Shown here: in pieces, positions 1-64,000 of the stretch
Numbering within the stretch: the stretch's first letter is position 1
Layout: every line of letters starts with the position of its first letter
Source of the DNA: a virus
Direction: 5' to 3' (one strand)
DNA: 64,000 bases
Virus record (IMG/VR): IMGVR_UViG_3300047497_000079
Coordinates: 1-64,000 of that record
Made by a program: the position numbers and the translations under genes
The notes under the pieces: model-generated
Seen by the model: only the letters and a program-made list of their open reading frames with translations
What the model was told of the DNA's origin: nothing
Database searches by the model: none

Positions 1-40
1 TGAGGCGGGAATCATCCCCCTCTACAAGGAGGAACTATCT

Positions 41-325
41 ATGGACAATGTAACTGTTGTGATCGCGACCGTTTATTCAGGCGGAGCGTCGGAATCCGGA
101 AGCTGTGTCGTTTCCGAACATACTGATCTGGAAGAGGCCAAGGTTACGGCCCGCGATGAAGCTCTGGAGCGCTTTGCTGAAACGCACGGCGATCTGGAAC
201 CACAGCATCGCATCATTCTAGGATGCCTAACCTTCCCCGAACCAGAAGTGAAGACGACCGTCTTCGACGCGGTCCTTCCACAACAAACCCCAGATAGCGA
301 GCCGGTGACGGTTCAACTTTCATAG
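41..325 (+). CDS. Hypothetical small protein (94 aa)
   Basis: Unrecognised soluble acidic protein. The ATG follows a strong Shine-Dalgarno (AAGGAGG, 9 bases upstream). Residues 20-55 are Glu/Ala/Arg-rich and probably helical; the C-terminal 35 residues look extended. It is the first complete gene of a run of short plus-strand genes sharing the hairpin-plus-motif leader. The first bases of the window hold the end of the preceding leader. No signal peptide or membrane segment. Function unknown. Confidence 0.75.
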   Translation: MDNVTVVIATVYSGGASESGSCVVSEHTDLEEAKVTARDEALERFAETHGDLEPQHRIILGCLTFPEPEVKTTVFDAVLPQQTPDSEPVTVQLS

Positions 326-403
326 AGTTCACCCAGGGGGCGGGTCCGAAAGGACCCGTCTCATCAGAGGAGAGTAATTAGCCAATTTTAACAAGGAGGT
401 GTT

Positions 404-673
404 GTGAAAAATGGCAAACGTTCTGATTCCCTCCCAAAGGAAACGGGACCACCAAAAGAACTGATTACTATTGATCAGATAGACCAACTAATCACAGAAC
501 TTGACGACGATTTCATTCGCGCTCTTAGCGAAGAATATGACGAACCCCTCGACTATTCAGATGTCCTTGAGCCGACCATCTTTGGTCAGTGGCTCATCCC
601 GCTTCTGTTAGGTGAGTTCATCGTATTGACCATCGCCATTGTCCTCTGGATCGTGTGGCTATCTGATCGCTGA
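404..673 (+). CDS. Small membrane-anchored hypothetical protein (89 aa)
   Basis: GTG start placed by AAGGAGG 6-7 bases upstream. The N-terminal 60 residues are polar and acidic; residues about 63-85 (LIPLLLGEFIVLTIAIVLWI) form one hydrophobic helix followed by a short charged tail, so a C-terminally anchored inner-membrane protein is predicted. No family recognised. It is followed by a hairpin with a T-rich tail, the only clear intrinsic terminator in the first part of the array. Confidence 0.75.
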   Translation: MKNGKRSDSLPKETGPPKELITIDQIDQLITELDDDFIRALSEEYDEPLDYSDVLEPTIFGQWLIPLLLGEFIVLTIAIVLWIVWLSDR

Positions 674-681
674 AATCGTTG

Positions 682-716
682 CCTCGGGGGAGAGATTCCC
701 CGAGGTTTTATTTTAT
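682..716 (+). terminator. Intrinsic terminator
   Basis: CCTCGGGG and CCCCGAGG form an 8-bp stem around an 8-base loop, followed by TTTTATTTTATTG. Confidence 0.7.
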
Positions 717-754
717 TGTTTAGCCAATTTAGGCACATAAGGAGGAGTATTAAG

Positions 755-970
755 ATGCGTTATTCGGACAAAAGCGAACTCAAATATTTGATCAATGAGT
801 ATGGCTTTGACGCCGTTATCGCTGCTCTGACTGAGGTCGTGGCGGCTAAGTCTGAACAGATGAGAGACATCAATAAAACACGCTCAAAGGAATGGGGAAG
901 AGCTTCGGCTCGTCTGACAGAATTGCGCGTGTGGTGTGACCGTTTCGGTCCAGACTCTAACTGCCGCTGA
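755..970 (+). CDS. Hypothetical small protein (71 aa)
   Basis: The ATG at 755 follows AAGGAGGAG; an in-frame upstream extension lacks a ribosome-binding site and would cover the leader motif, so it was rejected. Predicted mostly helical, basic C-terminal half. No recognised family. Confidence 0.7.
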   Translation: MRYSDKSELKYLINEYGFDAVIAALTEVVAAKSEQMRDINKTRSKEWGRASARLTELRVWCDRFGPDSNCR

Positions 971-1024
971 TCATTGGAGGGGGATACAACCCCCTCTGTT
1001 AGCCAATTTTACAAGGAGGTAAAC

Positions 1025-1318
1025 ATGGCACCAGACCTTAACATGCTCGTCATTGAATCCAAATTCCCCCTCGCTTCAACGCCCGTTGGAAAGTTTGCCG
1101 GCGAAAGAGTTGCCGTCGCAATTGCTTATGAGCGAGTCCGGGCCGGTGAAGGTGAATCGTTTGGTTCACCTCTTCATTTCGGCTTCTACGGCCGCGTCAT
1201 GGTTTGTGACGATCCGATCTGTTTCGTCGAGGATGAGTACGGCGTGAATGAAATCACGGAAGAGGAGTATCGAAGCGCCGAAGAGGAGGAGTTCCTTGAA
1301 TTTGATGACGGCGCATGA
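1025..1318 (+). CDS. Hypothetical acidic-tailed protein (97 aa)
   Basis: Start set by ACAAGGAGGT 4 bases upstream of the ATG. The N-terminal two thirds has alternating hydrophobic and charged residues; the last 25 residues are very acidic (runs of Glu). Unrecognised. A DNA-mimic-like role could be imagined from the acidic tail, but nothing supports it directly. Confidence 0.72.
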   Translation: MAPDLNMLVIESKFPLASTPVGKFAGERVAVAIAYERVRAGEGESFGSPLHFGFYGRVMVCDDPICFVEDEYGVNEITEEEYRSAEEEEFLEFDDGA

Positions 1319-1387
1319 AACTGGTATTTAAAGCCAAGGAGGGGTTCGCCCCTCCGAGGCGTTTGTCCATTTTGATAGGAGTATTTA

Positions 1388-1597
1388 ATGGATCAGAGAA
1401 CGCTTGACCACCTGGATAGGTGGCTTAATTCGGAGATGTCGCGTTTGCCCGAACACACGCGGACCAAGTTCCGCAAGGTTATGATCGCCGTCTACAATGA
1501 AGACCCCGACCATTGGGGGAACACTTCGTGGTGGCGATGCTTCGACGAAGCGACATTTAGGATCGAGCGCGAAGCCATCAGGGAAAGTCAAGTTTAA
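1388..1597 (+). CDS. Hypothetical small protein (69 aa)
   Basis: ATG preceded by ATAGGAGTATTTA. The gene holds several Trp and His residues in its second half (DHWGNTSWWRCF). Unrecognised; typical member of the small-gene array. A longer minus-strand frame across it is a shadow. Confidence 0.7.
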   Translation: MDQRTLDHLDRWLNSEMSRLPEHTRTKFRKVMIAVYNEDPDHWGNTSWWRCFDEATFRIEREAIRESQV

Positions 1598-1657
1598 AGC
1601 CGAGGGGGCGGAAGCCCCCGTGGCGTTAGTCCATTTAACCACAAGGAGGTATTGGAC

Positions 1658-1888
1658 ATGTCTAACGATCACACGAACGGAGTTACCACTATGAGCAGAG
1701 CCGAACAACTCAAGGCTGAACTTGCCGAAGCCCGCGCCGCCGAGAAGGCGAAGAAGGAAGCCGAGCGTAAAGCAAAGCGCGAGGCCAAAGAAGCGGCCGC
1801 GAAGGCAAAGAAGCAGGAAGCCATTGACTGGCATCTTGAGAAATTGGCGAAGCTCGGTGCTGATTGCCACTGTGAGATTAAAGACTAA
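1658..1888 (+). CDS. Lys/Ala/Glu-rich coiled-coil protein (76 aa)
   Basis: ATG at 1658 follows ACAAGGAGGTATTGGAC. Residues 12-55 are almost entirely Ala, Glu, Lys and Arg with heptad-like spacing, predicting one long charged helix or coiled coil; the C-terminus carries a CHC motif. A second in-frame ATG at 1691 is a possible internal start. Highly charged helices can bind nucleic acid or bridge proteins; the actual role is unknown. Confidence 0.7.
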   Translation: MSNDHTNGVTTMSRAEQLKAELAEARAAEKAKKEAERKAKREAKEAAAKAKKQEAIDWHLEKLAKLGADCHCEIKD

Positions 1889-1952
1889 CCAGTATTGCCG
1901 AGGGGGAGCGATCCCCCGAGGCGTTTGTCCATTTAGGACCAAGGAGGTAATC

Positions 1953-2015
1953 ATGGCACAAGTAGAAGTAAACGCTATCGGAGGTACACATGAAGAAACA
2001 GATAGGCGTGATTGA
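1953..2015 (+). pseudogene. Truncated duplicate of the 2543 gene start (20-codon frame)
   Basis: Leader and first eight codons (MAQVEVNA) are nearly identical to those of the gene at 2543, but the frame ends after 20 codons. The sequence just before 2220 again resembles the 3' end of the 2543 gene (ATGAGA...TATTGAAAGCCAA), so an ancestral paralogue seems to have had its middle replaced by the unrelated gene at 1990-2169. It may now act only as an upstream frame delivering ribosomes to that gene. Confidence 0.55.
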
Positions 2016-2169
2016 TTGGTCGCGGTGGAATGACCGCCCGTGGTGGATCAAGAACGGGTTCAAGACGCGGGAGGAGGCGTGGGATGCATACCGGGGCAAT
2101 CCCGAAGCTTCCGAGAGCGCCGCTCATCAAGCCGAGTGGATCAGGAAGCGCCGCCAGTCTAAATCATGA
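1990..2169 (+). CDS. Hypothetical Trp-rich small protein (59 aa)
   Basis: Short basic protein rich in Trp (seven in 59 residues) starting with MKKQIGVIDWSRW. Its Shine-Dalgarno (CGGAGGTACAC) lies inside the truncated duplicate of the next paralogue, and the ATG overlaps that frame. Unrecognised; the Trp/Arg pattern would suit a small protein- or nucleic-acid-binding domain, but that is a guess. Confidence 0.65.
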   Translation: MKKQIGVIDWSRWNDRPWWIKNGFKTREEAWDAYRGNPEASESAAHQAEWIRKRRQSKS

Positions 2170-2267
2170 ACCACGAGTCTAAACTTGCATCCATGAGATC
2201 TTATTGAAAGCCAAGGGGGTCTTCGGACCCCCGAGGCGTTTGTCCATTTAGGACCAAGGAGGTAATC

Positions 2268-2501
2268 ATGCCCTATGTTGTGCAGATGCAATACTATGTT
2301 CAGGGTGACAAATATACTCACTTAGTGCATAGCAAGAGTACAAATAAACTCTTGGTATATCCAGATCATAAATCGGCAAAAGTGTGGCCCGACGAGGCTC
2401 TTTTTCCGAAGGTTGATTGCGATAGAGCACCTGAGTTCTCGCTCGTGGACGTTAGATCTTTGCCAAAGCTTTTACAGAAGGCAATTGCAGAGGGGGCGTA
2501 A
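2268..2501 (+). CDS. Hypothetical small protein (77 aa)
   Basis: Start follows CCAAGGAGGTAATC in a leader identical to the one at 1936-1952. Predicted beta-rich N-terminus (MPYVVQMQYYVQGDKYTHLV). No family recognised. Confidence 0.7.
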   Translation: MPYVVQMQYYVQGDKYTHLVHSKSTNKLLVYPDHKSAKVWPDEALFPKVDCDRAPEFSLVDVRSLPKLLQKAIAEGA

Positions 2502-2542
2502 GCCCCCAAAGCGTTAGGTCATACTGACCAAAGGAGGTATTC

Positions 2543-2845
2543 ATGGCACAAGTAGAAGTAAACGCATATCCAATTCATGAAAGGTTTCCGGGCGGACATA
2601 CGATTTCGTTCGACCTCACAAGCCGGTCCCCATCCAAACGCTACGACATCAAGAATGTCGACGATGCGAAGGCAGCTCTGGCTGACTTTGCAATGGAGAT
2701 GGCGAAGACCCAGAAGGCTTGGGAGGTATCGGTACGTTTCGATAAACGTTCTGGTCGTAAACCTGCTGGATTTGATAAAGCGGACAGGGCACGCGAATTA
2801 CAATGCCTCGTCAATCTCGAACTTGCACCTATGAGAAAATATTGA
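2543..2845 (+). CDS. Hypothetical protein (100 aa), intact copy of a duplicated cassette
   Basis: Starts MAQVEVNAYPIHERF; the leader and first codons are repeated at 1936-1976. Basic C-terminal half with several Lys and Arg residues. Unrecognised. The duplication shows that genes of this array share ends that could recombine. Confidence 0.72.
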   Translation: MAQVEVNAYPIHERFPGGHTISFDLTSRSPSKRYDIKNVDDAKAALADFAMEMAKTQKAWEVSVRFDKRSGRKPAGFDKADRARELQCLVNLELAPMRKY

Positions 2846-2902
2846 AAGCCAAGGAGGGGTTCGCCCCTCCGAGGCATTAGTCAATTTAAACAGGAGGACA
2901 CT

Positions 2903-3346
2903 ATGTTATCAGACACAGATAGGGGATGTATACGTAGGCACTTCACAGTACCCCCGCATATTGAAGCCTGTAGTAGGGCTATCTGCTATGACTTGTTATT
3001 CGGACCTTCTTGGTCACTTATCCCTTCCAACGACATCACCAAGTACAACGCGGATTGTCTCGCGACTTTCCGTGCGGACCTTGAGGATGATTTTGAAGAG
3101 GGAGACGTGATCGAGGAAACGTATGTCGGTCAGGTGGCTCAAGCCCTACGGGACTTCATAGATTCCCTGCCCTCTGAGATTTATTATGACAAACAATTGG
3201 GTGAGGTCCTCGATAAGGAACCTGAAGGCTATGAAGACGAAGATGGTGAGTATTATGAACCCGACTGGGATGATTATTACAAGCTTGATAGCGCCGACAT
3301 AGTCGAGGTTCTCTTCGGGAAAACAATCGCCCGAGAGTTCAAATAG
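2903..3346 (+). CDS. Hypothetical acidic protein (147 aa)
   Basis: One of the longer products in the array. Strongly acidic in residues 50-65 and 95-120 (Asp/Glu/Tyr-rich, EPEGYEDEDGEYYEPDWDDY). ATG is preceded by ACAGGAGGACACT. No recognised domain. Acidic surfaces of this type occur in phage DNA-mimic inhibitors, but nothing specific supports that here. Confidence 0.72.
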   Translation: MLSDTDRGCIRRHFTVPPHIEACSRAICYDLLFGPSWSLIPSNDITKYNADCLATFRADLEDDFEEGDVIEETYVGQVAQALRDFIDSLPSEIYYDKQLGEVLDKEPEGYEDEDGEYYEPDWDDYYKLDSADIVEVLFGKTIAREFK

Positions 3347-3404
3347 GAGAGGAGGTCTTCGGACCTCCGATCCGTTTGTTCATTTAGAACCAAAGGAGAT
3401 AACA

Positions 3405-3590
3405 ATGAAGAAGATGTCCCAAAAGGATATGTTCTATAAAGCCAGTCGAGACAACGCGGCTTTGGATGCTGAATTTTCTGAAATGGTGAATGGCCCAAAC
3501 CCGATTACGAAAGCGGAATTGGAACGTCTCATTCAGAAACGCCCTACACTCTGGGGCCGTTGGAAGTCCTGGCTCGACAAACTCCAGTAA
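3405..3590 (+). CDS. Hypothetical small protein (61 aa)
   Basis: ATG after CCAAAGGAGATAACA. Basic, mostly helical by composition; ends RPTLWGRWKSWLDKLQ, an amphipathic Trp-containing helix. Unrecognised. Confidence 0.68.
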   Translation: MKKMSQKDMFYKASRDNAALDAEFSEMVNGPNPITKAELERLIQKRPTLWGRWKSWLDKLQ

Positions 3591-3640
3591 TTGGTAGGGG
3601 TACGGCCCCTACCGTTAGCCAATTTTCAAAGGAGGCAAGA

Positions 3641-3871
3641 ATGCACAACGAATGTTGTGAACATAATGAAAAATGCAACTGGGCAGTAGGTTCCAATTTT
3701 CCAGGGTACCTTCCAGAAAATCACGCTGAACACTTTTCTGATTGGTATGACGCTTATGAGTATTTCATGCAGCTTTCAGAAGATTTACCGGTCGTTGAAC
3801 CAGAGAAAGACATCGAAACCATTGGTAAAGATGGAATGATCTACTGGCTGGTTGCTATTGGAAGGGGTTAA
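3641..3871 (+). CDS. Hypothetical Cys/His-containing protein (76 aa)
   Basis: ATG at 3641 follows AAAGGAGGCAAGA; an upstream in-frame extension overlaps the previous gene and was rejected. The N-terminus MHNECCEHNEKCNW clusters three Cys and two His and may bind a metal. Rest acidic. Unrecognised. Confidence 0.68.
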   Translation: MHNECCEHNEKCNWAVGSNFPGYLPENHAEHFSDWYDAYEYFMQLSEDLPVVEPEKDIETIGKDGMIYWLVAIGRG

Positions 3872-3913
3872 CCCCCTTCCGTTTGTCCATTTTCAGGACT
3901 ACAGGAGGTAACT

Positions 3914-4183
3914 ATGCGCAATCGTTTTGATAAAGCTCTCTATGCTCAGGCAGGAGCGGGCAATCCTTCGGGCATTGCTCTGGGAATAATCGAAGCATGT
4001 GAAGAAATCAGAAAAGACCCACACTGGTCAACGGAAGGGATCTGCAAAGACCCTGCGGTACGCCTCTTGGTGCATCAGTTGGCTAGCATCTGCGAAGTGT
4101 GGGAGATGTTTTACGACTTCGATGAATACGCTCGTCTCATGAATGAGTGCAGGAAGCTTTCGAGCGAAAACGTCGTTACATAA
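3914..4183 (+). CDS. Hypothetical protein (89 aa)
   Basis: ATG after ACAGGAGGTAACT. Mixed helical composition, three Cys residues, no membrane segment. Followed by a long hairpin (AAGGGGCGGC/GCCGCCCCTT, 4196-4219). Unrecognised. Confidence 0.7.
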   Translation: MRNRFDKALYAQAGAGNPSGIALGIIEACEEIRKDPHWSTEGICKDPAVRLLVHQLASICEVWEMFYDFDEYARLMNECRKLSSENVVT

Positions 4184-4257
4184 CCGAATAAGACAAGGGG
4201 CGGCCGTCGCCGCCCCTTGTCTGGCTTTTAGCCTTATTTCAAGGCAAGGAGGTATCT

Positions 4258-4485
4258 ATGAGCATTAACTTTTCTTCTGAACCAGATGGGTGTGGTTTTA
4301 TCTATCAGCGCACGCACAATTGCGGTTTCGAACAGTACAATATCGCCGTTCCAGGCCGGGGCTATGGACCCCATCCTGGTCCTGGCTTTAAGGTGTTGTA
4401 CGGTGGTGTCGAGATCGGCGAGGCTGCTACGCTCGACGAGGCCAAGACCATTGCCAACGCTCACTGGCAGAAGATACAAAACTAG
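4258..4485 (+). CDS. Hypothetical protein (75 aa)
   Basis: ATG after GCAAGGAGGTATCT. Gly- and Pro-rich middle (PGRGYGPHPGPGFKVLYGG) then a helical tail ending in WQKIQN. The pattern resembles short single-domain phage proteins that modify a viral or host target, but no family is recognised. Confidence 0.68.
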   Translation: MSINFSSEPDGCGFIYQRTHNCGFEQYNIAVPGRGYGPHPGPGFKVLYGGVEIGEAATLDEAKTIANAHWQKIQN

Positions 4486-4554
4486 CTCAGAGGCATGGGG
4501 TTCACATCCCATGCCGGCCTTCGGCTTTTAGCCACTTTTAACAAGGAGGTAAAC

Positions 4555-4965
4555 ATGTACTTCTCATGTATCTACGCCGTTGACTGCCATCCAGACAATC
4601 TCTACGGAGCCGAATTTTATAAACCTGATATCGGTGAGTGGACGGAAACGGAGGGTGACGATCAGTATCAGAAGTGGTGCGCGATCTTAACTAAGGACGA
4701 GTTCCTTAAATGGGTCAGGGGAAATTTCTCCGTTGGCAGCCTTTCGGAAACGATGGGAATGCTTGGTGCTCCTGGCTTTGGTATTGGTCATGCACCTGCA
4801 TGGTGCTTAACCTCAGGCGAGGAAGATTGGTCTGGCTCTCTGTATTTTTGCCCTCTCATTCCGATGCAACGAAAAACAGGTGAAGCCGAATTTTATAAAG
4901 TGGCTGACCGGGATGAAAACTGGAAGCGCCTAAAACGCGCGGTAATCAACATGATGCGGAAGTAA
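4555..4965 (+). CDS. Hypothetical protein (136 aa)
   Basis: ATG at 4555 follows ACAAGGAGGTAAAC; upstream in-frame codons cross the leader hairpin. Mixed alpha/beta composition, five Cys residues. Unrecognised. Confidence 0.7.
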   Translation: MYFSCIYAVDCHPDNLYGAEFYKPDIGEWTETEGDDQYQKWCAILTKDEFLKWVRGNFSVGSLSETMGMLGAPGFGIGHAPAWCLTSGEEDWSGSLYFCPLIPMQRKTGEAEFYKVADRDENWKRLKRAVINMMRK

Positions 4966-5020
4966 TTGTAAGCTCGGGGTTCGCCCCGAGTGTTAGCCTA
5001 TATTAAACCAGGAGGTAAAC

Positions 5021-5263
5021 ATGACTTATTTTAATGGCACTCATCCTAGCTTACCGACAGAGAACGTACGAGGTGAACCCATTTCACGTAAGCCAATGAC
5101 ACGGATCTATTGTGATGCCTGTGCGGAGGCGGCAATACCGCTTCCACCAGCAGGTCCACTCACAAGCGATCCGATGGTCGGCCGGCACTGGAATACAGAG
5201 TTCATCTGGTGTCCTTATTACGGTGGGGATGCCAAGTGCCAAGTTTGTAATGAGCCATGCTAA
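5021..5263 (+). CDS. Putative zinc-binding small protein (80 aa)
   Basis: Two Cys pairs flank the second half (YCDAC near residue 30; CPYYGGDAKCQVCNEPC at the end), suggesting a small zinc ribbon. ATG after CCAGGAGGTAAAC. Partner and function unknown. Confidence 0.68.
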   Translation: MTYFNGTHPSLPTENVRGEPISRKPMTRIYCDACAEAAIPLPPAGPLTSDPMVGRHWNTEFIWCPYYGGDAKCQVCNEPC

Positions 5264-5379
5264 TTGTAAGCTAGGGGTTCACCCCTAGTCTTAGTAAATT
5301 TTCTTACTCCAATGCGAAACCTAATACGTCGTACCGGGGTGGTGCTCGGTGCTTGAAGATGCAGCCATGGAGTAAACGA

Positions 5380-5601
5380 GTGGGCCAATCTAAAATGTAC
5401 CAACCGGAAGTCGACGCTATCGTCGATAAGGTTCGAAAGACGAAGAGCTGCGAACGAACGACATTACCAGATGGTGCCGAGGTATATGCCTATCCTTATG
5501 CGGATGGCTCGGTAGCATGGGGTATCAATCGTCCCAGCGATCACGTCAACATCTTACGCGGCATTCGTGGCCCGGATGGTCAGGACAGGAACACTTATTG
5601 A
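5380..5601 (+). CDS. Hypothetical protein (73 aa)
   Basis: GTG start at 5380 chosen because the conserved leader supplies ATGGAG 8-10 bases upstream, exactly as in the next cassette. Upstream TTG/ATG codons lie inside the leader. Ends RGIRGPDGQDRNTY. Unrecognised. Confidence 0.62.
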   Translation: MGQSKMYQPEVDAIVDKVRKTKSCERTTLPDGAEVYAYPYADGSVAWGINRPSDHVNILRGIRGPDGQDRNTY

Positions 5602-5700
5602 TCTAAGCGGGGGCTTCGGCCTCCGCCCTCCAATGCGAAACGCAATAGCGTAGTACCGAGGTGGTGCTCGGTGCTTGAAGATGCAACCATGGAGGTAAAA

Positions 5701-5814
5701 ATGCACGAATACATCGTCCCCGCGATAATTGGTATTCTTTCAGGCTGGGTCGCCTATGACATCATAGGCGGCATCGTCCTGTTCATCAAATACCGGAAGG
5801 AACGGGTCGAATAG
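5701..5814 (+). CDS. Single-helix membrane microprotein (37 aa)
   Basis: ATG directly follows ATGGAGGTAAAA of the second leader family. Residues 5-30 are hydrophobic (PAIIGILSGWVAYDIIGGIV) and the tail is basic (KYRKERVE), giving a one-helix inner-membrane peptide with cytoplasmic tail. Unrecognised. Confidence 0.6.
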   Translation: MHEYIVPAIIGILSGWVAYDIIGGIVLFIKYRKERVE

Positions 5815-5939
5815 CATTCTCTAATGCAACTACTTGATAGCCATGGAGGTAACCCCTCCTAGAATCGAAAAGCGCCAGGCCGACCCCCTGGCGTCTTCAT
5901 GCCGGGGTGGTGCTCGGCGTCTGATGAAAGGAGTAGATA

Positions 5940-6188
5940 ATGCCAATCACTAAGCAGGAACTTGCTATGGTGGCAGACTTGCTCGAAGAGATCGAGAGGG
6001 CGTCCCGTGAGGCACAGGCGCTGTTGATGAAAGCAGGGTATCACACGATGCCCTCGCCCATCGGCAAGGCCAATCATTTCCTCATGGACCATGTCGGTAT
6101 TGGTCATCCGGACTTTCCGGAACTTGCAAGTCTGTACAGTCCACCAAGCAAGCTTGCCGATGAGCTAAGGCATTTGCGTCAGAACTAA
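5940..6188 (+). CDS. Hypothetical helical protein (82 aa)
   Basis: ATG after AAAGGAGTAGATA. N-terminal 40 residues form an acidic amphipathic helix; centre includes His residues. Preceded by a partial second-type leader. Unrecognised. Confidence 0.68.
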   Translation: MPITKQELAMVADLLEEIERASREAQALLMKAGYHTMPSPIGKANHFLMDHVGIGHPDFPELASLYSPPSKLADELRHLRQN

Positions 6189-6310
6189 CCAACAAAAAAG
6201 GGACGGAAGGTGGTGCTTCCGTCCCCGTGGTGCTCGCGCCTTCGACCATGGAGGTGCTGCATCCGAATATCATTATGTTAGCCAATTTTCAACAGCAAAT
6301 GGAGGTGGAA

Positions 6311-6523
6311 ATGTCGGTAGAGATTGATACGGACGACGCGAAGGCATTTGGGGCAGACGCCTGGGTTCATTGCGGGTCACATGGAAGGCCACACCGAACG
6401 GGGTGGTGTACCGTTAATGTCCGCAACAAAACCCTCTTGAAGGCCACAAATTTCGACGACGCCGTCAAGGAATGCAAAGCCCGAGGGCTTTGGCTGTACG
6501 GCCATCAATCAACCGACACCTAA
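6311..6523 (+). CDS. Hypothetical protein (70 aa)
   Basis: Start at 6311 is set by ATGGAGGTGGAA; upstream in-frame codons cover both leader types, which occur in series here (6219-6256, then 6277-6289). Contains Cys/His residues in residues 17-33. Unrecognised. Confidence 0.65.
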   Translation: MSVEIDTDDAKAFGADAWVHCGSHGRPHRTGWCTVNVRNKTLLKATNFDDAVKECKARGLWLYGHQSTDT

Positions 6524-6587
6524 CTACATTAGCCAGCCCTCCGTGGCTGGCCCTTAGGTCATAACTGAAAGGATAGGACCAAAAAAC

Positions 6588-7022
6588 ATGCGATACGTCT
6601 TCGATGACGGAGGCAGATCAGCCGCCGGCTTCAAAGGAAGATCCGGTGATTGTGTTTGCCGATCAATCGCCATCGTCACGGGAAAACCCTACCTAGAGGT
6701 GTATCAAGAAATCAATGCCATAGCCCAAACCGAGCGCCCCAACTCGAAGCGGCGTAAGGGAAAGCGCTCATCCGCCAGGGATGGAGTTTTCAAGGCAACC
6801 ATGCATCGATATCTCAAGGACCTCGGGTATCAGTGGGTCCCCACGATGAAAATAGGGCAAGGCTGCAAAGTCCATATGCGACAAGATGAACTGCCCCCTG
6901 GACGCCTAATCGTGAATTTGTCAAAGCATACGACGGCCGTCATCGACGGCGTGATACACGACACACACGATTGTTCGCGGGATGGAACGCGCTGCGTTTA
7001 TGGCTATTTTGTGAAAGCCTAG
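6588..7022 (+). CDS. Papain-like cysteine-protease-fold hypothetical protein (144 aa)
   Basis: Resembles a group of uncharacterised phage and bacterial proteins with a Cys near the N-terminus (GDCVCRSIAI, about residues 20-29), a conserved LSKHTTAVIDG segment (about 116-126) and HDTHDCSRDG then VYGYF at the end. The Cys, His and Asp order fits a papain-like fold; no substrate is known. SD is weak (GAAAGGATAGG). Followed by a strong terminator, so it closes this transcription unit. Confidence 0.7.
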   Translation: MRYVFDDGGRSAAGFKGRSGDCVCRSIAIVTGKPYLEVYQEINAIAQTERPNSKRRKGKRSSARDGVFKATMHRYLKDLGYQWVPTMKIGQGCKVHMRQDELPPGRLIVNLSKHTTAVIDGVIHDTHDCSRDGTRCVYGYFVKA

Positions 7023-7031
7023 CAACAAAAA

Positions 7032-7062
7032 GGGGCAGCCGGAGGTAACCGCTGCCCCTTTT
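7032..7062 (+). terminator. Intrinsic terminator
   Basis: GGGGCAGC/GCTGCCCC stem with 11-base loop followed by TTTT. Confidence 0.7.
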
Positions 7063-7388
7063 CGTCTACAAGGAGGTGGCCTGCTTATAGCGGGTAACGC
7101 CCCCGCGCACAAGACAAATTTGTGCAGATGTAATTCGTTGAACGCCGGTCCTTTTCCGGCTTTAGTGAATTTAAGTCCAAGGCGTCAGATGCTTTCATGG
7201 AGACAGTCCGAATAGCACATATTCCGAAAAATTGTGACTATTCCAAGCACTTTTAGTGACTGCTTTCATCAACACAACTTAACAAAAGTTGTGAATTTTT
7301 CGTAGCGCCTTGATTTTTTAACACATATTTTATAACGTGTGTGTTAGCGGGAACTTGCAACGCAACACGTTATAAAAGCGATTCTAAA
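7063..7388 (+). promoter_or_regulatory. Gene-free regulatory stretch upstream of the winged-helix gene
   Basis: Contains a relic SD (ACAAGGAGGT, 7067-7077), a degenerate motif copy (7160), an 8-bp inverted repeat CACAACTT/AAGTTGTG (7273-7293) followed by AATTTTT, and then AT-rich DNA ending in the paired TTATAACGTGT repeats. No coding frame is convincing. Confidence 0.5.
7330..7375 (+). promoter_or_regulatory. Inverted repeat TTATAACGTGT ... ACACGTTATAA (operator candidate)
   Basis: Two 11-base arms (7330-7340 and 7365-7375) are perfect inverses separated by 24 bases and end 13 bases before the start codon of a DNA-binding protein gene. This is the geometry of an autoregulatory operator; the regulator identity is inferred. 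Confidence 0.55.
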
Positions 7389-7820
7389 ATGACAAGAGAC
7401 TGGGAAAGTGAAGTCAAAGAAGCGATTGCAACTCGCAAAAGAGAAATCATGCTTCTTGAAGGATACCTAAAATCCCGGAGTTCGGTCGATCACCTGCTGT
7501 CAGGAGCTGGCCGTCGAAAGATGCCAGCTAGTTATGAGTCCAGAGATTTGATGACCGAATCTGGGACTACCGAAGAAATTCTCCCCACGGTATCTGGCCG
7601 TGTTGGGAAGGCGATCTCCCCCGAGACCAAGCAAATGTTAGAGCAAGCCGTTGAAATCGTAAGGCTTGCTGGCGGAAAGCCCGTCGCTACGAGCGTCCTG
7701 ATGGAAGAACTTAAAAAGCGTGGTATCAAAAATCCAGGCTCAATTTCCAACATCACGAAGAAGCTCGAACGAGATGGAAGGCTTTTGAATATTCCGCGTA
7801 CGGGATGGACGCTCGCCTAA
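7389..7820 (+). CDS. Winged-helix DNA-binding protein (143 aa)
   Basis: N-terminal 40 residues are a charged helix (possible dimerisation). The C-terminal 70 residues (from ISPETKQMLEQAVEIV to IPRTGWTLA) have the pattern of a winged helix: helix, VATSVLMEELKKRG helix, SISNITKKLERDGRL recognition helix, then the wing. ATG 7389 is preferred to a GTG at 7341, which lies inside the operator-like repeat. Likely a phage transcription regulator controlling itself. Confidence 0.65.
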   Translation: MTRDWESEVKEAIATRKREIMLLEGYLKSRSSVDHLLSGAGRRKMPASYESRDLMTESGTTEEILPTVSGRVGKAISPETKQMLEQAVEIVRLAGGKPVATSVLMEELKKRGIKNPGSISNITKKLERDGRLLNIPRTGWTLA

Positions 7821-7850
7821 TACGGTTTTCACTACAATCAAAGCAGTTCA

Positions 7851-7876
7851 AGGGGGCCTCGCGGCTCCCTTTTTCT
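7851..7876 (+). terminator. Intrinsic terminator
   Basis: AGGGGGCC-TCGC-GGCTCCCT stem followed by TTTTC. Confidence 0.65.
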
Positions 7877-7906
7877 GTTCTCTCTTGTCGTTCTTAGTCC
7901 ATTTTG

Positions 7907-8911
7907 ATGAAGGTCAAGGTGGTCGCGGCGCTTAGCCGCAGTTCAACCCCAACTATAGGGGTCATCCGAAAGATGAGAAATATATCCTTGAGCCAAGTGA
8001 TCCTTGGCGCAGGTGGGGCGGGGATCATGGCTTGCCAGATCTTCGCAGCATATTCGAACGGTCTTAAACAAGCTCTCGACGGCTCGCTGGAAAGCCAGTT
8101 CTTCGGTATCGCTTTCGTAAGCGTCGTCGTCATCACACCATTCATTCTACCGCGTGCTTTCAGCACTGCACGCACTGTGGTCGGTAAAGCGGCCGGATTC
8201 CTGTTGTGGTTCATTGGTTTTGCATTCGTGCTCTACAATGCCGCGACGTTCACTTTCTCCAACCGGGCAGAGATGGTTGACGTGAAGGTGGTCAAAGTCG
8301 GAACCTACGACTTGGCGAAAGCCAAGCTTGAAAGGGCCAATGGGGATCGCGACAAGCAGAAGTCCAATCCCAGATGGGACAGGACGGACGGCTGCACCAA
8401 AATTCGCAACGACGCAGACGCACAGTTCTGTGACGTTGTGAGGGCTACAGTGAAGGAAATCCATGATGCAGAGGACGGTATGAAGGGGGGGAAGCCCCGA
8501 TACGCCGACCCTGCTGTTCATATTCTCTCGTGGATTACGGGGGTATCGGAGGAGACAGTGGAAATGGTTTTGCCCATTGCGCTCGCCGTTACTCTGGAAT
8601 GTCTGGCGTCTGGCGTCTGGTGGCTTGCGCTATCAGGGGCTGAGAGTATTGCAGAACCTGCCGTTCAAATAACCCCGCTCGAAAGCGTCCCGGAGGAGGA
8701 TGACCGTCCTTCCAAAACCGATGAGGAACTCTATCCCGAATTGGTCTTTTCTGACGGTTCTGACTATAAGCCTCGTGCTTTAGGTCGTCCCCTCCGCCCC
8801 AGAACGAAACATGCGTGGATCATTCCACCAATTGATGGACGCACTCTTAGGCCGTTTAGGCGGCCACAGAATGATAACGCGCCCTTGGGGAGCGCGACCG
8901 AAGATGATTAA
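7907..8911 (+). CDS. Multi-pass phage membrane protein (334 aa)
   Basis: Four hydrophobic segments: about residues 25-45, 60-80, 92-112 and 220-240, separated by a charged helical loop (about 115-215, with DRDKQKSNPRWDR and two Cys). The C-terminal 80 residues are polar, Pro-rich and probably cytoplasmic. Similar proteins of unknown function occur in rhizobial phages and prophages, by my recollection. The ATG follows the TTAGTCCATTTT motif directly with no good SD, unlike its neighbours. A start at the later ATG (MRNISLSQ) is possible. Confidence 0.65.
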   Translation: MKVKVVAALSRSSTPTIGVIRKMRNISLSQVILGAGGAGIMACQIFAAYSNGLKQALDGSLESQFFGIAFVSVVVITPFILPRAFSTARTVVGKAAGFLLWFIGFAFVLYNAATFTFSNRAEMVDVKVVKVGTYDLAKAKLERANGDRDKQKSNPRWDRTDGCTKIRNDADAQFCDVVRATVKEIHDAEDGMKGGKPRYADPAVHILSWITGVSEETVEMVLPIALAVTLECLASGVWWLALSGAESIAEPAVQITPLESVPEEDDRPSKTDEELYPELVFSDGSDYKPRALGRPLRPRTKHAWIIPPIDGRTLRPFRRPQNDNAPLGSATEDD

Positions 8912-8936
8912 GGGGAGCTTTCGGCTCCCCTTTTTT
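8912..8936. terminator. Bidirectional terminator between convergent genes
   Basis: GGGGAGC-TTTCG-GCTCCCC stem with a T6 tract on the plus strand, lying between the end of the plus-strand membrane gene and the minus-strand lysis pair. Confidence 0.7.
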
Positions 8937-9201
8937 ATTTGTAAATTTTGATGATGTGAGCGGAGGTCGGAGAGCCACAGACGGGTTCCCGGTCTTGATC
9001 CGCTTTATATCCAAGGGTTTGTTCGTGCCGCATAATTCGCAGGTGCTGACCCGAAAATTCGAGGATCAGTGCGGTGGATATAAACACCCAGACGGCCGCA
9101 ACTGCCGAGGCCAGATATAACTTGTACTCACTTGGAGTGAGGTGGCGTCCGTCGCCGCCTTGGCTTTTTGGTATCGGATTGGTTATTGTTTTCATCGACA
9201 T
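8935..9201 (-). CDS. Small single-pass membrane protein, possible lysis accessory (88 aa)
   Basis: Overlaps the end of the holin-like gene by about 70 bases in another frame, an arrangement common for holin/spanin pairs. One hydrophobic segment (about residues 28-48, LASAVAAVWVFISTALILEF) follows a polar N-terminus; the remaining 40 residues contain one Cys. An i-spanin role is possible but the expected long coiled periplasmic domain is short. Start is uncertain among three closely spaced codons. Confidence 0.5.
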   Translation of the reverse strand: MSMKTITNPIPKSQGGDGRHLTPSEYKLYLASAVAAVWVFISTALILEFSGQHLRIMRHEQTLGYKADQDREPVCGSPTSAHIIKIYK

Positions 9202-9472
9202 GAACAAAGAAACGCCCTTGAAAGAAAGTGAAAATAGCTTCTAATACCTCGGTACCAGCAAAGCCACCGAGGGCTGCCGAGACAAGTACCCAGGAATCGA
9301 TTGAGGTCAATCCGATTACAGTTTCGGCCGTGGTGTAACCCGAAAACATAGAAACAAGAGCATTTATGTATAGGATACGCCATGAAAATAGATGTCTCTT
9401 CTGAATATAACCGTCAAGATGCTTTGCTATACCGCCGATCATTGCCAGCATTAAAACGTGTATTGTCAGCAT
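9128..9472 (-). CDS. Holin-like membrane protein (114 aa)
   Basis: Three hydrophobic segments (about residues 2-16, 30-50, 60-85) followed by a Lys/Arg/Asn-rich cytoplasmic tail, the topology of class I phage holins; resembles phage-lysis S-type proteins of similar size. It would release the GH108 endolysin encoded at 31173. A late-promoter-like box sits upstream on the same strand (9500-9507). SD is weak. Confidence 0.6.
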   Translation of the reverse strand: MLTIHVLMLAMIGGIAKHLDGYIQKRHLFSWRILYINALVSMFSGYTTAETVIGLTSIDSWVLVSAALGGFAGTEVLEAIFTFFQGRFFVHVDENNNQSDTKKPRRRRTPPHSK

Positions 9473-9499
9473 GTGATCGCGAAATATTCGGTTATTAAG

Positions 9500-9507
9500 T
9501 ATTTAGG
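9500..9507 (-). promoter_or_regulatory. Candidate T4-type late promoter box for the holin-like gene
   Basis: Reads CCTAAATA on the minus strand, 27 bases before the holin-like start. It differs from TATAAATA at two positions but matches the ACTAAATA form used upstream of the gp25- and DUF4815-type genes. Confidence 0.4.
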
Positions 9508-9589
9508 ATATGTGAACTCTAGGACTTTCGGCCACTGCTTCAACTTAACGGCTTTTAGCCACATACTGTGGACATAGGAGGAGAATAAG

Positions 9590-9781
9590 ATGTTTGTACT
9601 CAAAATAGACACAGGTAATGCTGCGTTTGAAGACGACCCCAACTATGAACTCGCCAGAATTCTTCGTGCCGTCGCAGATAAAGTAGAGAACGGCCATGCA
9701 GATGGCCGCTGCTATGATATCAACGGCAATAAGGTTGGAAGTTGGGCAGTTGGTGTCGTCGACATCCCAAATCCGGAATAA
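9590..9781 (+). CDS. Hypothetical small protein (63 aa)
   Basis: Last member of the left small-gene array: TTTTAGCCACAT motif then ATAGGAGGAGAATAAG before the ATG. Sequence LARILRAVADKVENGHADGRCYDINGNKVGSW resembles short phage proteins of this type with a helical start and a beta-hairpin end. Function unknown. Confidence 0.7.
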   Translation: MFVLKIDTGNAAFEDDPNYELARILRAVADKVENGHADGRCYDINGNKVGSWAVGVVDIPNPE

Positions 9782-9790
9782 GATTTGTTA

Positions 9791-9823
9791 ACCCCTGTCG
9801 CGCGAGCGCCGGGGGTTTTTTTG
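9791..9823 (+). terminator. Intrinsic terminator before the virion block
   Basis: ACCCC/GGGGT stem with internal GC-rich hairpin, followed by T7. Confidence 0.65.
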
Positions 9824-9844
9824 TGCCTTTTTTCTGGCCGGGGG

Positions 9845-9852
9845 CATAAATA
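9845..9852 (+). promoter_or_regulatory. T4-type late promoter box (CATAAATA)
   Basis: Matches TATAAATA at seven of eight positions, 20 bases before the hub gene start and directly after a terminator. Confidence 0.65.
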
Positions 9853-9872
9853 TCCAAAACTTAGTTGGTTAC

Positions 9873-11399
9873 TTGGCTACTTCGTCCTCCCCTCCCGCGA
9901 TACCCGGCGCAATCGACCTCGGATACGTCAATCTCACGAGCTACGACGGCTCGGAAACTCAGAACGTCTCTGAGATGGTCCGCGAGTTCAACATCTACGA
10001 GTCGATCTGGTCGAACCACATCCGGGCCGACGTAATGATCGAGGACGCCCTGGCGCTCACGACCCGCCTCCCCATCGTTGGTGATGAGACGTTATCGTTC
10101 CAGTTCCGCACGCCTTCGGAGTCGCCCAACAGCTTCAGTTACAACTGGGTCCAAACCCAGTTCTACGTTTCGAAGCTCAAGGAATTCAACATCACGAAGA
10201 CGCGTACGGCGATCTATGCGTTGGAACTGATCCCGCCTTCGCAGTTCAAAAATCTGACACAGACGATCAACATCGCGTACGGCCCGGATCTGATCTCGAA
10301 TATGGCCTCGAAGGTCTTTCAGCTCCTGGGTTTGACCGGGGGTGGGATCGGTGGAATTGCGTCCGCCGCCGCATCAGGGAATATCGTCGGTACCGCGGCC
10401 GCCATAGCCTCTACGGCCACCGGAAACCCCTTGGGGGTCGAAGTAGAGGCATCCACGGGCCAGCATCAGTTTACGATCCCCAATATGTCTCCTCATGAGA
10501 CCCTGAACTTTCTCGCTTCCGAGGCTCAATCCGCCGCGAACAAGCCATCCAACTATGTGTTTTTCCAGACCCACAAGCAGTATTTCTTTTGTTCGGTCGA
10601 TTACCTCATAAAGAAATCGCAGACCATTCAGAATTATTACTGCTTCGAACAGTCGCTTCCTAACGATCCCACCAACTCATCGGGCACGGGTTCGTCGACA
10701 ACTTCCACCTCTAATGGAACCGACTTCAGGACCATGACAGGTCTACGTTTCCGGTCTCTATTCGACATCGAGAAAGGGATCATCGACGGCCTGTACGACA
10801 ACACGGTGTATGCCATCGATCCCGTGTTGCAAAAGTTCGAGAAGGTCAAGGTCGGCCTGTACGATCACCTCGTTTATAATCAACAGTTTGGGGACTTCGC
10901 GCACGTCGGTGGCAACTCTGGACAGATTATCGCTCCGAACTCGAAGCTCATGAATCTACCGGGCCAATCCCATCAAAGGATGTTGATTACCAACCGAGCG
11001 CAGGATTCGACCTACGGCACCTATCCCCGCAAGCGGCAGGACTTTCTCCCATGGCTTGTGTCGGCGAATGCCCAGCTCGGAGCGACGGTCCTTGAATTCA
11101 CGATCCCAGGTGATTCCGACCGCTGCGCCGGTGATCTCATCAACATCTATTTCCAGGAGGTCGGGGGCACCGACGACGTCATAGGAGCCCTAAACCAGTA
11201 CTGGACAGGGACTTACTTGGTTACATCCGTCCGTCACAAGTACACCTACAACGCTCCGATGCCTTACACCACGATTATCGAGTGCGTGAAAAACGCGTTC
11301 GATGCGACCGTCTCCCATTCATCGGCTTCGGGTTCATCCTCGGCGACCTCTTCGACGATCTCCGCTCCCACGACGCCTTCGAACGCTCCGATTTCATGA
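9873..11399 (+). CDS. gp27: Baseplate hub protein, T4 gp27-like (508 aa)
   Basis: Probable hub protein that holds the spike and joins it to the tail tube. The N-terminal half has the pattern of gp27-like and phage tail protein D-like folds (EMVREFNIYESIWSNHIRAD, then short beta-rich domains); an Ala/Gly-rich insert follows at about residues 150-195. The last 40 residues are a Ser/Thr linker. It directly precedes the gp5-like spike gene, the order expected of hub and spike. No ATG is available; the TTG at 9873 opens the conserved sequence. Nothing resembling an SD is seen. Confidence 0.7.
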   Translation: MATSSSPPAIPGAIDLGYVNLTSYDGSETQNVSEMVREFNIYESIWSNHIRADVMIEDALALTTRLPIVGDETLSFQFRTPSESPNSFSYNWVQTQFYVSKLKEFNITKTRTAIYALELIPPSQFKNLTQTINIAYGPDLISNMASKVFQLLGLTGGGIGGIASAAASGNIVGTAAAIASTATGNPLGVEVEASTGQHQFTIPNMSPHETLNFLASEAQSAANKPSNYVFFQTHKQYFFCSVDYLIKKSQTIQNYYCFEQSLPNDPTNSSGTGSSTTSTSNGTDFRTMTGLRFRSLFDIEKGIIDGLYDNTVYAIDPVLQKFEKVKVGLYDHLVYNQQFGDFAHVGGNSGQIIAPNSKLMNLPGQSHQRMLITNRAQDSTYGTYPRKRQDFLPWLVSANAQLGATVLEFTIPGDSDRCAGDLINIYFQEVGGTDDVIGALNQYWTGTYLVTSVRHKYTYNAPMPYTTIIECVKNAFDATVSHSSASGSSSATSSTISAPTTPSNAPIS

Positions 11400-11404
11400 A
11401 CGGC

Positions 11405-11412
11405 GATAAATA
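11405..11412 (+). promoter_or_regulatory. T4-type late promoter box (GATAAATA)
   Basis: Between the hub and spike genes, 27 bases before the spike ATG. Confidence 0.65.
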
Positions 11413-11439
11413 TCTGAAAACATACGAGGTTATCTCCTG

Positions 11440-14100
11440 ATGCTTGGCCAGGAATTCATGGGGTTTGAATGGATTTGGTGGATGGGACGGGTCGAAAACA
11501 CCCAAGACCCCAAGGAACTCGGCCGGGTTAAGGTACGCATTTACGGATTTCACGCTCAGGACTATCAAAAGCTGCCGACCACGTCCTTACCGTGGGCACA
11601 GGTTATGATGCCTTGCACTTCTGCATCTCAGGGGGGCACGGGTCAGACCCATGGCCTCCAGGTAGGAAGCTGGGTCGGTGGCTTTTTTGCCGATGGCCGA
11701 AGGGGTCAGTATCCCGTCGTAATGGGTTCCTTTCACGGCGTTCATGCTACGGCTTACACCCAGTCAGATGGAGCTGGCGTATCCTCTGGCCTCGGGCCGA
11801 CAGGGGCCGTTAATACCCCTATTACGGGGGCAGGGACACCATCTCTAAGCTCATTGACGAGTTACACGGGCTCGGCAGCCTCGGCCATCTCCGCCCTCTC
11901 AGCGGGCTCAGGAACGGCGTCGACGGCCACCGCCGCTGCCGTATCGTCGGGTTCGATCTTGCCGTCCACGGGCCAGTCTGTGGCTGGTACGACGGCCATT
12001 TCGGGGTCATCCTCGATCTGGTCAGGGTCGGGTGTGTATTCGGACACTTCCTCGTTGTCTTCCAGCATTTTGACGCAGCAATCCACGATCCTCGGCGGCA
12101 CCAACGCTCAGATATTTCTCGCCACGCTTTTCATCGCAGATGCCGTTTCGACCTATGCCCAGAACGTCGACGGTGTAACCTTGATCGTGCCTGCGGGTGG
12201 CGGCGTGAATTCGGAGTCCCTGAACCATTCATCGGGCGAGTCCATCGATCTCATTCCCTCGGGCGGGTGGGATTATTCCTATTCAGTTCAGGACAGTTCT
12301 ACGGGCATCATTTACAACCAAGCTCAGATGTACGCCTCCATCGCCTCGGCGTTTGGCGCAAACAGAATAGGGATTCCACAGCTTGAATCTGGATCGACGA
12401 TGCCCTTGCATGTGCAGCTTTCGCAGGATCCATCAATAGGCGGCACGGGATATCCAGCGGGGATATGGGGTTATCCAGGTTCAAATACGGCAACCGCTTT
12501 TGGTCAGTCTGGTTCGTCCACGGCTGTCTCGGCAGCTTTTCTATCCAACTTTACATACACGGCCAACGGCGTTACGGGAGGCTTCACACCATCCTCTATC
12601 CCGAACATTTCGGCCCTGACCGCGGCCGCTTCAATAAATCAGACATCTTCCCTTTCTCCTCCGAGCATCATTCCGTCGACGACGAGCCCAGCGAGTATCA
12701 TTGGTCAGCTCGCCAACAATTCGTCGGGTGGTCCACTTAGCATTCCTTCATTAGCGAGCTACAATCCGATGAACGAATATTCGGGCGAGGCCGTTTCTAT
12801 CGGGCCATATGCCAAGAGCCCTGATAATCCAACGATCACGACCAAATCGGATCAAAATGCCGCACAAGATACGACCAGGTCTTACCCCTATCGGCTCGCG
12901 GACGGCGGTGCGGCTGGCGAAAAATTGTCTTCGGATGTCGGCTCAGCCACCACTGTAAAGACGTGGGTTGATCCCATGCTCAATGGCGTTGTGCTGGATT
13001 CGACACCGGGCGCAAACCGGGTGAAGATCGTAGCCCCTCTATCTTACCAGGAGTGGGATCAGCAGGGAAATCACACTCAACGAACGGGAGGAGACCATAC
13101 TTCGGTTTCTCGTGGTAACTATTCTCTCGCTGCTGATAAAAACCTCGCTCTCTCAGCAGGTAATGGTTCGGCTCGCCTTTGGGCTGCTGGTAACATTGAT
13201 CATAAATGCAATGGGTCGGCGACAATCGACGCCGGTGGCAGTTTGAACCTTACCTCTCTTGGGTCTGGTGTTTTAAAGTTTTCGGGTGATCTCGTGATCC
13301 AGGCTCGGTCGATTAAGTTAATTGCCGATGGCGGTGGCGTTGATATTCGAGCCGGGGATGAGATCAATCTTGAAGCCGGTGCCAACATGAACATCCAGTG
13401 CCCAGGCGATATGTCATTTGAAGCAAATGGAAACATCTACCAGGATACGCATGCAAACCTTATCAGCCGAGCGGACAAAGACATAGCCATTGGTTCTGGT
13501 GGTAACACGTCAATTCTCGCAAATACCAATATGATGGTCCAGTCGGCTACCGGAAGTATGTCGTTGACAGCACCAAGCGGTAACATTCTAGCCCAAGCAT
13601 TGGGGGAATATTCGCTCGGCACGGGTGGTCAAATCAAAATGCAATCTGGCGATTCCGTTAATATTCAGGCTGGTAGCGACGTTGTCATGCAGGGTAATCA
13701 CATTGACTGTAAGGGCATAGTAAGGGCTACTAAGTTTTCATCAAAGAATGTTCCGGATATTCCAGCCGTTGGTACTCCCTATGGTGAGCTGGCTTTAGGT
13801 ACTAATATGGGCGATGATCCAAATAGTCCTCAGTCATCAGATCCTGCTTCAACTGCTGCTGATCCAATGACGGCTATAAAAGCCAAGGCGAATACCCTCA
13901 GTCAGATCGGTCGTAACACAGGTTCTGGGGGAGGTTTAGTTGCTGCCTCATCTCGGGCGGTAGCGAGTGTAGATCCACAGGCGGTCGAAGGAACCGCTTC
14001 TTCGTTGTCTGCGACGTCTGTGACTCCAGCAGCAGTGACAAACTCTCAGGACTCCGCTTCGCAGGTGAATGATGCCGCTCCAACTACGACCTCGACATAA
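11440..14100 (+). CDS. gp5: Tail spike/needle with gp5-like OB fold and embedded peptidase-like domain (886 aa)
   Basis: Residues about 1-100 form the gp5-type OB fold (GRVENTQDPKELGRVKVRIY, PWAQVMMPCTS, VGSWVGGFFADG). A Ser/Thr-rich linker leads to a second domain (about 200-330) with NHSSGESIDLI (near 262) and MPLHVQL (near 321), a pattern like peptidase M15 zinc sites (H-x(3)-G-x(3)-D ... H). Residues about 500-760 repeat short beta strands ending in GD/GN turns, like the gp5 C-terminal triple-stranded needle (GDHTSVSRGNYSL onward). In T4 the embedded domain is a lysozyme; here a peptidase-like fold seems to take its place. SD is GAGG ten bases upstream. Confidence 0.75.
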   Translation: MLGQEFMGFEWIWWMGRVENTQDPKELGRVKVRIYGFHAQDYQKLPTTSLPWAQVMMPCTSASQGGTGQTHGLQVGSWVGGFFADGRRGQYPVVMGSFHGVHATAYTQSDGAGVSSGLGPTGAVNTPITGAGTPSLSSLTSYTGSAASAISALSAGSGTASTATAAAVSSGSILPSTGQSVAGTTAISGSSSIWSGSGVYSDTSSLSSSILTQQSTILGGTNAQIFLATLFIADAVSTYAQNVDGVTLIVPAGGGVNSESLNHSSGESIDLIPSGGWDYSYSVQDSSTGIIYNQAQMYASIASAFGANRIGIPQLESGSTMPLHVQLSQDPSIGGTGYPAGIWGYPGSNTATAFGQSGSSTAVSAAFLSNFTYTANGVTGGFTPSSIPNISALTAAASINQTSSLSPPSIIPSTTSPASIIGQLANNSSGGPLSIPSLASYNPMNEYSGEAVSIGPYAKSPDNPTITTKSDQNAAQDTTRSYPYRLADGGAAGEKLSSDVGSATTVKTWVDPMLNGVVLDSTPGANRVKIVAPLSYQEWDQQGNHTQRTGGDHTSVSRGNYSLAADKNLALSAGNGSARLWAAGNIDHKCNGSATIDAGGSLNLTSLGSGVLKFSGDLVIQARSIKLIADGGGVDIRAGDEINLEAGANMNIQCPGDMSFEANGNIYQDTHANLISRADKDIAIGSGGNTSILANTNMMVQSATGSMSLTAPSGNILAQALGEYSLGTGGQIKMQSGDSVNIQAGSDVVMQGNHIDCKGIVRATKFSSKNVPDIPAVGTPYGELALGTNMGDDPNSPQSSDPASTAADPMTAIKAKANTLSQIGRNTGSGGGLVAASSRAVASVDPQAVEGTASSLSATSVTPAAVTNSQDSASQVNDAAPTTTST

Positions 14101-14103
14101 AAC

Positions 14104-15720
14104 ATGGCCGACGCATTAACTGACCAAACTGGACTACCGCTATCAGAGGCATCTCCTAACGGTTACACGGGGGTTCCTCTCGGACAATACACGATTGCAG
14201 ATGGGGGCGTCCCAACCCTTAATCTAGGGGAACGTTCCGTAAGTTCAGGATCGTGGATGATTCCATCACCCCAGGATCTAGCAAATATATCAATGGCAAA
14301 TAAGCTAACGGGGGGAGGCCCTCAGAACATGGCCTCTAATATCGCAACGAATGCGGCAACCGGACAAGGAGGCAACTCTGGGTCTTTTGCTGCATCGGGA
14401 CAGCCCGTTAACCCCGTGCTAGTTTGTTCGGCTTCCGATGACTATGCCGCTGCGCAGATGATTTTATCCGAAACGCATGGTGCGCTCGCGGAGATGATCA
14501 GGATCGCCGAAGTCTTGCGTAATCGAGTTCTGATCGCGCAAGCCGGGCAGTCCAAGAAGGCTGGTACACCGAATGCCCCAACCGTAACGGGCCAGATTCT
14601 CGCTCCTGGTCAGTTTTCGGGGTACAACGGCATCACGGGATATGCTGGCGGCAAGGGGGCAAATTACCTCGCAACAAAGACTTATACGGGTAATGAACCT
14701 GAGTTTCAGAAGGCTCTCCAGGCATGGATGACGGCGAAGGCCGGCTCTAATCTGACGAACGGCGCTACGAATTTTTGGGCTACTAGCCTCGGAAATCGTG
14801 GAATGACCGTGCAGGCCGTGGGATCTGAGAATCTATTTCTGTCTCCTAATAATGGATACACTTACCAGAGTGCCGCGCTGCAAGCCGCTGGATCGACCAC
14901 CAACAGCCCGAGCGGCCCCGTGCAAGCTTCTAGCCCTGGACAGTATGTTGCTAACAATGTTCGAAACAACAATGCTGCTCAGTTCATGATTTCAACAGGG
15001 CATAATCCCACTGTTGCCGAAGCTTCCATAGTCGGACTGCCAAACTTTCCTCCGACTATTGCGCAGGCATGGGCGCGAGCTATGGCCAATAAGCGTGGCC
15101 ATATGACGATCCGCGAACTCATTGCCCGTCAGGACCAGGATTCTGCGGCATGGCAGATGTTTGCATCGACATATATGGGAACGGTTACTCATCCGTCTCT
15201 TTCGCCTATCGAACATCTTAATGCGTGGGTGCATTCGTTCTTTCGTGCAAATAAGAATGTCGCTATGCAAAAATGGAATCCGCTTGCCGTCAATACAAAT
15301 TTCACGAATTCGGTGAATCCGGCTTCTCTTTCGTCAAATATCGCGAGTTCTCTGTTAACGGCGATTACGGCAATTAATAACACATGGTCGACCTCGGGGC
15401 CTGACGGCCCGATTGCTCATGGTGTGCAGAACGTGATGGCAAACCTTCTAACGCCGGTTTCGTTAGCTACGGTACAGCCTACTCCGGCCGCAACTAATCC
15501 ATCACCGTCGCAAACACAGCTCGCACAAGCCAACACTCTTCAGCTTACTTCCGTGCTTGGCGATCCCGTGACGCTCGCATTACATTCAGAGGATATTTTG
15601 AACAATCTTGCAACGACGCCTTCCTCGGTCATCATTGCCAATCTTGCGTTTCCAGGAGCAACCAACATCTCGAATTTGACCTCGACTACGAATGGTGCAG
15701 TCGTGGGAGCATCTGCATGA
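14104..15720 (+). CDS. Baseplate-associated cell-wall hydrolase, SleB-like domain (538 aa)
   Basis: Residues about 113-245 match the SleB-type cell-wall hydrolase pattern: AAAQMILSETHG with the catalytic-type Glu, AEMIRIAEVLRNRV, GQFSGYNG, and ATNFWATSL near the end. A second region (about 285-390) contains TIRELIARQDQDSAAWQMF and may be structural. The C-terminus is Thr/Ala/Asn-rich. Its place directly after the spike gene and 3 bases from it suggests a tail-bound enzyme that opens peptidoglycan during injection. Overlaps the next gene by ATGA. Confidence 0.65.
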   Translation: MADALTDQTGLPLSEASPNGYTGVPLGQYTIADGGVPTLNLGERSVSSGSWMIPSPQDLANISMANKLTGGGPQNMASNIATNAATGQGGNSGSFAASGQPVNPVLVCSASDDYAAAQMILSETHGALAEMIRIAEVLRNRVLIAQAGQSKKAGTPNAPTVTGQILAPGQFSGYNGITGYAGGKGANYLATKTYTGNEPEFQKALQAWMTAKAGSNLTNGATNFWATSLGNRGMTVQAVGSENLFLSPNNGYTYQSAALQAAGSTTNSPSGPVQASSPGQYVANNVRNNNAAQFMISTGHNPTVAEASIVGLPNFPPTIAQAWARAMANKRGHMTIRELIARQDQDSAAWQMFASTYMGTVTHPSLSPIEHLNAWVHSFFRANKNVAMQKWNPLAVNTNFTNSVNPASLSSNIASSLLTAITAINNTWSTSGPDGPIAHGVQNVMANLLTPVSLATVQPTPAATNPSPSQTQLAQANTLQLTSVLGDPVTLALHSEDILNNLATTPSSVIIANLAFPGATNISNLTSTTNGAVVGASA

Positions 15721-16367
15721 TTGTTATTCCTGCCAATGCGCCGACCATTGATGCCAATTTTGTATACCAACCAGGAGTGATGATCTCGGACAGCGTCTCT
15801 CTTGATGCTCTAACGAGCGGTGACACGACCCCTAATTCACCGTTTCAGCTTCAAAGAACATCGCCGCTTTTCGTTGATTATGATCCATTGCAATTCGACC
15901 CGTTCGCTACCGGACGGCCGCCGTTGATCGCCCAGGACTGGCAGATCGCAGCTAACCTACAGTATCTTGCGTACGGCGTCGTGCAGCCTTTGCTTTCCTA
16001 TTTTGGCTGGGGAAATATCCAACCTCTATGTGCATATCTCGATCCAGAGCGATCCGCTCCTAATGCGACATTCAATGAATCAAAGCATTTTTCAGGAGAA
16101 GCTATAGATTTTACCGTGTTATCCTCTGCCTCTAACATTTATAATGTGCTCGGGGACGTGCTTTATGCCTTGAACGGAGCAAACGGCCTTCAGTTCGTCG
16201 AGATGGGTCTTTGTTACTCGGCGATTTCCTGGTTTCATGTCGGAATCGCCGGTCCTTATTCCTACTCTGGTGGTGATTATGTGAACCCGAGGATTTTTAC
16301 ACGCGATTTTGTATCCGGTGAAAGTTATACTGGCTTCTTTCCGTGCCGAGGGATTTCTTCTAACTGA
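15717..16367 (+). CDS. Peptidase M15-like tail protein (216 aa)
   Basis: Zinc-peptidase signature S-x-H-x-x-G-x-A-x-D is seen as SKHFSGEAIDF (about 122-132) and the second metal/catalytic segment as WFHVGI (about 171-176), as in M15 D-Ala-D-Ala carboxypeptidase/endolysin-type domains. Length is typical of a single such domain. Start overlaps the SleB-like gene stop (ATGA), so translation is coupled. Likely cleaves peptide cross-links locally at the baseplate. Confidence 0.65.
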   Translation: MIVIPANAPTIDANFVYQPGVMISDSVSLDALTSGDTTPNSPFQLQRTSPLFVDYDPLQFDPFATGRPPLIAQDWQIAANLQYLAYGVVQPLLSYFGWGNIQPLCAYLDPERSAPNATFNESKHFSGEAIDFTVLSSASNIYNVLGDVLYALNGANGLQFVEMGLCYSAISWFHVGIAGPYSYSGGDYVNPRIFTRDFVSGESYTGFFPCRGISSN

Positions 16368-16371
16368 CATG

Positions 16372-16379
16372 ACTAAATA
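16372..16379 (+). promoter_or_regulatory. T4-type late promoter box (ACTAAATA), leaderless geometry
   Basis: The gp25-like GTG lies 5 bases after the box, so transcription is expected to start at or next to the start codon. Confidence 0.55.
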
Positions 16380-16384
16380 GTCAT

Positions 16385-16777
16385 GTGCAGCAATTTCCCT
16401 CCATCTATGTAGACTTCGCTCTACAGTTTCTACCAGACCCGTTTACGGGCGATGTCGTTTTAGTGGAAGACGTAGACTCGGTCGCGCAGGGTGTGCGTAA
16501 CATCGTACTGACTAATTTTTCTGAACGCTTTCATCATCCTCTACTTGCAACGAATACGATTGCTCTTCTTTTTGAGAACTTCGATTCGATCACGGCATAT
16601 ACTCTACAAAATCAAATAGCGACGGCACTAGCCAACTACGAGCCTCGCGCTAACGTGCTGTCAGTGAACGTCGTTCAAGACGTCGATAACGACGCTCTGA
16701 GCGTGTCTATCACTTTCAGTATCGTCAACAATCTTTTCCCCGTCACCGTTACAATACCAATTCAACGAATAAGATAA
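16385..16777 (+). CDS. gp25: Baseplate wedge protein, gp25-like (130 aa)
   Basis: Length and pattern fit the gp25 family: YVDFALQFLPDPFTGDVV, AVAQ-type helix (VAQGVRNIVLTNFSERFHHP), then VQDVDNDALSVSITFSI and a closing strand. gp25 is the conserved wedge component that seeds the sheath end of the baseplate. GTG start; an overlapping ATG two bases upstream is out of frame. Probably translated from a leaderless mRNA. Confidence 0.85.
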   Translation: MQQFPSIYVDFALQFLPDPFTGDVVLVEDVDSVAQGVRNIVLTNFSERFHHPLLATNTIALLFENFDSITAYTLQNQIATALANYEPRANVLSVNVVQDVDNDALSVSITFSIVNNLFPVTVTIPIQRIR

Positions 16778-16799
16778 GCGCGGGCTTCGCGCTTTTTTT
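16777..16799 (+). terminator. Intrinsic terminator
   Basis: AGCGCG/CGCGCT stem followed by T7. Confidence 0.7.
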
Positions 16800-16807
16800 G
16801 TGCCGGT

Positions 16808-16815
16808 AATAAATA
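16808..16815 (+). promoter_or_regulatory. T4-type late promoter box (AATAAATA)
   Basis: Directly after the terminator, 18 bases before the gp6-like ATG. Confidence 0.65.
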
Positions 16816-16833
16816 TCCATAAAACCGGGACAC

Positions 16834-18705
16834 ATGGCTCAACTACCTATTTCCGACCTTGATTTCGAGACTCTGCGCTCGAATCTGTTGGCCTCTTTTC
16901 AAAGCAATACTGTTTTCCGGGACTACAACTTCGACGGTTCTGCTTTATCAATACTGCTAGATGTCCTAGCACACGACAGCTATTACAAAGCCTATTATTT
17001 AAATATGCTGTTCAATGAAGCATTCATTGATTCAGCCCTTCTGCGTGGACCTATGGTTTCAGCGGCCAAGGCCGTCGGTTATACACCAAAGTCGGCTCGT
17101 TCGGCCGTAGCCGTGCTCGACCTAGCACTGGTCCCATACTCTTTGTCGACGAACTTTGTCACCGTCCCCGCAGGCACAGCTTTCACCGGACAGGTCAATA
17201 ACCAGAACTACACCTTCTCGACCACCCAGGATTACACCGTAAACAAAAACGCGAACGGCGCTTACATGGTGACGGTTGCGGTGTACGAGGGCGATCCCGT
17301 CGTCCAGACTTATACGGTCCCGGCCTATTCCAACACCCTCACCGTTCCTATCAACAATGCCGGTATCGATGAGACGTCTCTGTCCGTCGTGGTCTTTCCC
17401 AATGCCAACTCCACGACGCAGACGCCATGGACGCGGGTTACGGATGTCCTCGGTGTCACGGCCAACTCGAACGTGTTCTTCTTCCAAGAGAACATGTACG
17501 GCCTCTTCGAGCTTCAGTTCGGCGACGGCGTGCTCGGAGCACAGCCCGAACCCGGTAACGTCATCTCCATCAGCTACACCGTATGCAACACCTCTGCCCC
17601 CAATGGGTGCAAGTTCTTCTCGCTCCCGGCCGCGATCCCGAATGTTGCCATCGCCACGATCAATCTCAACACGCCAGCCACGGGCGGGTCCGACAAGGAG
17701 AGCATCGACTCCATCCGGTTCAACGCCCCGCGCAATTATACCCAGCAGTACCGGAATGTTACGACGGCCGACTACACCCAAGCCATCGTCTCTCAGTTTC
17801 AGAACATCCAGGCCGTCTCGGTATGGGGCGGTGAACACAATACGACGCCCGATTATGGGAAGGTGTATATCTCCGTTAAGCCAACGACGGGCTTTACCCT
17901 GACGGCCTCGCAGAAGAGCCAGATCCAGACGGCCCTTGCGCCCTCAAACGTAATGGCCATCCAGACGGTCTTGATCGATCCCACGTTCAACTATATCGTT
18001 CCGCAGGTGAATGTGTGGTTCAATTCGCTGAAGACTTCGCTGTCGGCGACCCAGATCCTTGCCAATATTTCCGCGACCGTTCAGACCTTCGAGACCAACA
18101 CGCTCGGCACCTTCCAATCGCCTTTTTACTTTTCACGGTTCGCGGCGGCCATCGATGGCACCGATCCCTCGATCCTCGGAAACGATTCACGGATACTGGT
18201 CCAGAAGCGGTTCACGCCCCAGCTAAACTCGTCGTTCTCCTATGCCTTGAACTTCCATCAGGCCGTGGTCCATCCCTATGACGGGTATCTGGGAGCGATC
18301 ACGTCGACGGGCTTTACGGTACCGCTTTACGCGCAGACCCTGTACATCACTGATGACGGGTATGGCAATCTCGTCACTTACTATCTGTCGGGTACGAGCA
18401 AGGTCTATGTGGCCCCGGACGGCACCAACAAAAACATAGGCACGGTCAATTACAGTACTGGTCTATTGCAATTCACGCTTCCCGTTGCGAGCGTCGTCGA
18501 TGGATCAGGGGAAATCCAGATCAACATGGCCCCGGTGCTTAGGGATGTGACGCCAGGTTTCAACGAAATCTTGCTCATTACCCAGTGCAACATCAACCTA
18601 TATGATAGCGCTTCCGGCAATCTCGTCACTTCCGGCTCGGTCAATACAGCGGGCGATACGACGACCCTACAGCAGAACGGGTTTGCCACGGCCATCATCA
18701 TATGA
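16834..18705 (+). CDS. gp6: Baseplate wedge protein, gp6-like (623 aa)
   Basis: N-terminus LDFETLRSNLLASFQSN followed by DYNFDGSALSILLDVLAHDS and YLNMLFNEAFIDSA is the hallmark of gp6/Baseplate-J-type wedge proteins; length is close to T4 gp6 (660 aa). gp6 forms the ring linking wedges around the hub. Overlaps the following gene by 4 bases (ATGA), so the two are made in register. A large minus-strand frame inside it is a codon-composition shadow. Confidence 0.85.
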   Translation: MAQLPISDLDFETLRSNLLASFQSNTVFRDYNFDGSALSILLDVLAHDSYYKAYYLNMLFNEAFIDSALLRGPMVSAAKAVGYTPKSARSAVAVLDLALVPYSLSTNFVTVPAGTAFTGQVNNQNYTFSTTQDYTVNKNANGAYMVTVAVYEGDPVVQTYTVPAYSNTLTVPINNAGIDETSLSVVVFPNANSTTQTPWTRVTDVLGVTANSNVFFFQENMYGLFELQFGDGVLGAQPEPGNVISISYTVCNTSAPNGCKFFSLPAAIPNVAIATINLNTPATGGSDKESIDSIRFNAPRNYTQQYRNVTTADYTQAIVSQFQNIQAVSVWGGEHNTTPDYGKVYISVKPTTGFTLTASQKSQIQTALAPSNVMAIQTVLIDPTFNYIVPQVNVWFNSLKTSLSATQILANISATVQTFETNTLGTFQSPFYFSRFAAAIDGTDPSILGNDSRILVQKRFTPQLNSSFSYALNFHQAVVHPYDGYLGAITSTGFTVPLYAQTLYITDDGYGNLVTYYLSGTSKVYVAPDGTNKNIGTVNYSTGLLQFTLPVASVVDGSGEIQINMAPVLRDVTPGFNEILLITQCNINLYDSASGNLVTSGSVNTAGDTTTLQQNGFATAIII

Positions 18706-20039
18706 TTGACTGGAAGTTAGCCTCCAAGCTTTTACCATCCCGTCTCCCGGAGTTCGTCCGTGAAGATGCCCGGATGTTCGTCTTATTCCTTTCGGCCTAC
18801 TATGATTGGCTCGACAATCAGGGCAACCCATCATGGGGCATCAACAATTTCCTGCTCGAACTCGACATCGATCAGACCGAGGCCAAGTTCATATCGTCCT
18901 TCTGGGATTCGTACATGGCGACGGTCCCTTCGTCGGCCCTTGCTGATCCCCGGTTACTACTCAAGCATATCAAGCCGTTTTATCTCGCAAGGGGTTCGGA
19001 GACCTCGTTTAGGTTCCTATTCCGGGTGTTTTTCAACACCGAGATCGATTTCTACTATCCAGGCAATGACATTTTCCGTCTCGATAACTCGGAATGGATC
19101 GTCCTCACCTCGCTCAAGATCACGCCCGCGGCCGGCATCGATCCGAACCAGTATCTGAACAGGGAAGTGTATGGGAGCACCTCAGGAGCACGCACGGGCA
19201 TCACCAACGTCATCTCCTATTACACGGCCGGCTTGCTCATTTTCGAGCTTTATTACGCCTCGTCCATCGGAGCATTCGTCGCGGGCGAAGAAGTCGTCGA
19301 CTACGAAACCAATGCCACCATCGGCACAATCATCGCAGGCGGCGTCGTCAGCTATCCAGGCTATTACGACACCTATAACTCGCAGCCCGACGGTCCCTGC
19401 AAGCTCCAGGACGATTATTATTATCAAGCCTATTCCTATGTCGTGAAATCCCCGATCTCGTCGTCGGCCTATGAGCAGCTCGTTGCCAATTTGCTCCACC
19501 CGGCCGGGACCCTGCTCTTCCCCCAGTTTCAGGGCTTTTCGCAAGAACAGCTTCCGATTGCGTCGATCCAGAATTCGGTCATCAGTCTCGACGTTCCCGT
19601 TGCCTATGCCCTGCCCTTGGCCTACGGCAATTCCGCCTTCGCCACGTCCACCCTGGCCTTGCCGCCGCTAGCCATTTACGACACCGATGTATCCGTCCCG
19701 GTCTCCTACGCCTCTTCCTACGAGCCATGGACGGTTCAGGCCGATTACATCCAGATCCAAACCTACGCGACCTTGGGTTCCATCGCCGGATTCACAGGCT
19801 CGATTGTCGCGAGCTGGCAGGGCGCTACGTTTACCAACGGCACGGGCGTCATCGGCATCGGCAATACGTCGTTCCTGTCCTATCTATCGGTGTCCCAGCC
19901 CGTGGAGATCATCGACGATTCGGGGGCCAATGCTCCCGCACCCAACGCCGTTGCGGCCGTCGATTCCAACACCACGATGCGGCTGGTCTTCCCCTATGCA
20001 GGCGGCTCCCTCGCGAACGGACAGATATACACTTACTAA
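18702..20039 (+). CDS. Baseplate wedge protein downstream of gp6 (445 aa)
   Basis: N-terminal 130 residues carry a pattern I associate with wedge proteins encoded after gp6 in T4-like cyanophage genomes: MFVLFLSAYYDWLDNQGNP, LLLKHIKPFYLARGSE, FRFLFRVFFNTEIDFYYPG. The rest is beta-rich. Position corresponds to T4 gp7/gp53 neighbourhood, but I cannot assign it to one of these. Coupled to gp6 by a 4-base overlap. Confidence 0.65.
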   Translation: MIDWKLASKLLPSRLPEFVREDARMFVLFLSAYYDWLDNQGNPSWGINNFLLELDIDQTEAKFISSFWDSYMATVPSSALADPRLLLKHIKPFYLARGSETSFRFLFRVFFNTEIDFYYPGNDIFRLDNSEWIVLTSLKITPAAGIDPNQYLNREVYGSTSGARTGITNVISYYTAGLLIFELYYASSIGAFVAGEEVVDYETNATIGTIIAGGVVSYPGYYDTYNSQPDGPCKLQDDYYYQAYSYVVKSPISSSAYEQLVANLLHPAGTLLFPQFQGFSQEQLPIASIQNSVISLDVPVAYALPLAYGNSAFATSTLALPPLAIYDTDVSVPVSYASSYEPWTVQADYIQIQTYATLGSIAGFTGSIVASWQGATFTNGTGVIGIGNTSFLSYLSVSQPVEIIDDSGANAPAPNAVAAVDSNTTMRLVFPYAGGSLANGQIYTY

Positions 20040-20053
20040 ATAATCGATTAGGG

Positions 20054-20569
20054 CTACAAATATTCTTTGTACTGGCGTAGCAAACTATCGTCCCCTTTGC
20101 TTGTTAGCGGAACATAGAACAGCATACGATTATCGGACTTTTCATGAACTCTAAAAACACGTTTGCCATTCAAAGCTCGCTTCATCAATGCCGCAAAGTT
20201 GTAGAACGTGTTGAAACGCTGGGAATTCTCGCAGATAAGCAGAATTATATCGCAGTAGCGAAACTTATTTAAATAGAAGAAGACCGCTTTTTTGACTAAC
20301 GCCATAATCTCCTGAGCATCCTTTAACGATAGATCGTTAATCTTGCTGTAGTGTTCGTTCACAGTAAAATCTATCTGAAGAATCAGGCATCCATCCTCTT
20401 TGTAGGTTGCGGCATAGACCCCGACTGGTATATTGCTCTTTGTTTTCTGAATAACTCCATGGGTATTGGGCTTGTGTAGCCAGCGCTTAACAAAGTTGGG
20501 TACAAAAGAGCGTGGATGATCGTTAAAGGCCGGGTGGGCCTCGTTTAAGAACTGTTGGAAGCTTTGCAT
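20054..20569 (-). CDS. Head-targeted internal protein candidate (171 aa)
   Basis: Starts MQSFQQFLNE, matching the T4 capsid-targeting sequence with a gp21-type L-x-E cleavage point, so the mature protein would begin at residue 11. It is the only minus-strand gene inside the baseplate block and has its own late box 4 bases upstream of the ATG. The body is alpha/beta (VGVYAATYKEDGCLILQIDF, a helix ending in FFYLN, then IILLICENSQRFNTF and a basic C-terminal segment RVFRVHEKSDNRMLFYVPL), a layout that could suit an acetyltransferase or other small enzyme, but no family is recognised. Confidence 0.7.
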   Translation of the reverse strand: MQSFQQFLNEAHPAFNDHPRSFVPNFVKRWLHKPNTHGVIQKTKSNIPVGVYAATYKEDGCLILQIDFTVNEHYSKINDLSLKDAQEIMALVKKAVFFYLNKFRYCDIILLICENSQRFNTFYNFAALMKRALNGKRVFRVHEKSDNRMLFYVPLTSKGDDSLLRQYKEYL

Positions 20570-20573
20570 CCCA

Positions 20574-20581
20574 TATTTATT
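20574..20581 (-). promoter_or_regulatory. T4-type late promoter box (AATAAATA), leaderless geometry
   Basis: Four bases separate the box from the minus-strand ATG. Forms a divergent pair with the plus-strand box at 20590. Confidence 0.65.
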
Positions 20582-20589
20582 AACGGCCT

Positions 20590-20597
20590 TATAAATA
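20590..20597 (+). promoter_or_regulatory. T4-type late promoter box (TATAAATA)
   Basis: Exact T4 late consensus, 23 bases before the gp8-like ATG. Confidence 0.75.
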
Positions 20598-20620
20598 CTT
20601 TTAAAGACTCACGGTAATCC

Positions 20621-22117
20621 ATGTCAGGCATAATCACGAACCACGTCCGGCTATTCGAGGCCAATACCTTCCTCAACCGCTTCAATTCGACGGACAATTT
20701 ATATCTCTATATCGCGCGGATTACGCCCTGGCCCAACGAGTCATCACCGCCGTCTGCGGCCGATACGGTGTTCTCGACCGATTACGACCTGTGGCGGCAG
20801 ATCTATGCCATGAAGAAGGTGTCCATTGGCAACATGTCCTTCGGCGTCCCCCGCTATAACTGGACGACGGGCACGGTGTACAACGAATACCGGGACAACG
20901 ATTCCTCGCTGATATCCGAACCATTTTTCGTGATCACGTCGGCCCTGAACGTGTACAAGTGCTTGTATAACAATGGCGGGGCCACATCCACCGTACAGCC
21001 CACGGGCACGTCGACGTCGTCATTCCAGACGGCGGACGGATACATATGGAAGTTTCTCTATCAAGTCTCGGCCTCGGGCGCGACGACCTTCCTGACGCCG
21101 TCGTTCATCCCCGTTCAAACCATCGCCTCGAACGACGGATCGGCACAATGGTCGGTACAACAGGCAGCAATCCCAGGTTCCGTCGAAGTCATCGACGTCA
21201 TTTCGGGCGGCACGGGCTTTACGGGCGATGCCAACACGGCTTCGACGGCGTCGGCTTCCACAATCACCCTCCAGACTTCGGCCGCCACGGGCAAGCTCAA
21301 CGGCTCTGTCGTCTATATCTCCTCAGGCACTGGCGCGGGTCAGCTCAGGACTATCACGGCCTGGAACGGGTCCACCAAGGTTGCCACCATTTCCCCCAAC
21401 TGGACGACGACGCCCGATGGCACGTCTTCATACGTCGTCGGCGCACAGATCACGGTGGCGGGCGATGGACAGGGTTTAACGGCCTATGGCCTCGTCTCCA
21501 ACACGGGTGTCATAACGTCCGTACCCGTCGTCTCAAAGGGCAATTCCTACACCATCGTATCTGCCACGGCCTCGGCAAATGGCGGTTCTGGAGCCAACCT
21601 CGACGCGTACGTAAGCCCTCGGGGCGGACATGGTTCGGATGCCGTGTCAGAGCTATTCGGGACCAATATCATCTTCTATGCGCAGCTCAATGGCACCGAG
21701 AGCAACACGATTTCTGCCTCGAACCAGTACCGGGTGCTGGGCCTGATCCTTGATCCGCTCCTCGCCAATGGTTCGCCGGCGACAGGGGCCGTTTACGATC
21801 AGACCACGCATCTAACCATCACGTCTCCCGTGGGCACATTCACGAACGACGAGGAGATCGTGGGCCAGACCTCGGGGGCAACGGGCTATCTCGTCGATGA
21901 TACGTCGAACGTCCTCCGTCTCGTCAATGTGACGGGCACCTTTGCCAATGCGGAAAGCGTCGTGGGGCAATCGTCATCTGCACACGGCACTGTTTCAGCA
22001 ATTTCCGCATCTCCTCTTAAACTTTTTACTGGAAACATCCTCACCGTCGAAAATAGGCTTTCTGTATCAAGATCACCGAACCAAGCCGAAACTTTCCAGA
22101 TTGTGATGGAATTCTGA
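20621..22117 (+). CDS. gp8: Baseplate wedge protein, gp8-like (498 aa)
   Basis: Matches T4 gp8 at both ends: N-terminal NLYLYIARITPWPNESSPP and DLWRQIYAMKKV, middle TADGYIWKFLYQV (T4 has an equivalent GDGYVWEYLFEI), and C-terminal ENRLSVSRSPNQAETFQIV (T4 has MENRPPI...DQTEEINI). It is longer than T4 gp8 (334 aa) because of a Gly/Thr/Ser-rich insertion at about residues 185-430. gp8 bridges wedge arms to short and long fibre attachment. Confidence 0.82.
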   Translation: MSGIITNHVRLFEANTFLNRFNSTDNLYLYIARITPWPNESSPPSAADTVFSTDYDLWRQIYAMKKVSIGNMSFGVPRYNWTTGTVYNEYRDNDSSLISEPFFVITSALNVYKCLYNNGGATSTVQPTGTSTSSFQTADGYIWKFLYQVSASGATTFLTPSFIPVQTIASNDGSAQWSVQQAAIPGSVEVIDVISGGTGFTGDANTASTASASTITLQTSAATGKLNGSVVYISSGTGAGQLRTITAWNGSTKVATISPNWTTTPDGTSSYVVGAQITVAGDGQGLTAYGLVSNTGVITSVPVVSKGNSYTIVSATASANGGSGANLDAYVSPRGGHGSDAVSELFGTNIIFYAQLNGTESNTISASNQYRVLGLILDPLLANGSPATGAVYDQTTHLTITSPVGTFTNDEEIVGQTSGATGYLVDDTSNVLRLVNVTGTFANAESVVGQSSSAHGTVSAISASPLKLFTGNILTVENRLSVSRSPNQAETFQIVMEF

Positions 22118-22125
22118 TCCATCAC

Positions 22126-22133
22126 ACTAAATA
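22126..22133 (+). promoter_or_regulatory. T4-type late promoter box (ACTAAATA)
   Basis: 24 bases before the start of the 2097-residue tail gene. Confidence 0.6.
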
Positions 22134-22157
22134 CTTAAAACGCTTTAATCCTTCTAC

Positions 22158-25100
22158 ATGGCAAACACTTCAAATACGAATTCTGCTGACAATACGGTCC
22201 CGTGGATTGATACCAACCTATCGGAATATCCGTATTTTGATGACACCGACGAAACCAAGGATTATGAGCGGGTTCTATTTAAGCCTACCGTTGGCCTTCA
22301 GACTCGTGAGCTAAATGCTCTTCAGACTTATATCCAGAAGCAAAATGCCCGCGTCACGTCTTCCATATTCCAGGACGGCACCCGGATCAAAGGCGGGTCG
22401 TTTAACATTGACCTCAACGCAAATTATGTACGGCTTCAAGACAATGATCAGTTCGGTCATGCCGTAAACGTAACTAATTTTGCTAACACAGTTATTACTG
22501 GTGCTACTTCAGGTGTTAAGGCCCATGTCAGCCTTGTTCAGGCAGGTACACAGGCGGCTTCACCAAATACAAATCTACTCATTGTAAAATATACCGCTGC
22601 TTCTAGTTCGAATAATTCCGTTACGACATTTACGCCCGGTGAGATTATTTCATCTGATACGGGTTTCACTGCAACTGTAATAAACCTGACCTCTGCACTA
22701 GGATCTGCTTCGACGATGAAAGTCGACGACGGCATATTCTTTTGCAAAGGATTTCCCGTTCGCTTTTCCAAAAGTTCCATTATCCTTGATCCCGCAAGCT
22801 CGACACCTTCGTGCCGTGTAGGTATCATCGTCAACGAAAACATCGTAAATTACGAAGAAGATCCAACTCTTCTTTCTAATGCCGCAGGCTTCAACAATTA
22901 TAACGCACCGGGCGCGGATCGGCTTCAACTGCTCCCCGAACTTACGATCCTCGGACTTACTGAGTCTGTACCGTCGAACTTTTCTCAGATCTGCGTGCTA
23001 TCAAATGGTGTCATTCAGTCAGTAAACCAGCCCGATACTCTATCGAATGTGATGGACGTTTTGGCTCAGAGACAGTACGAGACCACTGGGAACTTTGTCG
23101 CCAACGGCATGAACCTCAGTGTGGTCGAATGTCTCGATAGCGGTATCAACAACGGGTATTTGTCTGCTAATAATGGTGGCAACACCTATCAACTTGCCGT
23201 TGGTGTCCAGCCTGGGTATGCCTTTGTAAAAGGCTATAACGTCCAGTACTATGTCACTCAGTGGGATCTTATCGACAAGGGCATTGATTATGTCAATGTT
23301 GACTCCGTTACAATTCAGACAAATTACGGAAACTATGCGAATGTAAAGCAGCTTGCTGGTTATTTCGATACCGTCAATGGCACTCCTGTAAGCTTATACA
23401 GTGCCAACCAGTATGCTCTCTCCAACAATACCTACGTGTCTGGAAGCTATAATGGTTCGATCATAGGCACGGCTCGTGTTCGTGAAGTCGAGCTTCAGAC
23501 AGGCAACTATGACGACGCTGCCGCAACATTCAACGTCTATCTGTACGATGTAAAAATGACGGCCAACGATTTTTCGGCTGTCTGTTCTATCGTTTCAAAT
23601 ACTGGTGTATGCGATATCATTCCCGATGCTTCGTCAAATACAGCTTATCTATATGACGCAAGTTTCGACGACGCCGTCTTCCCCATTGCAAATCAGGCAA
23701 TCCGGACGATCAGAAACGCCAACGGCAATGTTGTAAACTCTTATGAGTTTACACAGTCCTTTCCCGTGACGATTGCGTCTTCGGGGACTTTTACCGTTGC
23801 AACGGGAAGTTCAAGCGAAACGTTTCCCTACTCTCCCGGTCTGTTAAATAGTACCCAGGTCCAAGACTTTATGGTTGTCTTGCAGGGTAGCGCAAACGTT
23901 GCCCTCCAGGGAACAGTCACGACTGTCAATGGCAATACCACTGTTACCGGCGCGAATACAATATTTTCTACACAGCTCCGGGAATCTGACAAGATAAATG
24001 TTGGCGGCAATCTGTATCGCGTTGCTAATGTCAATTCGAACACCAGTCTAACCCTTTGGCATCCCGCCACATCCAATGCGACGTCCTCTTTTTCGAAGCA
24101 GTATATTAGCGGCGACATCGTCCCATTCAATGTAAATGGTACGAGTGGCACTGCACGTACCATCACCGCAAGTTCATCGACGTCTGCTGCTTTCAACCTT
24201 GAGGAAACACTATCCAATAACGTTTCGGCCGTTGTCTTCTGTAAGCTTATTAAGGCTAACGCAACGGAGAAGAAGAAACACTTAAATAACGCTTATGTAA
24301 TAATTGATACTACGACCCATTCTGCTAATACCGTTGGCCCCTATTCATTGGGTTTCGCGGACATTTACAGCGTTATTAGCTGCCGTACGTCAGCCAACGC
24401 TTTTGTTAATGTAACGGACGGAACCGACGTCTCGTCATATTTTCTGTTCAATACAGGACAGAATGATGATTTGTATGGTCTCGGTTCTATGTCCATCGCT
24501 AACACTAGCGTCGTGCTGGATCGTTATTTGTTGGTCAATGTTGCCTTTTTCTCACATGACTTTTCACAGGGGTCGTGCTTCTTTACAGTCGACTCGTACC
24601 CCGTTGACGACACGACGTACACGAGCAACTCCACGATTAGGACGGAGTTAATACCATACTTCCAGTCACCTTCGGATGGTACCTTATACAGTCTTCGTCA
24701 GTGCATAGATTTTCGCCCTGCTTTGGTAAATACAGCAGCTAATTCTGCTACCATATCAGGTGCTACCACCAACCCGTCTGCCAATTCCACTCTAAATGTG
24801 CCATCGGGTGGCTTACATTTTCCGGTTATCGACTCAAACTTTACCTCTTCCTTCTCTTATTACCAGGGCCGTGTCGATCTCGTCACTCTTACGCCAACCG
24901 GAGGGCTCAATGTCATTCGTGGTGCGCCGGCAGATAGCCCTGTAACGCCACAGACGCCTTCTTCGACCATGGCTCTTGGCACTGTTCAAGTGCCTCCCTA
25001 TCCGTCCTTGGCCAACACCGTCACGACGTCCTGGTTGGGTTCCAAGGGTTATACGATGCAGATGATCGGGGCGCTTGAGACCCGCATCGCCGCGCTTGAA

Positions 25101-28100
25101 TATTATTCCAGTCTCAACCTATTGGAGCAGAGCACGAGTGCGCTGCAAATTCTCGACTCTAACGGGCTGAACCGATTCAAAAATGGGTTCATTGCAGATA
25201 ATTTCTCTGGCTCGAATATCGTAAATGTGTATGACGTTGAATACCTCTGCTCTATTGACACCACAAATCAATTGTGCCGCCCCCGCTTCTACCTTAATCA
25301 GGTAAAGCTTGACTACGATCAAGTACATTCAAATAACTGTGTCACATCCGCTAACGCAGTATCACTGATACTAGCCAGTAATAACACCACGTTTGTAGCA
25401 GGCCAGGCTTTTCAGACCAATTCTGCAAGCGGCACTGTCGTTGCAACACATGGCAACCGAGTTTATCTGGAAAATATCATCGGGACATTTGCCGCTAATT
25501 CTTACACGCTTGAAACCAACAGCTCACCGACGACCTATCAGATCACGAGCGTTGTTCCATCTGTCAATGGATCGTTGCTAACTCTGCCATGGACCAACTA
25601 TCTCGCGATACAGCAACCCTATGCGACAGAAACACGGAATGCTGCTGGTCTGGAATGGGATTGGGTAGGCAACGTAACTCTATACCCACCTTCCGATTAC
25701 TGGGTTGATACGAACCAAAGCGCAGACGTGGTTCTAAACGTCGGCGACCAGAATGATAACTGGGAGGCCAACAATGGCTGGGTTACGACCTGGAATTCTT
25801 GGCAGACCGTCTGGACTGGCACGAGCACGTCGAATACAACTACAACTCAGATAACTGTTAATAGCGCCAGTGATTTGACAGATATTACTGCTGTCGCGCA
25901 GTATGTCATTAACGGTGGCACTTTGACCTTAGGTCGTCTTGGGGGCAATTATGGGCTCTCCACAATTGAAAGCCGTTGGTCGTCGTTTTTTTCAGACAAT
26001 GAACCTCTTCAAGGTGTAATTGCTTGGTTACAAGAGGAGTTATCTCGTTACGGATCGAGCGGTGTAGAAACCGTTACTATTCAGAACGGCGTATCTACTA
26101 CCAACACGGTACAGACCAGGACGGGCACTTCTTCCTTAACGACCTATTCAGAGCAGACATCGACGGTCGGTGATTATGTGATTGACACATCACTCAATCC
26201 CTACATGCGCTCGCAGGCTATTGTGTTTGTGGCCACGGGAATGAAGCCAAATGCACAGCTCTATCCATTTTTCGACAACATCGCGGTCTCTCAATATTGT
26301 GCTCCCCTGGCGAATGTGAGTTTCCAGAATTCTTTGATTTCAGTCGCCAATACGAATGCGTATATACCACTGCAATCGTCCTTGGACCAGGCTTTAGCGA
26401 CGGGGATCGAGGTTCCGACTCTTGGCGATCCTTTGATAAGTGATGCTAATGGTAATGTGATCGGTGTTTTCTATCTTCCTGATAATCCAAATCGGCAGTT
26501 TAATGTTGGTTCGGTCGTTTTCCGGCTTTCGGATTCTTTGGTCAATTCTAATACCGTGGGCGATGTCACCACCTCGGCCGAGGCTACCTATTCTGCATAT
26601 GGTATTACGGATACCACGTCCAATCTGATCGTTTCGACGCAGGTAGCCTCGACCCAGACACAGAGCGTTACCCAGACTCAGACTTTATCTTCGACGACTA
26701 CGACCTCACAAGTCGTAGCGGCGGCACTTTATGAGCCCATTGTACAGTCTTTCTCGGTTCCGTTGCCTTCCAGTGAAACGGCCGAGGGAGTGTTTGTCAC
26801 ACGGCTTGATTTGTTCTTCCAGACCGCCGATCCGGTGCAACCCGTTACGATCAGTCTCGTTGCCCTTGACCCCAGCACCGCACAGGTTACCAGCACTACC
26901 ATCCCTCTATCTACCAAGATCCTGTATCCTGGAGATATTAACGTATCTGCGGATGGAACGGTCCCCACGCCGTTCTATTTCGACTCGCCGATCTATCTGA
27001 CGGCCGGTCAAATGTATGGATTTAAGATTTTCCCAGGTGGAAGTAACCCGAATTATAACGTGTGGGTCGCCACTCTCGGCCAGACGGATGTCTCCACGGG
27101 TATACAGGTCATACAAAATCCTGCGTCGGGCAATCTTTTCGTTTCGTCAAACGATCAAACGTATACGGCCGTAACAAATCAGCAGGTTAAGTTTAATCTG
27201 TACGTGGCACAGTTCAACACATCAGTGCAAGGTTCTGCCGTTCTTTATAATGATCCCCAAGAGTATTTGCAGCTATCTTCCAATACTGGCGGTGCCTACT
27301 TTATGACGGGCGAGCCGATATTTGGTCCGACCACTATCACTCTCTCAAATGTCGCAAATGGAACTCCCGTCGTCGGAGATATCGTCCGTGGGTCTACATC
27401 TAACACGTCGGGCTATATTACTGCCGTGTCTAATAATGTTCTAACTGTTACGCCTTGGGCCAATCAGTTAGGGGCTTCCTACTTCTCGAACGATGCCATG
27501 ACCATTCTTTATGCGAATGGATCGGCTACGGGCATAACCTCTAACACTATTTCTGTTACCTTCCCTTCGGGCCTACAGTCCAGTTCGTCGCTCGGAACGC
27601 TGGTATTGAATACTATGTCAAATACGCAGTTTCAGGTGAACAACACTATTGTTGGACAGTTTGCTGGCCTCTCCAGTGTTTTAAATTCCTTTGGCAATAT
27701 CCAATATGACGTTTATCAGCCGACGATATCATCGCTTGTGTTTCCGAAAACATCTATTGCTTGGGCGGCTAAGACAACTTCTAACACGGGAACATTGGAT
27801 AGCTCCTATAATGCATGTGTGGTGAACAACAATAATAATTGTCTCGGACAGCGCGTAATCTATACCAATACTTACGAAAAGAACATGCTGGGTGATCATT
27901 CATTCAAGTTGAATGGCATTTTATCCACCTCGGACGCTTATCTGTCTCCTGTGATCGATCTCACCAGGAGCGGTGTCATCCTGGTTGGTAACATCATAAA
28001 CAATGTGACTACAAATGAGACGACACCTCATGCGGGCCAAGCAGCCGCGAAATATGTTACCCGTTTAGCAACTCTTGATGCCAATATGGATGCCGAGGAT

Positions 28101-28451
28101 ATCGTCGTCTATGTCACGGCATACCGCCCGCCCGGAACCGACTTGCCTGTGTATGTAAAGCTATCCAATTTCCAAGATACGCTTGCGACGAATGACCATA
28201 ATTGGGTTCAACTCGTGCCGGATGGCACAGCTTATTCGGACGCGACCGATCCGACGGATTACATAGAATATACCTATAACTTGCCTTCTTCGGTTATGAC
28301 GGGTCCTGATGGTGGTTACCAGTACGTCGGTCCTAACAACGTGACGTTCTCTTCATTCCGAAACTACATAATCAAGATCGTGATGATTTCCGATGATTCT
28401 TCCAATGTTCCGCTCCTAAGTAATATGAGAGCGGTCTGTCTCCAGATGTAG
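22158..28451 (+). CDS. Giant tail/baseplate protein, DUF4815-type (2097 aa)
   Basis: N-terminus YPYFDDTDETKDYERVLF and VGLQTRELNALQTYIQKQNA is the DUF4815-type start seen in large structural proteins of T4-like marine and rhizobial phages. Around residue 970-1060 a helical joint (IAALEYYSSLNLLEQ) is followed by FKNGFIADNFSGSNI and a RPRFYLNQ segment, also typical. The remainder is Asn/Thr/Ser-rich beta structure with several repeats of a TV-x-G-x-I-V-G type strand (about 1700-1830). Probably forms a peripheral baseplate appendage or fibre base; exact location is inferred. No frameshift is seen over 6.3 kb. Confidence 0.75.
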   Translation: MANTSNTNSADNTVPWIDTNLSEYPYFDDTDETKDYERVLFKPTVGLQTRELNALQTYIQKQNARVTSSIFQDGTRIKGGSFNIDLNANYVRLQDNDQFGHAVNVTNFANTVITGATSGVKAHVSLVQAGTQAASPNTNLLIVKYTAASSSNNSVTTFTPGEIISSDTGFTATVINLTSALGSASTMKVDDGIFFCKGFPVRFSKSSIILDPASSTPSCRVGIIVNENIVNYEEDPTLLSNAAGFNNYNAPGADRLQLLPELTILGLTESVPSNFSQICVLSNGVIQSVNQPDTLSNVMDVLAQRQYETTGNFVANGMNLSVVECLDSGINNGYLSANNGGNTYQLAVGVQPGYAFVKGYNVQYYVTQWDLIDKGIDYVNVDSVTIQTNYGNYANVKQLAGYFDTVNGTPVSLYSANQYALSNNTYVSGSYNGSIIGTARVREVELQTGNYDDAAATFNVYLYDVKMTANDFSAVCSIVSNTGVCDIIPDASSNTAYLYDASFDDAVFPIANQAIRTIRNANGNVVNSYEFTQSFPVTIASSGTFTVATGSSSETFPYSPGLLNSTQVQDFMVVLQGSANVALQGTVTTVNGNTTVTGANTIFSTQLRESDKINVGGNLYRVANVNSNTSLTLWHPATSNATSSFSKQYISGDIVPFNVNGTSGTARTITASSSTSAAFNLEETLSNNVSAVVFCKLIKANATEKKKHLNNAYVIIDTTTHSANTVGPYSLGFADIYSVISCRTSANAFVNVTDGTDVSSYFLFNTGQNDDLYGLGSMSIANTSVVLDRYLLVNVAFFSHDFSQGSCFFTVDSYPVDDTTYTSNSTIRTELIPYFQSPSDGTLYSLRQCIDFRPALVNTAANSATISGATTNPSANSTLNVPSGGLHFPVIDSNFTSSFSYYQGRVDLVTLTPTGGLNVIRGAPADSPVTPQTPSSTMALGTVQVPPYPSLANTVTTSWLGSKGYTMQMIGALETRIAALEYYSSLNLLEQSTSALQILDSNGLNRFKNGFIADNFSGSNIVNVYDVEYLCSIDTTNQLCRPRFYLNQVKLDYDQVHSNNCVTSANAVSLILASNNTTFVAGQAFQTNSASGTVVATHGNRVYLENIIGTFAANSYTLETNSSPTTYQITSVVPSVNGSLLTLPWTNYLAIQQPYATETRNAAGLEWDWVGNVTLYPPSDYWVDTNQSADVVLNVGDQNDNWEANNGWVTTWNSWQTVWTGTSTSNTTTTQITVNSASDLTDITAVAQYVINGGTLTLGRLGGNYGLSTIESRWSSFFSDNEPLQGVIAWLQEELSRYGSSGVETVTIQNGVSTTNTVQTRTGTSSLTTYSEQTSTVGDYVIDTSLNPYMRSQAIVFVATGMKPNAQLYPFFDNIAVSQYCAPLANVSFQNSLISVANTNAYIPLQSSLDQALATGIEVPTLGDPLISDANGNVIGVFYLPDNPNRQFNVGSVVFRLSDSLVNSNTVGDVTTSAEATYSAYGITDTTSNLIVSTQVASTQTQSVTQTQTLSSTTTTSQVVAAALYEPIVQSFSVPLPSSETAEGVFVTRLDLFFQTADPVQPVTISLVALDPSTAQVTSTTIPLSTKILYPGDINVSADGTVPTPFYFDSPIYLTAGQMYGFKIFPGGSNPNYNVWVATLGQTDVSTGIQVIQNPASGNLFVSSNDQTYTAVTNQQVKFNLYVAQFNTSVQGSAVLYNDPQEYLQLSSNTGGAYFMTGEPIFGPTTITLSNVANGTPVVGDIVRGSTSNTSGYITAVSNNVLTVTPWANQLGASYFSNDAMTILYANGSATGITSNTISVTFPSGLQSSSSLGTLVLNTMSNTQFQVNNTIVGQFAGLSSVLNSFGNIQYDVYQPTISSLVFPKTSIAWAAKTTSNTGTLDSSYNACVVNNNNNCLGQRVIYTNTYEKNMLGDHSFKLNGILSTSDAYLSPVIDLTRSGVILVGNIINNVTTNETTPHAGQAAAKYVTRLATLDANMDAEDIVVYVTAYRPPGTDLPVYVKLSNFQDTLATNDHNWVQLVPDGTAYSDATDPTDYIEYTYNLPSSVMTGPDGGYQYVGPNNVTFSSFRNYIIKIVMISDDSSNVPLLSNMRAVCLQM

Positions 28452-28458
28452 GTGACAG

Positions 28459-28677
28459 TTGCCAGAGTTTATTAAAGTCGTAAATGCCGACCACTGCATC
28501 AGAGACAAAAAAAGCAAGTGCGTCTCGTCAACAAATGTTGCTGCTCTAAAGCAGTACAAACGTAACAAAGCCACGGTCGCTTCCCGTGATAATCGAATAA
28601 ATAATTTGGAGACCGAAATCTCCGAACTTAAAGAATTAGTCCAACAAATAGCGAATGTCGTACTTAAACACAGTTAG
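28459..28677 (+). CDS. Small coiled-coil tail protein (72 aa)
   Basis: TTG start after AGGTGACAG. Residues 38-70 form a heptad-repeat coiled coil (NRINNLETEISELKELVQQI). Lies 7 bases after the giant tail gene and overlaps the fibre gene by 23 bases, so it may be an assembly factor or trimer adaptor for the fibre. Confidence 0.6.
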   Translation: MPEFIKVVNADHCIRDKKSKCVSSTNVAALKQYKRNKATVASRDNRINNLETEISELKELVQQIANVVLKHS

Positions 28678-30079
28678 CCTATCTAATACCGTCAATGATT
28701 ATGTGAATGCACTCGACGCGGCAATCGGATGGATAAATTCCGTTACCACGGGTCTCAATGTCGTCACGGCAAATTCGATCTCGGCTAATTCTGGAAGCAT
28801 CTTATCGCTAGGTGCGAACTCCGTTTCTGCCAATTCCTTAGCCGTCGTAAATACGTTAACTCTCGGGGGTGTTAACGTCGCCATTCAGAGTACCAATATC
28901 ATTGGCGCGGGTCTTATTTCCGGTTCGGGCAATCTTGCTGCCAATGTGACCCTAACGGTAACGGCCGCCGCAGGGTCGGATATCAACGCTGGAACGAATA
29001 ATTCGATTGTTGTGACGCCCTATGCGCTCGCACAGTCAAATTTGAGCATTAGTGCCTTGAATCTAAAGGCTCCGTTGGCATCCCCGGCCTTGACCGGAAC
29101 GCCCACGGCACCCACCCCGGCCAATACGTCGAATGCAAACACCGTGGCTACGACGGCGTTTGTCAACAATGTACTTTCGAGCTATGCTTCTCTAAATGCA
29201 CCTACTTTTTCAGGTGTTCCTTCGTGTAGTACCGCCGCTATTGGTGCAGCCAATAGCCAAATTGCAACTACTTATTTTGTCGCGCAGTCTGTAGCTACCA
29301 TAAATTCTCCAGCATTGACGGGAACACCGACAGCTCCCACCCCCGCAAATACGTCCAATGCCAATACAATTGCTACGACAGCTTACGTAAAAAATAATTT
29401 GGCCTCTTATCTACCGCTATCAGGTGGAACAGTGACTGGTTCATTGGGTGTTACCGGTTCATTGACCGTTAACACTGGTAGTCTAGGGAATACATATGCC
29501 TCTGGTTTAACCCTTTACTCAAGTGATTATACGGGCAATTCGACTTCACCAACAGAATTAGTCATTCAAACCAATGGCGTGACGGGAAATTGGCAGATTA
29601 ATCTATGGAATGGATCTGGATCGACCGGAAGTCTTAATTTTGGAATGCCATCAGTAACAGCGACAACCCCTTCTTTTGGAGATAACTCTACTAAATTAGC
29701 GACCACGGCTTTTGTCAGCCAAGCTATTTCTAATTCTTCAAGTATTGCGTTTCTGAACAAAACTGCACAGAGCTTTTCAGGAGGATTTAGGGTAACCTCT
29801 TATAGCGTAGGGACCGGTTCGTTTACGTGCGACCCTGGAAACGGTCCTTATCAATATGTCACGAATAATGGAAGCATGACGATTACCGCTCCATCTTATG
29901 ATGGCGGATTTGATCTCCTAATTACCAATACGAGTACGCCAGGTGTCGTAGCATTTTCAGGCTTCACAGTAAATAGTTCAACTGGTGATACAATCACAAC
30001 ATCCGCAAGTGCTGAGTTTATCGTTTCAATTAGACGCATAAATGGCGTATCTACATACTTTGTAAAGGCACTTCAGTAA
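28655..30079 (+). CDS. Tail fibre protein with TPTAPTP/ATTAFV repeats (474 aa)
   Basis: Contains the repeat typical of phage tail fibres, PALTGTPTAPTPANTSNAN then (V/I)ATTA(F/Y)V, twice (about residues 146-172 and 221-247), plus a third divergent copy (TPSFGDNSTKLATTAFV, about 330-347). The first 110 residues are Asn/Ser/Val beta repeats; the last 110 lack repeats and probably form the distal tip. Likely host attachment, together with the following kelch protein. Confidence 0.75.
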   Translation: MSYLNTVSLSNTVNDYVNALDAAIGWINSVTTGLNVVTANSISANSGSILSLGANSVSANSLAVVNTLTLGGVNVAIQSTNIIGAGLISGSGNLAANVTLTVTAAAGSDINAGTNNSIVVTPYALAQSNLSISALNLKAPLASPALTGTPTAPTPANTSNANTVATTAFVNNVLSSYASLNAPTFSGVPSCSTAAIGAANSQIATTYFVAQSVATINSPALTGTPTAPTPANTSNANTIATTAYVKNNLASYLPLSGGTVTGSLGVTGSLTVNTGSLGNTYASGLTLYSSDYTGNSTSPTELVIQTNGVTGNWQINLWNGSGSTGSLNFGMPSVTATTPSFGDNSTKLATTAFVSQAISNSSSIAFLNKTAQSFSGGFRVTSYSVGTGSFTCDPGNGPYQYVTNNGSMTITAPSYDGGFDLLITNTSTPGVVAFSGFTVNSSTGDTITTSASAEFIVSIRRINGVSTYFVKALQ

Positions 30080-30080
30080 C

Positions 30081-31160
30081 ATGTTTTTCCCGGTCGGCAT
30101 CTTTGGGGGGACGACGCCATATTCAAATACTTGGAATGAAATTTCTTCTTATCCCATAAGTGTAGGTGGTCTATCTGCTGTTACACTTTCTAACAATTAT
30201 GTAATAGCCTTTGGTGGAAATTTCCCGATTACTCCAGAGACTTATGCAAGTGTGTCGACTTCTACTACATCATATGGTTATTCTGTTGTCACCAATTCTT
30301 GGAGTGAATTGGCAAACGTACCTTTGGGTATATGTTTCAATGGAGTAGCTGTTCTCTCCAACAATAGTGTTGTTACTGTAGGCGGTTCTTGGTCTAACTC
30401 GGGATATTATTCAGGAAGCTCCGCTTATTGGAATTATTATTCTTTACTAGAACCGACAAGCAATTGTTACTTATATAGTCCTAGCGCAAATTCTTGGAGT
30501 GCATTCTCATCTTATCCAATTGCAGCAACGGGTGTAACTTGTTCAACACTTTTAAATGGCAATGTTTTAGCTGTAGGCGGTGATGCTTGGAGTTACAGTC
30601 AAAATTTATCAACCCAAGTCAATTATGTTAATGAAACCTTTATCACTCAGTCGTGTTATCTTCTTAATGGTAACACTTGGAATAGTGCAGCATCTTACCC
30701 AATTCCTATTACGAATGCAGGTTCAGCAAGATTTCCAAATGGTTCCGTTTTAGTGGTCGGTGGATTTACAAATAACTCAATAGCTACGACATCATGTTAT
30801 CGATATGATCCGTCACCAAATACGTGGACACAAGTAAGCCATTTACCATTATCGCTTGGCTTTGTAAGTTGTTCACCTTTAAGAGATGGTACTGTATTAG
30901 CAGTTGGTGGTGCTTCCAGTAAAACGACAGCACCTTCGTCTGTGACATATAGATTTACTCCAAGCAGCAATACTTGGAGTAATGTTTCATCCTGCCCTTT
31001 AGGCGCAGGTGCCGTAGGGCTTACCAATTTAGCTAATGGTTCCGTTATCGCCGTCACCGGTGCTACAGGATTTGATTTAGCTGTGCAGGAAGATGGAAAC
31101 GACGATGTATCCTGTACTTTAGTTTCTTCCGTGACAAACTTGGGTTATAGATATGATTGA
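30081..31160 (+). CDS. Kelch-repeat beta-propeller, putative receptor-binding protein (359 aa)
   Basis: Six repeats of about 60 residues, each with an NTW/NSW start, a YP or LP turn and an L-x-N-G-x-V-x-x-V-G-G end (for example NGSVLVVGG, DGTVLAVGG, NGSVIAVTG), predicting one six-bladed propeller covering the whole protein. Loops between blades differ and could bind cell-surface glycans. It follows the fibre gene by one base and is clearly more AT-rich than neighbours, suggesting recent exchange. No signal peptide. Confidence 0.7.
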   Translation: MFFPVGIFGGTTPYSNTWNEISSYPISVGGLSAVTLSNNYVIAFGGNFPITPETYASVSTSTTSYGYSVVTNSWSELANVPLGICFNGVAVLSNNSVVTVGGSWSNSGYYSGSSAYWNYYSLLEPTSNCYLYSPSANSWSAFSSYPIAATGVTCSTLLNGNVLAVGGDAWSYSQNLSTQVNYVNETFITQSCYLLNGNTWNSAASYPIPITNAGSARFPNGSVLVVGGFTNNSIATTSCYRYDPSPNTWTQVSHLPLSLGFVSCSPLRDGTVLAVGGASSKTTAPSSVTYRFTPSSNTWSNVSSCPLGAGAVGLTNLANGSVIAVTGATGFDLAVQEDGNDDVSCTLVSSVTNLGYRYD

Positions 31161-31167
31161 ATAAATA
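31160..31167 (+). promoter_or_regulatory. T4-type late promoter box (AATAAATA), leaderless geometry
   Basis: Overlaps the end of the kelch gene; the endolysin ATG is 5 bases after the box. Confidence 0.65.
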
Positions 31168-31172
31168 ATTGC

Positions 31173-31796
31173 ATGAATAATATCATTCCACTTCTCACTT
31201 TTGCATGGGCATGTGATCAAATCCTCGTTTACGAGGGTTCCGAATATACCGACGATCCCGATGACGCCGGTGGTCCCACTAAATGGGGTGTGACGCTCGA
31301 AGATTACCGCGAGAACATCAATCCACAGGGCACCGCGAATGACATCAAGAATTTGTCACGCGATACCGCTATTCAAGATTATAAGCTGCATTACTGGGAC
31401 CCCATAAAGGGAGACGACCTGCCATTCTATATGGCTTTCCTCATCTTCGATTTCGGGGTCAATTCCGGTATCGGTCATGCCGTGAAATATGCTCAGGCCG
31501 TTATGAACATCACTCAGGACGGTTCCGTAGGCCCTGTGTTTGAAGCGGCCGCCGCCGCGTTCAATCCTACGACTTTCATCGAACAGTTTTCCGCTGCCAA
31601 GGAAACGTTTTATCGAGGTCTCGGTAACTTCTGGAAATATGGATCGGGATGGCTGTCTAGGGCCGAGACCTCCAAGGCCCTTGCTACGGCAATTGTCACC
31701 GAATTCGGTGCGGCCAAAGTCACCCCTGATGATACGACTACGGAGGACACTCCGGACGTCGCTCAAGGCGACCTCCTGGTTAAGAGTACTCAATAA
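31173..31796 (+). CDS. Endolysin, GH108 N-acetylmuramidase (207 aa)
   Basis: N-terminal GH108 signature: catalytic E21 in YEGSEY, then DPDDAGGPTKWGVTL (about 27-41), a helix, and YWDPIKGDDLPF. Residues about 100-160 (FDFGVNSGIGHAVKYAQ, DGSVGP) match the peptidoglycan-binding domain usually fused to GH108. Cleaves the glycan backbone of peptidoglycan at the end of infection; no signal sequence, so it depends on a holin such as the one at 9128. Predicted to be translated from a leaderless late mRNA. Confidence 0.85.
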   Translation: MNNIIPLLTFAWACDQILVYEGSEYTDDPDDAGGPTKWGVTLEDYRENINPQGTANDIKNLSRDTAIQDYKLHYWDPIKGDDLPFYMAFLIFDFGVNSGIGHAVKYAQAVMNITQDGSVGPVFEAAAAAFNPTTFIEQFSAAKETFYRGLGNFWKYGSGWLSRAETSKALATAIVTEFGAAKVTPDDTTTEDTPDVAQGDLLVKSTQ

Positions 31797-31800
31797 AAAA

Positions 31801-31825
31801 GCGGCGGTATCACCCGCCGCTTTTT
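31801..31825. terminator. Bidirectional terminator
   Basis: GCGGCGG-TATCAC-CCGCCGC stem with A6 before and T5 after, between the endolysin and the minus-strand KGG gene. Confidence 0.75.
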
Positions 31826-31843
31826 GTTTGCGCGTCAGCTCGT

Positions 31844-32098
31844 CTAATTCATAACACGCCGGCGGGATCCATTGGAATTCGCCCCGCCTTTCCTTCCTGC
31901 CGCGGCCGCTAAGTCCCTATTGAGGGAAAACGAGCGCTTTTCGTTGGATACGTTCAACCCACCCTTCCGTCCAGCCCTCACCGCCAAGTCCCGATCCTTG
32001 GAAAACGCGCGATCTTTTGCTTTGACCGCATGTCCTCCCATCGCTGCAATTTTTCTCCGTTTTTCGAGGTCCATGGACGCAAAGCCTCTGCTCTTCAT
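31844..32098 (-). CDS. KGG-repeat stress-type protein (84 aa)
   Basis: Three copies of a Gly-Gly motif in basic context (KRRKIAAMGGHAVKAKDRAF, LAVRAGRKGG, LAAAAGRKGG) identify the KGG/Con-10 family of small hydrophilic, probably disordered proteins linked to stress and DNA binding. ATG at 32098 follows AAAGGATAG; an upstream TTG is less likely. Minus-strand single gene between the endolysin and neck genes. Confidence 0.7.
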   Translation of the reverse strand: MKSRGFASMDLEKRRKIAAMGGHAVKAKDRAFSKDRDLAVRAGRKGGLNVSNEKRSFSLNRDLAAAAGRKGGANSNGSRRRVMN

Positions 32099-32131
32099 GA
32101 TCAACTATCCTTTCGATTAGCTTGCCGGATC

Positions 32132-32139
32132 AATAAATA
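32132..32139 (+). promoter_or_regulatory. T4-type late promoter box (AATAAATA)
   Basis: 32 bases before the gp13-like ATG; starts the neck gene operon. Confidence 0.6.
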
Positions 32140-32171
32140 CTCGAAGCAAGTTCGAGCGAGAACTCAAATAT

Positions 32172-32912
32172 ATGACGAAACCTACCAACCGGGAAGAGCT
32201 AAAGTGTTATGCGCTAAGAGCACTTGGTCAACCTGTTATTAACGTAAATGTGTCTGATGATCAGTTGGAGGACCGTCTCGACGATGCCTTGAGCATCTTC
32301 CGGGAATGGCATCATCTTGGGACGGTGCGTGGCTATCTGAAATACCAGATGCAGGCCCAGGATATCACTAACGAGTATCTCACTCTCCCTGAAAACGTTC
32401 AGGAGGTCACGCGGCTGCTAAACTACGATACATCCTATGGAGCGGCTCTGTTTTCACCAATCCCGTACGCCAAATATACATATATGTATAATTACAATTT
32501 CGGCGGCGGCGCGGGGCAGATCTATGGATATTCGGTCGCTCTATCGAACCTGGAGCAGCTCGACGAGCAGCTCGGCCAGAAGATGGATTTTCAGTACAAT
32601 CGCTATAATAACCAGCTCTTCATCGAGACCGATTGGGTCGACTTTCAGGCTGGGAATTACCTCGTCATGGAGGCTTATTTCACCCAGGACGTGGAAGGCA
32701 TGTATGGCGACATCTGGCTTCAGCGCTATTTCACGGCGCTCGTTAAGAAACAGTGGGGCAACAACCTCGGAAAGTATTCGAACATACAGCTCTTGAACGG
32801 AATCACGTTCAACGGTGAGCAGATCATGGCTCAGGCCGAAGCCGACATCGAAAAACTGACAGAGGACCTGGAGAAGAAGTTCACGCTTCCGGCTATTGGT
32901 TTGATTTACTAA
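32172..32912 (+). CDS. gp13: Neck protein, gp13-like (246 aa)
   Basis: N-terminal pattern CYALRALGQPVINVNVSDDQ and LEDRLDDALSIFREWHH, with YLKYQMQAQ and a C-terminal GITFNGEQIMAQAEADIEKL, is that of gp13-type head-completion/neck proteins of T4-like phages. It would seal the filled head before tail joining. The operon continues through two head-targeted genes to gp14. Stop overlaps the next ATG (TAATG). Confidence 0.7.
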   Translation: MTKPTNREELKCYALRALGQPVINVNVSDDQLEDRLDDALSIFREWHHLGTVRGYLKYQMQAQDITNEYLTLPENVQEVTRLLNYDTSYGAALFSPIPYAKYTYMYNYNFGGGAGQIYGYSVALSNLEQLDEQLGQKMDFQYNRYNNQLFIETDWVDFQAGNYLVMEAYFTQDVEGMYGDIWLQRYFTALVKKQWGNNLGKYSNIQLLNGITFNGEQIMAQAEADIEKLTEDLEKKFTLPAIGLIY

Positions 32913-33304
32913 TGCTTGGATTTGCGCAGTTTGTAAGGGAAGAGATCGGTGACCCTTTAAACTCCGATCACATGACACATCACTTGCCTCATTCGCCTTA
33001 TGGTGATCATTCGAACCCCAGAGGCTTGCTCAAGCTTTTTGCTGCCACACGGGCCAAAGCTACCGCGCGTAGGTCTGAACCTGAGAACGTGCCTTTGCAC
33101 CGTATACGGGCGACCAATAAATACATTGGCAAAAAGCGTGGCAAGTACGACGCCTTCCCCGATCACGAAGAGCCGGTCCTCGCGAAGGTTCTAGGCACTT
33201 ATCATATCCTCGACGGTCATCATCGTATTCATAGAGCCGTCGAGAAACGTGCTAAGTCCGTTCGGGCTCATGTCTACCATGTGAAGAAACACGAGGTAGA
33301 GTGA
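32912..33304 (+). CDS. Head-targeted protein with ParB-like domain (130 aa)
   Basis: N-terminus MLGFAQFVRE fits the capsid-targeting tag with V-x-E cleavage. The C-terminal half (LAKVLGTYHILDGHHRIHRAVEKR...VRAHVY) has the DGHHR-x-x-A core of the ParB/sulfiredoxin-like fold, found in nucleases and CTP-binding switches. His-rich and basic in the middle, which suits DNA binding inside the head. Translationally coupled on both sides (TAATG with gp13, ATGA with the next gene). Inserted between the two neck genes. Confidence 0.65.
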   Translation: MLGFAQFVREEIGDPLNSDHMTHHLPHSPYGDHSNPRGLLKLFAATRAKATARRSEPENVPLHRIRATNKYIGKKRGKYDAFPDHEEPVLAKVLGTYHILDGHHRIHRAVEKRAKSVRAHVYHVKKHEVE

Positions 33305-33726
33305 TGAAGTCTTTTCATCGATTCGTTGTTGAAGTTAATGAGTTTGAGCGCTTGCATCCGCGCGACGATAATGGACAATTTACGGATAAAATCATACAGG
33401 GCATGAGGGAGCTTGACCGCCATTTTGATAGAGCAGGTGATTACCTAGAGAGGAAATATGGTAATAGTTTCAGGAAAGCGATGGATAAGGAGATAAATCG
33501 CCCTACTTCGGATGCTATGAAAGATCTGGCTCTATCAATGGTTCCAGGATATGGTCTCTATAAACAAGCAAAGAAGTTCAGTCAAATAGCAAATGCTAGA
33601 GGTTATCGCTGGTATTATCCTAAATACGATCCTATGTTGGATAAACGGCTTACTCCAAAAGAGAGAAAAAAACTTTTGAAAGGCAAACAGTCTGGGTTGT
33701 CAAAAAAGCCGACATTAAGAAAATAA
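33304..33726 (+). CDS. Head-targeted basic protein (140 aa)
   Basis: Starts MKSFHRFVVE, again the tag pattern with V-x-E. Next comes LHPRDDNGQFT, resembling an HPRDxxGRFT motif seen in some phage head-associated proteins. The C-terminal 40 residues are Lys/Arg-rich. ATG at 33304 (ATGA overlap) is preferred to the GTG three bases upstream because it gives the tag spacing of its relatives. Confidence 0.65.
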   Translation: MKSFHRFVVEVNEFERLHPRDDNGQFTDKIIQGMRELDRHFDRAGDYLERKYGNSFRKAMDKEINRPTSDAMKDLALSMVPGYGLYKQAKKFSQIANARGYRWYYPKYDPMLDKRLTPKERKKLLKGKQSGLSKKPTLRK

Positions 33727-33727
33727 T

Positions 33728-34546
33728 ATGCCTTTAAATCCTTATTTTCAGAACTACACTAGCCTAAATGAGATGAATCTCTTACGTGCGCTTACCGAAG
33801 AGGCCATCCAGATCGGTGGCATCCTCGTCTATTACATGCCGCGTACGGCTGGTTATGTTGATCCCCTGCTAGGGGAAGACTCGCTGTCCGAATACCCCTT
33901 GTGCGTCGACATGGAAGCCTTCCCGGAGACCATAGAGAACTGGGGCGGCACAGGCGAACTCATCTCACGCTTCACCGGCCTCACGTTCGACGAGAAGCTT
34001 ACTCTATCCATCGCGCAGCACCGCTGGGCGCAAGAGCGCAACGAGATGCTCTATTTCACGACGGCCGAGATGATCACCTACGCCGGCACGAACCTGTTCA
34101 CGCTCACCGGGGGTGTCGAACAGTCGTCCTCGGGCTATGTGCTGCCGAACGTCCCGAAGGAAAACGATCTCATCTTCATCCCGACCTTCAACCGGATCTT
34201 CGTCATCAACCACGTCGACCGTGACAAGGACTTCTTCCCCCTTGGCGTGCTGCCGACATACACCCTTACCTGCGGTGTATGGGATTACTCATCCGAACGG
34301 CTGTCTACGGGCTTCACGGGCATCGATATCTTCCAGACCCAGTATTCGACCGATGTCCTCTCACAGGGTCAGATCATAGATGCTACGGGCAACAACGTCC
34401 TCACGTCCTCGGGCGATCTCCTCATCGACAATACCGATACGCTCGACAACGATCCTTTCGCGGGTAACGACGAGATCCAAGGCACGGCAGATGTGTCGGT
34501 TATCTGCGATGAAGACAATCCCCTGGCCGGGAAGAAAACGTATTAA
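33728..34546 (+). CDS. gp14: Neck protein, gp14-like (272 aa)
   Basis: LNPYFQNYTSLNEMNLLRAL then EEAIQIGGILVYYMPR aligns with T4 gp14 (VAESIQMRGVECYYVPRE), followed by the DLIFIPTFNRIFVINHVDRD segment equivalent to DLIYFPMDNSLFEINWVEP of T4. Length is close to T4 gp14 (256 aa). Forms the neck ring with gp13. Confidence 0.82.
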   Translation: MPLNPYFQNYTSLNEMNLLRALTEEAIQIGGILVYYMPRTAGYVDPLLGEDSLSEYPLCVDMEAFPETIENWGGTGELISRFTGLTFDEKLTLSIAQHRWAQERNEMLYFTTAEMITYAGTNLFTLTGGVEQSSSGYVLPNVPKENDLIFIPTFNRIFVINHVDRDKDFFPLGVLPTYTLTCGVWDYSSERLSTGFTGIDIFQTQYSTDVLSQGQIIDATGNNVLTSSGDLLIDNTDTLDNDPFAGNDEIQGTADVSVICDEDNPLAGKKTY

Positions 34547-34560
34547 AAGGAATAACGGCA

Positions 34561-34905
34561 ATGAATAAAAAAATGGAGCAAACTGCTGCCAGACACAAGT
34601 CGAGAGCATTGCATCACCACAGAGAATATGTGGAACATAGTATTTTAGCTGATCATCATAAAAAACAAGCAGAACATTTTCAGCAAAAAGCACAACATCA
34701 CTGGGACAAAGCTCATGCTTCTGCTTATGGAACTAAAGAATATGAACAACATTTTCGTGAAGCGAGAGCACATGAACATGTAGCTGGCTATCATTACAAC
34801 CATTCTAATGATGCCAGCAACAAGGCTAGTAATCATAATATTCTGTATAAACATTATCGTAAGGCCCATGCAACCTTGATGCGGTCTGCTAAAAAACTGA
34901 AGTGA
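34561..34905 (+). CDS. His-rich basic protein (114 aa)
   Basis: About one residue in six is His, with Lys, Ala and Gln between (AEHFQQKAQHHWDKAH). The repeat spacing (HH..A..H.....A) resembles the tandem modules of the proteins at 40426-41952, though it lacks the targeting tag. Predicted helical. Possibly a DNA- or metal-binding virion protein; the sequence is more AT-rich than the neck genes around it. Confidence 0.6.
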   Translation: MNKKMEQTAARHKSRALHHHREYVEHSILADHHKKQAEHFQQKAQHHWDKAHASAYGTKEYEQHFREARAHEHVAGYHYNHSNDASNKASNHNILYKHYRKAHATLMRSAKKLK

Positions 34906-34911
34906 TGTTCA

Positions 34912-34919
34912 TATAAATA
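34912..34919 (+). promoter_or_regulatory. T4-type late promoter box (TATAAATA), leaderless geometry
   Basis: Exact consensus, 4 bases before the gp15-like ATG. Confidence 0.75.
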
Positions 34920-34923
34920 GTAG

Positions 34924-35859
34924 ATGTTTGGCAACGCCTACTTCTTCAACGGCCTCCTCCGCATCTATATCGCCGTGTTCGGTAAGATGTTCGACGACAT
35001 CCGAATCCAGCGTAAGGACGCCTCGGGGAATACAATCCAGGAGCTGCCCGTCTCGGTTTCCTATGGTCCCAAGGAAAAGTGGCTAAGAAGGATCACCGAA
35101 GATCCGAACATGACCCAGCAGCTCGCATTCATTACGCCTCGCATGGCCTATGAGATGACGGGCCTTCAGCACGTTCCCGAACAGCAGACATCCCAGCTCC
35201 AGCGCCTCACGAACGTTACATCGGGCCAGGAGATGCTTTCCCAGTACAAGTGGACGACCTACAAGCTCAATTTCGCCCTGTACGTTCAGGCGAAGAACGA
35301 GATGGACCATTTCAACATCGTCGAGCAGATCATCCCGTTCTTCACTCCAGACTGGACGATGAAGGTCAACACCGTCCCGGCCATGGGCTACGAAGACAAG
35401 GTTTCCACGACCCTTGACAATCTCACGATTGACAAGATGTACGAAGGAGATCTCGATTCCAAACGGGTAATTACCTGGACACTTAATTTTACGATGACGG
35501 CTCGCTTCTATGGGCCGATCTATCAACAGGGTCCAATCCGCCGCGTGCTGATAGACCTTCTTGTTCCGGGTGGTACGGATCCCATCACCGTCGAAGACAT
35601 CGTCGACACACCCCGCTCCGTGCGTATCACAGTCACCCCTGGTGAAACGGCCAATGGCTACCCGACGACCGACCCCAACCAGTCCAAACCCTGGAACGAA
35701 ATCAACGCTTCGGATGTGACGATGGACGGCCAGCAAGCTTGGGCTTACATCACGAAGATCATGGAATATGATGATAACAATCAGTTCAATCCGAATACCC
35801 TTACGGACCAGCCCGTAGGAACATTCCCCGTCGAAGCTATTCTCCGCACGGAAGAGTAG
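34924..35859 (+). CDS. gp15: Tail terminator / sheath stabiliser, gp15-like (311 aa)
   Basis: MFGNAYFFNGLLRIYIAVFG, FDDIRIQR, PVSVSYGPKEKWL and FNIVEQIIPFFTPDW line up with T4 gp15 (MFGYFYNSSFRRY..., FQIVEQILPYFQPHF). Length is near T4 gp15 (272 aa). It caps the tail tube and sheath and contacts the neck. Predicted leaderless mRNA. Confidence 0.82.
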   Translation: MFGNAYFFNGLLRIYIAVFGKMFDDIRIQRKDASGNTIQELPVSVSYGPKEKWLRRITEDPNMTQQLAFITPRMAYEMTGLQHVPEQQTSQLQRLTNVTSGQEMLSQYKWTTYKLNFALYVQAKNEMDHFNIVEQIIPFFTPDWTMKVNTVPAMGYEDKVSTTLDNLTIDKMYEGDLDSKRVITWTLNFTMTARFYGPIYQQGPIRRVLIDLLVPGGTDPITVEDIVDTPRSVRITVTPGETANGYPTTDPNQSKPWNEINASDVTMDGQQAWAYITKIMEYDDNNQFNPNTLTDQPVGTFPVEAILRTEE

Positions 35860-35876
35860 AATTCGGCGTTTTGGCG

Positions 35877-35905
35877 TTGCCAAAATCCCACATGGTTACT
35901 ATACT
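35877..35905 (+). promoter_or_regulatory. Sigma70-type promoter TTGCCA-N17-TATACT
   Basis: Both hexamers match the consensus at four or five positions with the optimal 17-base spacer, just upstream of the small gene at 35936. It contrasts with the late boxes and suggests host-polymerase transcription of this segment. Confidence 0.6.
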
Positions 35906-35935
35906 GATCCCCTGTTAAATCGTCAGGGAAATGCC

Positions 35936-36136
35936 ATGCCTCGCTCAAATCACAAGTCTGCTAATCAGTCTCCCGAAGGCCGGTTCCTTCAAATGTTAGA
36001 AGCCGAAATGAGCCGGGAGCTTCTCCGGCGTGGGGTTCCTGAGGATACCGTCATAGATATATGCAACACGGCTTATAGGAATGCCGTTACCAAGTTTTCC
36101 GGCGGTCGCTGCCTTGAGCTGACGGCCCTTTCGTAA
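35936..36136 (+). CDS. Hypothetical small protein (66 aa)
   Basis: Helical, with LQMLEAEMSRELLRRGVPED as the main helix. Preceded by a sigma70-like promoter; SD weak (AGGGA). Unrecognised. Confidence 0.6.
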   Translation: MPRSNHKSANQSPEGRFLQMLEAEMSRELLRRGVPEDTVIDICNTAYRNAVTKFSGGRCLELTALS

Positions 36137-36146
36137 GGAGGTGGTG

Positions 36147-36434
36147 ATGGCGATGAAGGTTATTGAAACGAGACGGCGCGGGCCGTTTGGCAAGCTGATG
36201 AAAGGGCTGTTTATCGCGGGCAATCTAGTTATGTTTTTCGTTACCGTGGGCTTGTTCTGGGCGTTTGAACACGCGAAGCTCGATCCTGCGAATATCCACG
36301 ATACCAAGCTTCAAGACACACCATCGGCCGCTACGCTGGTCTTTACAATTCCTGCGTGGTTCGCGGTTTTCGTTGTCACGGGGATACTTGCTTTGATCAC
36401 CCGAGGCCAAAAGGTGTATGTGCAGGAAACTTGA
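36147..36434 (+). CDS. Two-helix membrane protein (95 aa)
   Basis: Basic N-terminus, then hydrophobic segments at about residues 20-42 and 68-88, so both ends face the cytoplasm. ATG at 36147 sits 5 bases after AAGGAGGTG. Unrecognised. Confidence 0.65.
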   Translation: MAMKVIETRRRGPFGKLMKGLFIAGNLVMFFVTVGLFWAFEHAKLDPANIHDTKLQDTPSAATLVFTIPAWFAVFVVTGILALITRGQKVYVQET

Positions 36435-36436
36435 TC

Positions 36437-36510
36437 TGGTTCACCCTCATGGATTCGAACCACGGTTTTCTGATCCAAAGTCAGACGTCCTACCGCTAGA
36501 CGAAGGGTGA
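36437..36510 (-). tRNA. tRNA-Gln (TTG)
   Basis: Full cloverleaf on the minus strand: TCACCCT/AGGGTGA acceptor, GGTTCGAATCC T arm, anticodon loop CTTTGGA giving UUG, and an encoded CCA end. Would read CAA codons. Confidence 0.92.
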
Positions 36511-36523
36511 TCTGAATAAATGA

Positions 36524-36555
36524 AACCCGGTACAGTTTCCTGTACCGGGTTTTTT
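36524..36555. terminator. Bidirectional terminator
   Basis: AACCCGGTACAG-TTTC-CTGTACCGGGTT perfect 12-bp stem with T4 tail, between the tRNA and the minus-strand operon. Confidence 0.75.
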
Positions 36556-36587
36556 GTTGCCTAGCACGTCGATGCGAGTGCGCCGTG

Positions 36588-36953
36588 TTACTCGGTGATG
36601 GCACTCATCATTTGCTGCGCTTGAAGGCTTTCTTCAATAGCCGATTGCACCGCGCCGATGAACTGTGATTTTGCATCCTCACGGGCGTTTTCCGGGGCCG
36701 TGGACAGGATGAAGCCCGTGACAATTGCCAGAGCCGCTAGGCACACATTGTGGCCGTGCTCAGCGTCGTCGGGCAGGAGATCGATGATCTTCTCGGCGAG
36801 TTCTTCGACTTGAGTCTCGGCGTCGCCTTGGGGACCGGGGACGCCGGTATCGGAAGCGAAATCTGCAAGGCCCGCGCCGATGCTGTTGAGAGTAGTGTCA
36901 CCCGCTTCAACTTGCATATCGCCGGGGAAAGCCTGATCAAGAGAGTTCATCAT
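36588..36953 (-). CDS. Hypothetical protein (121 aa)
   Basis: Start chosen at 36953 from AGAGGATACTCTC upstream; the longer frame to 37007 has no ribosome site. Acidic N-terminal half; residues about 65-90 hold a moderately hydrophobic helix (VCLAALAIVTGFILSTAP). Last gene of the integrase-side minus-strand operon. Unrecognised. Confidence 0.6.
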   Translation of the reverse strand: MMNSLDQAFPGDMQVEAGDTTLNSIGAGLADFASDTGVPGPQGDAETQVEELAEKIIDLLPDDAEHGHNVCLAALAIVTGFILSTAPENAREDAKSQFIGAVQSAIEESLQAQQMMSAITE

Positions 36954-37016
36954 GAGAGTATCCTCTGGGTTAGTGGTAGGGCGAATATGGATAGTACGCC
37001 CTACCATTCCAGGGAT

Positions 37017-37241
37017 TTAGGCAGCTTTTGAGCTAGTAACCTTAACGGGACAAACTACGTCTTTGCAGGTTACCATATAACTTGTTTTGCCCCACTGACC
37101 AGATTTGATGTGTCTACAGACATAAAAAATCAAAATGTCTTCAGAAAAAGGGGAAACTTCAAGGATCTTGATCGGTTCGCCATGTTTTATGTCGCGCCGG
37201 TCGCTGCCCAGGTATAAGTGACTTCCGCTCCAATACCAAAT
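37017..37241 (-). CDS. Protein-like frame without a standard start codon (about 74 codons)
   Basis: The frame is open from a stop at about 37262 to TAA at 37017 and reads like a folded protein (WYWSGSHLYLGSDRRD ... SPFSEDILIFYVCRH ... GKTSYMVTCKDVV). It has no ATG, GTG or TTG upstream of an internal ATG near 37080. ATT at 37241 or CTG at 37211 are possible starts. It overlaps the 3' end of the preceding coiled-coil gene. It could also be a decayed gene. Confidence 0.4.
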   Translation of the reverse strand: MWYWSGSHLYLGSDRRDIKHGEPIKILEVSPFSEDILIFYVCRHIKSGQWGKTSYMVTCKDVVCPVKVTSSKAA

Positions 37242-37453
37242 CCTTGCTCTGTGGCGATTTCAACGACGATATCCTTCAAGATGTAGGCCATATCGTCGAG
37301 CGCATCATACAAATTATAGATCTCAGTCTGAAACTCGTTCTCCCACCGGCTCGTCAGCTCCTCCAACTTGCTGGAAATGTTATCCTGTGTGGTCCTGACG
37401 CGCTTCTCCAATTCGAGCAGTGTCTCTGTGTTATGCTGTATTCTGAACTCCAT
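37187..37453 (-). CDS. Coiled-coil small protein (88 aa)
   Basis: Residues 8-65 are heptad-like (LLELEKRVRTTQDNISSKLE). Start overlaps the integrase C-terminus by 23 bases, so the two are in one operon. May be an accessory factor of the integration module; no family recognised. Confidence 0.6.
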   Translation of the reverse strand: MEFRIQHNTETLLELEKRVRTTQDNISSKLEELTSRWENEFQTEIYNLYDALDDMAYILKDIVVEIATEQGFGIGAEVTYTWAATGAT

Positions 37454-38726
37454 ACTTCATGACAAAGGCTTCCTCCCTAAATTTAATGATCATTTGTTCC
37501 CATTTGTTTAACGCTTCAACTTTTTCATCGAGATACTCATATAAGTTGTAAACTGCCGCAATCTGAGAATGAGCGACAACTCCCCCAGCAAGCGTATGAT
37601 CGAGGATGGACTCGGTAACTTCGCGGGGAACTCCCAATTTAGGGCGTGCAAAAGTTGTCGAGAAAGAACGGCGAAAATCATGCGGGGTCCAGTCTTCTGC
37701 CCATAATAGCTGCTTCTGTTCGCTAAGGGTGCCACACCGCCTTTTGAGTTCGAACAATCCTTTTGAAAAGCCAGAGAACGGATTCTTATCGTTCCCCTCT
37801 GCCGGAAAAACATAAGGCGATGTTGTCCGCTCTATCGTCTTCATGATTTCGAATGCCGTTGGCGAAAGTGGTAATAATAGCTTCTTACCAGGGGATCGCT
37901 GCTTGGAATGTACAAAGATTTGGCGATCCTCTAAATGAACGTTCTCCCATAGCAACTGCGTTATTTGTCCGCGTCTTGCACCAGTGAGCATAAGTAAGCG
38001 AACAATGTCTCCGTAATGTTTACCCTCATTCGACATCTCTTCAGCAGCAAGATAGATTAATCCAAGTTCCGAGTTAGACACAACTCTGCTTCTTGGAATG
38101 TATTCGGAAACTTTTTTGATCTTAGCAGCGGGAGACTCCTTTAATTGTTTTGCGTCGACTGCCCACGAAAAGAAACGCTTGATGTCCGAGACTGCATGAT
38201 TTGCGGCACCATTTTTACCCTTACTCTTGAGATCATCAATGATCTTCTGGATGTCCTGTTCGGTAACAGCGTTGATATCTTTTTCACCAAGGGAAAGACA
38301 AAATTTCCTATTCAACGTCCAGGATAACTCTTGAACTGATCGTGGTCGCATTTTTGGTTTTGCATAGTTTTCGATATACTCATCTACTACCGCTGAGAAG
38401 GTTTGCTTTTCCTCGGGAGTAGACTCCATGACCTGTGATTTGGGTCGGTATTCACCATCGGTAATGCGAAGCTTAATTGTTTTTGCCTCGGCTCTGGCGT
38501 CTGCCAGTTTCATTTCGGGATAACGACCTACCGTGGCTTTCACACTCTTACCTTCGGGTGTATGGCCTACCACAATGTATGCAATGGCCCCTTTTTGAGA
38601 CACACGCACTCCGAAACCTTTTAAGGTTTTGTCCCAAATGAAATATTGCTTACCCGTTTTCTTAAGATTTTGCAGAATTGTCTGTTGCAGATCCCGCCTA
38701 TTATTATCCATCTTTTCGTTCTTCAT
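37431..38726 (-). CDS. int: Tyrosine-recombinase integrase (431 aa)
   Basis: P4/DUF4102-like organisation: N-terminal arm-binding domain (LKGFGVRVSQKGAIAYIVV, about 36-90), core-binding domain (about 108-200), catalytic domain with Arg in TGARRGQ (251-252), Lys275, TPHDFRR (H349, R352), H377 and the nucleophile Tyr393 in AVYNLYEYLD. All catalytic residues are present and length is typical, so it should be active. SD AAGGAG precedes the ATG; a TTGACG hexamer lies about 50 bases upstream. It lies about 200 bases from a tRNA-His 3' fragment, the expected crossover site. Confidence 0.9.
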   Translation of the reverse strand: MKNEKMDNNRRDLQQTILQNLKKTGKQYFIWDKTLKGFGVRVSQKGAIAYIVVGHTPEGKSVKATVGRYPEMKLADARAEAKTIKLRITDGEYRPKSQVMESTPEEKQTFSAVVDEYIENYAKPKMRPRSVQELSWTLNRKFCLSLGEKDINAVTEQDIQKIIDDLKSKGKNGAANHAVSDIKRFFSWAVDAKQLKESPAAKIKKVSEYIPRSRVVSNSELGLIYLAAEEMSNEGKHYGDIVRLLMLTGARRGQITQLLWENVHLEDRQIFVHSKQRSPGKKLLLPLSPTAFEIMKTIERTTSPYVFPAEGNDKNPFSGFSKGLFELKRRCGTLSEQKQLLWAEDWTPHDFRRSFSTTFARPKLGVPREVTESILDHTLAGGVVAHSQIAAVYNLYEYLDEKVEALNKWEQMIIKFREEAFVMKYGVQNTA

Positions 38727-38786
38727 ATTTCACTCCTTGCATCAACGAGTTTCATATGGGATTACCCCTTCCCTCCGTCAAGAAAA

Positions 38787-38808
38787 AAGGTAGCAGAAAG
38801 GTAGCAAA
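38787..38808 (+). repeat. Direct repeats AAGGTAGCARA, left arm (2 copies)
   Basis: Copies at 38787 and 38798, in tandem with 11-base period. The same element recurs at 39004, 39019 and 39031 on the other side of the tRNA fragment, as expected of integrase arm-type sites. Confidence 0.7.
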
Positions 38809-38921
38809 TTTGGGCATGGTGCTGGCGGATTTTGCGGGAGCTTAATGGACAATAAGAACCGTCTTGTTCAGCAAAATCAACGATATATAGGATATTCTCA
38901 GATTTTAGCGGACATTAATTA

Positions 38922-38972
38922 ACCAGATTGTGGATCTGGGGGTCGCCCGTTCGAGCCGGGCCAGCGGTACCA
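38922..38972 (+). other. attP candidate: 3' half of a tRNA-His gene (GTG)
   Basis: Contains the anticodon arm (CCAGA-TTGTGGA-TCTGG, anticodon GTG), T arm (GCCCG-TTCGAGC-CGGGC) and acceptor strand CAGCGGT followed by A and CCA. The 5' half is absent, so it is not a tRNA gene; phages carry such 3' segments to restore the host tRNA on integration. T72-A73 is the atypical alphaproteobacterial tRNA-His end. Phage genes on both sides indicate attP rather than attL or attR. Confidence 0.8.
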
Positions 38973-39003
38973 ATGAAATCAATGACTTAGATCGAACTTA
39001 AAA

Positions 39004-39041
39004 AAGGTAGCGAAGGAAAAGGTAGCAAAAAAGGTAGCAAA
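39004..39041 (+). repeat. Direct repeats AAGGTAGCRAA, right arm (3 copies)
   Basis: Copies at 39004, 39019 and 39031 on the right of the tRNA-His fragment; with the left pair they bracket the core. Confidence 0.7.
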
Positions 39042-39162
39042 ACCTGGTGGCTTCCACCGGACGTGTCTGGACAATTTACCATCCTGCCAGTTTTAGTTTG
39101 ACGGCTTTTGGCGTCCTTCCCATCTCCAGGGTTGTTGGTTTAGGCCATTTCGGAGATGCCCT

Positions 39163-39405
39163 GTGGAACGCGCCTTGCGTTTAAAAGAAGTACAAAAGTA
39201 CATTCCTTATTCTCGCTCTCATATCTACCAGCTTATGTCTGAGGACAAGTTTCCACGGTGCCGTAAATTGCGGCCAGGGGGTAGAGCTGTCGTGTGGGAC
39301 GAAAACGAAATCCAACTCTATAAAAATGGTAGTTGGCAATCGGCACCTACTGCTCTTCAAAAAAGTCATAGGAATACTTCTTCAAACGATCCACGAGCTG
39401 CTTGA
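39163..39405 (+). CDS. AlpA-family transcriptional regulator / excisionase-like (80 aa)
   Basis: LRLKEVQKYIPYSRSHIYQL...DKFPRCRKLRPGGRAVVWDENEI is the AlpA/MerR-like helix-turn-helix plus wing that regulates integrases and excision of P4-like elements. GTG start with GGAG 8 bases upstream. It faces away from the integrase across att, so the pair forms a standard integration-control module. Confidence 0.8.
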   Translation: MERALRLKEVQKYIPYSRSHIYQLMSEDKFPRCRKLRPGGRAVVWDENEIQLYKNGSWQSAPTALQKSHRNTSSNDPRAA

Positions 39406-39513
39406 CAACAGTCTGCGATTTGATTTATTAAAATTGTGCTCACTGCTTGAAGAGGTGTTGGTACTCCTCCTCCTTGCGCCTCTCCTCTTTAGGTTTCCCC
39501 ACACTTGAGCACT

Positions 39514-39548
39514 GGGAGTCTGAACTTCATCCAGCCGTTCAGACTCCC
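39514..39548 (+). terminator. Strong hairpin terminator
   Basis: GGGAGTCTGAAC/GTTCAGACTCCC perfect 12-bp stem, 11-base loop, followed by a T/C-rich tail; separates the regulator from the late genes. Confidence 0.7.
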
Positions 39549-39566
39549 TTCTCTGTTTTCGCTCTT

Positions 39567-39574
39567 CATAAATA
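39567..39574 (+). promoter_or_regulatory. T4-type late promoter box (CATAAATA), leaderless geometry
   Basis: Five bases before an ATGATG pair that starts a head-targeted protein. Confidence 0.7.
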
Positions 39575-39579
39575 TTCCT

Positions 39580-40275
39580 ATGATGAGCTTACATACCTTC
39601 AATTACTTCATTACCGAGATGGCAGCACCTGCCACTCAGCTATGTCTCCCCAAGCGGAATACGGGTGATTATCAACCAGCCTCCTTCTATATTGCCAAGA
39701 AAGCTCAGACGATAACGACTGCGACAGGTCCTGTTCGCGCTCTGGCTGGTGATTACATCGTCAGCGGAAAGAAAGGCCGGCAAGTACTCAAGCCGGCAAA
39801 GTTCTTCCAGCTCTTTAAGATCGTGCAAAACCCAACGGCCCTTCCTCCAAAGGGTCTTTCTTCGACTCAACCTGACCCCAAGCACCGCAAGGAAGAGATA
39901 TCGAGCCTCCTCGACGACATCGTTACTCATCACCTTGATGGCCTCCTCACCAGTAAGGAGGCAACGAAGAAGGCGTGGGACATCGGCTCTAATCAGATAG
40001 AGTTCGGCAAGCGGCTAACAGCAGAAGCTGCTAGGCGGGCAGATTTTCTAAAAAGCCGCCTGCATTTCATGACGGGTAAAGACCGTGATTTTGAAGACTT
40101 CATCAGGAAGCTTTCACGAACCCATCCGGCCGTCATCTTTAAGCTTGCCGACGACTATACAGGCTCAAAGGTAAGCCGTTCTGTTCCCGTTGCTCTTGAA
40201 GCTATTCGCAAGGAATACGAGGAGCGCACGGCTGATATGATGGCCCATCTCATGCATCAGTTTCACTCTCATTAA
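39580..40275 (+). CDS. Head-targeted internal protein candidate (231 aa)
   Basis: Chosen start ATG 39580 (second ATG 39583) gives MMSLHTFNYFITE, a slightly longer version of the tag with I-T-E cleavage; a longer in-frame start would run through the terminator and promoter. The body is basic and mostly helical in its second half (LTAEAARRADFLKSRLHF, MMAHLMHQFHSH), consistent with a DNA-associated packaged protein. No enzyme family recognised. Confidence 0.7.
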   Translation: MMSLHTFNYFITEMAAPATQLCLPKRNTGDYQPASFYIAKKAQTITTATGPVRALAGDYIVSGKKGRQVLKPAKFFQLFKIVQNPTALPPKGLSSTQPDPKHRKEEISSLLDDIVTHHLDGLLTSKEATKKAWDIGSNQIEFGKRLTAEAARRADFLKSRLHFMTGKDRDFEDFIRKLSRTHPAVIFKLADDYTGSKVSRSVPVALEAIRKEYEERTADMMAHLMHQFHSH

Positions 40276-40356
40276 AAATTCGTATACTCCTCTTGCCAAG
40301 GAGTACTGTTATGAATATAGATTGATCGGCAGGTACCAGCCCGTGGCCACCTGCTG

Positions 40357-40393
40357 GGATCCGGCTGGTTTTCCGCATGACCAGACCGGATCC
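40357..40393 (+). terminator. Hairpin terminator candidate
   Basis: GGATCCGGCTGGT and ACCAGaCCGGATCC form a 13-bp stem with one bulge, followed by TTCTTGT. Confidence 0.6.
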
Positions 40394-40412
40394 TTCTTGT
40401 ACTCTTGCCGTG

Positions 40413-40420
40413 CATAAATA
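40413..40420 (+). promoter_or_regulatory. T4-type late promoter box (CATAAATA), leaderless geometry
   Basis: Five bases (GTTGC) separate the box from the ATG of the next head-targeted protein, the same spacer as in front of the endolysin (ATTGC). Confidence 0.7.
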
Positions 40421-40425
40421 GTTGC

Positions 40426-40683
40426 ATGGCCAAAACCTTCAAAACATTCATTCTTGAGAATAAAGCTCGCCTCGACGAGATCTCGCCCGCCTCATACATC
40501 CATTGGCATAACGCTACGTTAGATGCCGATGAACGCGGTGATGAGAAACGGGCCGCTTACGCCCACAAACGCATGACAGCCGCCTACAATCGTCCTCACC
40601 CCAACTCCTTTGCCGGTAAAGCCAAGAAAGTTGTCGACAAGGGCCGTGCCGTTGTTCGCCTCGCCCGTAAAAAAAAAGTCTAA
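40426..40683 (+). CDS. Head-targeted basic module protein (85 aa, possible frameshift into next frame)
   Basis: MAKTFKTFILE is close to the T4 tag (MKTYQEFIAE) with I-L-E cleavage. The rest is one copy of a module shared with the next two genes: WHNATLDADERGDEKRAAYA, then a RPHPNSFAGKAKK core and a Lys/Arg tail. It ends at TAA just after nine consecutive A residues (40669-40677), where a -1 slip would continue into the downstream frame. Start at 40426 is fixed by the promoter box; the in-frame upstream codon lies inside it. Confidence 0.75.
   Translation: MAKTFKTFILENKARLDEISPASYIHWHNATLDADERGDEKRAAYAHKRMTAAYNRPHPNSFAGKAKKVVDKGRAVVRLARKKKV
40669..40677 (+). other. A9 slippery run, candidate -1 frameshift site
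   Basis: CGT AAA AAA AAA GTC TAA. A -1 slip reads on into a frame that is open without any ATG, GTG or TTG for 114 bases and whose product (SYALDERDDSSSEYW) is homologous to the N-terminus of the gene at 41644 (SFLVERDDASTDYW). Confidence 0.5.
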
Positions 40684-40784
40684 CTAACTCTTACGCCCTT
40701 GATGAACGTGACGATTCATCTTCCGAATATTGGGCAAATAAATATGTCGATCATCTTGGTAAGGCGGCCGAACATGCCCGCCAC

Positions 40785-41639
40785 ATGGATCGACATAAGT
40801 CTGGACCCGCGTTTGACAGAGCCCAGGACAAATACTGGGCTGCACAAGACCACAGGGACTATGCTCTAAGCCGCTGGAAAGCAGCACAGTACCGCACAGA
40901 CCCCAAATCAATCTCCGGTAAGATCACGCGAAAGACCAAGGCTCTCAAACGCCTGGGTCAACGCAAGCTTAACAAGTATCTATCTCGATCCGAGAGCTTC
41001 CTCGTTTCCGAGGGTCTGTTCGACTGGCTGCGGGGACGCCCGCGCGATCAAGACATCGGCCCTCTCGAACACGAAAAAGTCGTTGGTGTCGTAAGCGACA
41101 TCATCCATTCGTTGCAGCATCCTGAGGGATATCCAGACAGAAAAAGCTTCCTCAAACACGTCAAGGCCGAATTAGAAGGCCGGATGCATCACGAAGACGA
41201 ACCCGCGAAGAAAGAGGAATTAATTAACTTATTACAGTCTCTTGACGCCGAGATCCGGAGCGAAAATGCCGTTCGATTTCACTACTTGCTGGTGAATCCA
41301 GAGATCCAGGACATCAAACTCAAGGCCCGTTACGACCGCGATCTGATCTTTTGCATCAACAAGCGCGGAAACATCTTCGTCGCTCGCGTAGCGGACGTCC
41401 ACGGCGAGGGAAAACAATCCCTGGGAAATCTGACGAACGCCATTTCACACATGCACCATGCGTGGAATGGCGACACGATGTCTCCGATTGTGAATTGGGG
41501 TTACATCGATTGGCACCCCGACGAGGGCTATTCTTTCTATTTCCTCGACAACAAGTACGACGGTCTCGTCCGCGCCTGGATTAGGGAAATGAAGGCTGCG
41601 GGCATACAAAACGAGACAGAATACAAATTAAATAAATAA
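40785..41639 (+). CDS. Head-targeted module plus C-terminal domain (284 aa from first ATG)
   Basis: The frame is open from 40671 but its first ATG is at 40785; conserved sequence begins before it, so the protein is probably made as a -1 frameshift fusion with the gene at 40426 (about 404 aa in total). Residues 1-60 are the second copy of the basic module (AQDHRDYALSRWKAAQYRTD, SGKITRK). SESFLVSEGLFDW near residue 70 again looks like an L-V-S-E prohead-protease site. The C-terminal 200 residues form an alpha/beta domain (RDLIFCINKRGNIFVARVAD, YSFYFLDNKYDGLVRAWI) of unknown function. Confidence 0.65.
   Translation: MDRHKSGPAFDRAQDKYWAAQDHRDYALSRWKAAQYRTDPKSISGKITRKTKALKRLGQRKLNKYLSRSESFLVSEGLFDWLRGRPRDQDIGPLEHEKVVGVVSDIIHSLQHPEGYPDRKSFLKHVKAELEGRMHHEDEPAKKEELINLLQSLDAEIRSENAVRFHYLLVNPEIQDIKLKARYDRDLIFCINKRGNIFVARVADVHGEGKQSLGNLTNAISHMHHAWNGDTMSPIVNWGYIDWHPDEGYSFYFLDNKYDGLVRAWIREMKAAGIQNETEYKLNK
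41631..41638 (+). promoter_or_regulatory. T4-type late promoter box (AATAAATA), leaderless geometry
   Basis: Overlaps the stop of the preceding gene; 5 bases before the ATG at 41644. Confidence 0.65.
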
Positions 41640-41643
41640 CAAC

Positions 41644-41952
41644 ATGCTTTCATTCTACTCATTTCTCGTCGAACGCGACGACGCATCCACCGATTACTGG
41701 CACCAGCGGGCTCATGCGGCTATCTCAAAGGGCTATGACCTCCGTCGCCAGGGCGGTTCTCGCGCCGACATCGAAAAGGCCCATAGGGACCGAGATTACG
41801 CCAAATCCAGGCATGCAGCGGCTTTAGCCCGGCCTGATCCACGATCAGCCGAAACAAAGACGGCCAAGCGTGCCGCCGCCCAAGCGCGGCTGACCAAGCG
41901 AAAATCGACATCGAGCAAGGTTAAGCGTTTCGTGCGGCGCTTTACGGGCTAA
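41644..41952 (+). CDS. Head-targeted basic module protein (102 aa)
   Basis: MLSFYSFLVE tag with L-V-E cleavage, then the third copy of the basic module: DYWHQRAHAAISKGYDLRRQ, KAHRDRDYAKSRHAAALARP, and a Lys/Arg-rich tail (RFVRRF). Similar in size and charge to T4 internal proteins. Probably packed with DNA. Confidence 0.75.
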   Translation: MLSFYSFLVERDDASTDYWHQRAHAAISKGYDLRRQGGSRADIEKAHRDRDYAKSRHAAALARPDPRSAETKTAKRAAAQARLTKRKSTSSKVKRFVRRFTG

Positions 41953-42197
41953 GTTACAGGAGGCTTCGGCGTCCTTTTTGCTTTTGGCGGGTTGGCAACC
42001 ACGCTCGTCGAAATATCCCCACAATCTTTGATCACCTTGCACGCTGGACAGTCGTGCTGGCTTTTATGTTTCAAGAGCTGAAGGGCCTTTTTCACGTCTT
42101 GCTTGTTCAGCATCACGATGGCCTTGGCTTCCTTCCATTCCTTCGTGGAGCAGCTCGATTCTCGAAGGGCGTCCCACAACTCATCTAAATCGGTCAT
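41949..42197 (-). CDS. Hypothetical protein with CxxC (82 aa)
   Basis: Helical N-terminal part, then DCPACKVIKDCG, a possible zinc site, and a Lys/Pro tail. Convergent with the preceding gene, the stops overlap. Start ATG 42197; SD is distant. Unrecognised. Confidence 0.6.
   Translation of the reverse strand: MTDLDELWDALRESSCSTKEWKEAKAIVMLNKQDVKKALQLLKHKSQHDCPACKVIKDCGDISTSVVANPPKAKRTPKPPVT
41956..41977 (+). terminator. Intrinsic terminator
   Basis: AGGA-GGC-TTCG-GCG-TCCT imperfect stem followed by T5, closing the head-targeted gene cluster (inside the minus-strand gene). Confidence 0.55.
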
Positions 42198-42291
42198 TTC
42201 GTTGTAAAATTCCTGATTGGTTATTTTTGGCTTGCTCGGCGATAAGTGGTCATTTACTATCCTTTTGTCACCCTAACATAGGAGTAAAACG

Positions 42292-42414
42292 ATGAGCAGA
42301 GTAGTTTCTGTACTTTTCGTTCTTGGACTTCTCACGGCCGGTGCTACAACGGCGGGAGCACAGTCAACGGGCAAAAAGTGTTGCTGGGCATGGGACTCGC
42401 GTTGTTGTCCATAA
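42292..42414 (+). CDS. Secreted Cys-rich micropeptide (40 aa)
   Basis: MSRVVSVLFVLGLLTAGATT is a signal peptide with likely cleavage after AGA; the mature piece is about 16 residues with four Cys (KKCCWAWDSRCCP). SD GGAG 8 bases upstream. The stop overlaps the next ATG (TAATG). A periplasmic disulfide-bonded peptide is predicted; role unknown. Confidence 0.6.
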   Translation: MSRVVSVLFVLGLLTAGATTAGAQSTGKKCCWAWDSRCCP

Positions 42415-42554
42415 TGCCGGATATAACGGACAACCCCTGGTTCTCACTGGTTACTCAATACACCCCTTTCTTTGTGGGGGAGATGTGTGTATTGATCGCC
42501 GTTGTAGTCGGCTATATTGCTATGATGGTGTGGATCGGGTTGGACAAATCCTGA
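42414..42554 (+). CDS. Single-helix membrane microprotein (46 aa)
   Basis: One strong helix at about residues 20-41 (GEMCVLIAVVVGYIAMMVWI). Coupled to the secreted micropeptide by TAATG. Unrecognised. Confidence 0.6.
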   Translation: MPDITDNPWFSLVTQYTPFFVGEMCVLIAVVVGYIAMMVWIGLDKS

Positions 42555-42555
42555 T

Positions 42556-42801
42556 ATGACGGATGAAGAAGACTATAAGCTTACTCAAAAGATAGTCGGG
42601 CAAGTCAAACAACTTTTGACGGGTGCGCCTCGTGGAATACAAGGTGTGGTGCTTGCTGAGTTGTTAGCAATCTGGCTCGCGGGACATTTCGGTGATGAAA
42701 CGCTTCGCGATGAACTCATAAAAATGCATGTCGCTCAAGTTCGGGAATTCATACCCATTATTGAACCTGAGATACTTGCCTCAATTAGCCAGATTGCATA
42801 A
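42556..42801 (+). CDS. Hypothetical helical protein (81 aa)
   Basis: One base after the previous stop. Acidic N-terminus and C-terminus with a hydrophobic amphipathic centre (VVLAELLAIWLAGHFGDETL). Resembles small helical phage proteins; unrecognised. Confidence 0.6.
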   Translation: MTDEEDYKLTQKIVGQVKQLLTGAPRGIQGVVLAELLAIWLAGHFGDETLRDELIKMHVAQVREFIPIIEPEILASISQIA

Positions 42802-42805
42802 AAAA

Positions 42806-42887
42806 GCGGACGTGGCGGAACTGGTAGACGCAAGGGACTTAAAATCCCTCGATCTCGGTCGTGCGGGTTCGAATCCCGCCGCCCGCA
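42806..42887 (+). tRNA. tRNA-Leu (TAA)
   Basis: Class II cloverleaf: GCGGACG/CGCCCGC acceptor with one A-C mismatch, anticodon arm AGGGA-CTTAAAA-TCCCT (UAA), long variable arm, T arm GCGGG-TTCGAAT-CCCGC. CCA is not encoded. Reads UUA codons. Confidence 0.9.
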
Positions 42888-42904
42888 CATACTAATACTG
42901 ATCC

Positions 42905-44551
42905 CTACTTTCCAAAATATGTTGACAGCTCGTCGAAATGGACGGGAGCGTAATTGGTCATTTCCATCGACACGCATGCATAACGTGGATCTTTCAGCGT
43001 CTTGTAGTGCAGGTGGCCATGCACACAGCGGGTGTATCTTCCATCCTCAAACTCTTCGGTGTGTACGGGCATATGAGCCGCGACTATCCCTTCTTCCTTA
43101 AAGTGCCGCCAGTACATCACCTTTTCGAAGTAGTCCATTAGGGACGTTCCCTTCAGGCTATCGTGATTACCGATACAGAGACGTTTCTTTCCCTTTAAGC
43201 GGCGCGCAATGTTCTTGGTAAAATTCTGCCAGTCCATTGTCACGTCCCCGAGGAAGTAGACGTGGTCCACGTCGTTCACACGCGCGTTGTGTTGGGAGAT
43301 CATGAACTCATCCATCTCCTCGACGGTTTTGAACCCTGGCCGTAAAAGGCTGCCGTCGTCCCGATAGAACGGTGACGTTATCATTTTGGCGTGCCCGAAG
43401 TGATGATCGGCCGCGAAGAAGATGTTCACGGTATAACAGGTTCCGATCAATGACCGCATCGCATCGACGCTGGTCTGCGAACCCGTCCGTCCGCGCATAA
43501 AATTGAGGACCTCTTGCATTGGGTTCTGAGAATCCAGAGCTGCGAAGGCGATGGTTCGGATGTCGCGGGGGACATCCTTAAGCACCTCTACGGCGAATGT
43601 TTTCCTGTCCACATGGCGGGCTTTTTCGAGAAGAGAGGCGATCTGAAGGGCTATGTTTCTCATCTGCTCCTCAACGGCGTTCCGATATGTCACGATGTGC
43701 TCCTGGTCCTCCTCACTGAGCAACGGCAACACGTCGTCGATCTCACCCATCAAGATCAAGGCAAGCACGTTCTTTTCGTAGACCGTAGAGTCTTTTGCCC
43801 TGTGTTTGAGGATGTACTCTTCGCCCTTACATTTCATAAGCTGACGTAGGGGTTCATGTTCAAAATCCGGATCGAACATGAGCACATACCCTTCTTGCCC
43901 CTTCAGCTCACGAACGTGGGAAAGAAAGGCCGCGCATTCACCCCACTGGGTCTCCATGGCTGATACCCGATCAACACCAATGTGCCTCGCGAATAAATCC
44001 AGTCCTTTATAGGAAAGATAGCCACCCGTATTGATGAAACGAGCCCCTATGAGGGTCAACTTAGGCTCTTCGTACCTAATGACAATTCTGTTGGAAGGGG
44101 CCGTAAACTCAAAGATTGGAGTCACGCCTGTCTCAATGATATCCGTACACGCCTTAATAAAACCTGGTGTCGCACACAGTTCCTCGGCCATTAGAGAGGT
44201 GTCGGTAATCCCAGCCCGCGTCATGAGTCTGCATTTGCCCATAACCATTGCGGCATGAACCATCGACCCGTCCAGCTTATCCATAATCACATGGGGCTTA
44301 GACAGGTCGATCATACCAGGCTGAGTTTCTGCCCTCTCTCCGATGTTGAAGAACTTGTGAAAGGGCCGGCCGATGATCTTTCCATTACCGTCAAACTTGA
44401 TTCCCCGGAATTCACGGCGAATAGGATCGTCGAAACTATCGCTCAGGCCGATCTGATAATCGACGGAGATATAGCCCGGTGCCCTGTGTATACGAAACTC
44501 CGTGCGGCCTTCTATGGCAGGAAGAACATCATTTAAGGATTCAATAAGCAT
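42905..44551 (-). CDS. RNA ligase 1 fused to a metallophosphoesterase (548 aa)
   Basis: N-terminal two thirds is a T4 Rnl1-type RNA ligase: FRGIKF (48-53), RPFHKFFNIGE (62-72), motif I with nucleophile Lys92 (MDKLDGS), FEFTAPSNRIVI (147-158, T4 FEFVAPTNRIVL), EGYVLMF (220-226) and motif V MKCKGEEYILKHR (239-251). From about residue 375 a calcineurin-like phosphoesterase follows: FAADHHFGH (D382, H384), GDV (435-437), GNHD (461-464), AAHMPVH (491-497) and HGHLH (511-515). The pair would heal and seal broken tRNA, the phosphoesterase perhaps replacing the PseT phosphatase. I know of no common fusion of these two. AGGAAGTA precedes the ATG. Confidence 0.87.
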   Translation of the reverse strand: MLIESLNDVLPAIEGRTEFRIHRAPGYISVDYQIGLSDSFDDPIRREFRGIKFDGNGKIIGRPFHKFFNIGERAETQPGMIDLSKPHVIMDKLDGSMVHAAMVMGKCRLMTRAGITDTSLMAEELCATPGFIKACTDIIETGVTPIFEFTAPSNRIVIRYEEPKLTLIGARFINTGGYLSYKGLDLFARHIGVDRVSAMETQWGECAAFLSHVRELKGQEGYVLMFDPDFEHEPLRQLMKCKGEEYILKHRAKDSTVYEKNVLALILMGEIDDVLPLLSEEDQEHIVTYRNAVEEQMRNIALQIASLLEKARHVDRKTFAVEVLKDVPRDIRTIAFAALDSQNPMQEVLNFMRGRTGSQTSVDAMRSLIGTCYTVNIFFAADHHFGHAKMITSPFYRDDGSLLRPGFKTVEEMDEFMISQHNARVNDVDHVYFLGDVTMDWQNFTKNIARRLKGKKRLCIGNHDSLKGTSLMDYFEKVMYWRHFKEEGIVAAHMPVHTEEFEDGRYTRCVHGHLHYKTLKDPRYACVSMEMTNYAPVHFDELSTYFGK

Positions 44552-44557
44552 TACTTC

Positions 44558-44950
44558 CTACTTCGTATCGAACGGAGGTGTGGATTTTATTATCTCTTTG
44601 ACGCTTTGCCTCATTTTGCGGTCACGCAGGGCTTCTTTATTCTGATACCGGGCCGTTGCGATCCTCGTCAACATAGCCTCTCGCAAATAGGGGTCTTTTA
44701 TAGTCTGTGCCCACAGCGTATGTTGATCGAGTTTTTTCTCCTTGGCCTCAATGTCCTTAATTGTGTCAGTAGAATCGGCGGCGTGTTCTCCCCACCACCG
44801 TGGATCCATTTCCTCTCTCAATACGTCGAGGATTTCAGTTGTCGAGTATTTGGAGAGGGGCGAATCATTATTCATCGGAGGAACCCGTAAGAAGTAGAGT
44901 GCCAGGAGTAATATTATTACTCCTAGCGCCCATACGTAGAGAATGGTCAT
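44558..44950 (-). CDS. Membrane-anchored hypothetical protein (130 aa)
   Basis: Start at 44950 chosen from the ATGA overlap with the preceding gene and because a helix follows at once (MTILYVWALGVIILLLALYF, residues 1-20). The remainder is charged and helical. Single-pass protein with cytoplasmic or periplasmic domain; unrecognised. The longer frame upstream is a shadow. Confidence 0.6.
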   Translation of the reverse strand: MTILYVWALGVIILLLALYFLRVPPMNNDSPLSKYSTTEILDVLREEMDPRWWGEHAADSTDTIKDIEAKEKKLDQHTLWAQTIKDPYLREAMLTRIATARYQNKEALRDRKMRQSVKEIIKSTPPFDTK

Positions 44951-45189
44951 TGTAATGGAGAAGCCGCCGATGCAGCTTCGTTTTGAAGCTCCTCCATGTA
45001 AATGTGTGCAACGTCTCCCATAAATTTGAAGAACTCTGGTATGGATGGTGTTTTGGACACGGCGAGATAGATCGAAAGCGTACACACCGCAAGTGCCGTT
45101 AATTGAACGTCGGGCTTTTCTTGCTCAATAAGCTTCAGAATATTCTGACAAAGATCTCTCGCCGCATAAGTTTCGTCGTCGTAGACCAT
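44947..45189 (-). CDS. Hypothetical helical protein (80 aa)
   Basis: Similar in pattern to the next gene upstream (45191): both have an N-terminal acidic helix, a hydrophobic amphipathic centre with ALAVCTLSIYLAVSK/TALTSFIAASANTYLIAAK and an acidic end, suggesting paralogues. Unrecognised. Confidence 0.6.
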   Translation of the reverse strand: MVYDDETYAARDLCQNILKLIEQEKPDVQLTALAVCTLSIYLAVSKTPSIPEFFKFMGDVAHIYMEELQNEAASAASPLQ

Positions 45190-45190
45190 A

Positions 45191-45484
45191 TTAATGCTTT
45201 GTCTGTCCTGTTTCTACCAACCCTGCAAAGAAGTCATTCGCGGCTTCCGCCGCCTCATCCGGTGTCATTGAAAAAACGTCATATGCTCTGGCACAGAAGT
45301 CGAGATAATGTTCCCTCGAAGGCACCTTTGCGGCTATCAGATAAGTATTAGCCGAAGCTGCTATGAATGACGTAAGGGCCGTGACAGGTTTAATGTCAGC
45401 ACCTATCGCCATTCCAATCATGGTCTGGACGAAGTTTCTTACGCTGACGGCTTCTTCTTGTGCTTGTTCATGAGTCAATGGCAT
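45191..45484 (-). CDS. Hypothetical helical protein (97 aa), paralogue of neighbour
   Basis: ATG at 45484 has GGAG at good spacing; an ATG 12 bases upstream lacks one. Shares with the 44947 product the order helix, Ala/Ser-rich hydrophobic stretch followed by K-x-P-S, aromatic FxxF segment. One base from the following gene. Confidence 0.6.
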   Translation of the reverse strand: MPLTHEQAQEEAVSVRNFVQTMIGMAIGADIKPVTALTSFIAASANTYLIAAKVPSREHYLDFCARAYDVFSMTPDEAAEAANDFFAGLVETGQTKH

Positions 45485-45562
45485 TTTACTCTCCATAGTG
45501 TTGACTGTTCCGTGAATATGTGAGGAAGAGAATTTTCTTAAAGGGCTAATGCACTGTTAACC

Positions 45563-45652
45563 TTACCTGTTCTGTCCTCTGAAAATGATCCACAAGGCAA
45601 AGATCACAAAGGCCGCCCAGGCCATCTCGTGCAAGCCATCACCAATGGTCAT
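45563..45652 (-). CDS. Single-helix membrane micropeptide (29 aa)
   Basis: MTIGDGLHEMAWAAFVIFAL then WIIFRGQNR: one hydrophobic helix with basic end. Coupled to the gene before it by an ATGA overlap, which supports translation. Unrecognised. Confidence 0.5.
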   Translation of the reverse strand: MTIGDGLHEMAWAAFVIFALWIIFRGQNR

Positions 45653-45894
45653 GACGATTTTTCTCCATGTGCAGGTAGTAGCTTCTTAAGCTCAGAGATA
45701 AACTCTTTGCGGGCTTCGTCAGCTCGCTGCCAGGCTTTCTTCGCAGAAACGTCTGATCTATAGTCCAGAAGACCCAATTCGCTATCTGCTATCCACGCCC
45801 GCCCGAGCAGGTTTTCGAAATTAGTGAACGCCTTTCCAAGAGGAGTGGCACAAAACTCGCGCCATTCCTTTACCTCTTTCTCGATATCAAGCAC
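45649..45894 (-). CDS. Hypothetical protein (81 aa)
   Basis: GTG start at 45894 inside the end of the methyltransferase gene, with AAAGGAG about 12 bases upstream. A longer frame reaching 46113 overlaps the methyltransferase and shows no protein-like sequence there. Helical, ends ELKKLLPAHGEKSS. Unrecognised. Confidence 0.55.
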   Translation of the reverse strand: MLDIEKEVKEWREFCATPLGKAFTNFENLLGRAWIADSELGLLDYRSDVSAKKAWQRADEARKEFISELKKLLPAHGEKSS

Positions 45895-46498
45895 TGAACA
45901 ACTGTTCTCCTTTATCCTTGGCTTCAAACCCCCACGCGGACCATCCTGGATGCACACCTCGTGCAAACAGCTCCAGATAAGGCCCTGGGGAGCACGCCTG
46001 AATGATCGTGTACTGCTCGTCGGGCTTGCGTGAATGTTCTCTCTTTCGTGAAGACAGGAAGTTGACTTGTCTCCGGCCGGCGGCGAGTGTTCGAGCGTTC
46101 TTTCCACGGACACCGAAGAGCAGCAGCTCCGTTACGTTCCGGAAATAGAAGCCCACACCGCGGCCGTCCGAACCACCGTCCTTTCTAATCTTGTGCCATA
46201 CGAGGTTTGTCTTGTACGTGAACCCCCATGCCTTCATCACCGCTAAGCCCTCGGGAAGCATGGCGTTGGGGCACCACAGATATAGATGTGCCGCAGGAGC
46301 AGCCACCTCCACCACAGGAAGCTTGCAGATCTCGGAAAGGGTCATCGTCGTGTAGCGTGACAGCCGCCGATGTTCGGGTGATACCTTTCCTGAGCTGTTC
46401 TGGAAGCGCCATGGCGGATCGGCGAGGATAGTGGCATAGGGAGTCGAACCCCGTGCCACGTACCAGTCAGTTAATGGTAGGAGAGGCGGGCTGATCAT
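45887..46498 (-). CDS. MT-A70 family adenine methyltransferase (203 aa)
   Basis: ILADPPWRFQNSSGK (DPPW at about residues 27-30) is the MT-A70 catalytic motif; YLWCPNAMLPEGLAVMKAWG, YKTNLVWHK, and FYFRNVTELLLFGVRG follow in family order, with the closing ARGVHPGWSAWG segment. Length is typical of the single-domain type. Would methylate N6 of adenine in DNA (or RNA), possibly protecting phage DNA from restriction or mimicking the host mark. Start at 46498 is chosen; a TTG five codons upstream is possible. Confidence 0.85.
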   Translation of the reverse strand: MISPPLLPLTDWYVARGSTPYATILADPPWRFQNSSGKVSPEHRRLSRYTTMTLSEICKLPVVEVAAPAAHLYLWCPNAMLPEGLAVMKAWGFTYKTNLVWHKIRKDGGSDGRGVGFYFRNVTELLLFGVRGKNARTLAAGRRQVNFLSSRKREHSRKPDEQYTIIQACSPGPYLELFARGVHPGWSAWGFEAKDKGEQLFSA

Positions 46499-46685
46499 TA
46501 AATCCGTCTTCAACTTCCATTCGCGCGATCAAACTCTTCAAATAGTCCGTCGTGCGATGCATCTCAGCGGCCGCCCGCGAAGCCGCGAGACCATATCCCA
46601 AGCCAAATCCTCCACAAACGGCGGCTGTGACCACGAATGATCCAACCCACCAGATCTGATTAATCACCATCGCATGCCATTGCAT
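46467..46685 (-). CDS. Single-pass membrane protein (72 aa)
   Basis: Hydrophobic segment about residues 8-32 (INQIWWVGSFVVTAAVCGGF) then a helical polar tail. GAGGAG 7 bases before the ATG. Overlaps genes on both sides. Unrecognised. Confidence 0.58.
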   Translation of the reverse strand: MQWHAMVINQIWWVGSFVVTAAVCGGFGLGYGLAASRAAAEMHRTTDYLKSLIARMEVEDGFNDQPASPTIN

Positions 46686-46920
46686 CTGCCATCTCCTCTG
46701 CTGTTGGGGGGGTCATAGAACTCTTGATCAGGGCTTGAGTGTATTTGTAACTCACGGATTCCTGCGAGATGAAAACCAACAGTGCCTTTCTCAAAGCACC
46801 GATTTGATCTTTGCGCACTCGCGGCGAAAGCTCTTCCCACATAGGCCCGTGTCCCTTAGTGATATATTTCCAGTGAGCACGAGCTGATGCCTCAAACGGA
46901 TCTTCCTCTTCATGTGTCAT
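46660..46920 (-). CDS. Hypothetical helical protein (86 aa)
   Basis: Starts with ATGA overlap to the ATPase gene. Acidic N-terminus, basic middle (RVRKDQIGALRKALLVF). Unrecognised; may assist the ATPase. Confidence 0.6.
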   Translation of the reverse strand: MTHEEEDPFEASARAHWKYITKGHGPMWEELSPRVRKDQIGALRKALLVFISQESVSYKYTQALIKSSMTPPTAEEMADAMACDGD

Positions 46921-47948
46921 GATGCGCGCTTTCTCTTCGTAAACCCTACGACACGGCTTTGATCGGGTAGATCATCGGACGTTATAGTCTCGTTGATCCG
47001 GTCATCCAATGACTCTACGACCTCGTCAAAGTTACGGTCGAAGACTGTCATGGCAATGATCACTTCTTTCATGAAGGCGATTGAGAATCCCTTTGTCTTT
47101 GACACGTAATATTCGGTCTGCTCGGGTGTTGCTTCGGGCAGTTTACGCAAGAAGAATTCGCGCCGCACTTCTGTAGAAGGCATGCCGATATATTTGATCG
47201 TATCAAGCCGGGAGGGGCGAAAGATCCTTTTGTGGATTTGCTCGGGATGATTGGTCGTCGCCAGAAAGACGACGTTTCCTATCTGCGTCTCGCCATCGAG
47301 CATGGATGCATACTCGCCATCCCCATTCCGATTGATCAACGTTTCAAGTTCCTCCAGGATACAGATCATGGGACGATCCGGCTCATTCTGGCGGATCATT
47401 CTCATGGCGTCGATGGCATATGGAGGAAAATCGACGAACAAAACGATGCCGTTGTATTTCGTTATCAGCTCTTTGGTTAGCTTGTTGACGAGGGTTGTTT
47501 TGCCAGAGCCAGGGGGTCCCCAAAAAAGAAAACCACGCTTCCACACAAACCCTCTGTCACGATATTTTGCCTCGGAAGACCAGAACTTTTCGAACTCCGC
47601 GATCACACCTGAAAAGGATTCGTCGGGAAGATCGATGATGTCATCGGCCTGCACTTCATGTTTCTTGACGACCGGGCCAGTCCCGTCCATGTTGTCGCAA
47701 CGATAAACGCCCGCAGGCAGGGTCTTATAGGAATGATTGACAGACCAGAATATCCCATTACGCTCTCCCCATGCCTTTTCACCGGGTGATATAGACATGG
47801 AGATCTCTTCGCTTTCTCCATTATCTGTTAGAGACCCATACGGATCCTCTCTCTGAGACTTTTTCCGTTTGTTTGATATTGACGGTTGGGGAGTAGGTGC
47901 CTTCGTTCCGGCAATCTCAAAAAACTTCTTTGTGGATTCATCCGTCAT
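46917..47948 (-). CDS. AAA+ ATPase (343 aa)
   Basis: Walker A GPPGSGKTT (144-152), Walker B ICILEELE (about 195-202, with Glu where Asp is usual), sensor region VVFLATTNHPE and arginine finger region FRPSRLDTI place it in the classical AAA clade (BCS1/26S-like). N-terminal 60 residues are low complexity and N-domain 60-130 is of unknown type. No protease domain, so it probably remodels proteins or nucleoprotein. SD AAGGATATG. Same operon as the methyltransferase. Confidence 0.85.
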   Translation of the reverse strand: MTDESTKKFFEIAGTKAPTPQPSISNKRKKSQREDPYGSLTDNGESEEISMSISPGEKAWGERNGIFWSVNHSYKTLPAGVYRCDNMDGTGPVVKKHEVQADDIIDLPDESFSGVIAEFEKFWSSEAKYRDRGFVWKRGFLFWGPPGSGKTTLVNKLTKELITKYNGIVLFVDFPPYAIDAMRMIRQNEPDRPMICILEELETLINRNGDGEYASMLDGETQIGNVVFLATTNHPEQIHKRIFRPSRLDTIKYIGMPSTEVRREFFLRKLPEATPEQTEYYVSKTKGFSIAFMKEVIIAMTVFDRNFDEVVESLDDRINETITSDDLPDQSRVVGFTKRKRAS

Positions 47949-48033
47949 AACATATCCTTACTACTAAATTGGCTGATCGTCTGTAGGCTCGATAGAAGGC
48001 CGTACAGGCGTACTTCTTTTTTGTGGTACTACC

Positions 48034-48399
48034 CTAGCTCCCCTCACCGCTCTTGCCGTCTCCGGACGCGTCTGCTTGGCAGGAAGCGGATTTCATCTCC
48101 GGGGGAAGATAATCTTGTAGAATCACCCATCGTTGCTTTTCGGAGAACCCCTCGTCATACAAATTCGAGATGATTGACTCCATCTCGATCCCTTCTCTAA
48201 CGAGTTCTTTCTCAAACGGAGTGAGTTTATCGAAGAAATAAAACGCTCGACGAGCATTACTTTCGAGAGTCCTCCATGGAGTCTTCCATCCCCCGTGCTC
48301 GAATGATGCCGGAACCCATTCATCGGGACATAATCGTTTACCAAAGTCAGACGCCTTCCGACATCTTGGATTGAATTTCCATTTACCGAATACTGCCAT
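48034..48399 (-). CDS. Hypothetical protein (121 aa)
   Basis: MAVFGKWKFNPRCRKASDFG start, one Trp-rich loop (WKTPWRTL), helical middle (LTPFEKELVREGIEMES), disordered C-terminus. TAATG overlap with a micropeptide gene upstream. Unrecognised. Confidence 0.6.
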   Translation of the reverse strand: MAVFGKWKFNPRCRKASDFGKRLCPDEWVPASFEHGGWKTPWRTLESNARRAFYFFDKLTPFEKELVREGIEMESIISNLYDEGFSEKQRWVILQDYLPPEMKSASCQADASGDGKSGEGS

Positions 48400-48464
48400 T
48401 AATACGTCAGACCCGCTGCCAGAAGTCCGAGGATCATTAGGATTTCACACACATACGAGATCAT
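48399..48464 (-). CDS. Single-helix micropeptide (21 aa)
   Basis: MISYVCEILMILGLLAAGLT is one short hydrophobic helix. It is linked by ATGA to the gene before and by TAATG to the gene after, the best evidence that it is translated. Confidence 0.42.
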   Translation of the reverse strand: MISYVCEILMILGLLAAGLTY

Positions 48465-48976
48465 ACTCTTCTTTCCCTTTTGTGGACGGCTCTACTCTGA
48501 CGCCGGGCTATGTGATTACCTTTGATAACGAGATCAATGCCCGCGCCGCACAAGCGCGATAGAAGCTCGATGACGAGATATGAGAGTGCTATTAGGAAGA
48601 TCATCAGAGGCTGAGCAATCTGGGAGTCCGATCCCGTCACGGACGTAACCAGCGCAATCTGATAATTGTGAACCTCGGGTTGTTGAGCCGTCTTCAAGGT
48701 TTCCATGATTGTGATTAAGGCGCAGTAGGTATAGCACGCCAGTGTCGTCAAGAAGAGAAGGTGTGATTTGCCAAGTAAGGTCTGTACCAGCGGCACGACC
48801 AGGACGGCTATCGTGGCAATGGCATATGTCAACAACTCAATAGAGCTGGTCTTTAGAAAGAGAACATTGGAGATAATGACGATAAGCTGAGAGGACACGG
48901 CGAGAGCTATAAGCGCGGCACCGAGACTCCAGTAGGTGTATGGAGAGTGAGTGGGCAGGCGAGTATGGGACGGCAT
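48461..48976 (-). CDS. Four-helix membrane protein (171 aa)
   Basis: Hydrophobic segments at about residues 15-38, 46-66, 70-92 and 122-142, basic C-terminus (RRQSRAVHKRERRV). Unrecognised; similar in kind to the other small membrane proteins of this operon. Confidence 0.6.
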   Translation of the reverse strand: MPSHTRLPTHSPYTYWSLGAALIALAVSSQLIVIISNVLFLKTSSIELLTYAIATIAVLVVPLVQTLLGKSHLLFLTTLACYTYCALITIMETLKTAQQPEVHNYQIALVTSVTGSDSQIAQPLMIFLIALSYLVIELLSRLCGAGIDLVIKGNHIARRQSRAVHKRERRV

Positions 48977-49080
48977 GGGGAATATTCCAAATCAATGACT
49001 ACTCCTCATTTAATTTCCCCTAATCATTCTTCAATACTGATTCCGAGCAATGAATTGAATTATGAAATTATGATTAATGG

Positions 49081-49584
49081 CTATGGAAGTCCAACGAGAG
49101 TAGACAGATCAATAGTCGCCGGGATCTTGGGATCGAACCATACCGAGGCGGAATCCGAAGCCGGGATAGCTTTACCGATCATTGCAGGAATAGGCAGTAG
49201 GATATAAGGCCCGTCGTCGCTTTTGGCCTTTTTGCGCATCGTCTTCAGCCAGGGCTTTGCTGCCTCTTCCCACGGCTTTTTCCAATACTTCGTGTCAGGA
49301 AGGACCTCGACGGCCATTTCAATCGTTGCGCCGTCCACGCAAGCCACGGCGTCTTCCCAGCGGTAGATCTTCGGGTATCCAGGGATTCGGAAATAGAACT
49401 TATAATCGCCGAGTTCCACGTCCGAGAACAGATCATTGTGAACGGTTCGCAGGGGCATGAAATTAGTGGGAGACCCCGAAGTAAATTCAATATCCATGGG
49501 ATCAAGCACGAGCTTCATCAGCTCATTCAAGTTTTTGCGATATTTCACATATCGTTCGCATCGCCCCCGAAAGCAGATGTGCAT
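49081..49584 (-). CDS. Hypothetical protein, paralogue of next gene (167 aa)
   Basis: Ends VWFDPKIPATIDLSTLVGLP; the neighbour ends CWFDPKMPSKINLDSLRGL, and both share a LDP-x-(D/E)-I/E segment in the first third and an IGKAIPAS/AIRISSRE-like strand before the end. Predicted beta-rich. The pair is a tandem duplication that has diverged. Function unknown. Confidence 0.62.
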   Translation of the reverse strand: MHICFRGRCERYVKYRKNLNELMKLVLDPMDIEFTSGSPTNFMPLRTVHNDLFSDVELGDYKFYFRIPGYPKIYRWEDAVACVDGATIEMAVEVLPDTKYWKKPWEEAAKPWLKTMRKKAKSDDGPYILLPIPAMIGKAIPASDSASVWFDPKIPATIDLSTLVGLP

Positions 49585-49585
49585 G

Positions 49586-50041
49586 TCATAGTCCTCTTAA
49601 TGAATCGAGATTGATCTTGGATGGCATTTTTGGATCGAACCAGCATCGTGGCGGACCGGCCGTGAATTCGCGGCTGGATATCCGTATCGCCGCAGGAAAA
49701 GGAGCGGCGATGAATTCATTAATGTCCCATGTTTGAACGGGCACACTAGAAGCCGGGTCTATGTACTCGAACTGGATATCGTAATATCCCGTTAGTCCCG
49801 AAATGGGGAATGGGGAGTGGCCTTCCCATATTCCATCAAAGACCAATGCTGCGGGGCCTTTGAGGAAAAGTCTGCTAGGGCTCTTTGTGTCCCACACCTT
49901 TATGTGGAGCTTCGACTCTTCGAATGGATCAAGCGGAGAGAACAGGCGTAACATACGATGTACGTCGTGCCAGTAGGAATGTGGCATAGGCCATCCCGGA
50001 TAGGAAAATTGAGCCCACGCGTCATGGACGCTATTCGCCAT
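49586..50041 (-). CDS. Hypothetical protein, paralogue of previous gene (151 aa)
   Basis: ATG 50041 chosen for its AAGGAG at 8-base spacing; the longer frame to 50104 overlaps the next gene. Starts MANSVHDAWAQFSYPGWPMP. Homologous to the gene at 49081. Unrecognised. Confidence 0.6.
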   Translation of the reverse strand: MANSVHDAWAQFSYPGWPMPHSYWHDVHRMLRLFSPLDPFEESKLHIKVWDTKSPSRLFLKGPAALVFDGIWEGHSPFPISGLTGYYDIQFEYIDPASSVPVQTWDINEFIAAPFPAAIRISSREFTAGPPRCWFDPKMPSKINLDSLRGL

Positions 50042-50054
50042 GGTACAAACTCCT

Positions 50055-50186
50055 TCAACCGTTGGGGCGTACCGTAATGCGGTCGTAGCAAGCTTTGCCT
50101 TCATTCAAGCCGCCGAGATAGCCGACAGCGCCTGCGGTCATGAGCAGGAAGAAGATGATGGTGAAAAAGAACAGGTCTCTGGGCAT
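50055..50186 (-). CDS. Single-helix membrane protein (43 aa)
   Basis: MPRDLFFFTIIFFLLMTAGA then GYLGGLNEGKACYDRI: one N-terminal helix and a short periplasmic or cytoplasmic tail with a Cys. GAGG 5 bases upstream. Unrecognised. Confidence 0.55.
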   Translation of the reverse strand: MPRDLFFFTIIFFLLMTAGAVGYLGGLNEGKACYDRITVRPNG

Positions 50187-50193
50187 TGGAACC

Positions 50194-50337
50194 TCAAGGA
50201 AGAATGTTGGAAAGATAGGGGACGGAAGCGGGACATCCCATCGGATCGTCGATGAAGAAGCTCGCGATAGTGCCCACAATGGCGATAGTCATGACGATAG
50301 CGAACGCGCGCACAAATCCCTTGATGTCTTCGGGCAT
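50194..50337 (-). CDS. Single-helix membrane protein (47 aa)
   Basis: MPEDIKGFVRAFAIVMTIAI with one helix (about 10-30). TGATG overlap with the gene upstream. Unrecognised. Confidence 0.5.
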   Translation of the reverse strand: MPEDIKGFVRAFAIVMTIAIVGTIASFFIDDPMGCPASVPYLSNILP

Positions 50338-50435
50338 CACAAAAACGTCCGAAACAAATCGACGAAGACATCGGGATAAAACAGTGCCACGCCGGAACCG
50401 AAAGTGATCGTCCAGCAAGCAATCAAAAGGATCAC
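50337..50435 (-). CDS. Single-helix membrane micropeptide (32 aa)
   Basis: GTG start; MILLIACWTITFGSGVALFY is one helix. GTGA overlap with the gene upstream and TGATG overlap with the gene downstream. Confidence 0.45.
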   Translation of the reverse strand: MILLIACWTITFGSGVALFYPDVFVDLFRTFL

Positions 50436-50728
50436 GGCGAGGTCCCCTCGTAAGTGAGCTGGTGAGAAGGGGGCGTGCGGGGCGATGGCACGATGAATAT
50501 CCACACGCGCCACCTACGCCGCTCGGGCGGCCGGCCCGCCACGATACGCCCCAATTCCATGAGAAGGTTGACGGCGGTCAGCTCGACGAGCACGCCAAGC
50601 ATGATCAAAAAGCGGCCGGCGCGACCCCGGAAATCCCTGCGGTTGTAGAGAATATCCGTCATGACGCGAACTTTCCACTGTTCCCATAGTTCGCCGTCGC
50701 CGGTGCGTGGTGGATCATATATCGTCAT
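50432..50728 (-). CDS. Single-pass basic membrane protein (98 aa)
   Basis: Basic N-terminal half (GRAGRF), hydrophobic helix at about residues 42-62 (FLIMLGVLVELTAVNLLMEL) and Arg/Pro-rich end. First gene of the minus-strand operon; ATG at 50728 is preferred over one at 50752 by the GGGG element. Confidence 0.55.
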   Translation of the reverse strand: MTIYDPPRTGDGELWEQWKVRVMTDILYNRRDFRGRAGRFLIMLGVLVELTAVNLLMELGRIVAGRPPERRRWRVWIFIVPSPRTPPSHQLTYEGTSP

Positions 50729-50752
50729 GTAGACCCCAATGAGTATGACCAA

Positions 50753-51391
50753 TTAATAGTATTCCGAAGCCGGGCAGCAAGTGCCCGGAGGAAAAATGGA
50801 ATAAAATCATTTCATTAGCGTTAATATGGGGCGTTAATAGGGATAGTTACCGCGACCAGGCCACGGGAGCAGTTGAGGGCAAAAAAGAGCCCCGAAGAGA
50901 ATACACGCTCCGAGGCCAAGTTGAGATAGGGAAACTTGAAAGAGAAGGACTTCTCTTTCAAGGCGTCATGGTTAATGCATGGTTTAGGATTAGTCAAGGG
51001 GGGGAAGAGCGGAGCACCAGGGCTATGTTAGGCCAACAGCTCGACGCTCTTCCCAGCCACCGTTCGCCTATTGGGCGGGGCACAGGTGGCTGCCCTTATA
51101 TGTGACGGGCCTATAGCCGTGTCAACTATTCCGTTTGTGACAGATTTATCACAGACTATTAGTTTTATGAATGTATCTTCCCAAACAGGGAATAATACGT
51201 TAACCTTAACCTGATGCATACCGCATCATCAGGGTGGTTGACATGAGAGCTGAAGCAAACTCTTCCCATTTGCCGGTGTATACTCTTACCTTAGGTTGCG
51301 CTTTCGATTATGGGTGATAGCATCCTTACCCTTTGTTTTCGCGGGACTTCGGGAACAGAGAGGGGATCGTTAGATCCCCTTAGGAGCGTGC
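50753..51391. promoter_or_regulatory. 639-base gene-free region between divergent operons
   Basis: No convincing coding frame. It separates the minus-strand operon (42.9-50.7 kb) from the plus-strand operon starting at 51392, so promoters for both should lie here. Visible elements: perfect 13-bp inverted repeat CTTGAAAGAGAAG-GA-CTTCTCTTTCAAG parts at 50935-50962; TGTGA-N8-TCACA (51136-51153); CCTGATG/CATCAGG (51210-51233); TTAACCTTAACC (51200-51211); TTGACA at 51238 without a good -10 partner; GGGGATC-GTTA-GATCCCC hairpin (51362-51379) right before the first gene. Confidence 0.5.
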
Positions 51392-51565
51392 ATGAACCTC
51401 TTGAACTGTCTATCTATTGAATTAGTACGCATCTATCGCTGGAACGGCACCGAGTTTGATTTTGTTCGATCCAGGTTCGTGGCTTTCGTTAAGAATACAT
51501 CCTCCTCGACTACTACTATCTGCAAAGGGAACAATCCGTCCAAGTTACGGATTCGTCATGATTGA
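51392..51565 (+). CDS. Hypothetical small protein (57 aa)
   Basis: ATG follows TTAGGAGCGTGC, with a GGGGATC hairpin just before, the same gene-start layout as the left array. Basic, Ser/Thr-rich C-terminal half. Overlaps the next gene by 8 bases. Unrecognised. Confidence 0.6.
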   Translation: MNLLNCLSIELVRIYRWNGTEFDFVRSRFVAFVKNTSSSTTTICKGNNPSKLRIRHD

Positions 51566-51845
51566 ATTAAGCTTATTTGCAGACTTTCCCTTTAAGATCA
51601 AATGGAAGCACTTGTGGGATCGTACGTGGGAAATATCTCCCAACAAGTCACTTGAGATCGAGATTGAACGACGGAACTTAGTGTTCTCCTTTTTCCTGAG
51701 AGTATCCTTCCGGGGATATGACCATGCAGGCCCAAAGCTGCGCATGGGTTTGTTCTGTCACGAGATCTCCATTGACTTTTACGACATCCGTCACTGGGAC
51801 CGGGAAGCCGATCAGTGGGAGAAACGCATGTGGCAGAAAGAATAA
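51558..51845 (+). CDS. Hypothetical beta-rich protein (95 aa)
   Basis: MIELSLFADFPFKIKWKHLW start chosen at 51558 (a longer TTG frame covers the previous gene). Several Trp/Phe/Tyr and an alternating strand pattern (LEIEIERRNLVFSFFLRVSF). Unrecognised. Confidence 0.62.
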   Translation: MIELSLFADFPFKIKWKHLWDRTWEISPNKSLEIEIERRNLVFSFFLRVSFRGYDHAGPKLRMGLFCHEISIDFYDIRHWDREADQWEKRMWQKE

Positions 51846-51962
51846 TTGCGATGTCGCTTGGAAACATAGATCCTGAAATGCTCGTACTTCCCGTGGCGTT
51901 GGGATCGGAATTAGGTCGTTACCTATGATAACTCTCGTTATACAATTAAGGATGGCAATGGC

Positions 51963-52445
51963 ATGGGCATGATGACAACAAACTCTGATACACGTTACAG
52001 TTCCCCAAAGCCGGGAAAAAAATCTTCTTACGCGGCGATCCGGCGCAAGTACCCGAATTTCTATGACGTCGTCGTCAGTAGTGAAAACGAGCTTAATGAG
52101 TACATGACGCAGACTTTTCCTCACTGGCAAGAATCGAGGCGTTGGGAAGAGGATGGCGTTACCCTCATCGAGCTGGTTGAGGACAACGTCGTGATGGAGG
52201 TCGTCGCTTTCACCGGTCCTAAGAAGGCAGACGTCACCTTCTACTACTACCGCAAGGCGTCAACGGGCCGTTACATCGCGATTTCCCCCCAGGATGACGG
52301 CTTCTTCGCCGCCGATGACACTCTCGATGCTCTCCAAGCCAAGGCCGTTGAAGCGTGGAACGATCTGCGGGCCGTGCAGGGGCTGTCTCCCGTGGATGTG
52401 CAAGCTACATGGATCGAAATCGCCGTCCCGGCCGGGGAGGAATAG
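51963..52445 (+). CDS. Hypothetical protein (160 aa)
   Basis: AAGGATGG precedes; three ATGs lie close together and the first in frame is used. Alpha/beta composition: ELNEYMTQTFPHWQESRRWE, then three strands (VVMEVVAFTGPKKADVTFYY) and a helix. Unrecognised. Confidence 0.65.
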   Translation: MGMMTTNSDTRYSSPKPGKKSSYAAIRRKYPNFYDVVVSSENELNEYMTQTFPHWQESRRWEEDGVTLIELVEDNVVMEVVAFTGPKKADVTFYYYRKASTGRYIAISPQDDGFFAADDTLDALQAKAVEAWNDLRAVQGLSPVDVQATWIEIAVPAGEE

Positions 52446-52450
52446 AGTCC

Positions 52451-52741
52451 GTGTACGCCATGAGAGCCGTCACTTCCCTCGATCCCGCGACGAACGCTTC
52501 CTCCGTCGTGCTATGGGATATGTTCAAGGGCGTTGAGCAGACGTGGCTGGGGTCGCGGCGTACTCTCGATCAATGCTCTTTGTTTCTTCGCGCCCCCGTC
52601 GACGATTCCGTCAAACATGAGAGCGTGTCCGTAAAGGAAGATCATTCCATCGCGGCTCTGCGGCGGCTTTGGGCTGACTATCCAGAGCTAATGAAAAAGT
52701 GGGATGCACCCCAAGTGCCGGAAGAGGAAGAGCATGATTAG
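52451..52741 (+). CDS. Hypothetical protein (96 aa)
   Basis: GTG start 10 bases after GGGGAGG. An ATG three codons later is the alternative. Predicted strand-rich first half, helical acidic end (VPEEEEHD). Unrecognised. Confidence 0.6.
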   Translation: MYAMRAVTSLDPATNASSVVLWDMFKGVEQTWLGSRRTLDQCSLFLRAPVDDSVKHESVSVKEDHSIAALRRLWADYPELMKKWDAPQVPEEEEHD

Positions 52742-52904
52742 CAACATACTCTTAATGATCGTGATCATCATGGAGATAATACTCTTCGCCGATTATCTGG
52801 CGATGCGTAAGCGAATGGACCGTCTCCAACAGCGGTTGGAAAGCTTGATCATCCGCCGCCGCCTCGAACGCTTCTCGAATTGGGGCGTAGGAAGAGAACC
52901 ATGA
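52734..52904 (+). CDS. Membrane-anchored coiled-coil protein (56 aa)
   Basis: One N-terminal helix (MISNILLMIVIIMEIILFAD) followed by an Arg/Leu heptad segment (RKRMDRLQQRLESLIIRRR). Overlaps genes on both sides. Unrecognised. Confidence 0.58.
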   Translation: MISNILLMIVIIMEIILFADYLAMRKRMDRLQQRLESLIIRRRLERFSNWGVGREP

Positions 52905-53137
52905 GCCGCATGATCCCTTATGATGTATCCGTCATCTCAACGGCAGGTCCGCCCCTACGTTACGTTGCGCGGATCGAAGCCGTCGACGAACATTCCGCCG
53001 CGCTGATCGCCATTCGCCGCGCCGGGTGCGAAGGCCGTCTCTGTGCCGTCTCGGTATCGGCCGGATATGGCGACGAAACATCGTACATCACCGATTATAA
53101 AACGGGGTATCGAACCCTCGAAGACTATTCACAGTAG
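52901..53137 (+). CDS. Hypothetical small protein (78 aa)
   Basis: ATGA overlap with the previous stop; GGAAGAG upstream. Pattern of a small beta-alpha-beta domain (YVARIEAVDEHSAALIAIRR, then LCAVSVSAGYG). Unrecognised. Confidence 0.6.
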   Translation: MSRMIPYDVSVISTAGPPLRYVARIEAVDEHSAALIAIRRAGCEGRLCAVSVSAGYGDETSYITDYKTGYRTLEDYSQ

Positions 53138-53144
53138 AGGAAAA

Positions 53145-53339
53145 ATGACGGAGGAAGCGTTCTATTATGACATGTGGATCATCTGCTTAGTAGGCTGGAC
53201 CTTTACGTCATTCATGGCGTGGAGGTTATGGTTAGAAAATAGACGTTTGTTGAAGTTGCTTATCGGTAATCGTAAATCTAATGATACAGGGGCACAACAT
53301 GGCGGCGGCGAAATACAAGGGCAAACATACCATCATTAG
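53145..53339 (+). CDS. Single-pass membrane protein (64 aa)
   Basis: Helix at about residues 8-30 (MWIICLVGWTFTSFMAWRLW) and a polar tail. GAGG 5 bases upstream. Overlaps the next gene by 41 bases. Unrecognised. Confidence 0.58.
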   Translation: MTEEAFYYDMWIICLVGWTFTSFMAWRLWLENRRLLKLLIGNRKSNDTGAQHGGGEIQGQTYHH

Positions 53340-53568
53340 CAACGGCATACTCTCTCATTATGAGCGTATTAAGACCGTCGAGGATCTCGCCGAATTCTTT
53401 TCGGGGGCAGATAAGGACGATCTCCAATTCTCGGAATGTATCGATCCCGAATCGCATCAACGCTTCGTCGCCGTTACTAACGTAAAGACGGGCGAACGCA
53501 AGGCATACGACTTCGCCATCGCCCGCGCGTATAAGAACGAAGTCGAATTTTTGCTGACGTTGAATTAG
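53299..53568 (+). CDS. Hypothetical protein (89 aa)
   Basis: MAAAKYKGKHTIISNGILSH start set by AGGGG; ATG at 53281 lacks an SD. Acidic middle, helix at the end. Unrecognised. Confidence 0.6.
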   Translation: MAAAKYKGKHTIISNGILSHYERIKTVEDLAEFFSGADKDDLQFSECIDPESHQRFVAVTNVKTGERKAYDFAIARAYKNEVEFLLTLN

Positions 53569-53577
53569 GGGAACACT

Positions 53578-54018
53578 ATGGGTTCTGAAATTGATCGTAG
53601 AGGCTTCCTGGGCCTCGTAGGGGCCTTTGCAGCTCCGGCCGTGATCCTGACACCGGGCTTGCTAATGCCCGTCCATAAGCGTCTGTTGACGTCGAGAGAA
53701 GCCGAGCTAATTTCCCTGTACAAGCTTCCCGATCAGATCTTGTTCTCGGCGGCTTCACCATCCGTACAGAGACAGATGATTGCGGCCGCCGAATTCTGGA
53801 CCAGGGCATTCCCCCGGCGATCTCTGGGCGAGCTAGTGGAATCCAAACATGATTTCGGCGTCGATGCCGGCTTGGTCTATCTCGGGCCGGGTAAGCGTGG
53901 CATTCGTCCCGATGGAGGCCCGGCCGCGCTATACGACTATTCCCGTCCTCGCTGCGTATTAGATTGTATCCCTCTCTATCCATGGATGGACAAGGAGACG
54001 CGCTATGATCGGACGTAG
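53578..54018 (+). CDS. Tat-signal exported protein (146 aa)
   Basis: EIDRRGFLGLVGAFAAPAVI is a twin-arginine signal peptide (RRGFL plus hydrophobic core, Ala-Ala-Pro), followed by a LTPGLLMPV segment shared with the next gene. The mature part is unrecognised. Stop overlaps the next gene by 14 bases. Export of a folded protein by the host Tat system during infection is predicted. Confidence 0.65.
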   Translation: MGSEIDRRGFLGLVGAFAAPAVILTPGLLMPVHKRLLTSREAELISLYKLPDQILFSAASPSVQRQMIAAAEFWTRAFPRRSLGELVESKHDFGVDAGLVYLGPGKRGIRPDGGPAALYDYSRPRCVLDCIPLYPWMDKETRYDRT

Positions 54019-54289
54019 AGGATTTATCACGGGCCTCACGGGTCTAATAGCGGCACCAACCGTCATTCGTACGCCGGGCTTGCTCATGCCTATTCGTTCG
54101 GGGCGCGGTATCTATGACTTCGTCGTCGTATGTGACTCAACCAATAACACGCCTGATATTGATGTCCCCGATGATGTGTTTAATCACCAGTTCACTCTTG
54201 ACCAAGTACAGGTGAATGCAAGCGTCCGCCGCCTCGAAGCGGTTTATATCTGGGAACGTCGGGATGGGATCTGGCTGTCTCAATCGTAA
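54005..54289 (+). CDS. Tat-signal exported protein (94 aa)
   Basis: MIGRRGFITGLTGLIAAPTV again is a twin-arginine signal, with TPGLLMPIR repeated from the previous gene, so the two N-termini are duplicates. The mature parts differ. Ends before a divergent head-targeted pair. Unrecognised function. Confidence 0.65.
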   Translation: MIGRRGFITGLTGLIAAPTVIRTPGLLMPIRSGRGIYDFVVVCDSTNNTPDIDVPDDVFNHQFTLDQVQVNASVRRLEAVYIWERRDGIWLSQS

Positions 54290-54338
54290 TTAATTGATTA
54301 AAAAGCCGAGAGGGGTCGTGATCGAGGTCACGATTATC

Positions 54339-55349
54339 TCAGCTCGTTCTTTGTACCTGAGCTATTGCGGTCTTTTTGAAGACGGCCACTTCGTCGACCA
54401 CGGCGCGGGCATTCGTTAGGCTGTTTGATCCAGGCCGAAGGAGAATATAACTAGACACCTTTTTAACGTCGGGGTGTTTCAGAAGCTTGTTGGCGTTCAT
54501 CTTCAGGACCACGAACGATTCTCCTACGGCCACGGCGGATGATCCCTCCGTTATTGATATCATCGGATGCACGTTGGTATAGCGTATGGCTTCGCCGTGG
54601 CGGTCATTAGGGAATTCGATGATGTTCTTCTCGCGGTAAAGTTCATATTCGTTCCATAACAGCGTTAGATATACAGGCGGGAGCTTGTGTGTCCACGTAG
54701 GAAAGGTTATTTGCTTAAGCCCTTTGAGCCGGGATGGTTCGAATACGAGATAGCACACAGGTGTTGATGTACCCTCTGTTTCCTCTTTGGCCGTGTCCTT
54801 ATACTGGATGGCATCGTAAAGGCGGGCCAGCTTGGATCGAACGAAGGATATGTCTCTTCGTACTTGAGATAGGCTTACGTACCTGTCCATTTCTAATAGC
54901 ATGCACATCTTTCGGGTACGAGAAGTCTCCGTGCCATTGTTTCCTTTAAGATAACCCTTCACTTTCTTGGGTCGATTCGAATACTTTAGGAGATATTGTT
55001 CCCACGCATCGACGTCGTCACCGAACTTCGTGCGAAAGAAGAGCCTATTGAACGCGAGGAAATCGTCGGGACAGTCGCCGGATTGATCGAGGACTAGGAT
55101 GCGCGGCGGTATCTGAGCTTGATACAGATTAAGGGCCAGAGTGTTCTTGATGCCGTAGTAATTCATCGACAGCTTTGGATCTTTGGCCCAGTGCGTACCT
55201 AGATACATGTCGATGGTCGTGGCGTGGTGTTTTATTCGTTCGGCGGCATAACCCGCGCGGTACATCTTGTTGGGGAGTATCAGTCCTTTAAGGTATTTGG
55301 CGAGGTCTGCTACGGAGTATTCGGCGAGGTGCTGGGCGAACGATAACAT
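54339..55349 (-). CDS. Head-targeted protein with ADP-ribosyltransferase-like N-terminal region (336 aa)
   Basis: MLSFAQHLAE is the tag with L-A-E cleavage. About 20 residues later MYRAGYA and GTHWAKDPKLSMNYYG resemble the R/H-Y-(A/S)xxYG blocks of ADP-ribosyltransferases. The C-terminal half (VSSYILLRPGSNS and GESFVVLKM) is beta-rich. T4 Alt is also a tagged, packaged ADP-ribosyltransferase, which makes the reading attractive, but the match is by eye and weak. Own late promoter 5 bases upstream of the ATG. Confidence 0.6.
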   Translation of the reverse strand: MLSFAQHLAEYSVADLAKYLKGLILPNKMYRAGYAAERIKHHATTIDMYLGTHWAKDPKLSMNYYGIKNTLALNLYQAQIPPRILVLDQSGDCPDDFLAFNRLFFRTKFGDDVDAWEQYLLKYSNRPKKVKGYLKGNNGTETSRTRKMCMLLEMDRYVSLSQVRRDISFVRSKLARLYDAIQYKDTAKEETEGTSTPVCYLVFEPSRLKGLKQITFPTWTHKLPPVYLTLLWNEYELYREKNIIEFPNDRHGEAIRYTNVHPMISITEGSSAVAVGESFVVLKMNANKLLKHPDVKKVSSYILLRPGSNSLTNARAVVDEVAVFKKTAIAQVQRTS

Positions 55350-55354
55350 GCTCG

Positions 55355-55362
55355 TATTTATG
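55355..55362 (-). promoter_or_regulatory. T4-type late promoter box (CATAAATA, minus strand), leaderless geometry
   Basis: Five bases separate box and ATG at 55349. Confidence 0.7.
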
Positions 55363-55373
55363 CGTACGCATTA

Positions 55374-55381
55374 CATAAATA
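55374..55381 (+). promoter_or_regulatory. T4-type late promoter box (CATAAATA), leaderless geometry
   Basis: Four bases before the ATG at 55386. With the minus-strand box it forms a compact 27-base divergent late promoter pair. Confidence 0.72.
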
Positions 55382-55385
55382 TGGG

Positions 55386-56360
55386 ATGCTATCCTTCTCG
55401 TCCTATATCCTCTCCGAACGCCTCGACTTCGACTTTCTCCAGGATGCTCGCACGACGGGTAACGCCGTGTTCGATGCGCTTCTAATTTACATTAAGAGCC
55501 ATGGAGGATTACCGGAAACGCGCGATACGAGAAAGATTCGAAGTTATTTTAAGAACGATCCCAATACTCACTGTGTACGTGTAAGAGACTTGCCCGTAAC
55601 AGACGACATCAAATCACGATATGGTTCATCGCTAATCTCTTTTGTGCCTTATGTCGTGTTGAATCCAAAATATAATGGAATGGGTCTTTATTTTGAAGGC
55701 GGTTATTCACATCCTACGGGTCCTGCTTTTATAAGAGCTATTACGACTCGTTTGTTTACGATCCTTAATAGTATTTTTATTGGGTATGTGACGCCTATCA
55801 ATGACACATCACGCTTTGCTTATGAGATGTCTAATATCAGGCGAACGACCTTCCTTCATGAGTGGACGCATTATATGCAGTATGTTATGGCGAAGAAGAA
55901 TGTCGAATACGCCGATGCCAAAGATGATTTGGACGCCTATCACAACCGATCCGCTGAGGTCGAGGCATTTACGCAAGAGATACTGCACGATCTGGATCTC
56001 ACGTTTAATCCAACATTTGGACCAAAGGGCGTAAAGACGTTCAAACAGTGTAATTGGTCGTCTCGATCCAAGTTCAATTCACCCAATGAACTATTAAGAG
56101 CGATGCTTGCTGATGCTCATGCTCGGGGCATATATGACAAATTCAATGCCGAAAATAAGATAAACGTGCTTAGAGTCGTGTATGACAATTATAAGAAAAT
56201 TATTATGAATCAGACATTGAAGGCCATTGCTCCCGATAAAAGCAGAGCAAGAGAGATAGCAATGCGGAAAATGGAGATTGATCATGAGAGGCGCAAACGT
56301 GATGCATTCCTTAATGCAGTCTTTGCTCGTAAGCGGGAGGCATTGAAGGCTCGTGCTTGA
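55386..56360 (+). CDS. Head-targeted zinc metallopeptidase candidate (324 aa)
   Basis: MLSFSSYILSE carries the tag with a slightly longer cleavage segment. The centre has FLHEWTHYMQY, an HEXXH zinc motif (H158, E159, H162), and EVEAF about 30 residues downstream (E191/E193), giving the gluzincin ligand set. C-terminal 80 residues are helical and basic (RKMEIDHERRKRDAF). A protease delivered with the DNA could cleave a host protein. Substrate unknown. A longer upstream frame would start inside the promoter. Confidence 0.68.
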   Translation: MLSFSSYILSERLDFDFLQDARTTGNAVFDALLIYIKSHGGLPETRDTRKIRSYFKNDPNTHCVRVRDLPVTDDIKSRYGSSLISFVPYVVLNPKYNGMGLYFEGGYSHPTGPAFIRAITTRLFTILNSIFIGYVTPINDTSRFAYEMSNIRRTTFLHEWTHYMQYVMAKKNVEYADAKDDLDAYHNRSAEVEAFTQEILHDLDLTFNPTFGPKGVKTFKQCNWSSRSKFNSPNELLRAMLADAHARGIYDKFNAENKINVLRVVYDNYKKIIMNQTLKAIAPDKSRAREIAMRKMEIDHERRKRDAFLNAVFARKREALKARA

Positions 56361-56425
56361 ATCGTGCATGAATCGTCGTGGAATCGTGCAAAACCCATGC
56401 AAATGCCATGCCTAATCGTGCGAGA
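56361..56425 (+). repeat. Clustered AATCGTGC-type short repeats
   Basis: Four copies of (T/G)AATCGT(G/C) followed by G or C occur within 65 bases, directly after the metallopeptidase stop. Repeat spacing is 11-30 bases. Iteron-like appearance; function unknown. Confidence 0.4.
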
Positions 56426-56802
56426 ACCATTCGGCGGCGTGCGAAGGCGTGCGGGACTGTCCAAGGTCATTCTAATGCGTGTAGGGGCGGTTCATTGCAT
56501 TTATATGCATGTCCTTGCGGTTCATTAACTGCACAGACTCTTGCCCTCGATCTCCCACCCCCAGGGTCGCAAGCGGCCCACACAAGCCTGCCCAAGAATT
56601 GATCACGAACTGCCTAAGGAATACTCAAAGTTCCATAATCCAACTTATGCGAACGAAAAACATGGGAGTAGTCGGCCCGTTCAAGGCATCATCGATCTCC
56701 AACTGCAAGGTGAACACAAAGTGAAACTCACAGCAACGTTGGGGTTGAAGTCCGTTGCCAATCCGGCATAAACTCTTCCCTCGCCCCATCGTCAGGGGGC
56801 AA

Positions 56803-56871
56803 GGAGGAGGGGTTCTCAACGGCGCGTACGATCCATTTGCAGCCGTGACAGCGGGGTAGAACCCCTCCTCC
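56803..56871. terminator. Long inverted repeat GGAGGAGGGGTTCT / AGAACCCCTCCTCC
   Basis: Perfect 14-bp arms around a 41-base loop; no T tract. Could be a terminator-like or processing hairpin after the late gene at 55386. Confidence 0.4.
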
Positions 56872-57140
56872 CCTCCCGTAAGCCCTGTCATATCAACGCC
56901 CTGTCCTGGCCCGTCCTTGTGGTTCATGGAGGGCCGCGCGTTCGCGCCGGCCTGTAGAAACCGACATATGCCAGGGATGGCATGGTGCAGTTGGGGACCC
57001 CGGTTGCCAGGAGTCTACATTGCTCTTTGCACGTTTTTGCTAGGATCACCCCTCGTTTACCAAGGTTTTACAAAGGGGTACCTTGCCCTTACAAATTTTT
57101 TTGCCAACCCCAACTACTCCCTGAAACGATTGGAGTAGTC

Positions 57141-57563
57141 ATGGCAAGCCCCGAAACAGAACTATCCCTTGCGCTGGGTCCATTGCAGGATCTTGCGACG
57201 AACATGCTTAGGACAGTCCGGCCTGGCTTGGGTGGGAATCCTCATTTGCTCTATGAACAGGCATTGGCATTCATTGAAGCTTTTGAGACCTATCGGGATC
57301 GTATGGGGCAATCCCTCACATCTGAAGACGTTCGCCGGGTGCTGAAGCTGCCCCCTCTTATCATGAGTTATGAAAACAGGGCTTCTGGAAAATATAGTGA
57401 GCTTTGCGTAGCCCGGAGTGAGTTCATCGACGAGGTCGTCGCGGCCTCTCTCCAGCTTGCTGCTTCAACGCTGACTTGGAATAATTCCATGCGAAGCAGG
57501 GCCGATTGGGCGATCATGGATGCCATGCAACAATATCAAAAAATCAGAAGGCAAGTAGTATAA
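57141..57563 (+). CDS. Hypothetical helical protein (140 aa)
   Basis: ATG at 57141 follows TTGGAGTAGTC. Composition predicts several helices with no membrane segment. It is one base from the nucleotidyltransferase gene and may be its partner, but no HEPN-type RxxxxxH motif is seen. Confidence 0.65.
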   Translation: MASPETELSLALGPLQDLATNMLRTVRPGLGGNPHLLYEQALAFIEAFETYRDRMGQSLTSEDVRRVLKLPPLIMSYENRASGKYSELCVARSEFIDEVVAASLQLAASTLTWNNSMRSRADWAIMDAMQQYQKIRRQVV

Positions 57564-57564
57564 C

Positions 57565-58104
57565 ATGGCTTATCCTAGATATGATAGTAATGGAAACTTG
57601 CGTCCTCCTTCGACGAGGCGGCGTATCAAAAGGGCTACGGCCGACCGCATGGTGGCGGACTTCCTCAATAGGGTGCAAGCCTATGGAGAAGACGACACAC
57701 GGCTCCTCTGGATTCACAAGGTATGGGCCTTTGGTTCCTACACCAGGGACGATCCAACCCTTGGCGACGTCGACTTATGCGTGAAGTTCTTGAGGAAGCC
57801 CGAATGGACGATGCTGGAAGTCATGGAGCAAGCCGATGCAGAAGCACCACCTAGCTGGGATTGGTACCATCACATCTGCTGGGATGTCACCGATCTATTC
57901 CGCCGCATTAAGGGCCGTAATGGATACTTGTCCATCGGCGATCTCCGGGACATCAAGAATGCCGAATTCTTTCCCGTCATGTACCCGCATATGAAGCTCC
58001 TGTACGAACATGAACGGTCAGACTGGATTGCTTCGGAAGCCAGGAAGGTGAGGTCATACAAAAATCTACAACCCGTCATGGGCATCGAATATGCTCTATT
58101 TTAA
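57565..58104 (+). CDS. Nucleotidyltransferase-fold protein (179 aa)
   Basis: VWAFGSYTRDDPTLGDVDLCV contains the polymerase-beta-type G-S (57-58) and D-x-D (68, 70) signature of the minimal nucleotidyltransferase family. Rest helical; ends in a basic segment. Such proteins modify RNAs, nucleotides or proteins, or act in toxin-antitoxin pairs. Substrate unknown. Confidence 0.72.
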   Translation: MAYPRYDSNGNLRPPSTRRRIKRATADRMVADFLNRVQAYGEDDTRLLWIHKVWAFGSYTRDDPTLGDVDLCVKFLRKPEWTMLEVMEQADAEAPPSWDWYHHICWDVTDLFRRIKGRNGYLSIGDLRDIKNAEFFPVMYPHMKLLYEHERSDWIASEARKVRSYKNLQPVMGIEYALF

Positions 58105-58285
58105 ATTGTTCGAAACGGGACAGGCTGGCGACGGCCCCTTAGCAGAATTCCGATGCACGGCTATTCCTCCCGCAGGCACGGTCTTATGGACGGATAAGGG
58201 ACCGTACAAGGTAGTATCCATCGAGGCCGTGTTGTCCAAGGACGGGACCTTAAACGCCTTTGAGATGATGGTAGAAAAGCAATGA
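58091..58285 (+). CDS. Hypothetical small protein (64 aa)
   Basis: Overlaps the nucleotidyltransferase end by 14 bases. Small beta-rich fold by pattern (MLYFKLFETGQ, TVLWTDKGPYKVVSIEAVL). Unrecognised. Confidence 0.58.
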   Translation: MLYFKLFETGQAGDGPLAEFRCTAIPPAGTVLWTDKGPYKVVSIEAVLSKDGTLNAFEMMVEKQ

Positions 58286-58419
58286 AGGGGGCCGATCTTG
58301 AAAATATCATCATTTACGTCTCCATAGTCTTATGCACGGCGGCGGTGGCGTACTGGCTACATTCACCACAGGGACTGTGGTCAATGCTCATGCTCCTCTT
58401 CGTCAAGTATGATGCATGA
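58282..58419 (+). CDS. Single-helix membrane microprotein (45 aa)
   Basis: One helix (IIIYVSIVLCTAAVAYWL). ATGA overlap with the gene before and after. Unrecognised. Confidence 0.52.
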   Translation: MKGADLENIIIYVSIVLCTAAVAYWLHSPQGLWSMLMLLFVKYDA

Positions 58420-58694
58420 AGACGTTAGGAGACATAGCCTACGAAGCCTTTTACGCGAAGATGAACGCGATCTTTGCCCAGGACAAGATGCCGTCCAAGG
58501 CAAAGGACTCCGTGGGGTCGAAGTGCTGGGAAGCCGCGGCCGAGGCCGTAAGGAAAGAAGTGGCCGCGAAGATCCTGGCGGCTGTCGTGGCTCCTGGCTA
58601 TGTAAGCTGTGATGAACAATTTTCGCAAGGGTATGATAGCGCCATCGAAAAGACTCGGGAAGACATCGCCGCTCTCTTTAAGGAAAGTCCATGA
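58416..58694 (+). CDS. Hypothetical helical protein (92 aa)
   Basis: Lys/Ala/Glu-rich helices with two Cys; ends EDIAALFKESP. ATGA overlap on both sides. Unrecognised. Confidence 0.6.
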   Translation: MKTLGDIAYEAFYAKMNAIFAQDKMPSKAKDSVGSKCWEAAAEAVRKEVAAKILAAVVAPGYVSCDEQFSQGYDSAIEKTREDIAALFKESP

Positions 58695-58750
58695 ATGAGA
58701 TATTCGCCATCATCAGCCTCCCGCGACCTAATCGACGGCGCACGGCATGA
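58691..58750 (+). CDS. Possible 19-residue basic micropeptide
   Basis: MNEIFAIISLPRPNRRRTA joins the chain through ATGA overlaps at both ends. Too short to judge; may only carry ribosomes between genes. Confidence 0.35.
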   Translation: MNEIFAIISLPRPNRRRTA

Positions 58751-58866
58751 AGTGGCGGTGGCTTCTTAACGAGCAGACCGAGCTTGGGTGGATGGTATGG
58801 CCGTTCCTTTTGTTCGCAATTTCTGGCGCGATCACGGCAATTCTTTCTGAATATGGCGTAATATGA
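58747..58866 (+). CDS. Single-helix membrane microprotein (39 aa)
   Basis: One helix (MVWPFLLFAISGAITAIL). ATGA overlap on both sides. Unrecognised. Confidence 0.48.
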   Translation: MKWRWLLNEQTELGWMVWPFLLFAISGAITAILSEYGVI

Positions 58867-58982
58867 AGCTGATGTGGCAGTCTAAGAGATTAGTCGATCC
58901 ATACGACGTAACGGTCATCATTAAGGAAATCGATCACCACACCCGAATCATGATCGACATGATTAAATACGAACAACAATGA
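58863..58982 (+). CDS. Small polar protein (39 aa)
   Basis: MKLMWQSKRLVDPYDVTVII then a helix; coupled by ATGA overlaps. Unrecognised. Confidence 0.45.
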   Translation: MKLMWQSKRLVDPYDVTVIIKEIDHHTRIMIDMIKYEQQ

Positions 58983-59194
58983 ACTTCCCCTGTGCATTCA
59001 CATACATCGAACGGGATTGGGACCGTGCCGGAATATTTCACGTCCTGAAGTTTGCTCTTATCGAAGATCCCGAACAATACGAGAAGATCATAAGGAACGT
59101 CGAGGACGGTGTGTGTTTCGTTTGCTGGGTATCCCCTGGTCCTCCACAGCCCCTTTCCGTGCAAGATCCCGAACCTCCCGTAGATCCCCTGTAA
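58979..59194 (+). CDS. Hypothetical protein (71 aa)
   Basis: ATGA overlap with the previous stop. Contains CFVCW and a Pro-rich C-terminus (EPPVDPL). Unrecognised. Confidence 0.55.
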   Translation: MNFPCAFTYIERDWDRAGIFHVLKFALIEDPEQYEKIIRNVEDGVCFVCWVSPGPPQPLSVQDPEPPVDPL

Positions 59195-59208
59195 CAACCG
59201 AGGACGAC

Positions 59209-59463
59209 ATGTACCTGCTTCAGATGTGGCTGGAAGGCCAGAAGACGCACTGGAAAGATCATTCCTTCGTATTCCCCAACGGACGTGAATATATGATCGA
59301 AGCGGCGGCAAAAGCCGTCGAGAACGGAATAGCGGCCGAGGCCGTCCTGTGGTGGCTACGAGACATGACATCTCCCTTTATGTTCCCCGATGGACGCGAA
59401 CAGATGCTGGCTTTGGTTATGTCGGTGCGAGAAGGAGCCAAAAGGCATGAACCTACGGGATGA
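59209..59463 (+). CDS. Hypothetical protein with internal repeat (84 aa)
   Basis: A duplicated unit is seen: FVFPNGREYMIEAA and FMFPDGREQMLALV. Start set by GAGG 5 bases upstream; the longer frame overlaps the previous gene. Unrecognised. Confidence 0.6.
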   Translation: MYLLQMWLEGQKTHWKDHSFVFPNGREYMIEAAAKAVENGIAAEAVLWWLRDMTSPFMFPDGREQMLALVMSVREGAKRHEPTG

Positions 59464-59644
59464 AGTGTTCCGCGTCCTCGAAATCGCCGTGTACGAAAAC
59501 GGCGAGAAGACTTTTCTGCTTTTACCCCCCTCTTTCGTGGCCGTGGAGATCAATTCGTACAACTCAACCCTGAACAAATTTGACCCCGCCGCCCTGGAAC
59601 CATACATTGCCGAGTGGCAGGAAAACGAAGGATACGGACATTGA
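59447..59644 (+). CDS. Hypothetical protein (65 aa)
   Basis: ATG at 59447 overlaps the previous gene by 17 bases; GGAG with A-rich spacer precedes. Unrecognised. Confidence 0.58.
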   Translation: MNLRDEVFRVLEIAVYENGEKTFLLLPPSFVAVEINSYNSTLNKFDPAALEPYIAEWQENEGYGH

Positions 59645-59841
59645 CTTCCATAACTATCATCAACGGTTTGCGCGCCGTGGTCTCCAAGGACCCTGGTTCG
59701 GCCTACGGCATCCACTTCCCTGATTGCCCTGGCCTGTACACGGCCGGGGATACGATGGAGGAGCTGTTCGCCAACGCTCACGAAGTCACGAGCATATGGC
59801 TGGAGATGGAGCATGATGATCAATTCACAGGGACGAAATAG
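59641..59841 (+). CDS. HicB-like small protein (66 aa)
   Basis: YGIHFPDCPGLYTAGDTMEE then a helix resembles the partial RNase H-like fold of HicB antitoxins. TTG start overlaps the previous stop (TTGA) with AAGGA at 8 bases. No HicA toxin is visible beside it, so it is an orphan; it may neutralise host HicA toxins. Confidence 0.6.
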   Translation: MTSITIINGLRAVVSKDPGSAYGIHFPDCPGLYTAGDTMEELFANAHEVTSIWLEMEHDDQFTGTK

Positions 59842-59866
59842 AGCACAACTGCCCTGGGAGGGCGAA

Positions 59867-60202
59867 ATGAGCACACCAAACAAAACGATGACGACGGTTG
59901 ATCTCGGGTCCGAGCGTGTCCTTACCGAGACCGTTGAACCTGATCCCGCACCCGCACCAAATCGTGATGTCATCCCATTGACCGAAGACGGCGTTACAGA
60001 GGCAATGTTCCGCAAAGCGGGATACACAGCCGCGGCCGCAAGCTTGCCGCTTTCGCAAACCGCATACGAGGCGAAATGCGCTTTTAACGGCGTCCACCCC
60101 AAATTCGCTCCTAATTCATGGCGATATGCGCCCAATGACTACATGCGGAAATATTGGGAGAATGGGCAAAAATTTCCAAAATCGGAGCAAGCCAATGACT
60201 GA
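59867..60202 (+). CDS. Hypothetical protein (111 aa)
   Basis: GGGAGGGCGAA before ATG 59867. Thr/Pro-rich disordered N-terminal third, then a folded basic part ending WENGQKFPKSEQAND. Overlaps the next gene by 8 bases. Unrecognised. Confidence 0.6.
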   Translation: MSTPNKTMTTVDLGSERVLTETVEPDPAPAPNRDVIPLTEDGVTEAMFRKAGYTAAAASLPLSQTAYEAKCAFNGVHPKFAPNSWRYAPNDYMRKYWENGQKFPKSEQAND

Positions 60203-60629
60203 AGACCTATCGATCACTCGTAGGAAGCTTTTAGTCGCAGGGGCCGCAGCGGTATTCGTTCCCGCTTCTGCTTTCGCCGCGCTGGGCTCAATCCCCACAA
60301 GGCTGACGGCCCTTAATATCGACGGAGTAGCAGTGCCCTACTCGTGGGAATTGGCACGGGATATCAAAGCCGTATTTGGCTGGGACATCGAAGATCTGTT
60401 CAGCAAGCTTCATGGCACGTCCTTCTCCATTCGAAGAATAGCCGCTGGTCCATGGTGGGATACAGAACCTACGGAAATCCATTCGTTCCAATCTTTCGAA
60501 CTCACGACCAACGACAGTCGGGACAAACCAATGCGATGGACCCAACTATACGATAAGACCGGGCGTAGCGTCGACTGCTCTATATGCAAAGCTTTTCGTT
60601 GTGAATTTGTTGCAGCGCTTGGAGCATGA
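60195..60629 (+). CDS. Tat-signal exported protein (144 aa)
   Basis: SITRRKLLVAGAAAVFVPAS is a classic twin-arginine signal with an Ala-x-Ala cleavage region (ASAFAA). The mature part holds an SxCSICKAFRCEF segment with Cys residues. Third Tat-type gene in this operon. SD CGGAG. Function unknown. Confidence 0.68.
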   Translation: MTEDLSITRRKLLVAGAAAVFVPASAFAALGSIPTRLTALNIDGVAVPYSWELARDIKAVFGWDIEDLFSKLHGTSFSIRRIAAGPWWDTEPTEIHSFQSFELTTNDSRDKPMRWTQLYDKTGRSVDCSICKAFRCEFVAALGA

Positions 60630-60877
60630 ATATGGCAACGTTCTTTCATCTACGCCCCGGCGATAAGGTCAAGCGTCTTATCGGAGGTCTCATTGCCATG
60701 CCCATGATCGTGACAGAGGTTAAGGACAGGACGCTCCTCGCTGATGCCTTCGCAGATGACGGATCAATCTTTCATGGCCAGTGGGAGTTCGACCGTGAAA
60801 CGGGAGCCGAAGAAGACCCTGAACTTGGATGGGGCAGGGCTTTCGGCGCGACGGGATCGTTTCTCGTTCATGACTAA
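60626..60877 (+). CDS. Hypothetical protein (83 aa)
   Basis: ATGA overlap at 60626; the ATG two codons later has better spacing from TTGGAG. FHLRPGDKVKRLIGGLIAMP resembles the small YodC-type (DUF2158) beta-barrel proteins (GDVVKLKSGGP-type start). Function unknown. Confidence 0.58.
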   Translation: MNMATFFHLRPGDKVKRLIGGLIAMPMIVTEVKDRTLLADAFADDGSIFHGQWEFDRETGAEEDPELGWGRAFGATGSFLVHD

Positions 60878-61052
60878 ATCGTTCGAAAAAGGGGAACTAA
60901 ATCCATGCCCCGTCTGTGGTAGTAGCGTACAAACCAGCGCTGACCCTCCCCGTTTCGCGTGGGCAATCTCGTGTAGAGAAGACCACGGCCCGTGCGGCAT
61001 CACGCTTGTACAGGGTATGAAAGAAGGTAATGCAACCTTCTTTGCGAGATGA
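60870..61052 (+). CDS. Lar-like zinc-ribbon protein (60 aa)
   Basis: NPCPVCGSS ... WAISCREDHGPCGI is the spacing of restriction-alleviation protein Lar-type zinc ribbons (CPxC near the start, two later Cys). Lar of Rac prophage modulates type I restriction. Assignment by motif only. ATGA overlap with previous stop. Confidence 0.55.
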   Translation: MTKSFEKGELNPCPVCGSSVQTSADPPRFAWAISCREDHGPCGITLVQGMKEGNATFFAR

Positions 61053-61101
61053 AACGCGCTGTGGTCCCGGTTCATAGGGACTTGGACAAGAGGATAGGAC
61101 A

Positions 61102-61428
61102 ATGACCGAACTTGCATGTCTCAGTGAAGGCATCGACGACGACACCTATCTCTTTTTGAAAGAGAATGGGTACATCACGGCCAAGCTCCTTGCCACGGGT
61201 AAACTTGCCGGCATTTCCCAGTTCATGTTCACGTACGGTCTCGTCTCCGGCATCACCGAGTATGGATATGAGATGCGGTGGTGCTACAAATCCTATCTTG
61301 AGGCCCTTTTCGCCTTGGACGAATGGGATGGCAAAGGAACGCCACCCGGCATGTGGATCAAAGAGAAAGGTGGCCGTCGCGGAGACAGACATGGTCCTGG
61401 CTCTCCGTATTATAATCAAGAAAAATGA
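61102..61428 (+). CDS. Hypothetical protein (108 aa)
   Basis: AGAGGATAGGACA precedes the ATG. Predicted mixed helix; ends GDRHGPGSPYYNQEK. TELACLSEGIDDDTYLFLKE start is acidic. Unrecognised. Confidence 0.62.
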   Translation: MTELACLSEGIDDDTYLFLKENGYITAKLLATGKLAGISQFMFTYGLVSGITEYGYEMRWCYKSYLEALFALDEWDGKGTPPGMWIKEKGGRRGDRHGPGSPYYNQEK

Positions 61429-61431
61429 ACC

Positions 61432-61692
61432 ATGTTCAAGGTACAGTCAAAACCATGTTCGACGTGCATTTACCGCAAGGACAGTCCTCTCGACTTGAAA
61501 CAGTTGGAAGACGCCGTGCGAGATCGTTACATGGGATTTTGGACACACCGGGTGTGTCATCATTCCGAAGACGCATGCTGCCGTGGCTTCTGGAACCGCC
61601 ACAAAGATAGGTTTCAGGCGGGTCAGATAGCGCAGCGTTTGAATCTCGTGCAATTCGTCGACGAAGACATAATTAAGAATACCCCTACCTGA
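61432..61692 (+). CDS. Conserved phage Cys/His protein (86 aa)
   Basis: PCSTCIYRKDSPLDLKQLED then CHHSEDACCRGFWNRHKDRF and GQIAQRLNLVQFV: a Cys/His pattern of an uncharacterised family I associate with phages of several hosts. Probably binds a metal. Three bases after the previous stop. Confidence 0.65.
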   Translation: MFKVQSKPCSTCIYRKDSPLDLKQLEDAVRDRYMGFWTHRVCHHSEDACCRGFWNRHKDRFQAGQIAQRLNLVQFVDEDIIKNTPT

Positions 61693-61700
61693 GACTCCTC

Positions 61701-63104
61701 ATGATCATTGATGTTAACCGCCCCATCACGGGAAAGACTCTCATTGACCTCGGATACAAGTCTGGTCCCTGGTTTTCCCGTGCCATAGCCGAAGCCGAAG
61801 CGGCGCGGAAGCTTCATCGCCCCGCTGACGAGATCCGCCTCATCATCGACAGCTACGTTCCGGCACCGCCGACGCCGCTACACCCCATGGGGTTTCGGCC
61901 GTTCCATCTCAATATCGAAGCCGTGAACGAAGGAGATGCCGATAACATCAACAAGGTGTCCGTGGCGATGGACCATATCATGCGCGTTCCTACCGTCGTT
62001 GCAGGGGCCATCATGCCCGATGCCTGTCCCACGGGAGGTCCGGGAGAGATCCCCGTAGGCGGCGTTGTAGCCACGCAGGGGGCCATTCATCCGGGGTGGC
62101 ACTCCTCTGACATCTGTTGCTCTCTTGCCATGTCCGTGCTCGGAGACGTCGATCCGAAGGCCGTTTTGGACGCGGGTATGGCCCTCACTCATTTTGGACC
62201 TGGGGGCCGGCCGCGGTCGGGACAGATCCGGCCCAATCTCGAATTCCTGGAACGGATGAACGAGAACAGCTTCATGAAGCACGTCGTATCCGAAGCCATT
62301 GAGCACAACGCCACGCAGGGCGACGGCAACCACTTTTTCTATGTGGGACGGGTAGCTTCCACGGGCCACACGGCCATCGTCACCCACCATGGCTCACGAA
62401 AGCCCGGTGCCCTCCTGTATAAGATGGGTATGGTCCTGGCCGAGAAGAACCGTAAGAAGATCTGCCCCGAGGCCCCGCCCGTCGCGGGCTGGATCGACGC
62501 CGACACTTACGAAGGCGAGGAATACTGGAACGCCCTGCAACTGATCCGTGAATGGACCAAGAACAACCACATGGTCATTCATCACCTCGTATCCGGGCGG
62601 CTCAAGGCAAAGATCCGCGATCAGATGTGGAACGAACATAATTTTATTTTTCGTAAGACGGACGGGCACTTCTACCACGCGAAGGGGGCGACACCTGCTT
62701 ACAAGGGATATGCCGCCGACGAAACGGGCGTAACGCTGATCCCCCTGAACATGGCCGAACCTATCCTCATGGTCGAGGGCCTCGATGCTCCTAATGGTCT
62801 CGGCTTTTCTCCTCACGGGGCAGGCCGGAACTATTCCCGTACGGCGTTCATGAACTCGTTAGGACCTAACGCCGATAAGAAGGAGATCGTCGCGGAACAG
62901 ACCAAGGGCATAGACGCCCGTTTCTTCTGTGGTGTTCCCGATCTGAGCGAGCTGCCCGGAGCCTACAAGAATGCCTCCACAGTTCGTTCGCTCATCGACA
63001 AGTTCGGACTTGCCAAGGTCGTCGATACCGTCGAACCTTACGGTTGTATCATGGCCGGGGACTGGCAGGTGAACGCGCCGTGGCGAAAGAAGAAAGGTAG
63101 ATGA
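61701..63104 (+). CDS. rtcB: RtcB-type RNA ligase, divergent (467 aa)
   Basis: RtcB landmarks in order: GGVVATQGAIHPGW and SSDICCSLAMS (metal ligands, about 120-144), ATQGDGNHFFYVG (204-216), VTHHGSRKPG (227-236), DGHFYHAKGATPA (321-333) and SPHGAGRNYSR with His372 as the expected guanylylated residue. RtcB joins 2',3'-cyclic phosphate or 3'-phosphate RNA ends to 5'-OH, as left by many tRNA-cleaving toxins. Several motifs differ from the cellular form (CCSL for CGM). Complements the Rnl1-type ligase, which needs 5'-phosphate. Adjacent tRNA-Ser supports a tRNA-repair role. Confidence 0.9.
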   Translation: MIIDVNRPITGKTLIDLGYKSGPWFSRAIAEAEAARKLHRPADEIRLIIDSYVPAPPTPLHPMGFRPFHLNIEAVNEGDADNINKVSVAMDHIMRVPTVVAGAIMPDACPTGGPGEIPVGGVVATQGAIHPGWHSSDICCSLAMSVLGDVDPKAVLDAGMALTHFGPGGRPRSGQIRPNLEFLERMNENSFMKHVVSEAIEHNATQGDGNHFFYVGRVASTGHTAIVTHHGSRKPGALLYKMGMVLAEKNRKKICPEAPPVAGWIDADTYEGEEYWNALQLIREWTKNNHMVIHHLVSGRLKAKIRDQMWNEHNFIFRKTDGHFYHAKGATPAYKGYAADETGVTLIPLNMAEPILMVEGLDAPNGLGFSPHGAGRNYSRTAFMNSLGPNADKKEIVAEQTKGIDARFFCGVPDLSELPGAYKNASTVRSLIDKFGLAKVVDTVEPYGCIMAGDWQVNAPWRKKKGR

Positions 63105-63106
63105 TC

Positions 63107-63196
63107 GGAAGGGTGGTTGAGCGGTTGAAAGCACTGGTCTTGAAAACCAGCGGCCCCTCATGGGGTCCGTGGGTTCGAATCCCACCCCTTCCACCA
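63107..63196 (+). tRNA. tRNA-Ser (TGA)
   Basis: Class II cloverleaf: GGAAGGG/CCCTTCC acceptor, CTGGT-CTTGAAA-ACCAG anticodon arm (UGA), long variable arm, T arm GTGGG-TTCGAAT-CCCAC, encoded CCA. Reads UCA codons. Two bases after the RtcB stop. Confidence 0.93.
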
Positions 63197-63210
63197 CAGA
63201 GGTGATGACA

Positions 63211-63387
63211 ATGGACAAGCTCTTGAGACGCTACTTTGCGGATTACATCGTCGATAGTTCTTCAGGGCGTTCTATCATTACCTTATCCGTACAGACTTTT
63301 AAAAACTGGACTACTTCCGTTTTTATCGCGGGCATGGTCGCGATGTGGTTTCTAATGGCTGTCTCTTATTTAATTGGAAGATTATAG
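63211..63387 (+). CDS. Single-pass membrane protein (58 aa)
   Basis: Polar N-terminal half, then one helix (TTSVFIAGMVAMWFLMAVSY). AGAGGTGATGACA precedes. Unrecognised. Confidence 0.58.
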   Translation: MDKLLRRYFADYIVDSSSGRSIITLSVQTFKNWTTSVFIAGMVAMWFLMAVSYLIGRL

Positions 63388-63585
63388 ATGAATGATTATT
63401 TCGATCTTCTCTATTCCCTAGTCAAACGCGGTGCTGCTGTCACCGTCGTGTGTGATGAAAACAACAACTCGAAAGAAAGCATTGAAAAAGGATATCTGAA
63501 TATTGATCTTTATGCCACGTTTCCACCGGGGAGTATTGAGTTCGTGAAAGTACCACCATTAGAAAAGGACGGCTTAGATGGATAA
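63388..63585 (+). CDS. Hypothetical protein (65 aa)
   Basis: Follows the previous stop without gap. Alternating strand pattern (GAAVTVVCDENNNSKESIEK). Overlaps the next gene by 8 bases. Unrecognised. Confidence 0.6.
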   Translation: MNDYFDLLYSLVKRGAAVTVVCDENNNSKESIEKGYLNIDLYATFPPGSIEFVKVPPLEKDGLDG

Positions 63586-63778
63586 TGTTCTGAACGAAAT
63601 GGCGCAGTTCTGCCTTAAGTATAAGTCTAGCCGCTCTTACACGCTCGATGGTAACTCAATCGTCTTTCATCCGTGTGGCATTCGTTCCCACAATCCTAAC
63701 GACGTTGCAAATCGCTACTGTGCCGTGTGCCATCAATTCATTCCCGACCGGGAAGTACCGATGGAGCAACGGCGATGA
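63578..63778 (+). CDS. Putative zinc-binding small protein (66 aa)
   Basis: FHPCGIRSHNPNDVANRYCAVCHQFIP resembles a four-ligand Cys/His zinc ribbon. Overlaps the next gene (ATGA). Function unknown. Confidence 0.6.
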   Translation: MDNVLNEMAQFCLKYKSSRSYTLDGNSIVFHPCGIRSHNPNDVANRYCAVCHQFIPDREVPMEQRR

Positions 63779-64000
63779 AGAAGAAATTTCCCTCCTTGGA
63801 ATACTCTCGTGCCGTTACGGCATTGGCGATGTCTAAGACCGAGGCTTGGAAAATGCGGAAATTTCTTGAGGGCCGGGTCATTGCCCTTAGAGAAGAAGCC
63901 AAGCAAATCGAAGACTTTCTCGTCGAATCGACTTCGGAAGTGGATAGTTGGTACGAAGTGATAAAGAAGGAGGAGACCGAAGCCGATTTGATGCGCCGTT
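63775..64000 (+). CDS. Hypothetical helical protein, partial (75 aa seen)
   Basis: ATGA overlap start; Lys/Glu-rich helical sequence (RKFLEGRVIALREEAKQIED). Runs off the right edge of the window. Confidence 0.55.
   Translation, partial: MKKKFPSLEYSRAVTALAMSKTEAWKMRKFLEGRVIALREEAKQIEDFLVESTSEVDSWYEVIKKEETEADLMRR

What the first reader, a model, noticed from the sequence alone, without database searches (positions are those of the whole stretch)
1936..2880. Gene replacement inside a duplicated cassette
The leader and first codons of the 2543 gene are repeated at 1936-1976 and the end (ATGAGA...TATTGAAAGCCAA) at about 2190-2220, but the middle is a different gene (1990-2169) in another frame. 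This captures the array exchanging a gene body between common ends.
Basis: seen in the sequence. Interest (0 to 1): 0.62.

Follow-up and report, generated by a model that had tools for sequence, protein, structure and literature searches.

The report
Phage gene cassette with swapped middle
In an array of tiny genes in a T4-like phage, one gene slot keeps the beginning and end of a neighbouring gene but its middle has been replaced by an unrelated small gene with its own ribosome-binding site, a small fossil of how such phages reshuffle genes.

Summary
The window lies in an 81.6-kb fragment of a T4-like myovirus. Positions 1-5300 hold 16 small genes with no known relatives. They are separated by a repeated spacer: stop codon, G+C hairpin, GTTWGYCMATTT box, AGGAGGTA, start codon. 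Cassette A (1894-2250) matches cassette C (2484-2888) at both ends, including coding DNA: 23 identical bases from C's start codon and about 23 of 30 bases at C's 3' end. Among 136 pairs of array genes, only A and C share coding ends. The bodies between are unrelated in DNA and in every frame. A's outer frame stops after 20 codons. Inside it lies a 59-aa ORF (1990-2169) with its own array-type ribosome-binding site, GGAGGTACACATG. Its stop overlaps the ATG of the 3' remnant, which is still in A's original frame. Best reading: a duplicated C-type cassette whose middle was replaced by a small gene taken, with its RBS, from an array-type cassette. The replacement crossed inside coding sequence, so it did not use the array's usual common ends. 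No relative with this locus could be found, so direction and mechanism remain inferred. It resembles PeSL shuffling in T4-type phages, but no promoter was found.

The parts
1894..1955 (+). Hairpin spacer and leader of cassette A (GCC-clamped hairpin, GTTTGTCCATTT box, AGGAGGTAATCATG); 1913-1955 identical to leader of cassette B
1953..2015 (+). 5' remnant of a C-type gene: strong RBS, first 8 codons matching C (MAQVEVNA), then stop after 20 codons
1980..1992 (+). Array-type ribosome-binding site GGAGGTACACATG inside the remnant; one of only ten GGAGGTANNNATG sites in the 81.6-kb record, all in or just after the array (1015-5691)
1990..2169 (+). Inserted unrelated 59-aa ORF (gene X), +1 frame relative to 1953, GC3 73%, no homologue found
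2166..2207 (+). 3' remnant of a C-type gene in the original (1953) frame, MNHESKLASMRSY; its ATG overlaps the stop of gene X (ATGA)
2201..2270 (+). Spacer after A / leader of cassette B, with the stop codon inside the repeated TATTGAAAGCC segment
2268..2501 (+). Cassette B gene, 77 aa, orphan, lies between A and C
2484..2542 (+). Spacer and leader of cassette C
2543..2845 (+). Cassette C gene, intact 100-aa ORF whose two ends are the ones found in A; orphan
2820..2888 (+). 3' end of C plus following hairpin spacer, 80% identical to 2182-2250
41..5294 (+). The small-gene array: 16 genes separated by stop-hairpin-box-RBS-start spacers; starts at the left end of the record, so probably incomplete

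Best explanation
Cassette A is a second copy of the C-type cassette in which the middle of the gene has been replaced by an unrelated small ORF (X, 59 aa). X kept its own array-type ribosome-binding site (GGAGGTACACATG), so it was probably lifted from another array-type cassette of this or a related phage, without that cassette's hairpin. What is left of the C-type gene is an 8-codon start, now part of a 20-codon upstream ORF, and a 13-codon tail in the original frame. X is most likely translated from its own RBS, possibly coupled to the upstream ORF that overlaps it. Shown: homologous ends, unrelated body, in-frame remnants, second RBS. Inferred: (a) duplication by recombination between the near-identical hairpin-leader spacers; (b) replacement by non-homologous or very short-homology crossovers inside the coding sequence; (c) the C to A direction, because C is the intact ORF.
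For: Both coding ends match C far above shuffles and uniquely among 136 gene pairs. The body shows no similarity in DNA or in any frame. The two remnants are in the same frame, 213 nt apart. All ten GGAGGTANNNATG sites in the 81.6-kb record, 1980 included, lie at 1015-5691 on the + strand. Exchange through the spacers is suggested elsewhere: a 43-nt perfect A/B leader match and an 88% match of 1325-1381 to 2840-2896. Stop and start codons lie in or beside the repeated spacers.
Against: No relative shows the full paralogue or the donor of X. Coding evidence for X is modest: its codon score is within the range of the other small genes and better than the other frames tested under the structural-gene model, but an ORF of at least 59 codons arises in 15% of shuffles of the middle. 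X has no homologue. The in-frame relation of the remnants has a 1 in 3 chance. The C to A direction rests on ORF integrity alone.
Confidence: 0.72

Rival explanations
1. A is a decaying pseudogene: a duplicated C-type gene whose middle was scrambled by indels and drift, with no new gene inside.
For: The outer frame is broken; X has no homologue; an ORF of this length is not rare by chance in that stretch (P 0.15).
Against: The 23-nt start is identical and the tail nearly so while the middle has no detectable similarity, a pattern drift does not give. An array-type RBS stands at the right distance before X.
Confidence: 0.13
2. Reverse polarity: the shared ends are old modules (or a gene-conversion tract) laid around X, or C's body is the newcomer and A the older arrangement.
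For: The leader of A was itself converted to or from B (43/43 identity), so short patchwork exchange does seem to happen here.
Against: C is one uninterrupted ORF including both ends. In A the ends are out of frame with X and have no evident use. Two separate conversions confined to coding ends would be needed.
Confidence: 0.1
3. A is a working regulated unit: the 20-codon ORF (MAQVEVNA...) acts as a leader peptide, or a programmed +1 frameshift joins it to X; the shared start is kept by selection.
For: Strong RBS, 20-codon ORF overlapping X by 26 nt, stop/start overlap at 2166-2169.
Against: X has its own RBS, so neither is needed. The shared 3' remnant is unexplained. No other cassette has such a leader.
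Confidence: 0.05

Closest known systems
PeSLs (promoter early stem-loops) of T4-type phages: Arbiol et al. 2010 (doi 10.1093/gbe/evq006) and Comeau et al. 2014 (doi 10.1093/gbe/evu129); not held here, known through PMC4503421 and PMC3950731
   Same: Repeated stem-loop elements at high density between small, mostly unknown genes of a T4-like phage, proposed to promote shuffling of genes by recombination.
   Different: No sigma-70-type promoter in the spacers. The element here runs from stop codon through hairpin and conserved box to RBS and start codon. The A event crossed inside coding sequence rather than at the elements.
Haloarchaeal virus HGTV-1 motif (TATA-like box and inverted repeat before most left-end ORFs), as described in PMC3950731
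   Same: Inverted repeat plus conserved box before successive small ORFs, proposed to help shuffling.
   Different: Archaeal virus with a TATA-like box; no sequence relation was tested.
Repeat regions of Campylobacter group II phages CP21/CP220 (PMC4546147)
   Same: Repeats in T4-related phages that flank and exchange genes or modules.
   Different: Those are 1-2.9 kb regions of direct or inverted repeats bounding large modules, not one hairpin per gene.

Membership tests
PeSL element (T4-type phages) | Host is a T4-type phage | tested here: met
   gp6-like baseplate protein 36% to T4-like phages; T4-type terminase and Portal_T4 domains
PeSL element (T4-type phages) | Stem-loop between successive small genes, in many copies | tested here: met
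   17 hairpin-before-RBS sites in 1-5300, 2 in the rest of the window; stems keep pairing with different base pairs
PeSL element (T4-type phages) | Early promoter in the same element | tested here: inconclusive
   No sigma-70-like site on the + strand in 1-5300; host and its promoter type are unknown
PeSL element (T4-type phages) | Stem-loop acts as a transcription terminator | tested here: inconclusive
   Only the 681-706 hairpin among the spacers has a clear T tract on the + strand; most are followed by GTTTGTCCATTT instead
PeSL element (T4-type phages) | Related phages differ by gene swaps bounded by the elements | not testable with these tools
   No relative carrying the array was found; the nearest named phage by the baseplate protein (vB_OspM_OC) has 2 such sites in 222 kb

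The most novel reading that the evidence does not exclude
The stop-hairpin-box-RBS-start spacers are a cassette-exchange system that swaps complete ORFs precisely from start to stop codon. Cassette A is a rare mis-aimed product in which a unit carrying only its RBS (no hairpin) entered a neighbour's coding sequence and was kept because it brought its own translation start.
Probability: 0.2. Interest if true: 0.5.

Novelty: new variant of a known kind. Interest (0 to 1): 0.36.

Why it matters
Small orphan genes dominate the variable regions of large phages, and how one replaces another is rarely caught in a single sequence. Here the scars show a replacement that crossed inside a gene and brought its own ribosome-binding site, and the surrounding spacers show how ordinary whole-gene exchange could avoid such scars.

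Tried and rejected
Search for relatives: blastn and megablast of the array against 50,697 phage records gave nothing. tblastn of C gave nothing and of X one chance-level hit in phages; X gave nothing in plasmids. IMG/VR scans with C, the 508-aa baseplate protein, gp6 and X gave no relative. A terminase profile found only distant T4-likes, at most 46%. C in GTDB genomes gave no relative. Leader-box patterns in IMG/VR gave no hit or only single hits without arrays. Idea that the middle is a frame-shifted C: rejected. Idea that the repeat at 5307-5376 / 5628-5699 is a second case of shared coding ends: rejected; it is a leader, a type II hammerhead candidate. Pfam, PHROGs and PADLOC gave no significant assignment for X, C or B.

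Full report
Setting. The window is the first 64 kb of an 81,636-base viral record, a linear fragment. It encodes T4-like virion proteins: the gp6-like protein at 16834-18705 is 36% identical to that of Ochrobactrum phage vB_OspM_OC and of Pelagibacter and Methylophilales T4-like phages, and a T4-type terminase and a T4 portal protein lie further on. Nothing in the phage collection matches 1-25000 at the DNA level.

The array. Positions 41-5294 hold 16 small genes on the + strand, and the array starts at the record's edge. The spacers share one plan: stop codon, a G+C hairpin often clamped by an outer GCC/GGC, a GTTWGYCMATTT box, AGGAGGTA, start codon. The hairpins differ in sequence but keep pairing: up to five pair types at one stem position. 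There are 17 hairpin-before-RBS sites in 1-5300 and 2 in the rest of the window; 222 kb of phage OC hold 2. No sigma-70-like promoter was found on the + strand in the array, and most hairpins lack a T tract.

The observation. Cassette A (1894-2250) and cassette C (2484-2888) are alike at both ends: 79% over 87 nt at the 5' side and 80% over 69 nt at the 3' side. This includes coding sequence: 23 identical bases from C's ATG, and a 3' stretch reading LELAPMRKY in C and ESKLASMRSY in A. Shuffle tests put both ends far above chance and the body at chance; more permissive DNA and protein tests agree. No other pair of array genes shares coding ends. Part of the 3' match, from AAAGCCAAGG on, is the general spacer.

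What is in the middle. From 1953 the outer frame reads MAQVEVNAIGGTHEETDRRD and stops. At 1980 stands GGAGGTACACATG, followed by a 59-codon ORF (X, 1990-2169) in the +1 frame. All ten GGAGGTANNNATG sites of the 81.6-kb record lie between 1015 and 5691 on the + strand, so X carries an array-type RBS. The stop of X overlaps an ATG at 2166 that opens the 3' remnant, in the same frame as 1953. X has GC3 of 73%, against 38-68% for the other array genes, and a codon score like the other small genes. An ORF of that length has a chance probability of about 0.15 in that stretch, so the RBS is the stronger evidence that X is a gene.

Interpretation. The simplest account is a second C-type cassette whose middle was replaced by a small gene with its RBS. 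Recombination between spacers is indicated independently by the perfect 43-nt match of the A and B leaders and by spacer pairs at 85-88%. The A replacement is different: its junctions lie within C's coding sequence, so it is not the usual exchange at common ends. Direction (C-type to A) and mechanism are inferred.

Comparison with known systems. PeSLs of T4-type phages are promoter-plus-stem-loop elements said to mediate shuffling of genes (as cited in PMC4503421, and PMC3950731; the two original papers were not held). The array works like that, but the promoter part was not found and the terminator part is unclear, so membership is not claimed.

Side observation. Just downstream, at 5312-5370, 5633-5692 and 5863-5942, are three type II hammerhead ribozyme candidates, below Rfam's gathering score (30-32 against 37 bits). 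In the predicted folds their outer stems pair a CUCC-like strand with the GGAG of the next gene's RBS. A triple hammerhead arrangement flanking small phage-related genes is known in Agrobacterium (PMC3088659).

Noticed in passing
window 5312-5370, 5633-5692, 5863-5942 (+): Three type II hammerhead ribozyme candidates in a row between small genes (Rfam RF02276, 30-32 bits, below the gathering score of 37). The third has the canonical CUGAUGA core; the first two read CUUGAAGA. Predicted folds pair UCC-type strands upstream with the GGAG of the next gene's RBS, so self-cleavage could free the RBS.
   Followed up: partly
L004:9560-12457 and L004:14036-17116 (record 71559-74456 and 76035-79115): Both the T4-type terminase large subunit and the T4-type portal protein are interrupted by intein-like sequences with LAGLIDADG domains.
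   Followed up: partly
window 37431-38726 (-), with tRNA-Gln at 36437-36510 (-): A full-length tyrosine integrase with arm-binding domain close to a tRNA gene, in a T4-like phage fragment; unusual for this phage type.
   Followed up: no
window 61701-63104 (+) and 42905-44551 (-): RtcB-type RNA ligase and a T4 RNA ligase 1-like protein. RtcB joins the kind of ends that hammerhead ribozymes produce.
   Followed up: no
window 1-40: The small-gene array begins at the very edge of the record, so its true extent is unknown.
   Followed up: no
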